Shown here one piece after another: positions 1-28,666 of a stretch of DNA of 28,666 nt; the stretch's first letter is position 1; the number at the start of each line of letters is the position of its first letter. The DNA is from a virus, in IMG/VR virus record IMGVR_UViG_3300025425_000115, positions 1 to 28,666 of that record. The stretch is one strand, 5' to 3'. Below the pieces are notes generated by a model that was not told the origin of the DNA, did not search any database, and saw only the letters and a list, made by a program, of their open reading frames with translations. The position numbers were made by a program, and so were the translations under genes.

Positions 1-134
1 TAGTGACCAGTGCTGTAGCAGGATATGCTATTGTAGATAATGATCCGCGAGTAGGCGCCGTTATTGGTAAAGCAGTGGGTACAAAAACTGATGACGGCTA
101 CGGTATTGTCGAAGTAGTTGTAGGGAGAGTATAA
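1..134 (+). CDS. 3' end of a virion structural/fibre protein (5' truncated by window)
   Basis: An open frame enters from the left edge (first full codon at base 3) and ends in TAA at 132-134, which overlaps the next ATG by one base. The 43 visible residues include DPRVGAVIGKAVGTKTDDG and end in VVVGRV. This resembles the C-terminus of phage tail-fibre or structural proteins that carry a G2-peptidase-like or intramolecular-chaperone tail, but that comparison is from memory. The fibre-like genes that follow fit a tail or baseplate accessory protein. The N-terminus is outside the window, so size and function cannot be judged. Confidence 0.7.
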   Translation, partial: VTSAVAGYAIVDNDPRVGAVIGKAVGTKTDDGYGIVEVVVGRV

Positions 135-385
135 TGGCAAAACAGATTATAAACATTGGTAGTAGTGCAAACAAAGGTGACGGAGATCCTCTACGTACAG
201 CGTTTGACAAAGTCAATGATAATTTTACAGAAGTATATACCGGCCCTACTCAATACACACAAGAAGAAATAGATGCATTAACTCCTACAACAGGGATGCT
301 GATATATAATATCACAACTGGAAAATTTCAGGGATATGCAGCAGACAGCGGTGATAGTACAGCCGACTGGGTAGATCTACACTAA
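134..385 (+). CDS. Small fibre-type virion protein (83 aa)
   Basis: The ATG overlaps the upstream TAA and lies behind GGGAGAG. The N-terminal half (MAKQIINIGSSANKGDGDPL, then RTAFDKVNDNF) is the 'G-[DT]-G-D-x-L-R-x-A-F-x-K-[IV]-N-x-N-F' module seen on marine T4-like fibre proteins. It recurs at the start of the protein encoded at 1169. The C-terminal half (TTGMLIYNITTGKFQGY) resembles the short 'GM.iYn..t.kfq.y' segments of fibre tips, and a similar segment occurs near residue 165 of the next gene. No signal peptide or TM segment is seen. It is probably a late virion protein, but the exact location in the particle is unknown. Confidence 0.6.
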   Translation: MAKQIINIGSSANKGDGDPLRTAFDKVNDNFTEVYTGPTQYTQEEIDALTPTTGMLIYNITTGKFQGYAADSGDSTADWVDLH

Positions 386-388
386 ATA
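381..388 (+). promoter_or_regulatory. Late promoter-like octamer ACTAAATA
   Basis: ACTAAATA matches six of eight bases of the T4 late -10 consensus TATAAATA. It starts before the stop codon of the 83-aa gene and ends 22 bases before the ATG at 411, with AATAGGA between them. The same placement recurs before several other genes of this window. Activity is inferred. Confidence 0.45.
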
Positions 389-410
389 TACAAACAATAG
401 GATTTAACAA

Positions 411-1139
411 ATGGCAAACAGATATCCACTGATTCTTGATACGGATGATAACAATAGACTAAAAGAACTTCCTAATGGGGACAGTTTAAATTTAACTGGA
501 AATGCTATTGTTGGTGTTAGTAACATCAGTATCACTGGCGAATTAACATTAACAAGTACTGGTATAATCAACATCAATGGCGGAATTGGATCTACTCTTG
601 CAATTGGCGGGACCAGTGCGTTGTCTTTGAGAAGCAGTAGTAATATTGATTTACAAGCATCAGTTATTCCAAATGTAAGTGGATCGTATGATATTGGAAG
701 TAATGCAGCAAGATTCAGTAGTGGTTATTTTAATAATACTGTTACAAGTGCAGATTTTGCCACAAATGCATCTGATAGTACATTCACGTTAGTTGGTGGA
801 TTAAACATTGTTCCAGGCAGTACAACTGATATTGTTAAAATAACCGGAGGCGGATTGGGCATTCCGTCAACTACAACTACAGATAGAAATAACTTGCCAG
901 TGCTGCAACCAGGGTACATGATTCATAACAGCACAACAAATGCATATCAAGCGTATGTAGGCACAGGAGCCCAAGACGTAGGGCCTGGATGGATCAATTT
1001 ATCAGTTACATACGGTGATGAACCCATATCGCCGTATCCTGGTATGCTAGCTGTTGCATCAGGAAATACTTGGGATCCAAAAGGAACAGGCGCCGAAGCA
1101 TTTATGGTTTATCTCAATGCTGCTTGGGTAGTAGCATAA
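411..1139 (+). CDS. Tail-fibre-like virion protein (242 aa)
   Basis: The start ATG follows AATAGGA. The protein is Ser/Thr/Gly/Asn-rich with no Cys. It opens with a stretch (KELPNGDSLNLTGNAIVGV) typical of marine myovirus fibre proteins, followed by alternating short beta-like repeats (SNISITGELTLTSTG, GTSALSLRSSSNIDL) and a segment VSGSYDIGSNAARFSSGYF that is common in phage fibre shafts. The C-terminal third repeats the 'GYMIHNSTTNAYQAYVG' theme of the preceding small gene and ends in a compact domain closing with YLNAAWVVA. Beta-rich fibre shaft with a distal tip is inferred. Late-promoter-like octamers lie both upstream and just downstream. Confidence 0.65.
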   Translation: MANRYPLILDTDDNNRLKELPNGDSLNLTGNAIVGVSNISITGELTLTSTGIININGGIGSTLAIGGTSALSLRSSSNIDLQASVIPNVSGSYDIGSNAARFSSGYFNNTVTSADFATNASDSTFTLVGGLNIVPGSTTDIVKITGGGLGIPSTTTTDRNNLPVLQPGYMIHNSTTNAYQAYVGTGAQDVGPGWINLSVTYGDEPISPYPGMLAVASGNTWDPKGTGAEAFMVYLNAAWVVA

Positions 1140-1142
1140 CGC

Positions 1143-1150
1143 CATAAATA
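1143..1150 (+). promoter_or_regulatory. Late promoter-like octamer CATAAATA
   Basis: CATAAATA matches seven of eight bases of the T4 late promoter. It sits in the 29-base gap after the 242-aa fibre gene, 18 bases before the ATG at 1169, with a CGGAGAA ribosome binding site between. Confidence 0.6.
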
Positions 1151-1168
1151 TTAAAAACGGAGAACAAC

Positions 1169-1870
1169 ATGGCAATACAAAACATTAATGTCGGCTCAGC
1201 AGCAAATGATGGAACTGGCGATGATCTACGCGAAGCATTTATCAAAATCAATCAAAACTTTCAGGAGATCGACAGCACAGTTATCATACCTAATGCTGTA
1301 AATTTAGGATCAGCAGGATCAGAAATTTTTGCTAGTGTTGCTCAGGACGGGACCCTTGAGTTTAGACGATTGGTTGCAGGTAATAATATTTCATTAATAC
1401 AGTTCGACAACACTATCACAATCAATTCTACTGCTACTGGCAGCAGCTTTATAATCAGCGGAGACAGCGGTAGTATGTTGGCCGGCGACGGCGTAAATAT
1501 CAGTATTCGAGGAAGTGATGCTGTTTCTGTACAAGCCGATGAAAATACAAAAACAATTACAATAACCAGTAATTTAGCACAAGATACATCTCCAGTATTG
1601 TCTACAACACTTGATGCAGACAATAATAGTATTATTGGTGTAGATAACCTCGGTGCCATTGGTGTGTCTACCACAAATCTAGCATTAACAAATATCAATA
1701 GTTATAACTATCAAGAACGCATTGGAAGATATGTCGAAGGATTTGACATGGGCGGCGTAACAGTTGAAATAAACAGTATTCTTGATTTTATTATAGAGCA
1801 AACTGGTGTTGATTTCGGGTCAGTTCAATCTCCTTCATCTACTCCTGTGGATCTCGGCAGTATTGTGTAA
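1169..1870 (+). CDS. Fibre-type virion protein with repeated N-terminal module (233 aa)
   Basis: The ATG is preceded by CGGAGAA. The N-terminus (INVGSAANDGTGDDLREAF, then IKINQNFQEI) is the same module that starts the 83-aa gene at 134 and probably serves as an attachment or trimerisation segment. The middle is low-complexity and beta-prone, with GDGVNISIRGSDAVSV and DADNNSIIGVDNLGAIGV repeats. The C-terminus contains RIGRYVEGFDMGG and a short helical segment. It lies 9 bases before the 1111-aa gene and is probably co-transcribed with it from the octamer at 1143. The structural role is inferred from composition and context. Confidence 0.6.
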   Translation: MAIQNINVGSAANDGTGDDLREAFIKINQNFQEIDSTVIIPNAVNLGSAGSEIFASVAQDGTLEFRRLVAGNNISLIQFDNTITINSTATGSSFIISGDSGSMLAGDGVNISIRGSDAVSVQADENTKTITITSNLAQDTSPVLSTTLDADNNSIIGVDNLGAIGVSTTNLALTNINSYNYQERIGRYVEGFDMGGVTVEINSILDFIIEQTGVDFGSVQSPSSTPVDLGSIV

Positions 1871-1879
1871 GGAGAAAAT

Positions 1880-4800
1880 ATGTTACCACAATGGGCAGTA
1901 CCAAACAACACATCGCTCGGAGTACTCCAAGAAAAAACACAGGTGCAAATTTCACTCCCGCTTGTAAGTACGTCAGGTGTTTCTACAACAATAATAAGTG
2001 GAAGTTTACCAGCTGGGTTGAGATTGGTTGATAATACTGTTATAGGAACTCCGTTTGAAGTTGCAAGACCGGTTGCTAGTAAATTTGTTGTTAGAGCATC
2101 TACCACCGAAGGCATATTAGACAGAACATTTGATTTAATAGTAGAAGGTGCAGATCAACCAGTTTGGGTTACCAACGAAGGAAGACTTCCTGTTGGACCC
2201 AACGGTGTATACTTTATTTTAGACAGCAGCTTAATCAATTTTCAATTGTTTGCAACTGACAATGACTTGCCTGCTGGTGATATATTAGAATACTACATTG
2301 CAGACGGCGACGGCGAATTGCCTCCTGGTCTTACTCTTACTGAATCAGGAAAGATCGTAGGACAATTAGAACCGTTGTTGAGTTTCGAATTTAATATCAG
2401 CGCCGGCGGCTTTGACAGCGATGTGTTTGCAAGAACTCCGTATGATTTTAGTATTCCTTCTAGCAACGGATTAGACACATACTTTTACGATGCAACAACT
2501 TATGATTTTAGTATACCGACTAGACGACCTAAAAAATTAAATAGATTATACGAATTTTATGTAACTGCTTCTGATAATGTAAGTAGTACAAGACGTGGAT
2601 TTCAAATTTATGTAGTAGGTGACGACTTTGTAAGAAGTGACAACACTCTTATGCAAGCTGCCGATGGTGTGTTTACTGCGGATGCAACTTATTTAAGAAA
2701 TCCGTACTGGTTAACAGATTCTGATCTTGGACTTAGAAGAGCAAACAATTACACAACAATATTTTTAGAAACATTGGATCAAAATCTCACAAGTGGAGTT
2801 ATTCGATATCTGCTGGAACCGATCAACACAGACGGATCGATCAGTGAGTTGCCACCTGGCTTAATATTAGATGAATCAACTGGAGAACTTGCAGGCATTA
2901 TTCCTTATCAGCCAGCAGTTACCAAAGAATACAAGTTTACTGTAAATGCAATACGCAACGATACTGACATGGGTATTGTTACTGTTTTTGGTACGTTTTA
3001 TGAAGACGTGATGTCAGGCAGTGTGGGCATAAAAATTGCTAAGTTACCACGTACTATTACCGATGGACTAGACGATCTACAAAGTTTAGTTGGAAGAGAA
3101 ATACCCATAGAAGGTAGATATTATACTGTCCAAAGCGTAGATGGAATCAATGAAGAATATGATATAATCTACTTATCCTCTGCTCTTGTTCCAATGTTCA
3201 ACCGATCTCCGTTGACATTGATTGAAGATGCCAATGCTGGCAGCGATCATTTCTTTGTGTCGCCGCTGCCTAATAACGATGTTACATTTTATATAGGAAA
3301 AACATTATCATTTAGTAATACAGAATTGCATAAAATTCAAAGTATCTTTGATTACATAGAGTATCGTATTACTATTGAAGATAGTTCTAGTAGTATAGAA
3401 TTAAACACAAGTATCACAGGATCTGTAGGATCTGTAACAGATACATTAGAAAGTTTTCTAGCGTTTAATAGTTATCCAGCATATATCGATGCAGTAACAG
3501 GTATTAACGGCATAGTTGAAATAATTATGCACATACCGTCAACTGCACAAACTCGCAATACAAATTATATTAAATCGTTGTTTCATACCAGCGACAGTGC
3601 AGAAGTAATAGTTGAATTGTTGCTACAAGATCAGCGAGTTAAACTAGATGCAGTATTAGCAAGAAATCTTAATCAATCAAGACAACTTAGTTTTGGTGGC
3701 GTAACAGGAACATTCTTTAGTAAAAGTTTTCCGCAAGCCGAAATTGATATCATTGAAAAACCTCGTACTTTTACATTAAAACTTCTAGGCGAAGTAGACA
3801 GTGCAATAACATGGATATCTTCTGCTGAATTAGGAACATTGGCTGCTAATAGATTAAGTACTCTTAGTGTACAAGCAATCACTTCGTTGCCTGATGCTGT
3901 TGTAAAATATTATATAACTGCGGGTTCGTTGCCGCCTGGACTAATTTTTAAAGATAACGGAGAAATAATTGGAAAAGTTCCTGTGTTTGGAACTGATGAT
4001 GCGCTGGGTCTAACTTTCTTCGACAACGGCGCGACAACATTTGATGGCGCAACAACTTCACTTGACAGAGTATATACATTTACAGTTCTTGCAAGAGACC
4101 GGTTTGGTTATAGTGCGATCAGCAGAACATTTACATTGGTTATCGACGATGATGATAGTTTAACATATAGCAATATTTATATGAAGCCGTTTTTAAAGCC
4201 TGCTGAAAAGTCATTGTACTTGAATATTGTAAACGATTCAAAACTTATAGATCCAAAAATTATCTACAGACCAAATGATCCAAACTTTGGAGTGCAAAGA
4301 GATCTCAAAACATTGGTATATGCCGGAATACAAACACAGAATATAAGTTCTTTTGTAAGTGCTGCTGCAAAGAATCATAAAAGAAAACGCTATAACATCG
4401 GCGAACTTAAAACTGCGGTTGCAAAAGCAGAAGGTTCGAATGAAATAATATACGAAGTTGTATACTTGGAATTAAAAGATCCTGCAAGACCAATAGCAGG
4501 AAAAACACAAACTGCATTTAGAATTTTAAATAATAGTAACCGTATTACCGCAGATAGTATAAAATACGAACCAAAAGACGACATTTTTGCTGTAAGAGAT
4601 GGTAGTGTAATTATTCCATTGAGTGCAGCAGATGGTACAATAATTAATTTAAGTTTGTTTGGTAGTACTTTAACTGTGCAAACTCGTAGCGGATCAGTGG
4701 AACAAGTGTACAGCACCGGAGGAAATATAGAAATACTTTTAAGAAATAACGAAGTTATATCTCTAAGTGCAACAATTATAGACAGCATTAACGGTGCCGG

Positions 4801-5215
4801 AGCGCCGTGGCGCTGGAGACCAAAAGGCAATACTGTTACAACTGACAGCGATGCAATACAAGTAGATCAAAACAGCAATACTAAAAGGTATATCAGTAAC
4901 ATTGATAATATGCGGGATCGTATAAAAACTATGCAGCTAGACGATAGTACAAGAGCTGCATCCAGCAGAGACTTTTTGCCTTTGTGGATGAGAACACCTC
5001 AAGCAGGAAGTTTGGCAGATTTAGATTATGTGTTTGCAGTGCCAGTTGTTTACACATTACCTGGAAATAGCGAAACAGTTAAAACTAATTTGCTCAACAA
5101 CGGATTCGACTTTAACACAATCAACTATGATATAGATAGATATATAGTAGATACTACAACTGGTAACAGCAATGAACAATATGTATTGTTCGCAAATTAT
5201 CAATTCAACATTTAA
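1880..5215 (+). CDS. Giant virion protein with putative-Ig (He_PIG-like) repeats (1111 aa)
   Basis: The ATG follows AAGGAGA. Four copies of a signature of putative-Ig repeats (LPPGL-x-[L/F]-x(2-4)-G-x-I-x-G) are visible: LPAGLRLVDNTVIGTP near residue 43, LPPGLTLTESGKIVGQL near 147, LPPGLILDESTGELAGI near 324 and LPPGLIFKDNGEIIGKV near 684. Each is followed by a Y-x-F-x-V strand such as RVYTFTVLARD. He_PIG-type domains are cadherin/Ig-like folds found on surface and adhesive proteins. Residues 390-560 and the C-terminal 350 or so carry no repeat that I recognise. No signal peptide is present, as expected for a virion component. It is the largest gene in the window and is most likely a long tail-fibre or baseplate-attached adhesion protein. 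Confidence 0.7.
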   Translation: MLPQWAVPNNTSLGVLQEKTQVQISLPLVSTSGVSTTIISGSLPAGLRLVDNTVIGTPFEVARPVASKFVVRASTTEGILDRTFDLIVEGADQPVWVTNEGRLPVGPNGVYFILDSSLINFQLFATDNDLPAGDILEYYIADGDGELPPGLTLTESGKIVGQLEPLLSFEFNISAGGFDSDVFARTPYDFSIPSSNGLDTYFYDATTYDFSIPTRRPKKLNRLYEFYVTASDNVSSTRRGFQIYVVGDDFVRSDNTLMQAADGVFTADATYLRNPYWLTDSDLGLRRANNYTTIFLETLDQNLTSGVIRYLLEPINTDGSISELPPGLILDESTGELAGIIPYQPAVTKEYKFTVNAIRNDTDMGIVTVFGTFYEDVMSGSVGIKIAKLPRTITDGLDDLQSLVGREIPIEGRYYTVQSVDGINEEYDIIYLSSALVPMFNRSPLTLIEDANAGSDHFFVSPLPNNDVTFYIGKTLSFSNTELHKIQSIFDYIEYRITIEDSSSSIELNTSITGSVGSVTDTLESFLAFNSYPAYIDAVTGINGIVEIIMHIPSTAQTRNTNYIKSLFHTSDSAEVIVELLLQDQRVKLDAVLARNLNQSRQLSFGGVTGTFFSKSFPQAEIDIIEKPRTFTLKLLGEVDSAITWISSAELGTLAANRLSTLSVQAITSLPDAVVKYYITAGSLPPGLIFKDNGEIIGKVPVFGTDDALGLTFFDNGATTFDGATTSLDRVYTFTVLARDRFGYSAISRTFTLVIDDDDSLTYSNIYMKPFLKPAEKSLYLNIVNDSKLIDPKIIYRPNDPNFGVQRDLKTLVYAGIQTQNISSFVSAAAKNHKRKRYNIGELKTAVAKAEGSNEIIYEVVYLELKDPARPIAGKTQTAFRILNNSNRITADSIKYEPKDDIFAVRDGSVIIPLSAADGTIINLSLFGSTLTVQTRSGSVEQVYSTGGNIEILLRNNEVISLSATIIDSINGAGAPWRWRPKGNTVTTDSDAIQVDQNSNTKRYISNIDNMRDRIKTMQLDDSTRAASSRDFLPLWMRTPQAGSLADLDYVFAVPVVYTLPGNSETVKTNLLNNGFDFNTINYDIDRYIVDTTTGNSNEQYVLFANYQFNI

Positions 5216-5219
5216 TTAA

Positions 5220-5227
5220 CATAAATA
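5220..5227 (+). promoter_or_regulatory. Late promoter-like octamer CATAAATA
   Basis: It begins four bases after the stop of the 1111-aa gene and ends 22 bases before the ATG at 5250, with AAAAGGAAA between. It matches seven of eight bases of the T4 late consensus. Confidence 0.6.
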
Positions 5228-5249
5228 GTAATGTTAAAAGGAAAAAAAG

Positions 5250-5822
5250 ATGGCAAGTAATATTACAACAACAAATTTAGATGAAAACTTTCCAGTAGCT
5301 GGACGTGATAATGACAGTCAGGGATTTCGAGACAATTTTTTCAATATCAAACAAAACTTAGATTTTGCTAAGACCGAAATAGATGATCTACAAGGAAATG
5401 TTGTTCGTATAGATCAAAGCAGCGACTTTGATGGCAACACCATCAGTGGTGCAGTATTACTCGATACTAGACTGAAAATAAATACTACTTATTCTACTGG
5501 GGTAATTGCAGACCAAACTGTACTCTGGATTAGCGGGCATGTGCATGTAATTAGAGCCGATAATGATATTGAGCTTACCCTCAGTAACTGGCCGACTGAC
5601 AGCAACTATGCTAATATGAAATTAATAATAACTGCTGACGGAACTACTAGGCTGGTTACTATCAGTAGCCAAGGTGGCGGCAACATAAAGACAGATGGTA
5701 ACGCTGCATGGACCAGTAATATTTTGGAAATAACTTCGGCAACTGCACCTGTTATTGTTGAAGCATTTTCTTATGATGGCGGCGTGACCGTTTATCTAAG
5801 ATATTTAGGACAGTTTAGCTAA
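5250..5822 (+). CDS. Fibre/baseplate-type virion protein (190 aa)
   Basis: The start follows AAAAGGAAA. The N-terminal segment NFPVAGRDNDSQGFRDNF, followed by FNIKQNLDFAKTEIDDLQ, is typical of marine T4-like fibre proteins. It is a variant of the 'F-[RK]-x-N-F-x-x-I-x-x-N' attachment module, followed by a short coiled-coil-like helix. The remainder is beta-prone (VLWISGHVHVIRADNDIELT, then VTISSQGGGNIKTDG) and ends in VTVYLRYLGQFS. Its stop TAA overlaps the next ATG, so translation is probably coupled. A structural role is inferred; the position in the tail is unknown. Confidence 0.6.
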   Translation: MASNITTTNLDENFPVAGRDNDSQGFRDNFFNIKQNLDFAKTEIDDLQGNVVRIDQSSDFDGNTISGAVLLDTRLKINTTYSTGVIADQTVLWISGHVHVIRADNDIELTLSNWPTDSNYANMKLIITADGTTRLVTISSQGGGNIKTDGNAAWTSNILEITSATAPVIVEAFSYDGGVTVYLRYLGQFS

Positions 5823-6052
5823 TGCATCCTACTCTAGCTGATATAACGTCGTTGAGTGATCCTCAAATTGAACAAAAAATTCAAAAATTAAACAGTGTGT
5901 ATTTCATTACAGAAAATGAGGATGTAAGACATCAAATTATTCTGTTGCTGGATACATATAGATTAGAGTTAGATGAACGCAGAGTTCGTGCTAGATTAAA
6001 ACAACAACAAAACGGCAACAATGGACTTGACAACTTAATAAAAATAAGTTAA
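5822..6052 (+). CDS. Conserved small phage protein (76 aa), function unknown
   Basis: The ATG overlaps the upstream stop (TAATG). The protein is entirely helical in appearance: a Leu/Ile-rich N-terminal helix pair (DPQIEQKIQKLN, DVRHQIILLLDTYRLELDER), then an Arg/Gln-rich linker and a short tail. Proteins of this type follow fibre genes in other marine T4-like phages as far as I recall, but no function comes with them. No TM segment or Cys is present. It could be a small virion or assembly protein. Confidence 0.55.
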   Translation: MHPTLADITSLSDPQIEQKIQKLNSVYFITENEDVRHQIILLLDTYRLELDERRVRARLKQQQNGNNGLDNLIKIS

Positions 6053-6061
6053 CATACACTT

Positions 6062-6622
6062 ATGTTATTAAAAACTGACAGTCTTGGAATTCCCCGATTC
6101 TCTAATCGTGATCTGATAGATATGATCTATAGTGGCAACATTGATAAATGCCACGTAGTTCTCTGCGATCCTAGTGATGATGTAGAACAGTTCAACTGTG
6201 CTATGGAAGCACAAGGTTTTGACACGCTGCAAAAGTATATTCCTTTAGATGTAGATCAAAAGACGTTTGACGGTGTGTGCCAATCAGAGTGGTTTATGCC
6301 TGACGAATACAAGCGGATTGACGTAGATGATTGGTGTATGCGCAAAATAATGAAGATGAAAAATGCTACTAATCCAATGTCTGTACTTTATCCAATAGAA
6401 TATGAGCGAGCATACGAAGAACTCGCAGCGTTTGACGAACGCGATATGTACAATCTGCTACGCTATATGATCTATCTCGTAGACTTTATGCGTGAGAACA
6501 ACATTGTATGGGGTGTAGGTAGAGGATCAAGTGTTGCTAGTTATGTGCTATACTTAATAGGTGTACACAAAATAGATAGTATGAAATACAGTTTAGACTG
6601 GCGAGAATTTTTAAGAGACTAA
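6062..6622 (+). CDS. DnaE (Pol III alpha)-derived short protein (186 aa)
   Basis: The final 40 residues contain VWGVGRGSSVASYVLYLIGV followed by HKIDSMKYSLDWREFL. This matches the 'GPGRGSaaGSLVaYlLgITdiDPikYdLlFERFLn' segment at the start of the bacterial DnaE palm. The protein ends right after that segment, so the DnaE catalytic aspartates (the PDFDxDF motif just downstream in DnaE) are absent. The first ~145 residues are helical and acidic, with no PHP-domain His cluster visible. Similar short proteins are annotated as Pol III alpha subunits in marine T4-like phages, from memory. Polymerase activity is unlikely; mimicry of a polymerase subunit or an internal structural role are possibilities. 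No good ribosome binding site precedes the ATG. Confidence 0.65.
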   Translation: MLLKTDSLGIPRFSNRDLIDMIYSGNIDKCHVVLCDPSDDVEQFNCAMEAQGFDTLQKYIPLDVDQKTFDGVCQSEWFMPDEYKRIDVDDWCMRKIMKMKNATNPMSVLYPIEYERAYEELAAFDERDMYNLLRYMIYLVDFMRENNIVWGVGRGSSVASYVLYLIGVHKIDSMKYSLDWREFLRD

Positions 6623-6625
6623 ATA
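6618..6625 (+). promoter_or_regulatory. Late promoter-like octamer ACTAAATA
   Basis: ACTAAATA overlaps the stop of the DnaE-like gene and lies 21 bases before the ATG at 6647, with AAGGAGA between. It is identical to the octamers at 381 and 17270. Confidence 0.45.
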
Positions 6626-6646
6626 TTCAATACAAGGAGATACTAA

Positions 6647-6976
6647 ATGGCAATGAAAAGCAAGGGTCGTAAGATCTATAAAACAGCAAACGGTAAAAAC
6701 GTTGATTTAGATCTCTTGATTTCACGCAACGAGTTGACTCCGGCAGTAGGAAATGCAAGAGTAAACGCCCGAGGCGACGAGTTAGGACCTGGTGGAAAGA
6801 TCATTAGAAAAAGAGAAGATGTTCTCAAAGACTATTATGAACAATCAACTGGCGTTAAGGACGAATCAGTCAAGAGAGAAACTGCACCTGTAAGACAACC
6901 AAGTGGTGCAACAGCAGACGAAGTTGCTGATTGGGAAGAAGACGAAGACGGAAATTTTATTAGAAAAGGTAAGTGA
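6647..6976 (+). CDS. Conserved acidic phage protein (109 aa), function unknown
   Basis: A strong AAGGAGA site precedes the ATG. The N-terminal half is basic (MAMKSKGRKIYKTANGKNVD). The middle has a conserved-looking ELTPAVGNARVNARGDELGP followed by GGKIIRKREDVLKDYYE, and the C-terminal third is Glu/Asp-rich and probably disordered (ADWEEDEDGNFIRKGK). The central motif recurs in marine T4-like phages as a conserved hypothetical, from memory. The stop TGA overlaps the next gene's ATG. The upstream late-like octamer suggests a virion or assembly protein, but nothing in the sequence proves it. Confidence 0.6.
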   Translation: MAMKSKGRKIYKTANGKNVDLDLLISRNELTPAVGNARVNARGDELGPGGKIIRKREDVLKDYYEQSTGVKDESVKRETAPVRQPSGATADEVADWEEDEDGNFIRKGK

Positions 6977-7380
6977 TGTCTCACAATTTAAAAATAGTAA
7001 ATCGCACTTTAAAAGCTATTGGTAGCAAAGTGATTGTAAGTGATATGCACTTTGGCGAACAAACTACTGCACGCGGCCTTATTTTAAGAGACGACAATGG
7101 CACTGGTCGCGGAATTTATCCGCGATGGGGCAAGGTCTATGATAAAGGGCCTACAAACAACGATCCGTATAATATCGGAGACTGGATACTAGTTGAGCAC
7201 GGTAGATGGACACGTGGTATTAATGTAAACAACGGATCTGGTGAAATAGAAGTGCGGATGGTAGAAAACGAAAGTATTTTAATGTGGTCGGATACAAAAC
7301 CAGAAAGTACTATGATCGGAAAAGAATACAAAGATGGCGAAGGATTTACAGTTGATCCTAGTTCATTTGTCAATCAATAA
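6976..7380 (+). CDS. GroES-like co-chaperonin (gp31 analogue) (134 aa)
   Basis: I place the start at the ATG overlapping the upstream TGA; a GTG three bases earlier is possible. The pattern follows the GroES fold: LKAIGSKVIVSDM (GroES 'L-x-D-R-V-x-V'), then TTARGLILRDD in the mobile-loop/G-[IL]-x-[IL] position. Next come GKVYDKGP ('G-x-V-x-x-[VK]-G'), YNIGDWILVEHG ('v-x-x-G-D-x-v-[LI]-[FV]-x-x-[YG]') and ENESILMWSD ('d-x-e-e-[YV]-L-[IM]-x-e'). T4 encodes its own cochaperonin, gp31, to fold the capsid protein with host GroEL. A similar role is likely here. The protein is longer than GroES (about 97 aa) because of an insertion near residues 45-60 and a C-terminal tail. Confidence 0.6.
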   Translation: MSHNLKIVNRTLKAIGSKVIVSDMHFGEQTTARGLILRDDNGTGRGIYPRWGKVYDKGPTNNDPYNIGDWILVEHGRWTRGINVNNGSGEIEVRMVENESILMWSDTKPESTMIGKEYKDGEGFTVDPSSFVNQ

Positions 7381-7388
7381 GGTATAAT

Positions 7389-7748
7389 ATGATAAATCCA
7401 TTTAAAGATATTGACACGTTTGCAACGGCGTGTGACCAGCCTCCTAGTGAAGAAAATTATGCTATGTATATCGATCTCATCGATGAAGAACATAATGTAG
7501 AACTTAAAGAAGCATTGGCTAACAATGACCGAGTAGAACAACTAGATGCGCTAATAGATATTTTAGTTGTTACTATGGGTGCTATTCGAGCAGGCGGCTT
7601 TGACGGAGAAGGTGCTTGGGAAGAAGTAATGCGTACTAACTTTGCCAAGATTGATCCAGTTACTGGTAAAGTAATCAAACGTGCAGACGGGAAAGTACTA
7701 AAACCGTCAAATTGGGTTCCACCTAACTTAGTGCCATTTGTTAAATAA
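7389..7748 (+). CDS. MazG/PRA-PH-like NTP pyrophosphohydrolase (119 aa)
   Basis: All-alpha NTP pyrophosphohydrolase pattern: an E-rich helix with IDEEHNVELKEAL (E33, E34 and E38 as metal ligands) and a second helix EQLDALIDILVVTMGAI with D53 and D57. This is the ExxE...DxxxD arrangement of the MazG/HisE/dUTPase-like superfamily. The C-terminal GKVLKPSNWVPPNL is a characteristic tail of phage and Deinococcus-type members. Such enzymes hydrolyse (d)NTPs to NMP and pyrophosphate, cleansing nucleotide pools or acting on alarmone-like nucleotides. The ATG follows AATAAGG. A second, unrelated family member is encoded at 8891. Confidence 0.75.
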   Translation: MINPFKDIDTFATACDQPPSEENYAMYIDLIDEEHNVELKEALANNDRVEQLDALIDILVVTMGAIRAGGFDGEGAWEEVMRTNFAKIDPVTGKVIKRADGKVLKPSNWVPPNLVPFVK

Positions 7749-7753
7749 ACTAG

Positions 7754-7782
7754 TTGACTCCTTGTGAGGATTGTGTTATTAT
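7754..7782 (+). promoter_or_regulatory. Sigma70-type early promoter TTGACT-N17-TATTAT
   Basis: The -35 box TTGACT lies at 7754-7759 and the -10 box TATTAT at 7777-7782, with a 17-bp spacer. Each differs from consensus by one base. It sits in the gap after the pyrophosphohydrolase stop. A transcript starting near 7789 would carry the AAGGAG at 7798-7803 and the TTG start at 7811. Confidence 0.75.
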
Positions 7783-7810
7783 AAACATAATTCAAACAAG
7801 GAGTTTTCTT

Positions 7811-8347
7811 TTGGCTACACATGGCATGATCGACCTTGAAACACTAGATGTGTTTCCTACTGCAACTGTACTTTCTCTTGGTGCAGTTAAATTTGATCCA
7901 ACTACTGACGCAGAACCGCACTCAGAACTTTATCTTAAAATTTGTATTGACGACCAAGATCAATTAGGTCGTACATCAAGCGACAGCACTATCGAATGGT
8001 GGGGACGCCAAGATCCTAAAGCAATGGAAGAAGCCTTTGATCAAACAGGTGCTGTTACTGTTGAACAAGCACTAAAACAACTCAACAAATGGGTTGTAGG
8101 TGTTGATGAGATTTGGGGGCAAGGATACGGGTTTGACATTACAATCCTTGAAAATATGTATCGTATGCTGGGAAATCCTATTCCGTGGCAGTTTTGGCAG
8201 ATTAGCGATGCTCGTACTATTACAAAACGTATGCCAAAGGATCCACGCAAGGACATGCAAACTGATTTGCATAACGCACTTGCAGATGCTTATTTCCAAG
8301 CCAAGAGTGTACAAATCATTTTTAAACACCACGGATGGACAAAATAA
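7811..8347 (+). CDS. DexA/RNase T-like DEDDh 3'-5' exonuclease (178 aa)
   Basis: I choose the TTG at 7811 because AAGGAG (7798-7803) stands seven bases upstream and the sigma70 promoter before it would put the transcript start near 7789. An ATG at 7826 is the alternative. The DEDD signature is visible: MIDLETL (Asp and Glu ligands), STIEWWGRQ as in T4 DexA, GQGYGFDITILENMY (second Asp), and HNALADA (catalytic His and last Asp). Architecture and length fit the T4 DexA/RNase T group, which degrades single-stranded 3' ends of DNA or RNA. It is probably an early gene, given its own promoter. Confidence 0.8.
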   Translation: MATHGMIDLETLDVFPTATVLSLGAVKFDPTTDAEPHSELYLKICIDDQDQLGRTSSDSTIEWWGRQDPKAMEEAFDQTGAVTVEQALKQLNKWVVGVDEIWGQGYGFDITILENMYRMLGNPIPWQFWQISDARTITKRMPKDPRKDMQTDLHNALADAYFQAKSVQIIFKHHGWTK

Positions 8348-8533
8348 ATGACAATGAATCCCACACCAAGAAAAGTTGATAATGAATCCCAACAGTTAAT
8401 TGATGAATATCTTAAAAACGGGGGTACTGTTACTGTAAAACAGCCCGGGGCTGTTACCGAAGATATCCAATACACCGGAGGATTTTATCAAAGACGCAAG
8501 AAAAAAGCAGAAGAAGGTGGCACCAATGGTTGA
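8348..8533 (+). CDS. Small conserved phage protein (61 aa)
   Basis: The ATG directly abuts the exonuclease TAA; a second ATG is at 8354. It is a short hydrophilic protein with a motif pair (DNESQQLIDEYLKNGGTVTV and YTGGFYQRRKKK) that I recall from marine T4-like phage genomes as a conserved hypothetical. The GC-rich palindrome CAGCCCGGGGCTG (8441-8453) lies inside it and encodes part of QPGAV. No function is assignable. The basic RRKKK segment could bind nucleic acid. It overlaps the next gene by eight bases. Confidence 0.5.
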   Translation: MTMNPTPRKVDNESQQLIDEYLKNGGTVTVKQPGAVTEDIQYTGGFYQRRKKKAEEGGTNG

Positions 8534-8705
8534 AGTAGATCTTGAACAGATAGGCTTTAACATGGATCACAAGGTAAAAGCCATTGAGTGGCTGTATTGT
8601 CGATACGGATCCACCAACGAAGGGCTATGGCGACTCAAGGGCTTGAGATATGTTTTATTCAAAGATCCTAAACACGCAACATTTTTTTGTTTGAAATGGA
8701 GTTAA
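8526..8705 (+). CDS. Small hypothetical protein (59 aa)
   Basis: The start ATG is chosen over the in-frame GTG at 8517 because AAGGTGG lies six bases before it. The protein is compact and aromatic-rich (KAIEWLYCRYGSTNEGLWRL, then FKDPKHATFFCLKW). No recognised family. It overlaps the upstream ORF and is followed within two bases by the next gene, so it belongs to the early operon that starts at the 7754 promoter. Confidence 0.45.
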   Translation: MVEVDLEQIGFNMDHKVKAIEWLYCRYGSTNEGLWRLKGLRYVLFKDPKHATFFCLKWS

Positions 8706-8706
8706 C

Positions 8707-8901
8707 ATGATACGTTGGTATGATTATGTGCTGGCAGTGATAGCAGCGGACTTTATGGTAAGTTTCTTTCTAAGTGGTGCTAATAGTACCACATGGTGGC
8801 AAACCCTGCTGTATGGTCTCGCAGCAGGTATGATTTGGCAAGCGTGGAGCAAAGATTACTGCGCATATAGATTAAGAAAAGAGGTCGAACGTGGAGAATA
8901 G
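8707..8901 (+). CDS. Small two-TM membrane protein (64 aa)
   Basis: TGGAG precedes the ATG. Two hydrophobic stretches are seen: VLAVIAADFMVSFFLSG (about residues 8-24) and WWQTLLYGLAAGMIWQAW (about 30-47). They are followed by a basic cytoplasmic-type tail (YRLRKEVERGE). No lipobox or enzymatic motif. It overlaps the pyrophosphohydrolase gene at 8891 by 11 bases. Role unknown; early membrane proteins of T4-type phages often act on host envelope or defence functions, but that is only context. Confidence 0.5.
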   Translation: MIRWYDYVLAVIAADFMVSFFLSGANSTTWWQTLLYGLAAGMIWQAWSKDYCAYRLRKEVERGE

Positions 8902-9211
8902 CCCACTTAACAAATTACAACAACTGATGACTATTACTATGGAAGAATGTGGCGAGCTCACACAGCAATGTAGTAAGACCATGCGCAAGTTCGACACTGT
9001 TGAAGCTGCACTAGAAGATAACGAACGTGCTGTTGTTAATCGCATCAAGCTGGTTGAAGAAGCGGGCGATGTGCTGTGTATGATTGAATTGATGGTGGCA
9101 CATGGGTTAATGACACATGACGAACTGTCAAACAGAGTAGCAGTAAAACTTGAAAAATTAAAAACTTGGAGTGATCTAATTGCTGAAGACAGCATGGAGA
9201 ATCTGGGCTAA
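8891..9211 (+). CDS. MazG-like nucleotide pyrophosphohydrolase (106 aa)
   Basis: Start is a GTG at 8891, behind GAGG at 8880-8883. The MazG metal-binding arrangement is clear: MEECGELTQ (E18, E19, E22) and KLVEEAGDVLCMIELM (E56, E57, D60), i.e. ExxE...ExxD across two helices, followed by a long Lys/Glu-rich helix (NRVAVKLEKLKTW). Length matches single-domain MazG-type enzymes of marine myoviruses. The likely reaction is (d)NTP to (d)NMP plus PPi. It is a different subfamily from the enzyme at 7389, which has a different motif spacing and tail. Confidence 0.75.
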   Translation: MENSPLNKLQQLMTITMEECGELTQQCSKTMRKFDTVEAALEDNERAVVNRIKLVEEAGDVLCMIELMVAHGLMTHDELSNRVAVKLEKLKTWSDLIAEDSMENLG

Positions 9212-9350
9212 GAGTCTAGGTGAAAAGATAGGCGAGACTGATGCCCAAGCAGATGCTGTGGCCGCAATTAGAACTTTTTGGTGGGTTACTCATATTGTAA
9301 CCTGCTTTATGATTATTATACACAACGGAGCAAAACTAGGATGGTGGTAA
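9180..9350 (+). CDS. Small membrane protein (56 aa), TTG start
   Basis: An open frame in a frame different from the preceding gene starts with TTG at 9180, eight bases after GGAG, and overlaps that gene by 32 bases. It encodes LKTAWRIWAKSLGEKIGETD, an acidic stretch, and one hydrophobic segment (FWWVTHIVTCFMIII) before a short tail ending in LGWW. Proteins with the same 'AW-x-IW-x-KSLGEK ... IRT ... TCFxII' plan occur in marine T4-like phages, as I recall. Function unknown. The TTG start is unusual; no ATG occurs before the TM segment. Confidence 0.5.
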   Translation: MLKTAWRIWAKSLGEKIGETDAQADAVAAIRTFWWVTHIVTCFMIIIHNGAKLGWW

Positions 9351-9351
9351 A

Positions 9352-9528
9352 ATGACTAGACTTCGTAAGAAAAGACTGTTATTATTAGCAAAACACAGTG
9401 GAGATCACAAACGCTGGTATAGATTCTACTGTGAATTAATGAAAGAAGGTTTAGTTACTTGGCAACTAGGCTTTGCTGCACTAACCATTGACGGACAAAT
9501 AGAACTTTATGAAATGGAAAAAGAATGA
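9352..9528 (+). CDS. Small basic hypothetical protein (58 aa)
   Basis: The ATG comes one base after the preceding TAA. The protein has a basic N-terminus (MTRLRKKRLLLLAKHSGDHK), then RWYRFYCELMKEGLVTWQL, and an acidic end (IELYEMEKE). No TM helix of full length and no recognised family. The coding frame is open with normal codon use. Its TGA overlaps by ATGA with the ATG of the broken endonuclease ORF, which shows the ancestral operon spacing was tight here. Confidence 0.45.
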   Translation: MTRLRKKRLLLLAKHSGDHKRWYRFYCELMKEGLVTWQLGFAALTIDGQIELYEMEKE

Positions 9529-9816
9529 AAGAACTTTGGGTAGAAAATAGTTTTATGGATTAAAAAAAATGTTCAGAGAGGTCCGTCTGTTTGGTACGAG
9601 GATCCTGTAGACAATGTAGAAAGACTATATATAAGTGATTTTTTAATAGACAACACTATATACGAAATAAAATCAAGTTGGACTTGGAATAAACAAGGTA
9701 AGGATATGAATTTGGAATCTAGAAATAAAAAGAAGTTGACATCTTGCATAGATCAAGGGTATAATGTAATATTAGTATTAAATGGAGAAGAAATAGATGC
9801 GCGATCTCTGGACTGA
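9525..9816 (+). pseudogene. Frameshifted VSR/EDxHD-like endonuclease remnant
   Basis: An ATG at 9525 (ATGA overlap with the upstream stop) opens MKELWVENSFMD and stops at TAA 9561-9563. One frame over (+1), the sequence continues without a start codon as KKNVQRGPSVWYEDP, ERLYISDFLIDNTIYEIKSS, WTWNKQGKDMNLESRNKKK, then DQGYNVILVLNGEEI, stopping at 9816 inside gp44. 'SDFLI...YEIKSSWTW' is the nuclease core of VSR-like (PD-(D/E)xK/EDxHD) homing endonucleases common as insertions in T4-like phages. Joining the frames by skipping one base near 9561 gives about 96 aa, so the gene is both frameshifted and, relative to full homing endonucleases, lacks an N-terminal DNA-recognition part. A sequencing indel near the TT/A8 run is an alternative to true decay. 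Confidence 0.6.
9736..9765 (+). promoter_or_regulatory. Consensus sigma70 promoter TTGACA-N18-TATAAT upstream of gp44
   Basis: Both hexamers match consensus exactly: TTGACA at 9736-9741 and TATAAT at 9760-9765, with an 18-bp spacer. The promoter lies inside the endonuclease remnant. It would start a transcript near 9772, ahead of GGAG at 9784-9787 and the gp44 ATG at 9797. This fits a strong early promoter for the replication and nucleotide-metabolism genes downstream. Confidence 0.8.
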
Positions 9817-10714
9817 AAAATACCGACCTAAAACAGTAGATGGATATGTGTTTCGTGACGATGCACAGCGTAATCAAGTAAAAACTTGGATTAAAGATCA
9901 AAGTATTCCGCATTTGTTGTTCAGTGGTAATGCAGGAATTGGCAAGACAACACTAGCAAAACTGTTGTTTAATGAGCTTGATTTAAATCCGCTAGACATT
10001 TTAGAAATCAACGCGAGTCGCACAAACGGCGTTGATGAAGTTAGAGATAGAATTGTTTCGTTTGTGCAGATGATTCCTTTTGGAGATTTTAAAGTTGTCT
10101 TACTTGATGAAGCCGATTACTTGTCGCACAACGGTCAAGCAGCGTTACGTGGTGTTATGGAAGAATATCATAGTACGGCCCGTTTTATTCTTACTTGTAA
10201 CTATCCTAACCGTATCATTCCGGCTATCCATAGCAGGTGCCAAGGTTTCCATATTGCCAAGATCGATCAAACGGAGTTTACTGCTCGCGTCGCTGAAATC
10301 CTCATCACTGAAGGTATCACTCCGGATTTGGATACTCTCGACACGTATGTAAAAGCAACATATCCAGACTTGCGCAAATGCATTAACATGGTGCAAATGA
10401 ACAGTGCAGACGGTAAGTTGGTTTCGCCACAAGAAGGTGACACGGGCATTGCTGATTGGAAAGTTCAAATGGTTGAGTTGTTCAAGGTAGGAAAAATTCA
10501 AGAAGCACGGAAGTTGCTGTGCGGAACTGTTCGTGCAGAAGAAATGGAAGAGATTTATCGTTGGTGCTATGATAACATTGAACTGTTTGGAACTGGCGAA
10601 ACCCAAGATCAAGCAGTACTAATTATCAAGCAAGGGTTGGTAGACCATGCACTGGTTGTAGATCCAGAGATTAATCTTGCAGCAACACTGATTAGACTAG
10701 CGAGACTTAAATGA
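9797..10714 (+). CDS. 44: Sliding-clamp loader ATPase subunit (T4 gp44/RFC small-subunit type) (305 aa)
   Basis: This is the AAA+ motor that opens the gp45 clamp and loads it on primer-template DNA. The N-terminal WTEKYRPKTVD is the RFC-box start. Walker A is GNAGIGKT at residues 44-51, Walker B VLLDEAD at 101-107, sensor 1 TCNYPNRI at 133-140, and SRC (146-148) carries the arginine finger that acts on the neighbouring subunit. The C-terminal collar domain covers roughly residues 220-305. T4 gp44 is 319 aa, so length is normal. In T4 gene 62 follows 44; here no gp62-like gene follows and the next recognisable gene is a ferredoxin. The gene has its own strong promoter at 9736. Confidence 0.93.
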   Translation: MRDLWTEKYRPKTVDGYVFRDDAQRNQVKTWIKDQSIPHLLFSGNAGIGKTTLAKLLFNELDLNPLDILEINASRTNGVDEVRDRIVSFVQMIPFGDFKVVLLDEADYLSHNGQAALRGVMEEYHSTARFILTCNYPNRIIPAIHSRCQGFHIAKIDQTEFTARVAEILITEGITPDLDTLDTYVKATYPDLRKCINMVQMNSADGKLVSPQEGDTGIADWKVQMVELFKVGKIQEARKLLCGTVRAEEMEEIYRWCYDNIELFGTGETQDQAVLIIKQGLVDHALVVDPEINLAATLIRLARLK

Positions 10715-10747
10715 CTTATATTATAAACAATTTGGAGGTTATACAGA

Positions 10748-10831
10748 ATGTATAAAAGAGTATATAAACATACACCAGTATGTTCCGGACAGGGTCGGAA
10801 ACCCTATAAAGGAGGCTTAGGCGGACTATGA
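10748..10831 (+). CDS. Possible 27-aa ORF coupled to the ferredoxin
   Basis: ATG at 10748 lies nine bases after TTGGAGG and the frame ends in a TGA that overlaps the ferredoxin ATG (ATGA). The peptide is basic and Gly-rich (YKRVYKHTPVCSGQGRKPYK, then GGLGGL). Good ribosome binding site and stop/start coupling favour translation, but the ORF is short and two hairpins lie within it, so it could equally be a leader sequence. Confidence 0.35.
   Translation: MYKRVYKHTPVCSGQGRKPYKGGLGGL
10767..10815 (+). promoter_or_regulatory. Two-hairpin leader with strong Shine-Dalgarno ahead of ferredoxin
   Basis: Hairpin 1 is AACATAC / loop ACCA / GTATGTT (10767-10784). Hairpin 2 is AGGGT / loop CGGAA / ACCCT (10791-10805). 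They are followed by AAAGGAGG at 10808-10815, twelve bases before the ferredoxin ATG. The spacing could allow structure-dependent control of ferredoxin translation. No known riboswitch class was recognised. Confidence 0.4.
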
Positions 10832-11175
10832 CATATATCGTAAACGATGCTTGCATTAAATGCAAACATATGGATTGTGTTTCAGTCTGCCCTTAGCCAG
10901 TCGACTGTTTTTACGAAGGCGAGAACATGCTAGTGATCAATCCGACAGAGTGTATTGACTGCGGAGTGTGCGAACCCGAATGTCCTGCAGATGCAATTTT
11001 ACCTGATACTGCACCAGGAGCATCCGAATGGGTAGATTTCAATGCTAAGTACGCGGTGCTTTGGCCTAATATTACAGAAATGCGCCCAGAGGATGTGCCC
11101 ACTGATGCAGAACAATGGCACGGTGTAGCAGGTAAGATGGAATATTTCTCAGAGGAGCCTGGCAAGGGTGATTAA
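10828..11175 (+). pseudogene. fdxA: 7Fe ferredoxin (FdxA/FdI type) interrupted by in-frame amber codon
   Basis: The frame from ATG 10828 encodes a [3Fe-4S][4Fe-4S] ferredoxin, an electron carrier, of about 114 aa. It starts MTYIVNDACIKCKHMDCVSV and continues [20 protein letters not shown] and [14 protein letters not shown], with the typical acidic C-terminal region including WPNITE. All nine cysteines of Azotobacter FdI-type proteins are present. After the fourth cysteine, however, the DNA reads TGC-CCT-TAG-CCA-GTC: two extra codons, one of them TAG (10894-10896). From that point every Cys is shifted by exactly two residues relative to FdI, so this is a 6-bp in-frame insertion. Without readthrough only 22 residues are made; restart at ATG 10927 would give just the C-terminal half. 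TAG ends other genes here (13031, 21938), so it is not globally reassigned. Confidence 0.75.
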
Positions 11176-11680
11176 AGCAATACTAGCACACGATGCACAT
11201 TGGGGCATTGGCAAGAACGGTGATTTGCCATGGAAAAACATTGGCGATTTACAATGGTTCAAAGAATGTACTGATGGACAGGCTGTGGTAATGGGTCGCA
11301 AGACTTGGGAAAGTTTGCCTCGTAAGCCCTTGCCTAACAGGATTAATCTTGTGATTTCGTCTAGTTGGATGGAACATTTTCACCCAAAGCCGCAGGGTGT
11401 GTACGGCGGCAAAGATGTGTGCAAGATCATTAAAGATGTTATTGAACCCAGATATGTTGGTGTTGACAACATTTGGATCATAGGCGGCGCACAGTTGATA
11501 GAAAGTTGCTTGCCTGTTATTGACGAGCTGTGGTTCAATGACGTAGGCGGTGATTATAATTGTGATACATTCCTGCCCAAACGAGAAATTATAGCACAGT
11601 TTGAGTCAGACAATGTAGAAATTAAAAGTTTTGGTGTAGTTACCAAGTGGATAAGGAGAAAAAATGCAACAGTATCATGA
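11168..11680 (+). CDS. folA: Dihydrofolate reductase (170 aa)
   Basis: It reduces dihydrofolate to tetrahydrofolate with NADPH, regenerating the cofactor used up by the thymidylate synthase encoded next. Visible motifs are the Met20-loop region [11 protein letters not shown], acidic catalytic D27 in GDLQWFK (same number as in E. coli), the NADPH site [12 protein letters not shown] (about residues 40-51) with NRINLVIS, and [12 protein letters not shown] with the conserved Gly-Gly. The start is GTG at 11168, eight bases inside the ferredoxin 3' end, with GAGGAG about ten bases upstream. It overlaps thyA by 17 bases. T4 likewise places frd before td. Confidence 0.9.
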
Positions 11681-12530
11681 TGCTCTTGAATATATTTTAG
11701 AACACGGCAAAGACAGAGACGACAGGACCGGTACAGGCACAAGAGGCGTATTCAGTTATCAAATGCGTTTTAATTTGCGTGAAACATTTCCAGCTGTTAC
11801 TACTAAAAAACTTGCTTGGCGTAGCGTAGTTTCAGAACTGCTTTGGTTTTTGGAAGGATCATCAGACGAGCGTAGACTCGCTGAAATACATTATGGTAAG
11901 CCTAGAGAAGAATTAGTTGGCAAGACTACTATCTGGACTGCTAACGCTGACAAACAGGCTCGAGATCTAGGCTACATAAACACAGATACTGTCAAGGATC
12001 TAGGGCCAGTGTACGGACACCAATGGCGCACCTGGGATGCACAATTAGGGTATGTTGATCAGATTGCTGAAGTGTTAGAAGGACTCAAGCACGATCCCTA
12101 CAGTAGACGACACATTGTAAGTGCGTGGAATGCTGACAGAGTACATGTAATGGCACTGCCGCCATGTCACACACTGTTTCAGTTTCATGTACAAGATGGT
12201 GAACTAAGTTGTCAACTGTACCAGAGATCCGCGGACATGTTTTTGGGAGTTCCCTTTAATATTGCTTCATATAGTTTGCTCACACACATGTTTTCACAAC
12301 TGTTAGAACTCAAAGTAGGTGACTTTGTATGGACCGGTGGTGATTGTCATATCTATCAAAATCACACGGATCAGGTAAAAGAGCAGATTACTCGTAAGCC
12401 TCAGCCAGGGCCACACTTGCTGATGCCTACGTTTAACAATCTAAAAGAGTTGACCGAAACAAAGCCTTTGGAATATAAACTAATCAACTATGATCCTATG
12501 CCCAGTATTCCTGCACCCATGGCGGTATAA
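11664..12530 (+). CDS. thyA: Thymidylate synthase (ThyA/T4 Td type) (288 aa)
   Basis: It converts dUMP to dTMP using methylene-tetrahydrofolate. The ATG follows AAGGAGA inside the DHFR 3' end. Key segments are DRTGTGTRGVFSYQMRF (phosphate-binding loop Arg), GPVYGHQWRTW, SRRHIVSAWN, the active site MALPPCHTLFQF with nucleophile C168, the RSADMFLGVPFNIASYSLL dUMP-binding region and GGDCHIYQNH. All residues I can check are intact and the length is close to bacterial ThyA (264 aa) and T4 Td (286 aa). No intron interrupts it, unlike T4 td. Together with DHFR it supplies dTTP for viral DNA. Confidence 0.93.
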   Translation: MQQYHDALEYILEHGKDRDDRTGTGTRGVFSYQMRFNLRETFPAVTTKKLAWRSVVSELLWFLEGSSDERRLAEIHYGKPREELVGKTTIWTANADKQARDLGYINTDTVKDLGPVYGHQWRTWDAQLGYVDQIAEVLEGLKHDPYSRRHIVSAWNADRVHVMALPPCHTLFQFHVQDGELSCQLYQRSADMFLGVPFNIASYSLLTHMFSQLLELKVGDFVWTGGDCHIYQNHTDQVKEQITRKPQPGPHLLMPTFNNLKELTETKPLEYKLINYDPMPSIPAPMAV

Positions 12531-12784
12531 TGGCACAGTATGAAGTAAGGAAAAAGTTTGCATGGCGTCCCATACTCACTACCAGTGGTAAGTGGATATG
12601 GTGGCGTGACTATGTTAAACTAATGAAAATCTATTGGGGTATTGCTGGTGAAGAACCTGCTATAGACGCAGAGTTTTTTACAGAAGGCAAATGGTTGTTG
12701 GAAAGTATAAAAAACGATTATCCTTATCGTCAACTGCCGTCTAACTTTTTTAGAAGTGCTGTACAAAATGCCGCAAAAAAGTGA
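12530..12784 (+). CDS. Small Trp/Tyr-rich protein (84 aa), paralogue of next gene
   Basis: The ATG overlaps the thyA stop (TAATG). The sequence is rich in aromatic residues: RKKFAWRPILTTSGKWIWW, then RDYVKLMKIYWG. The pattern 'FAW-x-P-[IV]-x-[TS]-[ST]-x-G-K-x-IW-[WF]-x-x-Y' returns in the following gene, so the two look like a tandem duplication. No TM segment, Cys pair or catalytic motif. Function unknown; position behind folA-thyA suggests early expression. Confidence 0.5.
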   Translation: MAQYEVRKKFAWRPILTTSGKWIWWRDYVKLMKIYWGIAGEEPAIDAEFFTEGKWLLESIKNDYPYRQLPSNFFRSAVQNAAKK

Positions 12785-13031
12785 AATAGACATAGAGTGG
12801 AAACAACGCTACGCATGGTTACCTGTGCGTAGCAGTTGGGGTAACAAATCAATCTGGTTTAAAACGTATTGGGAAGGTAATATTTACTACGACGCTATGG
12901 GTCGTCCGCCTCTCAAGCAGACCAGTTGGAAACTCGTCTATACAGAAAATGAGTATTTGTTAATGTTATTAAGAGAGGGTGAAAAATATGATCACCCTCT
13001 CTCAAATTCTAGAAGTTATTCGTCTCCGTAG
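12768..13031 (+). CDS. Small aromatic-rich protein (87 aa), paralogue of preceding gene
   Basis: Start taken at ATG 12768; an in-frame GTG at 12756 is an alternative, and no strong ribosome binding site distinguishes them. EWKQRYAWLPVRSSWGNKSI, then WFKTYWEGNIYYD, aligns with the N-terminal half of the previous gene. The 3' end holds a perfect 11-bp inverted repeat (12972-13002) and the stop (TAG) lies inside the last codons of the convergent phoH, a 16-base overlap. The last ten residues may therefore be free to vary. Function unknown. Confidence 0.45.
   Translation: MPQKSEIDIEWKQRYAWLPVRSSWGNKSIWFKTYWEGNIYYDAMGRPPLKQTSWKLVYTENEYLLMLLREGEKYDHPLSNSRSYSSP
12972..13002. terminator. Perfect 11-bp hairpin between convergent genes
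   Basis: AGAGAGGGTGA (12972-12982) pairs perfectly with TCACCCTCTCT (12992-13002) around a nine-base A/T-rich loop. It lies just past the phoH stop on the minus strand and near the end of the convergent + strand gene. Neither side has a clean T-run, so a bidirectional terminator or an mRNA 3'-end stabiliser are both possible. Confidence 0.5.
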
Positions 13032-13756
13032 ACTTGAAGCACTTCTTTTACTACAGGATGTCTTTCAACATCGACTTGGTTAAAGCGCACAGCACTAATT
13101 CTACTGCTACTCGACTGATCCAAATGTCCTATAAAATCTAATAAGCCGTTGTCTTTGAGTCTATCTGCCTGCGCCAGATCGCCTGTAACTGCCATTTTAG
13201 AATTTTCACCAATACGTGTCAACAGCATTTTCATTTGACTCGGTGTAGCATTTTGCATTTCGTCAGCAATAATATATGCATTTTTAAAAGTTCGGCCGCG
13301 CATATATGCTAGAGGTGAAATTTCAATAATACCTTCCTGTATCATATTTTCAATTTCGTTTGCATAAAAATATTCCCGAAACACATCAAAAATTGGTCTA
13401 GTCCATGGTGCCATTTTTTCTTCAAGTGTACCAGGCAAAAACCCTAAGTCTTCGTCGGCACTTACTGCTGGACGAGTAACTATAATTTTTTCAACTTCAC
13501 CTTCCAAGAATGCCTTTACAGCCACCTGACATGCCAACATGGTCTTGCCGGTTCCTGCTGGTCCTATACCGAAGACTATGTCTTTCTCCGGATCAGTCAG
13601 GGTTAAGATGTAAGTTTCTTGACTTTGATTTCTTGGAATTAAATTGACTGTTCTAGTCTTTTTTGGAAGGAATGTGTTTAGTTTAACAACATTAGTTGCA
13701 GTGTTGTTGTTTGATTTAATATGTGCTTGCCTTTTGTTGGCTCTAGCTTTACCCAT
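13016..13756 (-). CDS. phoH: PhoH-like P-loop ATPase (246 aa)
   Basis: This is the only convincing minus-strand gene. I start it at ATG 13756-13754, since AGGAGGA precedes it four bases upstream; the frame is open further 5' to 13894 but that part looks non-coding. Walker A is GPAGTGKT (residues 65-72). The PhoH signature follows: IIVTRPAVSADEDLGFLPGT, then IIADEMQNATPSQMKMLL (Walker B, DEMQN) and MAVTGDLAQADR (sensor region). PhoH proteins are ATPases or RNA helicase-like enzymes found in many marine phages; substrate is unknown. The N-terminal 40 residues are basic and Asn-rich. Confidence 0.88.
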   Translation of the reverse strand: MGKARANKRQAHIKSNNNTATNVVKLNTFLPKKTRTVNLIPRNQSQETYILTLTDPEKDIVFGIGPAGTGKTMLACQVAVKAFLEGEVEKIIVTRPAVSADEDLGFLPGTLEEKMAPWTRPIFDVFREYFYANEIENMIQEGIIEISPLAYMRGRTFKNAYIIADEMQNATPSQMKMLLTRIGENSKMAVTGDLAQADRLKDNGLLDFIGHLDQSSSSRISAVRFNQVDVERHPVVKEVLQVYGDE

Positions 13757-13821
13757 TAAGTCCTCCTGTGAGTAATTTGACAGGGCGATTGGTCCTTTAC
13801 AGGACATCCTTCCCTGCAAAG

Positions 13822-13829
13822 TATTTAGC
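13822..13829 (-). promoter_or_regulatory. Late promoter-like octamer GCTAAATA for phoH
   Basis: On the minus strand GCTAAATA lies 66 bases upstream of the phoH ATG. It differs from the T4 late consensus at two positions. The leader between them contains a small hairpin (GTCCT / loop / AGGAC, 13792-13805). No convincing sigma70 promoter was seen for phoH. Confidence 0.35.
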
Positions 13830-13872
13830 ATTCGATGGTTGTCTAAAAGTACGTATATTGAATGCATACTGC

Positions 13873-13880
13873 GATAAATA
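13873..13880 (+). promoter_or_regulatory. Late promoter-like octamer GATAAATA
   Basis: GATAAATA matches seven of eight consensus bases and lies 26 bases before the ATG at 13907, with TTAGGA between. It forms a divergent pair with the minus-strand octamer at 13822. Confidence 0.6.
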
Positions 13881-13906
13881 AGTATATAAAACAATTAGGA
13901 AAAATT

Positions 13907-14434
13907 ATGGCTAATATCCTCGATGAAATTGATGTTATTAAAAACATTGAAAGCATGTACGAAAGCAACACTGCTTTCAACGTATTAAAAGATCTAGAAA
14001 GGGTTCTAGACGAACTAGATTTATATGTTTATAAAAACTGGGAAGACGGCGAGCTGGCTTCCGGTCCAAATATAAGCAGACATTGGGTGACTATTAAACT
14101 TTTTTGGCCGTACGAACAAATGCCTGATCCAATGGGCGGCAAACGTTTGTTAGATTATGACTGCAAAGTAACATACCAAAAAAGTTATGTAATCAAGCCA
14201 CGCAAAATTATAAATCCGGACGATATTCGACCAGGTACTAAAAAGGGTAAGTTGGACCGTCGACCGATATGGATTGTCGAACTGCAAATGCCTAAAAAAT
14301 TACTTGCTGATTTGTATCAGACTGAATTAGAAAACCTCGATGTGCAAGAAGTTGAGCAAAGCGAAACAGACGAATTAGCCCCCGAAGCACAGGATCAAGT
14401 AGCACCAGGAAACGAAGAAGGAATGCAAGCATAA
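13907..14434 (+). CDS. Conserved phage protein (175 aa), function unknown
   Basis: The start is set at ATG 13907, downstream of GATAAATA and TTAGGA; the in-frame ATG at 13862 would precede the promoter. The N-terminus is helical (IDVIKNIESMYESNTAFNVL), and the middle is beta-prone with HWVTIKLFWPYEQMPDPMGG and YDCKVTYQKSYVIKPRK. The C-terminal 30 residues are strongly acidic and probably disordered (VEQSETDELAPEAQDQ). The late-type promoter and overlap with the next gene (TAATG) suggest a virion or assembly protein. I do not recognise a family with known function. Confidence 0.55.
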   Translation: MANILDEIDVIKNIESMYESNTAFNVLKDLERVLDELDLYVYKNWEDGELASGPNISRHWVTIKLFWPYEQMPDPMGGKRLLDYDCKVTYQKSYVIKPRKIINPDDIRPGTKKGKLDRRPIWIVELQMPKKLLADLYQTELENLDVQEVEQSETDELAPEAQDQVAPGNEEGMQA

Positions 14435-15153
14435 TGGGACTAAAGGCAGGAGACTTACAAGACTTGGTTTACAAAGTCTTTGAAATTGACAGTTATAAAA
14501 GTAAAATGGGCAACGATGCAGATATTGTTGTATTGAGTTTTACTGTGAATGAAAAAGAACCTGCAACTGATTTAGTTGATTTTATTGAAAAAGGTTACAG
14601 TTTTGTATTAGACGCCGACGTTAGTAGTGGAGAACAAGAAGACGGTATGTATCGTGTGTTTGTTGAAATTGAAAGAGACAAGCATGTGCCGGAACAAATT
14701 ATAGAATTAATTGACGGCATATCCAAACTAGCAGATCGTAACGATTTTAGATTTAGATATTACAAAGGATTTAAAAGCGAGCCGGTTAGTATCGAAGCAC
14801 TAACAGCAGCTATTCCTATTGACACCGAATCCTACGAAGTTACAGTAAACGAATCAAATATGAACAACTTTAAGAACTTTTTTAACAGAAGTTTTCTTGA
14901 AAAGATCGAACTAGAAGAAGACCAGGATTTAATAATCAAAAAAGCATATGCAGACCCAGTAGGGTTTAAGATTAAAGATTTTGGTGAAACAACATCTATA
15001 TTAGAAAGCATTGAAGAAAAAATTAATATGAATGATTATGCAGAAATATTATTTTTAACCAAGTATATTGGTGATTATAATGTTACTAAGTTTGGTAAAA
15101 AAACATTAACATTTGAAAATAAAGGACATACACTTGTCGTCGAAAGACTATAA
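14434..15153 (+). CDS. Conserved phage protein (239 aa), function unknown
   Basis: Translationally coupled to the preceding gene through TAATG. The sequence is acidic with an alternating alpha/beta look: GLKAGDLQDLVYKVFEIDSY, VVLSFTVNEKEPATDLVDFI, MYRVFVEIERDKHVPEQI, and a C-terminal half with repeated Ile/Leu-Glu helices ending FENKGHTLVVERL. No enzymatic motif, TM segment or Cys. The gene pair 13907/14434 probably works together. A baseplate, tail or assembly role is possible on context only. Confidence 0.55.
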   Translation: MGLKAGDLQDLVYKVFEIDSYKSKMGNDADIVVLSFTVNEKEPATDLVDFIEKGYSFVLDADVSSGEQEDGMYRVFVEIERDKHVPEQIIELIDGISKLADRNDFRFRYYKGFKSEPVSIEALTAAIPIDTESYEVTVNESNMNNFKNFFNRSFLEKIELEEDQDLIIKKAYADPVGFKIKDFGETTSILESIEEKINMNDYAEILFLTKYIGDYNVTKFGKKTLTFENKGHTLVVERL

Positions 15154-15307
15154 ATCGGTGTATTGCCAAAACTGCGGACACCCTAGACATTGCGGTGTTC
15201 CATATTACAACGAACTACAAAATTATGACGAAGTTCCTACTACATTAAAAGTATGTGATCATTGTAGATGTGGAAATTGTCACAACCCAGAAAAGGATAG
15301 AAAATAA
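15134..15307 (+). CDS. Zinc-ribbon miniprotein (57 aa), TTG start
   Basis: Four CxxC-type pairs are packed in 57 residues: VYCQNCGHPRHCG and VCDHCRCGNCHNP, a two-knuckle zinc-ribbon pattern. I choose the TTG at 15134 because AAAGGA lies seven bases upstream; the upstream in-frame TTG at 15113 and the GTG at 15158 are weaker. It overlaps the previous gene out of frame by 20 bases and its stop is coupled to the endolysin ATG by a TAATG overlap. Small zinc ribbons of phages often bind DNA, RNA or host polymerase. Which applies here is unknown. Confidence 0.6.
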   Translation: MSSKDYKSVYCQNCGHPRHCGVPYYNELQNYDEVPTTLKVCDHCRCGNCHNPEKDRK

Positions 15308-16176
15308 TGAGTTTTGATTTTGAATTTAAAGGGCGCCACTTGGCAGCAATATTAAATATGGACAAAGACACTGCTATTAAATGGTATGATGCTCTCAAGG
15401 ATATACTTCCAAAATATGGTATTACAACTCAACGTCGTGTTGCTCACTTTTTAAGCCAAACTGGACACGAATCCGGCAACTATAAAACACTAGAGGAAAA
15501 TTTAAACTATAGTGAAAAGTCGTTGAACAATGTGTTTGGTCGTTACTTTGGACCAGGCAAACGCAATGCTGCTGAATATGCTCGCAACCCTGAAAAGATT
15601 GCAAACTATGTGTATATGGATGAATTTCGTAAATCAAAAATGGGCAATGTCAAACCAGGAGATGGCTGGAGGTTTCGAGGCCGCGGATTAAAGCAACTAA
15701 CTGGACGCGATAATTATACTAACTTTGGTAAAAGCATTGGCATGACAGCAGAACAAGCATCAGAATATGTGGCAACAGAAAAAGGTGCGATCGAATCAGC
15801 TTGCTGGTTCTGGAAAGCAAATAATCTCAATTCAATTGCCGACACAGATGATGTTGTAAAAATGACCAAGCGTATCAACGGTGGAGATATTGGACTTGCT
15901 GATCGTCAAGCACGTTACAAGAAAGCAATGGAAGTATTAGGCGGTAAAGTTGAAGCAGTGACAGCATTAGAACGCATCAATACATCAGCACCCACTCTTC
16001 GTAAAGGTTCTAAAGGCGAATGGGTAAAGAAAATGCAAAAGGTTCTCGGAACCACTCCAGATGGTGATTTTGGTTCAGGCACCGAGCGTGCTGTAAAAGA
16101 ATGGCAAAAGAAAAACAGATTAACTGCTGATGGCATTGTTGGTCCGCAAACACTGGCAGCGATGGGAATTAGCTAA
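15307..16176 (+). CDS. Endolysin: GH19 chitinase-like domain plus peptidoglycan-binding domain (289 aa)
   Basis: Residues ~10-205 form a glycoside hydrolase family 19-type catalytic domain: AHFLSQTGHESGNYKTLEEN with catalytic E55 and further acidic residues at 63-64, then GDGWRFRGRGLKQLTGRDNY and FWKANNLNSIAD, and MTKRINGGDIGLADRQ. Residues ~228-289 are a PG_binding_1 repeat (LRKGSKGEWVKKMQKVLG, then DGDFGSGTERAVKEWQKKN and DGIVGPQTL). Such enzymes cut peptidoglycan glycan strands. No signal peptide or SAR segment is present, so it needs a holin. It heads the lysis cassette and replaces the T4 e-lysozyme type. Confidence 0.9.
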   Translation: MSFDFEFKGRHLAAILNMDKDTAIKWYDALKDILPKYGITTQRRVAHFLSQTGHESGNYKTLEENLNYSEKSLNNVFGRYFGPGKRNAAEYARNPEKIANYVYMDEFRKSKMGNVKPGDGWRFRGRGLKQLTGRDNYTNFGKSIGMTAEQASEYVATEKGAIESACWFWKANNLNSIADTDDVVKMTKRINGGDIGLADRQARYKKAMEVLGGKVEAVTALERINTSAPTLRKGSKGEWVKKMQKVLGTTPDGDFGSGTERAVKEWQKKNRLTADGIVGPQTLAAMGIS

Positions 16177-16367
16177 TGTCAGAATCAGACAACGAAGGCA
16201 AAATAGAACTTGCTGTTAGAGTATTGGGCAATGAATTGATAGCGTTTCGTATGATAGTTGATGATTTTAAAATGAAATGGTTAATTGTTGGAATTGCTTC
16301 TATAATTGCAATAGGATGGGCAGCAACGTTATTTGGCCCTATGTTAGCTACTACGTTTGGTGGATAA
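16176..16367 (+). CDS. Small single-TM protein, possible holin (63 aa)
   Basis: The ATG overlaps the endolysin stop (TAATG). The N-terminal ~34 residues are charged (ESDNEGKIELAVRVLG and VDDFKMK), followed by one hydrophobic segment WLIVGIASIIAIGWAATLFG (about residues 35-54) and a short periplasmic-type tail. Placement between endolysin and spanin genes makes a holin, antiholin or pinholin role possible, but one TM helix and no experimental relative leave this open. The EF-hand two-TM protein at 17332 is the competing holin candidate. Confidence 0.55.
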   Translation: MSESDNEGKIELAVRVLGNELIAFRMIVDDFKMKWLIVGIASIIAIGWAATLFGPMLATTFGG

Positions 16368-16397
16368 ACGACTAAGATTATAGTTAGGAGATTTAAT

Positions 16398-16862
16398 ATG
16401 TTAAGTGGAAAAATAATATTAGGTATGGGTGTGATGTTAATCTCTACTATGGGACTTTTTGGACTCTATTATCAAAAAGCCGAAGCTGCTAAAGCAATAT
16501 TAATAGCCAACAACGCCCAATTAGAAATAGCAACCAGAATCAACGAAGAAACGATTACTAGTTTGCAACAAGACTATAATAAAATTAATGCAGAATTAAC
16601 TCGTATTAACATTGAATTTTCAGCTACAAGAGAACAAAATCGAGAACTTTCCAACAGATTAGCTAGACACGACTTGGGTATACTAGGAAGTCAAAAGCCT
16701 GCGCTAGTGGAACGTATTATAAACAACGCCAGTGATAATGTCGGAAGATGCTTTGAATTATTAAGTGGTGCTGAATTAACTGAATCAGAAAGGAATGCTG
16801 AAAATGCTAGATCGTTCAATAGTGAATGTCCTTGGCTTTACGATAGCCTTGTTGGCCGTTAG
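16398..16862 (+). CDS. Rz: Rz-like inner-membrane spanin (154 aa)
   Basis: Behind TTAGGAG. The N-terminal TM anchor (ILGMGVMLISTMGLFGLYY, residues 6-24) is followed by a long coiled coil (about 30-105: QLEIATRINEETITSLQQDY and further heptads). A C-terminal segment with two cysteines follows (ASDNVGRCFELLSGAELT, then FNSECPWLYD). This is the i-spanin plan: anchored in the cytoplasmic membrane and spanning the periplasm to fuse the two membranes with Rz1. The Rz1-like gene begins inside it in another frame, a layout like lambda Rz/Rz1. It implies a Gram-negative host. Confidence 0.75.
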   Translation: MLSGKIILGMGVMLISTMGLFGLYYQKAEAAKAILIANNAQLEIATRINEETITSLQQDYNKINAELTRINIEFSATREQNRELSNRLARHDLGILGSQKPALVERIINNASDNVGRCFELLSGAELTESERNAENARSFNSECPWLYDSLVGR

Positions 16863-17274
16863 TGGTTGTTCTGCAACACTACCGAGAGAAATTACAGTGA
16901 GTGCTACTCCTATAGATAAACCAGAATTGGTATTACCAACTATCGACAGAGTCCAAACTAGGAATACAGAATGGGTAATTATTACTCCGGAGAATTTTGA
17001 AGAACAAATTCAAAAATTAACAGCTAAAGGAAACCCAATTGTATTTTTTGCGTTAACTAACGAAGGATACGAAGCTCTTGCTTTAAATTTGAGTGACCTT
17101 AGAACATTGATTCAACAGCAACAAGCCATTATAGCAGCATACGAAGGTTATTATAAAAATAGTAATAATGCGTTAGATGCTGCTAACGCTGAAATAGTGT
17201 CAGCAGTACAGCAAACAACACAATCAGCAACTCGGCAAGAAAGTGGACTTCAACGATTCAATCCATTCAACTAA
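16804..17274 (+). CDS. Rz1: Rz1-like outer-membrane spanin lipoprotein (156 aa)
   Basis: The start ATG at 16804 lies in frame +1 of Rz, overlapping its last 59 bases; AAGGA is nine bases upstream, and ATG 16795 is an alternative. The signal peptide VNVLGFTIALLAVSGC ends in a lipobox (V-S-G-C) with the lipidated Cys near residue 22, as expected for an o-spanin in the outer membrane. The mature part has a Pro-containing linker (IDKPELVLPTIDR) and a C-terminal helical region rich in Gln and Ala (IQQQQAIIAAYEGYYK). It is longer than lambda Rz1 (60 aa) but of the size seen in separated o-spanins. Confidence 0.7.
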   Translation: MLDRSIVNVLGFTIALLAVSGCSATLPREITVSATPIDKPELVLPTIDRVQTRNTEWVIITPENFEEQIQKLTAKGNPIVFFALTNEGYEALALNLSDLRTLIQQQQAIIAAYEGYYKNSNNALDAANAEIVSAVQQTTQSATRQESGLQRFNPFN

Positions 17275-17277
17275 ATA
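17270..17277 (+). promoter_or_regulatory. Late promoter-like octamer ACTAAATA
   Basis: It overlaps the Rz1 stop codon and lies 54 bases before the ATG at 17332, in the only sizeable gap of the lysis region. It matches six of eight consensus bases. Confidence 0.4.
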
Positions 17278-17331
17278 TCTAAAGTGAAGGGCACACAAAT
17301 TAAAAACTAAACCATTATGGGGGTAAAAATA

Positions 17332-17682
17332 ATGGCTAAAGCACCAAAAATTTTAGAAACTGATTCTAAGTACGAAGAGACAGATCTTAACAGGGACGGT
17401 ATTGTAACCGACGAAGAAATAGGCAAAGCAGAACGTATCACTCAAATGGAAAATCAAGACAAGCGCGAAGACGCACAACGCAGCATGGCTTGGTTTGCTC
17501 TATTTGGTATGCTGCTGTATCCATTCGCAGTTATTCTAGCAGTGGCATTAGGACTTGGACAAGCAAGCGAAATTCTAGGTGATATGGCTGCTACATATTT
17601 TGTTTCGGTTGCTGCTATTGTTGCTGCATTTTATGGCGCACAAGCATACACAAAATCTAAAACCAACGATGACGATTATTAA
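17332..17682 (+). CDS. EF-hand plus two-TM membrane protein, holin candidate (116 aa)
   Basis: I start it at ATG 17332, eight bases after GGGGG; the in-frame ATG at 17317 has no ribosome binding site. Residues ~19-30 form a canonical EF-hand loop (DLNRDGIVTDEE: D1, N3, D5, G6, E12). A charged helix (RITQMENQDKREDAQR) follows, then two TM segments, AWFALFGMLLYPFAVILAVAL and ATYFVSVAAIVAAFYGAQAY. A Lys/Asp tail (KSKTNDDDY) ends the protein. Proteins of this plan are common in marine T4-like phages, as I recall. Position after spanins and class II-like topology suggest a holin, possibly Ca2+-responsive. That is inference. Confidence 0.65.
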   Translation: MAKAPKILETDSKYEETDLNRDGIVTDEEIGKAERITQMENQDKREDAQRSMAWFALFGMLLYPFAVILAVALGLGQASEILGDMAATYFVSVAAIVAAFYGAQAYTKSKTNDDDY

Positions 17683-17700
17683 TCGTTAATACACTCACAC

Positions 17701-17735
17701 AATAGTCCGTGCGATAAGTATTTGCATGGACTATT
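17701..17735 (+). promoter_or_regulatory. 12-bp hairpin enclosing the dnaJ start codon
   Basis: AATAGTCCGTGC (17701-17712) pairs with GCATGGACTATT (17724-17735) with a single G-U wobble around an 11-base loop. The ATG of dnaJ (17726) is inside the 3' arm and no clear Shine-Dalgarno is visible. In RNA this would mask the initiation region. The loop carries GATAAGTA, a weak late-promoter-like match. Confidence 0.55.
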
Positions 17736-18529
17736 ATAATATACTCGGGGTTGATAAAAATGCAGCAACTTCAGAAATCAAAGCAGCATACAAAAAATTA
17801 GCTATGCAGCATCATCCAGACCACGGCGGCGATGTAACACAATTTCAAAAAATCAACGAAGCATACGAAACTCTAAAAGACACCGAGAAACGATCTAATT
17901 ATGATCGGCCAAAATCGAGACAAAGTTTTAATGTAAACAGTGAAAATTTTGAAGACATGTTTTCTAGTTTTTTTGGACAAAGACAACAGATTCGCCGCAA
18001 CAGAGATATTAAGCTACAAATTACTATGACGCTAGAAGACGTTGCAGAAGGTAAAGACTTTATAGCAACATACAGTATGTTTACAGGACAACAATCTACA
18101 GCAAATATTCGAATACACCAAGGAGTGTTGCATGGAGAAGTTATACGCTTTAAGGGTCTTGGAGACAATAGTATACTGCAACTGCCTCGGGGCGACTTGT
18201 TAATACAAGTAAGAGTGGTAAACCATAACCGCTTCGAACGCGACGGTAGACATTTAAAAACCAATGTTGACGTGAATATATTTGATTTAATACTCGGAAC
18301 AGAAGTGCTGATAGAAAAATTGACAGGTGGTACAATACGTGTTAGTATACCTACAAGTACTCAGTCAGGAACTATATTAAGTATTGCCGGACAAGGCCTT
18401 CCAGATCCAAGAACAGGAACAACTGGTAACTTATATTTGAAAATCAAAGGGATAACCCCAAAGATTACTGACAAAGAAATTTTAGAAAGGATACAAGACA
18501 TTAATGATGCAATTAATAACCGCACCTAA
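17726..18529 (+). CDS. dnaJ: DnaJ/Hsp40 co-chaperone, class B type (267 aa)
   Basis: It would stimulate host DnaK ATPase and deliver clients. The J domain covers residues ~1-63: DYYNILGVDKNAATSEIKAA, the HPD motif at 30-32 (MQHHPDHGGD), and FQKINEAYETLKDTEKR. A short linker follows with no cysteine zinc finger and little Gly/Phe. Then come two substrate-binding beta domains (NRDIKLQITMTLEDVAEGKD, NVDVNIFDLILGTEVLIEKL, IRVSIPTSTQSGTILSIAGQ). This is the CbpA-like layout. It overlaps the deformylase gene by 26 bases and its start codon is buried in a hairpin. Confidence 0.88.
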   Translation: MDYYNILGVDKNAATSEIKAAYKKLAMQHHPDHGGDVTQFQKINEAYETLKDTEKRSNYDRPKSRQSFNVNSENFEDMFSSFFGQRQQIRRNRDIKLQITMTLEDVAEGKDFIATYSMFTGQQSTANIRIHQGVLHGEVIRFKGLGDNSILQLPRGDLLIQVRVVNHNRFERDGRHLKTNVDVNIFDLILGTEVLIEKLTGGTIRVSIPTSTQSGTILSIAGQGLPDPRTGTTGNLYLKIKGITPKITDKEILERIQDINDAINNRT

Positions 18530-18698
18530 TATAATGTTAGAAACAGCAGTCAAACCATTTGATTTTGGACAAATGCATCCGGCTGCCGTTGCACTGGACA
18601 TGATTGATCTAATGAAAAAAGAAGGCGGCTTGGGATTAAGTGCCAATCAAGTAGGGTTTCCATATCAAATATTTTGTTATGAAAACAATACTGAATAA
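18504..18698 (+). CDS. def: Peptide deformylase, N-terminal part (broken by frameshift)
   Basis: Deformylase removes the formyl group from nascent N-terminal methionine. This 64-aa frame carries the N-terminal region (MMQLITAPNIMLETAVKPFD) and motif 1, GLGLSANQVG ('GxGLaAxQvG'), then stops at TAA after FCYENNTE. Motifs 2 and 3 are in the overlapping frame that follows (18679-19029), reached by a +1 shift within 18679-18698. Either the gene is inactivated, a frameshift is used, or the sequence has a one-base error. The start overlaps dnaJ; a second ATG follows immediately. Confidence 0.75.
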   Translation: MMQLITAPNIMLETAVKPFDFGQMHPAAVALDMIDLMKKEGGLGLSANQVGFPYQIFCYENNTE

Positions 18699-19029
18699 AC
18701 AATACGGAGATATTACTGTTGTTTTGAATCCTATTATCAAAGGAATAAGCGAAGAACTTGAAATAGGTCCAGAGGGTTGTTTGAGTCATCCGGGTCTTAT
18801 ACTTAAAGTAAAACGTCCTATTAGCGTTGTTGTTGAATTTGATACCTTGACAAGTGACTATAAAAATGTTATACATGTAGAGATGAAGTTAGATGACATT
18901 GATGCAAGAGTATTCTTACACGAATACGATCACCTACACGGAATTCAATATATTGATCGAGTAAGTAAACTAAAACTGCAAAGAGCAGAAAAACAAAGAT
19001 TAAAAAGGATTAAAAATGGTAGAACCTAG
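18679..19029 (+). CDS. def: Peptide deformylase, C-terminal part (metal site)
   Basis: The frame holds motif 2 EGCLSHPGL (Cys metal ligand) and motif 3 FLHEYDHLHG (HExxH with catalytic Glu), flanked by ITVVLNPIIKG and KVKRPISVVVEF, as in complete deformylases. A basic tail follows (LQRAEKQRLKRIKNGRT). The nominal ATG at 18679 has no ribosome binding site and lies where the intact enzyme has no start, so independent translation is doubtful. Joined with the upstream frame, it gives one deformylase of about 174 aa, a normal size. It overlaps clpA by 14 bases. Confidence 0.78.
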   Translation: MKTILNKQYGDITVVLNPIIKGISEELEIGPEGCLSHPGLILKVKRPISVVVEFDTLTSDYKNVIHVEMKLDDIDARVFLHEYDHLHGIQYIDRVSKLKLQRAEKQRLKRIKNGRT

Positions 19030-21265
19030 TACGGAACTTCAAGTAGTATTTGATAAAGCAGTTACAGATGCTAAGAAGTTAAAGCACGAATACGTAACAC
19101 TTGAGCATCTACTTTACGCAATGCTATGCGAAGAAAACTTTGAAAATAACATCACTGGTTTTGGGGCCGACCCTGAACTAATGAAGAAGAACCTTGAAAA
19201 CTATCTTAAGATAAAATGCAACGATATTATAACCGAAGAAGAAAAATTCAAGCCAAAAAAGACACAAACAGTTGAGCGTGTACTTAATCGTGCATTTGCA
19301 CAAGTTCTGTTTCAAGGTCGCAGTAAAATCAATACTGTTGATGTGTTTATTAGTATTCTGACTGAAAAGCGTTCTTATGCATACTTTGTTACTCAGCAAG
19401 CCAACATTAACAAAGAGGAATATTCAAATTATCAAAATGCCGATCTCGATGATGTCGACGAGATATCCGAAGAAGCCGAAAACAGCGGCGCGGCAAATAA
19501 AGCACTTCGTGCATTTACAGAAGATCTTAATCACAATGTAAAACTTAAAAAAATTGATCCAGTAATTGGCCGAGCACAAGAAATCGAGCAGTTGGCTCTA
19601 GCTCTTGGTCGCCGTAGCAAATCAAACGTGTTGATGGTAGGCGATCCCGGTGTGGGTAAAACTGCAATTGCCGAGGGTCTTGCATATAAAATTGTAAATG
19701 GCGACGTTCCTAGTTTCTTAAAAGAATACAATGTGTATGCATTGGATATTGGTGCTATGCTTGCAGGATCAAAGTATCGCGGTGATCTTGAAGAACGTTT
19801 TAAACTTGTACTTTCTGCCCTACAGAAAAAAGGCAAGACTATTATGTTTATCGACGAAGCACATATGATCAGTGGTGCCGGCGCGGGCAGCAATGGTTCT
19901 AACGATCTTGCTAATATGCTAAAGCCTGCACTAGCAAAAGGCAACATCAAAGTAGTGGCTAGTACTACATGGGAAGAATATCGTAAATTCTTCGAAAAGG
20001 ATCGTGCGCTGATGCGCCGATTCCAACGTGTAGCAGTTGACGAACCAACTGCCGAAATGACTGTTGAAATTTTACAAGGTATTCGCAAATACTACGAAGA
20101 ATTTCATGCTGTTGAGATTACAGATGAGGCAATTGATGCAGCAGTTAAATTGAGCATCAAGTATCAAGCAGATAAAAAACTGCCAGATAAAGCAATTGAT
20201 CTTATCGATGTTGCATGTAGCCGTTTTAAAGTACGCGACCAGAATGAAAACAAAATTGTTACTGAAGAAAGCATTCAGTACGAACTTGCCAAATTGGTCA
20301 ATATTCCCGAAGAGCAGGTTGCAGAACGTGAAACTGAAAATCTTGCAAATCTTGAGAGAAACCTTAAAGGATCAGTTTATGGCCAAGATGTTGCTATTGA
20401 AACAATTGTTGACAAAATTCTTGTTGCTCAAGCAGGTTTAAAATCCGAAGACAAGCCTATTGGTAGTTTTGTGTTTATGGGTCCAACAGGTACAGGTAAA
20501 ACTGAAACTGCAAAACAACTTGCACATCATCTAGGTGTAAATCTTGTAAGGTTTGACATGAGCGAGTACCAAGAAAAGCACAGTGTTGCTAAGTTTATCG
20601 GTGCACCTCCGGGCTATGTTGGTTTCGAAGACGATGCAGGACAACTTATTGTTAAACTGCAAGAAAACCCCACCTGTGTTTTGTTGCTAGATGAGATTGA
20701 AAAAGCACATCCTGACGTAAGTGCAGTACTGTTGCAACTCATGGACAACGGTAAAGTAACCGGATCCAACGGCAAAGTTGCGGATGCTCGTAATTGTGTG
20801 TTGATTCTTACAACTAACTTAGGTGCCGAGGATGCCGAAAAGAATCAAATTGGTTTTGTTGAAGATATGGCAAAGGAATACGAAGATACAGAGCTGAAAA
20901 AATTCTTTGCTCCCGAATTTCGTAATCGTCTAGATGCTACGATTACATTTGCTAAACTTGGTAAACCAGTGATGATGAAGATTGTGGGTAAGTTCCTTGC
21001 AGAACTGCGAGATCAAGTCAAAGACAAAGGCGTTAGGATCGAAGTCACTGACGAGGCACTAGACTATCTTGTAGAAAAAGGATTTGACCCCAAGATGGGA
21101 GCCCGTCCTCTGCAACGTGTTATTGATAAAGATATCAAGCGTCCGTTATCAAGAGCAATGTTGTTCGGAAATCTCAAAGAAGGTGGCAAGGTTGTCGTAA
21201 ATACTATTAACAACGAAATAGTATTAGAGACTGATCATGACACAATTACAACTACACGAGACTAA
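19016..21265 (+). CDS. clpA: ClpA-type AAA+ unfoldase (749 aa)
   Basis: Full-length double-AAA+ unfoldase, close to E. coli ClpA (758 aa). The N domain (residues 1-~145) starts STELQVVFDKAVTDAKKLKH. D1 has Walker A GDPGVGKT near 209-216 and Walker B MFIDEAH near 280. D2 has Walker A GPTGTGKT near 489-496, pore-type loop GAPPGYVGF, Walker B LLLDEIEKAHP near 556 and C-terminal GARPLQRVID. It lacks the long ClpB coiled-coil middle domain. The QIGF tripeptide loop at residues 612-614 (20849-20857) corresponds to the ClpA IGL/IGF loop that docks on ClpP, so it could feed host ClpP. The ATG follows AAAGGA and overlaps the deformylase end. Confidence 0.9.
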   Translation: MVEPSTELQVVFDKAVTDAKKLKHEYVTLEHLLYAMLCEENFENNITGFGADPELMKKNLENYLKIKCNDIITEEEKFKPKKTQTVERVLNRAFAQVLFQGRSKINTVDVFISILTEKRSYAYFVTQQANINKEEYSNYQNADLDDVDEISEEAENSGAANKALRAFTEDLNHNVKLKKIDPVIGRAQEIEQLALALGRRSKSNVLMVGDPGVGKTAIAEGLAYKIVNGDVPSFLKEYNVYALDIGAMLAGSKYRGDLEERFKLVLSALQKKGKTIMFIDEAHMISGAGAGSNGSNDLANMLKPALAKGNIKVVASTTWEEYRKFFEKDRALMRRFQRVAVDEPTAEMTVEILQGIRKYYEEFHAVEITDEAIDAAVKLSIKYQADKKLPDKAIDLIDVACSRFKVRDQNENKIVTEESIQYELAKLVNIPEEQVAERETENLANLERNLKGSVYGQDVAIETIVDKILVAQAGLKSEDKPIGSFVFMGPTGTGKTETAKQLAHHLGVNLVRFDMSEYQEKHSVAKFIGAPPGYVGFEDDAGQLIVKLQENPTCVLLLDEIEKAHPDVSAVLLQLMDNGKVTGSNGKVADARNCVLILTTNLGAEDAEKNQIGFVEDMAKEYEDTELKKFFAPEFRNRLDATITFAKLGKPVMMKIVGKFLAELRDQVKDKGVRIEVTDEALDYLVEKGFDPKMGARPLQRVIDKDIKRPLSRAMLFGNLKEGGKVVVNTINNEIVLETDHDTITTTRD

Positions 21266-21938
21266 AAAATTACATTACGGAAAATACCTGTACAAACTGA
21301 AATTACACAATCAGTTAGCAGGTATTTTTCGAACAGAACAACAGCGCAATGGTAAACTTAGCCTTGCTAAATTAAAAATCCAAGAGTATTTACAGCAGTA
21401 TACCGAAGGTGCGACTTTAACAAAATCTCGATGGAGGACAGAAGTTGTAATACCCAAGGAAGATTTGTTAGATGCAAATGTTGTTTACACTATACTAAAA
21501 ACTCACAAAGATTATATAGTACGCTGTGAATACAGTACTCTTATAATATATACCAACAACAGAAGTATGTTGTTAAAAATTGTAGATAAGCTAACCAGCA
21601 GCTTTCCAGAACTTTGGGAACCTGATCCTACTACAATTACATTCCTCAAACGCAATGAAAATATAATATTAGTTGACAACCCTACTAGGTACCCTTACAA
21701 ATTAACATTTGGAAGGAAAAAAGCAAATCCTTCTCTTGCTGCATGGATTGATAAAAACGGAGACAAGGCAAAGGTCGGTCCTGTACTAATGGAAAATTTA
21801 AGAAGTGGAAACCATTGGATACAAGGACAATATATATATGTTAGAGACGAACACATTATTTTCTTGTTGCAAATGCTAGTAGGAGACAATATCACACGAA
21901 TTGACAAATTAGTATACAAAGCAGATATAGATAAATAG
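21237..21938 (+). CDS. Conserved phage protein (233 aa), function unknown
   Basis: It begins 29 bases inside the clpA 3' end in another frame, so is probably translated with it. Notable segments are HYGKYLYKLKLHNQLAGIFR near the start, KDYIVRCEYSTLIIYTNNRS and PYKLTFGRKKANPSLAAWID, and a C-terminal block with IQGQYIYVRDEHIIFLLQML. It is basic and mixed alpha/beta with no TM segment or Cys cluster. I recall similar unknown proteins in marine phages but no function. It ends in TAG, part of a GATAAATA octamer. Confidence 0.55.
   Translation: MTQLQLHETKKLHYGKYLYKLKLHNQLAGIFRTEQQRNGKLSLAKLKIQEYLQQYTEGATLTKSRWRTEVVIPKEDLLDANVVYTILKTHKDYIVRCEYSTLIIYTNNRSMLLKIVDKLTSSFPELWEPDPTTITFLKRNENIILVDNPTRYPYKLTFGRKKANPSLAAWIDKNGDKAKVGPVLMENLRSGNHWIQGQYIYVRDEHIIFLLQMLVGDNITRIDKLVYKADIDK
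21930..21937 (+). promoter_or_regulatory. Late promoter-like octamer GATAAATA, five bases before a start codon
   Basis: GATAAATA spans the stop of the 233-aa gene and ends five bases before the ATG at 21943. By T4 geometry transcription would begin at or next to that ATG, giving a leaderless message. No Shine-Dalgarno precedes the ATG. Confidence 0.5.
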
Positions 21939-21942
21939 ATGT

Positions 21943-22305
21943 ATGTCAAGTATAAGTGAAACAATTTTATCAAATCAAGCGCATCCTGGAGATAGTAATA
22001 CAATATCTGTAATCGGCGATGATTACAAAGGCGACGGCTACTATAGTAGGGCCGACGGCTTCCATACTGTACAATACAATATAACTGGTTTTATCGGAAA
22101 TATTGTCATACAAGCTACATTAGCAACATCGCCGTCGGACCTAGACTGGTTTACTATCGGCGGCACTGAACACACAAGTACAGCCACCGAAACTGACAAC
22201 AGCGACGGTAGTTTTTTAAAGAACTTTACAGGCAATTTTGTATGGGTAAGAGCAAAAGCTACTTACACGGACGGTTCTATTTCAAGTATATTATTAAATC
22301 ATTAA
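21943..22305 (+). CDS. Small virion-type beta protein (120 aa)
   Basis: The protein has a repeated beta-sandwich look: GFHTVQYNITGFIGNIVIQA, TLATSPSDLDWFTIGGTEH and FTGNFVWVRAKATYTDGS. The 'F-x-G-x-[IV]-x-IQATLATSP-x-x-x-DWF ... NFTGNFVWVRA' pattern is familiar from marine T4-like phages as a virion or fibre-associated protein, possibly glycan-binding. There is no Shine-Dalgarno; the start lies five bases downstream of GATAAATA. Ends shortly before a clear AAGGAA for the next gene. Confidence 0.6.
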   Translation: MSSISETILSNQAHPGDSNTISVIGDDYKGDGYYSRADGFHTVQYNITGFIGNIVIQATLATSPSDLDWFTIGGTEHTSTATETDNSDGSFLKNFTGNFVWVRAKATYTDGSISSILLNH

Positions 22306-22313
22306 GGAAAAAT

Positions 22314-22895
22314 ATGGAACATTTTGTAAGAATAATACTAGATGAAAAACAAGAAGTATCGTTCCTGAACGAATCTATTTTTCCTAATCAAAATCTTTTG
22401 GAAACACAAGATGGTCGTCCTGTATTTGAAATTGTATTAGAACGTCAATTAAATGATGACGAAGCAGACGAATATGCAGACCGACTAGCAAACTACATGT
22501 TCGAACAAGGATACAAAGGTTTTGACATCGAAATATCAACTAGCGAGCAGGTCAACGAATTTTTTGATCAAGATAAGATCAAAGATTTAAAAATAGGAAG
22601 CGAATTACCATTCAATGTAGTTGAAGACCTATGTGTATACATGAGACAGGATCCGTCGTTTTATAGAGAAAATTTATATCCAGCGTTATTAGATGTTCAA
22701 GAAGCTGTTAAAAAAGGCGGCAAATACAACAAGAAAAAAATGCTTCCTATTGTAGAAAAGGCAATAGTCGAATACATTAATAAATTTAAAATACAAAAAC
22801 GTCCAACAGAGCTATTACAGGACAGTGAAAAAATGGAATGTATTAGTAAACTACTCAAAGACGAAACCGAAAGTTTACGCAGAGGAGATTACTAA
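22314..22895 (+). CDS. Conserved phage protein (193 aa), function unknown
   Basis: The start is set at ATG 22314 behind TAAGGAAAA; the frame is open to 22242 but that part overlaps the preceding gene. The protein is acidic and helical: EIVLERQLNDDEADEYADRL, FEQGYKGFDIEISTSEQVNE, LCVYMRQDPSFYRENLYPAL, then a basic stretch (KKGGKYNKKK) and a C-terminal helix. No recognised domain. It overlaps by one base (TAATG) the first gene of the cassette with repeated leaders, but its own N-terminus does not carry that leader. Confidence 0.55.
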   Translation: MEHFVRIILDEKQEVSFLNESIFPNQNLLETQDGRPVFEIVLERQLNDDEADEYADRLANYMFEQGYKGFDIEISTSEQVNEFFDQDKIKDLKIGSELPFNVVEDLCVYMRQDPSFYRENLYPALLDVQEAVKKGGKYNKKKMLPIVEKAIVEYINKFKIQKRPTELLQDSEKMECISKLLKDETESLRRGDY

Positions 22896-23656
22896 TGTTA
22901 CTACGAGAGCTGTTTGAAGCAGATGGTAAAATAGCTACAGTAGCATTTGGAAGAATGAACCCCCCGACAATTGGACATAAAAAACTCGCAGATAAAGTTG
23001 CTAGTTTGTCTGGAGATCCTTATATTTTTTTAAGTCAGTCACAAAAGCCCAAGACAGATCCCCTAGATTTTGCTACCAAAGTTAAGTTTGCAAAAGCATT
23101 TTTTCCTAATGTTACTATAGGATCGCCTGATGTAAAAACTATTATTCAAGCACTACAAAAACTTGAATCAATGGGTTATACTGATATTATATATGTTGCT
23201 GGATCAGATCGTATTGAAGATTTTACCAATCTTATCAACAAATACAACGGCAAAGAATATAATTTTAATAATATCAAAGTAGTAAGTGCTGGAGAGCGAG
23301 ACCCAGATGCAGAAGGCGCAGAAGGAATGAGTGCTAGCAAAATGAGAGCGGCAGCAATCAATGGTGATATGCAATCATTTGCCCAGGGCGTTCCAGATTC
23401 TAAGTTAGCACAACAAATGTATGATGCTGTTCGTGCAGGCATGGGCATCAACGAAATAGCAGGAACACTAATCAAAGTTGGTGCCAAAGCCGGCGGTAAA
23501 TTGGCAAAAGGCGCAGCTAAAAAATTAGGTGCTAGAAAGGGTACACAAAAAATAGCTAAAAAAACTGGTCAATATGCAGGCGGTATTGCAGGCGGTGCCG
23601 CAGAATATAAAATTGCTCAAAAAATGAGCAATACAATGACAGACAGAGACGTGTAA
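22895..23656 (+). CDS. Nucleotidyltransferase (cytidylyltransferase/NMNAT-like) with basic tail and capsid-targeting-like leader (253 aa)
   Basis: The leader MLLRELFE|ADG fits an L-x-E prohead-protease site after residue 8. Residues ~12-165 form a nucleotidyltransferase: VAFGRMNPPTIGHKKLADKV has the (T/H)-x-G-H motif at 25-28 and GMSASKMR is the ISTTxxR-like motif near 147. IIYVAGSDRIEDF and VVSAGERDPDAEG fit the same fold. Members make NAD, CDP-choline or related products; the substrate cannot be told. The C-terminal 60 residues are Gly/Ala/Lys-rich (KAGGKLAKGAAKKLGARKGT), suggesting DNA or membrane association. It is followed within one base by the next cassette gene. Confidence 0.8.
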   Translation: MLLRELFEADGKIATVAFGRMNPPTIGHKKLADKVASLSGDPYIFLSQSQKPKTDPLDFATKVKFAKAFFPNVTIGSPDVKTIIQALQKLESMGYTDIIYVAGSDRIEDFTNLINKYNGKEYNFNNIKVVSAGERDPDAEGAEGMSASKMRAAAINGDMQSFAQGVPDSKLAQQMYDAVRAGMGINEIAGTLIKVGAKAGGKLAKGAAKKLGARKGTQKIAKKTGQYAGGIAGGAAEYKIAQKMSNTMTDRDV

Positions 23657-23657
23657 T

Positions 23658-25937
23658 ATGCAAGTTAGAGAAATTATCACCGAAGGATACAAGCTACAGT
23701 TAGAGCGTGACGATGATGTATTAGTATTACATATCAAAGACACAGCCACAGGCAAGCGTACAGAAGTGCGTGGCAAAGCAGGATATGAAACCAACGGATA
23801 TGATTCAAGTGATCCGTTGCATCGTCTGTTGGACACTGTGGGCAAGACTGCTAATATCTCAGAACTGATGAACGGTGAAGTAGTAACTATAAATCCCAAA
23901 CACCCCGATGCCAAACGTGCGTTGGCCGCAACAGATCGTGCTTACAATGAAGCATTTGACACTGCGGTAGACCTAATAGAAAATAATATGTTTGAAGAGC
24001 AAGGACTAGGTCTGACCATATTTGACATCGATGATACACTATTTCGTACAACAGCACAGATCAAAGTTGTAAAGGACGGCAAGGTTGTACGCAGTCTCAA
24101 CAATCAACAATTTAATACATATCAGTTACAACCAGGAGAAAGTTTTGATTTTGGTGAATTTCGAAATGCAGAAAAGTTTAACAGAGAAAGTATTCCTATA
24201 AAACCTATGATTGCTAAACTTAAAGCAATTATAGATAACGCAGGCAATAGCAAAGTTATAATGCTTACTGCAAGAAGTGATTTTGACAATAAAGAACTAT
24301 TTTTAGATACATTTAGACAATATGGCATAGACATGAGTCGTGTACATGTTCATCGTGCAGGAAATCTAGGTATATCGCCAGCTGCAAGCAAGGCTGTTTG
24401 GATACGCAAATATCTTGATACTGGCAAATATGCTAGAGTTAGGTTGTATGATGATGCAATGAGCAACATAAAAATGTTTATTGGATTACAACAAGAATAT
24501 CCTAGTGTAAAGTTTTTTCCATATTTTGTTACACACGAAGGAACTATTAAAACAATACGCGAAGATGGTAGAATATTTAACAATGTTATTGACAACAAGA
24601 ATGGTTGGGGTGAAGTTCCTGATAATCGAGAAGTTGATTACAAAGGTCTGCGAGTTATGATGACTCCGCAAACATTTATAGATTTAGCAGCACCGTTACA
24701 AGAAGAACCTTCAGATAAAATCTTACAACATATTCAAAATGGTGGAAAAATAGCCAGTCCGTTTCTCATAATAGAAATTCCAGCAGAATGGGAAGATGGT
24801 GATTTTTCAATGCCTGCAAGAGTTATTGGGCATGAAGGCAGAAATCGTATGATTGCCGTTGGAAATGTTTTGGGTAACAAGCCAATAGAAGTACACATAT
24901 TCCCTAATAAAGGAATGAGAGCACGACACATAACAGACGACATGAGAAAGATGCTAAACAAGGGACTGGTAAAAGAAAAAAGCAAAAGCATAGTCAAAGG
25001 TCCGTTGTTTTCATTAACCGAATCAATACTAGAGTGGGGAAGAATCGTTAAAGGTGTTAACGCTACTGTTGACGTAGGTCCCAACGAAATTAAAACACAG
25101 GCCGCAAAGTTTGGTAATACTGTGGATCAAGACGGACGTCCACCTGTAATGAGTCGAAAGACAAAAGGCTCTACTACTAATGTGCTGTACAATCTAAGTC
25201 TGGCTGAACGATATACTCCTATGGAAATAGCCTGTATTGAAGGTGGACATGAGCCAAGAGATTTAGAACCATTAAAGGAAGTAGCACCCAAGCAGCCGGG
25301 TAGATTGTTCTCGGCATTAACTGAAGACAACAAACCGCACACGGAAGCATTTGACACTGCGGTAGATTGGGTCGAAGGTCCAGGTGCCAAAGGATCAACA
25401 GTGTATGCTGCTATGGTAGATGACGCATATATAGAAATCACTTATAAGCCTGTTACCAACGGAGTATATATCTCGTTTACACGCGGCGGAGAATTAAAAG
25501 TAACCGGAGGGGGTTCGCAAAATAAAATCTTTGGTGCTGTTATCAATCACATTAAACAATGGGTAGCAAAAAATAAACCAGAACAGATTGTGTTTAGTGC
25601 CTTTAAACCTCGCACAGGTGCGTTTGGAAGTCAGGATACAACTCGCAGTGGACTATATCGCAAAATGGTACAACGCTTTGCTAGTCAGAATGGTTATGCT
25701 TATGATGTAGAAGACACTGGCAACGAAGATACGTTTATACTAACTAGACAAGGTGTAGAAGAAAACTTTGCGGATGGCAAGAAGCCTGGTAGAAAAGGAC
25801 TAGCAAAACGCAGTGGCGTAAATACCAAAGCAAGTGTTAGCAGTCTAAGAAAAACTGCTAAGAATAGTTCAGGTGAGAAACAGCGTATGGCACATTGGTT
25901 GGCTAATATGAAAGCAGGCCGGGCTAAAAAGAAATGA
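23658..25937 (+). CDS. Multidomain HAD-phosphatase protein with capsid-targeting-like leader (759 aa)
   Basis: The leader MQVREIITE|GYK fits an I-x-E cleavage after residue 9. Residues ~117-290 are a HAD phosphatase: motif I DIDDT (123-127), motif II LTAR (203-206), motif III Lys245 in SKAVWIRKYL, motif IV LYDDAMSN (DD at 265-266). This is the set used by phage 3'-phosphatase-type enzymes. Residues ~317-450 form an unknown domain with VDYKGLRVMMTPQTF and the striking VIGHEGRNRMIA (GHEGRNR 391-397). Residues ~459-540 are a paralogue of the gene at 26661. Residues ~575-697 form another domain with IVFSAFKPRTG and SGLYRKMVQRFA. The tail from 705 is basic (PGRKGLAKRSGVNTKAS, then KQRMAHWLANMKAG). 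EAFDTAVD occurs at 98-105 and 563-570, encoded by an exact 23-base repeat. Confidence 0.75.
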   Translation: MQVREIITEGYKLQLERDDDVLVLHIKDTATGKRTEVRGKAGYETNGYDSSDPLHRLLDTVGKTANISELMNGEVVTINPKHPDAKRALAATDRAYNEAFDTAVDLIENNMFEEQGLGLTIFDIDDTLFRTTAQIKVVKDGKVVRSLNNQQFNTYQLQPGESFDFGEFRNAEKFNRESIPIKPMIAKLKAIIDNAGNSKVIMLTARSDFDNKELFLDTFRQYGIDMSRVHVHRAGNLGISPAASKAVWIRKYLDTGKYARVRLYDDAMSNIKMFIGLQQEYPSVKFFPYFVTHEGTIKTIREDGRIFNNVIDNKNGWGEVPDNREVDYKGLRVMMTPQTFIDLAAPLQEEPSDKILQHIQNGGKIASPFLIIEIPAEWEDGDFSMPARVIGHEGRNRMIAVGNVLGNKPIEVHIFPNKGMRARHITDDMRKMLNKGLVKEKSKSIVKGPLFSLTESILEWGRIVKGVNATVDVGPNEIKTQAAKFGNTVDQDGRPPVMSRKTKGSTTNVLYNLSLAERYTPMEIACIEGGHEPRDLEPLKEVAPKQPGRLFSALTEDNKPHTEAFDTAVDWVEGPGAKGSTVYAAMVDDAYIEITYKPVTNGVYISFTRGGELKVTGGGSQNKIFGAVINHIKQWVAKNKPEQIVFSAFKPRTGAFGSQDTTRSGLYRKMVQRFASQNGYAYDVEDTGNEDTFILTRQGVEENFADGKKPGRKGLAKRSGVNTKASVSSLRKTAKNSSGEKQRMAHWLANMKAGRAKKK
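23949..23971 (+). repeat. 23-bp direct repeat, copy 1 (start of HAD cassette)
   Basis: The 23 bases starting GAAGCATTTGACACTGCGG are identical to 25344-25366. They encode EAFDTAVD in the same frame; the copies are 1395 bases (465 codons) apart and flank the HAD and GHEGRNR domains. Confidence 0.85.
25344..25366 (+). repeat. 23-bp direct repeat, copy 2 (end of HAD cassette)
   Basis: Exact second copy of the sequence at 23949-23971, again encoding EAFDTAVD in frame. Recombination between the copies would remove 465 codons and leave an open frame. Confidence 0.85.
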
Positions 25938-26164
25938 AGATATACGAAATCATAAATGAAAACAATAATATAGATCTTATGCAAAAATTAAAAAAGTTAG
26001 CAGGATTTCATCATGTTGAACAAGCTGTAGATGAATTTCGACATGGCCTATCGTATGAACAAAAAGCAAATGGTCTAAATCCAAATGCAACCAAAACTAG
26101 AAGAATAGTATTTGATAACATTGCTAAAAAATGGAATCATTATAGTAGGCTGCTTGATAAATGA
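25934..26164 (+). CDS. Small protein with capsid-targeting-like leader (76 aa)
   Basis: The ATG overlaps the stop of the HAD protein (ATGA). The leader MKIYEIINE|NNN fits an I-x-E cleavage after residue 9. It is followed by MQKLKKLAGFHHVEQAVDEF, whose LKKLAG is repeated at the N-terminus of the next gene, and a basic helical C-terminus (NATKTRRIVFDNIAKKWNHY). No enzymatic motif. It would be a small basic packaged protein, like T4 internal proteins, if the leader reading is right. Confidence 0.6.
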   Translation: MKIYEIINENNNIDLMQKLKKLAGFHHVEQAVDEFRHGLSYEQKANGLNPNATKTRRIVFDNIAKKWNHYSRLLDK

Positions 26165-26373
26165 ACATAGATGAACTTAAAAAACTAGCAGGAGTTAACG
26201 AGTTCAAAGGGTATACAGAATATACACTTGAAAACATCAGTGACGCTGCAAATGCCAATCGTAAAAAAGAACGTGAACAAAACATAGAACCTGGAACAGA
26301 AGAATGGTTTAAACTTTGGTTTAGTTTGCCTGGTATGACTGGAAGCAAAGGTTTTAGAGGACGCAAAAAATGA
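26161..26373 (+). CDS. Small protein of the leader cassette (70 aa)
   Basis: ATGA overlap with the previous gene. The N-terminus MNIDELKKLAGVNEFKGY lacks the usual x-x-E at residue 9 but shares LKKLAG with its neighbour, and VNE could serve as a weaker site. The C-terminal half has EPGTEEWFKLWFSLPGMTG and ends GSKGFRGRKK. I recall the 'GTxEWFxLWFSLP' stretch as recurrent in marine phages, with no function. Next gene again overlaps by four bases. Confidence 0.55.
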   Translation: MNIDELKKLAGVNEFKGYTEYTLENISDAANANRKKEREQNIEPGTEEWFKLWFSLPGMTGSKGFRGRKK

Positions 26374-26660
26374 AAGTAACTGAAATTATAAGTGAAGATT
26401 GGCAAAAGACCAACAAACGAGATAAAACCGATGGTATGAGTAAAAAAGCAGTCAAAGCCTATCGAAGAGAAAATCCAGGCAGCAAACTCAAAACAGCAGT
26501 CACTACCAAGCCCAGCAAGCTTAAAAAAGGCAGTAAAGATGCTGGCCGTCGTACAAGTTATTGCGCTCGTTCCAACGGGCAAAAGAAAATGCACAACATA
26601 GATTGTTCCAAAACTCCAGAAAAAGCAATTTGTAAATCTAGAAAAAGGTGGAACTGCTAA
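26370..26660 (+). CDS. Basic Cys-containing protein with capsid-targeting-like leader (96 aa)
   Basis: The leader MKVTEIISE|DWQ fits I-x-E cleavage after residue 9. The rest is highly basic: KTDGMSKKAVKAYRRENPGS, KKGSKDAGRRTSYCARSNGQ and a C-terminal AICKSRKRWNC. The 'KAVxAYRRENPGSKLKTAVT ... RRxSxCxR ... RWxC' plan is a recurrent phage domain of unknown function, often found at protein C-termini, as I recall. Charge and leader together suggest a DNA-associated packaged protein. A ribosome binding site (GAGG) lies in the previous gene's end. Confidence 0.65.
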   Translation: MKVTEIISEDWQKTNKRDKTDGMSKKAVKAYRRENPGSKLKTAVTTKPSKLKKGSKDAGRRTSYCARSNGQKKMHNIDCSKTPEKAICKSRKRWNC

Positions 26661-26975
26661 ATGAAGTTTGAAGATTTACTCAACGAAGATGGACGTATTG
26701 TAAAAGGCGTCAACACAACTGTGGATGTTGGACCTAATGAGATAAAAATACAAGCAGCAAAATTTGGCAATACTGTAGACAAGGACGGTCGGCCACCTAC
26801 AATGAGCAGTAATTTAAAAGGCAAGAGTACCAATGTACTGTTTAACTTTGATCTAAGAGAAGGCAACGAGCCACGATATACAGCAGCAGAGTGGGCAATT
26901 ATCGAAGGCGGACACAGCTTAGAAGATATACAGCCTCAGAAAAAAGTTAAACTTTTTAACTTCGATAAATACTAA
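26661..26975 (+). CDS. Paralogue of an internal domain of the HAD protein, with leader (104 aa)
   Basis: The leader MKFEDLLNE|DGR fits L-x-E cleavage after residue 9. The body (GRIVKGVNTTVDVGPNEIKI, QAAKFGNTVDKDGRPPTMS, AIIEGGHSLEDIQP) aligns over about 80 residues with residues 461-538 of the 759-aa protein. The two share TVDVGPNEIK, QAAKFGNTVD and DGRPP nearly unchanged. It is thus a free-standing copy of one module. It starts directly after the previous stop. Function of the module is unknown. Confidence 0.7.
   Translation: MKFEDLLNEDGRIVKGVNTTVDVGPNEIKIQAAKFGNTVDKDGRPPTMSSNLKGKSTNVLFNFDLREGNEPRYTAAEWAIIEGGHSLEDIQPQKKVKLFNFDKY
26964..26971 (+). promoter_or_regulatory. Late promoter-like octamer GATAAATA, five bases before a start codon
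   Basis: GATAAATA covers the last codons of the 104-aa gene and ends five bases before the ATG at 26977, exactly the geometry seen at 21930. That ATG also lacks a Shine-Dalgarno. The match could arise by chance from the Asp-Lys-Tyr/stop codons. Confidence 0.4.
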
Positions 26976-26976
26976 C

Positions 26977-27165
26977 ATGCTATTAAGAGAGTTAAAACAG
27001 AGCAACTTTTCTATGTTTGATGCAACCGTACAAGTACGTCATCGCAATTACTCTCAATGGATACCGGTGCAAATAAGTGCCAGAAGTACTCAAGAAGCAA
27101 GACAGATGTTGTTAGCACAGTATGGAAACGATACTAAAGTAACAGGATTAAGGAAATCGAAATGA
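26977..27165 (+). CDS. Small protein of the leader cassette (62 aa)
   Basis: The N-terminus MLLRELKQSNFSMF starts like the nucleotidyltransferase leader (MLLRELFE) but lacks the following Glu, so it may not be cleaved. The remainder is a compact alpha/beta sequence, DATVQVRHRNYSQWIPVQIS and STQEARQMLLAQYGND, ending in a basic GLRKSK. A pattern like this is common in small phage unknowns; no function is assigned. No ribosome binding site is seen; see the octamer at 26964. Overlaps the next gene by ATGA. Confidence 0.55.
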   Translation: MLLRELKQSNFSMFDATVQVRHRNYSQWIPVQISARSTQEARQMLLAQYGNDTKVTGLRKSK

Positions 27166-27614
27166 AGGTTTCTCAAGTAACCGAACAGCGTGTAGACGAG
27201 CTGGCGCCTGTTGTAGCGGCAGCAGTATGGATATTACGTTGGGTGGCAGTTAGAGGTGCTTGGCCCGTTCTTAAATGGATTGTTAAAAAACATAGTGGAA
27301 AACTTTTGGTAGGAGCAAGTGCAACGGCTGCTCTAGATCAGGGCTGGGACTGGGTTATAAGTCAACTGGGAGCAGAGATGGCACAAATGCTAATAGAAAA
27401 TAAATTTACTATTGCAATGGCAGTTGCTTTTATATTGGGTGCTGCTGTATTTAAAAGATTTTTTGAAAAACAAGGAGAAAAACTTGTGAGTTCAAACGAA
27501 AGTGTATTCGAAATTTATAAACAAAAAGCAGGCGATTATGCTCGTCATGGCGGACCGATGCCCAAAAAGAAAAAACGTGGCCCTCATCCGTTGGGTGGAA
27601 AGTTAGTAGGATAA
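27162..27614 (+). CDS. Membrane protein with leader, possibly head-packaged (150 aa)
   Basis: AAGGA precedes the ATG. The leader MKVSQVTE|QRV resembles the cassette leaders (V-x-E). Two hydrophobic stretches follow: LAPVVAAAVWILRWVAVRGA (14-33) and FTIAMAVAFILGAAVF (about 81-96), separated by a charged and amphipathic region (WIVKKHSGKLLVGASATAAL). The C-terminus is very basic (HGGPMPKKKKRGPHPLGG). A membrane-active protein carried in the head would be notable, e.g. for DNA passage or superinfection control, but this is only inference. It could also be an ordinary membrane protein. Confidence 0.6.
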   Translation: MKVSQVTEQRVDELAPVVAAAVWILRWVAVRGAWPVLKWIVKKHSGKLLVGASATAALDQGWDWVISQLGAEMAQMLIENKFTIAMAVAFILGAAVFKRFFEKQGEKLVSSNESVFEIYKQKAGDYARHGGPMPKKKKRGPHPLGGKLVG

Positions 27615-27615
27615 C

Positions 27616-27951
27616 ATGAAGATTAAAGATTTATTAGAAGGTAAGAACGAAGACAGCTGGACCAAAGATGGTGTCGAAATGTGCAGTAAAAAATGCTGCG
27701 GACAACCAGTAACTGAATGTAAGTGCGGACCTAGTTGTAAGCATTGTAGTTGTTACGAAAAAAATAAATCTATGAACGAAATGACAAGTTCAGGATCAGT
27801 AGCAAGCGTTGCAATCCCAATGAGCGGCGTAATAAAACGCAGCAAAAATGGTGCTCCTGAAGCGTTTCAAAAGAAAAACAAAGATGGTACAGTAATGAAT
27901 GCTCTTGACATGCCCAACAATATTATGGGCCATAAAACAAACAAACGATAA
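27616..27951 (+). CDS. Cys-rich metal-binding protein with capsid-targeting-like leader (111 aa)
   Basis: The leader MKIKDLLE|GKN fits L-x-E cleavage after residue 8. Residues ~22-47 hold nine cysteines (MCSKKCCGQPVTECKCG and PSCKHCSCYEK), a metallothionein- or zinc-cluster-like core. The C-terminal half contains MTSSGSVASVAIPMSGVIKR, a short Gly/Ser/Ala-rich motif that I recall from C-terminal parts of other marine phage virion proteins, and a basic end (GHKTNKR). AGGA precedes the ATG. A metal-binding protein is clear; delivery into the host is inferred. Confidence 0.65.
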   Translation: MKIKDLLEGKNEDSWTKDGVEMCSKKCCGQPVTECKCGPSCKHCSCYEKNKSMNEMTSSGSVASVAIPMSGVIKRSKNGAPEAFQKKNKDGTVMNALDMPNNIMGHKTNKR

Positions 27952-27954
27952 ATA
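27947..27954 (+). promoter_or_regulatory. Late promoter-like octamer GATAAATA
   Basis: It overlaps the stop of the Cys-rich gene and lies 27 bases before the ATG at 27982, with TTCGGAGAA between: the standard arrangement of late genes in this window. Confidence 0.6.
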
Positions 27955-27981
27955 TACTTAACAAAGTATTTCGGAGAATAA

Positions 27982-28666
27982 TATGACAATACAAAATCGA
28001 ATCACTGAAAAAAACGCAAAGCCAGACTTCCTAGACATGGACAAGGACGGCGACAAAAAAGAGCCAATGAAAAAAGCTGTTGCGGACAAAAAGAAGTCGC
28101 CTGTTAAAGAGGTTACAGATCAAGAGCGCATAAGTGCAAGAAAAATCCAAAGAGATGCACAAACTACTCGCCACGGTACTGCTCGCAAACCAGGTGAAAG
28201 TATGGCAGCATACCTTGCTCGTGCAGACAGGCTGAAGAAGAAAAATGCCAGTAAATCAGTGACAGAGCGCGACATTGAACCAAACTTCGAAATTAATCCC
28301 AAGCATAAAGAAATTATCATGCTTGGTAGAAAAATGGAAAGTATGTCACAGAATATAACAAGCACAGACGATGCTAGTTTAATGATGGCAAACGCACTAG
28401 GCAGATTAGGTCCTGTGTTGTCTCGTTTTGGAACCGGATACGTTAAAAACATGAATGATGTTGTTAAAGCATCAGCACTTAGTCCGCAAATTGTACAAAT
28501 GCTAATCAAAAAAGCAAAGGCAGAACCAGCTGCTGAAGCTATGGCTGAAGGTTTAGGTGACATGGCACATCTTGCTGAGCAAGATCATGAAGTGCAAATG
28601 GCCCGTGCTGAACTATACAAAATTGCAAAGTATGCTATCAAGTTACACGAACTGCTAAAAGGTGTA
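27982..28666 (+). CDS. Virion/prohead-type protein with leader (3' truncated by window)
   Basis: The ATG follows CGGAGAA behind a late octamer. The leader MTIQNRITE|KNA fits I-x-E cleavage after residue 9. Next comes an acidic Ca-loop-like stretch (DFLDMDKDGDKKEPMKKAV), a basic region (DRLKKKNASKSVTERD) and a long helical part (NPKHKEIIMLGRKMESMSQN, MMANALGRLGPVLSRFG, EVQMARAELYKIAKYAIKLH). The helical, charged composition recalls T4-type prohead core or internal proteins. At least 228 residues are visible and the stop is beyond the window edge. The EF-hand-like loop lacks the final Glu, so calcium binding is doubtful. Confidence 0.65.

What the first reader, a model, noticed from the sequence alone, without database searches (positions are those of the whole stretch)
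22895..28666. Cassette of about ten genes sharing capsid-targeting-like leaders: candidate injected-effector locus
Consecutive genes start MLLRELFE|A, MQVREIITE|G, MKIYEIINE|N, MKVTEIISE|D, MKFEDLLNE|D, MKVSQVTE|Q, MKIKDLLE|G and MTIQNRITE|K. Two more (26161, 26977) have partial versions. The bodies behind these leaders are unrelated: a nucleotidyltransferase, a HAD protein, a Cys-rich metal binder, a membrane protein and small basic proteins. A leader shared by unrelated proteins in one gene block is best explained as a sorting signal. In T4 the internal proteins (MKTYQEFIAE|A type) and Alt (MELITE|L) carry such N-termini, used for packing into the prohead and cut by gp21 at (I/L)-x-E. I infer that this locus encodes proteins carried in the capsid and injected at infection. 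As an organised cassette with enzymes in it, this may be undescribed.
Basis: partly seen in the sequence, partly recalled or inferred. Interest (0 to 1): 0.88.

Follow-up and report, generated by a model that had tools for sequence, protein, structure and literature searches.

The report
Capsid-targeted cargo gene cassette in marine phage
A marine T4-like phage carries a block of about ten genes whose otherwise mostly unrelated proteins share a short start tag that, by several independent lines of evidence, marks them for loading into the phage head, and several look like strings of modules to be cut apart by the head protease, so the phage would carry a ready-made kit of enzymes into the next host.

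Summary
Eight of ten genes at 22895-28666 carry [ILV]-x-E at residues 6-11, against 4 of 37 other window genes (p=6e-5). A leader profile trained on the window picks out the syntenic cassettes in three relatives that encode T4-type prohead protease gp21 and major capsid protein gp23 (pooled p=2e-7). More distant relatives carry the same bodies behind a T4-like leader, so leaders change together by clade. Published virion proteomics supports packaging: homologues of gene 1 (cytidylyltransferase/NMNAT-like) are in purified S-SM1, S-SCSM1 and S-CREM2 virions with leaders MKKFSAFLNE, MKSFLQFLKE and MKNFSSFLTE; five of six S-CREM2 proteins with a T4-type leader are virion proteins. New here: stand-alone leader genes in one phage are internal modules in another, and the junction keeps xxE. 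Over 114 non-redundant internal junctions P1 is Glu in 68% (background 9%); P3 is then I/L/V/M in 73%. This is the known gp21 rule. Best reading: a T4-type internal-protein locus, expanded into shuffled cargo polyproteins cut by gp21. Packaging of relatives is published; cleavage and injection are inferred. New variant of a known kind.

The parts
22895..23656 (+). Gene 1, 253 aa: leader MLLRELFE|A, then cytidylyltransferase/NMNAT-like domain (TIGH and SASKMR motifs present), C-terminal Gly/Ala/Lys tail that is a separate leader-like gene (MKVNEVV...) in relative G004
   Evidence: Pfam PF01467 E=2.4e-5, phrog_3041 E=4e-54; homologues are virion proteins in S-SM1, S-SCSM1, S-CREM2; tail split in G004
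23658..25937 (+). Gene 2, 759 aa multi-module protein: leader MQVREIITE|G plus modules GYKL, HAD, ParB/Srx-like (weak), DGRIVKG, GNAT-like, basic C-terminal
   Evidence: module mapping; folds
23685..23942 (+). GYKL module; stand-alone 97-aa leader gene (MIRFSQYISE|A...) in G005
   Evidence: 47.8% identity
24000..24557 (+). HAD-family phosphatase module (DIDDT, TAR, DD motifs) after internal NMFEE|Q; stand-alone leader gene in G005 (SFITE|QTRGKGLTIFDIDET) and in many contigs (MKI[IT]DLLE|)
   Evidence: phrog_415 polynucleotide kinase
24579..25022 (+). Module A, weakly ParB/sulfiredoxin-like (HEGRNR motif)
   Evidence: AlphaFold pLDDT 69, best PDB hit PadC E=0.23: not significant
25035..25277 (+). 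DGRIVKG module after internal SILE|W; paralogue of gene 26661
25335..25754 (+). Module B, GNAT acetyltransferase-like fold
   Evidence: AlphaFold pLDDT 73; NatD 4u9w E=5e-4, TM 0.51
25764..25934 (+). Basic C-terminal module NFADGKKPGRKGLAKR... after internal GVEE|N; found at the end of many different proteins, 38 of 39 non-redundant internal joints with Glu before it
23949..25366 (+). Block between two 23-bp repeats encoding EAFDTAVD (23949-23971 and 25344-25366); 1,395 bp (465 codons, in frame) present here and absent from the near-identical contig L002
   Evidence: blastn
25934..26164 (+). Small cassette protein, leader MKIYEIINE|N
   Evidence: no family found
26161..26373 (+). Small cassette protein with longer leader MNIDELKKLAGVNE|F; KLAG[VI]xE|F conserved in relatives
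26370..26660 (+). Small basic protein, leader MKVTEIISE|D + DUF6321; elsewhere DUF6321 is the C-terminal end of longer proteins after xxE
   Evidence: PF19846 E=2e-10; phrog_727/3477 C-terminal positions; junctions
26661..26975 (+). Leader MKFEDLLNE|D + DGRIVKG module
26977..27165 (+). Small protein with half leader MLLREL, no Glu; homologue MRLRETFKAP in G002
27162..27614 (+). Leader MKVSQVTE|Q, second site RVDE|L, then hydrophobic (membrane-type) body; in G002/L011 the body starts after internal QLDE|A
27616..27951 (+). Leader MKIKDLLE|G + Cys-rich segment + internal SMNE|MTSSGSVAS module, which is a stand-alone leader gene (MKIREITE|MTSSGSVAS) in G004
27983..28666 (+). Leader MTIQNRITE|K + KPDFLDMDKDG segment + internal SVTE|RDIEPNF and AMAE|GLGDMAH modules, both stand-alone leader genes in relatives; cut by contig end
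   Evidence: first 64 aa 47% identical to virion protein S-SCSM1 ORF92; complete 294 aa in L002

Best explanation
The locus is a T4-type internal-protein (capsid cargo) locus. The first ~8-14 residues of each protein are a capsid targeting sequence that would bind the prohead core. The prohead protease gp21 would then remove it after [ILV]-x-E. Several genes are fusions of former stand-alone cargo genes. Their internal xxE joints would let gp21 cut one targeted polyprotein into several cargo proteins inside the head: enzymes (NMNAT-like nucleotidyltransferase, HAD phosphatase, GNAT-like, and in relatives a DUF6267 protein with a ligase-like KWDG motif), small basic proteins and a membrane protein. 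By analogy with T4 IPs and Alt, they would enter the host with the DNA. Shown here by sequence: shared leader, clade-wise concerted change of leaders, module shuffling, conserved xxE joints, gp21/gp23 in relatives. Shown by others: virion presence of homologues. Inferred: cleavage, injection, function in the host.
For: Leader enrichment in the window and, by a profile trained only on the window, in G002-G004 (MWU p=0.006, 0.008, 8e-5; pooled 1.8e-7; p=0.004 for bodies not homologous to any window gene). gp21 and gp23 in G002-G005. Same bodies with T4-like leaders in G005, e.g. MMLSFKSFITE|Q on HAD and, on a cassette DUF6267 protein, MMITFREYLAE|E. Virion proteomics: T4-GC190 in S-SM1 (PMC3037559; leader MKKFSAFLNE); NMNAT ORF91 in S-SCSM1 (PMC9602691; MKSFLQFLKE), in a run of virion proteins ORF89-93; cytidylyltransferase, SAM hydrolase and kinase in S-CREM2 (PMC10665884), where 5 of 6 tight-leader genes are MS-detected (p=0.003 over all genes; 2.4e-4 for non-structural vs undetected). 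Internal junctions: P1=E 78/114 vs 9.3%, P3 [ILVM] 57/78 vs 17%; excluding the commonest module, 29/75 joints match [ILVM]xE vs mean 1.5, max 8, in 5000 random placements. MCP propeptide site E41|TATAGATSAGNIA in G003 and cassette proteins such as MKIQDILE|QATAGATSAGNIA in L054.
Against: No proteomics for this phage or its clade. In S-SCSM1 only one of five neighbouring virion proteins has the canonical leader, so the leader is not the only route or other forms exist. Gene 26977 has no cleavage Glu. Some cytidylyltransferase homologues in jumbo phages (MIJ3, PHA46) lack any leader. The module starts in the junction test were chosen by me just after the Glu, so part of the P1 signal could be homology reaching one residue further left; the P3 preference and its recurrence over unrelated modules argue against that. 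Window gene 2 could be partly an assembly chimera. Virion presence in published work could be carry-over, as those authors say.
Confidence: 0.82

Rival explanations
1. Core/scaffold-assembly proteins, not effectors: the leader places them in the prohead core, where they help head assembly and are consumed or retained, with no role in the host.
For: The gene in the gp67 position starts MILRELYYFD / MPLLRELFYFD, very like cassette leaders MILRELYE and MLLRELFE. T4 IPIII also influences head assembly (PMC9026906).
Against: Bodies include enzyme folds with intact motifs, and gene content and fusions turn over quickly, even in strain-level relatives, which is odd for an assembly part.
Confidence: 0.12
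2. The shared N-terminus is a cytoplasmic signal (translation start context, degron for the phage ClpA, or membrane anchor) unrelated to the capsid.
For: ClpA is encoded just upstream (19016-21265). MK-rich starts are common in AT-rich genomes.
Against: Codons vary while residues are kept. The motif is absent from most other genes. Homologues with T4-type leaders are in virions. The same xxE recurs at internal joints, where no start context exists.
Confidence: 0.04
3. Fusions only by ancestry: the internal xxE joints are relics of leaders left behind when neighbouring genes fused, and the fused proteins are packaged but not cut at the joints.
For: Adjacent cassette genes overlap or abut, so loss of a stop would fuse them with the leader in between.
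Against: The joints keep P3 and P1 but not the MK[IV]x.. half of the leader, as expected if only the cleavage half is under selection. The same module shows many different upstream sequences, nearly all ending in xxE.
Confidence: 0.2

Closest known systems
Phage T4 internal proteins IPI-III and Alt with capsid targeting sequences (ip loci of T-even phages)
   Same: Short N-terminal leader on unrelated bodies, ending [I/L]-x-E; clustered plastic loci; gp21/gp22/gp23 head system; several small basic proteins
   Different: Leader in the window clade is one or two residues shorter and M-[KRL]-[ILVF]-x-[ED]-[IL]-; many cargo proteins are enzymes; modules fused with internal xxE joints; no family match to IPs in Pfam or PHROGs
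Cyanophage virion-associated enzymes (T4-GC190 cytidylyltransferase/NMNAT, SAM hydrolase, APH/ChoK-like kinase)
   Same: Homologous cytidylyltransferase; virion presence by MS; T4-type leader found here
   Different: The published reports read here propose no targeting mechanism and leave contamination open; they do not mention leaders in the passages read
Polyvalent proteins (Iyer et al. 2017, PMC5512222)
   Same: Multi-domain proteins with disparate activities, thought to be injected with phage or plasmid DNA
   Different: There, autoproteolysis by built-in metallopeptidase domains was proposed; here joints match the prohead protease rule and no such domain was found
SPN3US/phiKZ head proteins cut by the prohead protease (gp245, A-x-E) and the P1 DarB N-terminal packaging signal
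   Same: Head cargo with N-terminal propeptide removed by the head protease, sometimes at several sites (PMC10052503); N-terminal signal sufficient for packaging (P1, PMC9024508)
   Different: There the extra cuts lie within long propeptides; here the predicted cuts separate different cargo modules

Membership tests
T4-type CTS internal-protein locus | N-terminal ~10-residue leader shared by otherwise unrelated proteins | tested here: met
   8/10 vs 4/37, p=5.8e-5; profile finds cassettes in relatives
T4-type CTS internal-protein locus | Leader ends in the gp21 site [L/I]-x-E | tested here: met
   7 of 10 with I/L, 8 of 10 with I/L/V at P3; T4 gp23 E65 and relatives' MCP sites agree
T4-type CTS internal-protein locus | Phage encodes gp21 protease and gp23 capsid of T4 type | tested here: met
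   PF03420 and PF07068 in syntenic relatives G002-G004 and in G005; not on the window contig itself, which is a fragment
T4-type CTS internal-protein locus | Proteins present in virions | tested here: inconclusive
   Met for homologues of genes 22895 and 27983 in published proteomics; no data for this phage
T4-type CTS internal-protein locus | Leader removed by gp21 and protein injected | not testable with these tools
   needs N-terminal mass spectrometry and infection assay
Polyvalent proteins | Several domains of disparate activity in one polypeptide | tested here: met
   Gene 2: HAD, GNAT-like, others
Polyvalent proteins | Domains of the described set, often with a metallopeptidase domain | tested here: not met
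   No metallopeptidase or ADP-ribosyltransferase domain found by Pfam/PHROGs
SPN3US/phiKZ-type ejection proteins | Cleavage after A-x-E by a gp245-type protease with long propeptides | tested here: not met
   P3 here is V/L/I/M, not A; leaders are 8-14 residues

The most novel reading that the evidence does not exclude
T4-like aquatic phages package their payload partly as capsid-targeted polyproteins: one leader brings a string of modules into the prohead, the head protease cuts at conserved xxE joints, and modules move freely between stand-alone and fused form, so the phage edits its injected kit by recombination.
Probability: 0.6. Interest if true: 0.82.

Novelty: new variant of a known kind. 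Interest (0 to 1): 0.72.

Why it matters
It gives a mechanism for a repeated puzzle, why NMNAT-like and other enzymes turn up in cyanophage virions, and a simple rule (clade leader plus xxE joints) for predicting the injected proteome of abundant aquatic myoviruses from sequence. If the joints are cut, a head-maturation protease doubles as a polyprotein processor for effectors, which I did not find described in the library searched. An injected NAD-synthesis or end-repair kit would act before any phage gene is expressed, when host defences such as NAD depletion or tRNA and DNA cleavage strike; that functional guess is untested.

Tried and rejected
Near-DNA search against isolates: no match; protein search with gene 2: no isolate match. 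First S-CREM2 tests used my own gene calls and looser patterns and were not significant (p=0.29 and 0.20) because my caller mis-set starts in that genome; with the annotated starts the association appears and holds for proteins of 75 aa or more (p=0.004), weakly at 150 aa or more (p=0.045). Three patterns were tried on that set. T4 late promoter TATAAATA lies 28-46 nt upstream of several leader genes and of gp21-23 in G005, but enrichment per operon is not significant (p=0.12) and it is not enriched in the window clade. PDB profile searches of modules A and B gave nothing by sequence; module A fold hits are not significant. DNA repeats of 30 bp or more in the cassette: none.

Full report
Observation. 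[ILV]-x-E with the Glu at residue 6-11 occurs in 8 of 10 cassette genes and 4 of 37 other genes of the window (p=5.8e-5); inside the cassette bodies the same pattern fills 8% of equally long windows. Codons differ between genes. Gene 26161 has a longer conserved leader ending KLAG[VI]xE|F. Gene 26977 keeps only the front half. The bodies are not wholly unrelated: gene 26661 is a paralogue of part of the 759-aa protein.

What phage it is. The window is a fragment of a T4-like aquatic myovirus with no close isolate. Relatives G002 (170 kb), G003 (187 kb), G004 (158 kb) and the more distant G005 (218 kb) encode a T4-type prohead protease (PF03420) and major capsid protein (PF07068). G002-G004 carry the cytidylyltransferase cassette in the same place, after ClpA. 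A profile made only from the window's eight leaders ranks the cassette genes of G002, G003 and G004 above the rest (p=0.006, 0.008, 8e-5; pooled 1.8e-7), also when only bodies without a window homologue are used (p=0.004).

Leaders change together. In G005 and in Methylophilales phage Melnitz-3 the same kinds of bodies sit behind a T4-like leader: in G005 the HAD protein has MMLSFKSFITE|Q and a DUF6267 protein with a ligase-like KWDG motif has MMITFREYLAE|E, others MKTFKQFLEE, MIRFSQYISE, MQSFRRYIIE. In another group of contigs the leader is MRAxEF[IV]xE on many different proteins. A leader that differs between clades but is shared inside each clade by unrelated proteins points to recognition by a common partner in trans. 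The gene in the gp67 (core) position starts MILRELYYFD or MPLLRELFYFD, close to the cassette leaders MILRELYE and MLLRELFE.

Virion evidence from published work. Sullivan et al. 2010 found T4-GC190, the putative cytidylyltransferase, in purified S-SM1 virions (PMC3037559); that gene in S-SM1 starts MKKFSAFLNE|A and is 45% identical to window gene 1 over the domain. S-SCSM1 has an NMNAT virion protein (PMC9602691) that starts MKSFLQFLKE|A, inside a run of five virion-annotated genes; its neighbour ORF92 is 47% identical over 64 aa to the start of window gene 27983. In S-CREM2 (PMC10665884) I took the annotated starts of all 219 genes: the tight T4-type leader occurs on six, and five of these are MS-detected (SAM hydrolase, kinase, cytidylyltransferase and two hypotheticals; p=0.003 over all genes, 2.4e-4 for non-structural against undetected). 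The authors left contamination open; the leader offers a mechanism. In S-SCSM1 only one of the five neighbouring virion proteins has the canonical leader, so this is not the whole rule.

Internal joints. Modules that are stand-alone leader genes in one phage are internal in another and the joint keeps xxE: MTRKKINE|GLGD vs window ...AMAE|GLGD; MKIREITE|MTSSGSVAS vs window ...SMNE|MTSSGSVAS; MTDKKLAE|RDVDDN vs window ...SVTE|RDIEPN; MKFEDLLNE|DGRIVKG vs window ...SILE|WGRIVKG; the basic module xxE|NFADGK.PGRKGLAKR on dozens of different proteins. Over 114 non-redundant internal joints P1 is Glu in 78 (68%; 9.3% at P4-P12), and P3 is I/L/V/M in 57 of those 78 (17% background). Without the commonest module 29 of 75 joints fit [ILVM]xE; random positions in the same proteins give 1.5 on average and at most 8 in 5000 draws. 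This is the T4 gp21 rule. The MK[IV].. half of the leader is not kept at joints, as expected if only cleavage is selected there. I chose module starts after the Glu, so the P1 figure may be somewhat inflated; P3 is not affected in the same way.

Link to the phage's own capsid substrate. In T4 the gp23 site SFLTE65|A aligns with SLLQE|T in G005 and GLLTE|A in S-CREM2; in the window clade the MCP propeptide ends YLAE|TATAGATSAGNIATLN. Small cassette proteins of related phages read MKIQDILE|QATAGATSAGNIASV and MRIRDIISE|VATAGATSAGSIATV: nearly the same sequence follows the predicted cut in both. The string is rich in A, T, S and G, so some of the likeness could be low complexity.

Plasticity. A contig 99.9% identical on both sides lacks 1,395 bp of gene 2, exactly between two 23-bp repeats, giving 294 instead of 759 aa; part of the block is 99% identical to a phage with 77% identical flanks. 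This looks like recent module exchange, though a chimeric assembly of the window cannot be excluded.

Cargo. Cytidylyltransferase/NMNAT-like with TIGH and SASKMR motifs (and sequence); HAD phosphatase with intact motifs; GNAT-like module (NatD, E=5e-4); a weak ParB/sulfiredoxin-like module (not significant); DUF6321, a Cys-rich segment and a hydrophobic protein. An NAD or nucleic-acid end-repair kit is a guess.

Verdict. Capsid cargo locus of T4 type, expanded into shuffled polyproteins. Packaging is well supported through relatives, cleavage by sequence only, injection by analogy with T4 (PMC9026906; PMC12373910).

Noticed in passing
window 23949-25366; L002 11055-11077: Strain-level relative L002 lacks an in-frame 1,395-bp block of gene 2 between 23-bp repeats; window 24586-25941 is 99% identical to L082/L083 although their flanks are only ~77% identical. 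Recent module transfer, or a chimeric assembly.
   Followed up: partly
L221:36627-36836 (S-SCSM1 ORF93, virion protein): Ends in ...KKRTFKEFLEYIE, a leader-like string at the C-terminus, which suggests that the targeting signal may also work from the C-terminal end.
   Followed up: no
G002:C1:159861-160487, G003:C1:67103-67834, G004:C1:19816-20553: A leader-bearing gene (MNVFQIIAE|D, MKVNELNE|I, MKIRDLIE|K) sits beside the tail/head genes outside the cassette; in G002 and G004 with TATAAATA upstream. Probably another internal protein.
   Followed up: no
L214:7704-10313 (S-CREM2 ORF12): The virion protein annotated as Cas9-like nuclease has a T4-type leader LRFASFMAE|A a few residues after its annotated start, so a Cas9-like enzyme may be capsid cargo.
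   Followed up: no
G003:C1:56627-57805 and L054:19041, L030:5098, L151:1149: Small cassette proteins share the string E|xATAGATSAG[NS]IA with the mature N-terminus of the phage's own major capsid protein.
   Followed up: partly
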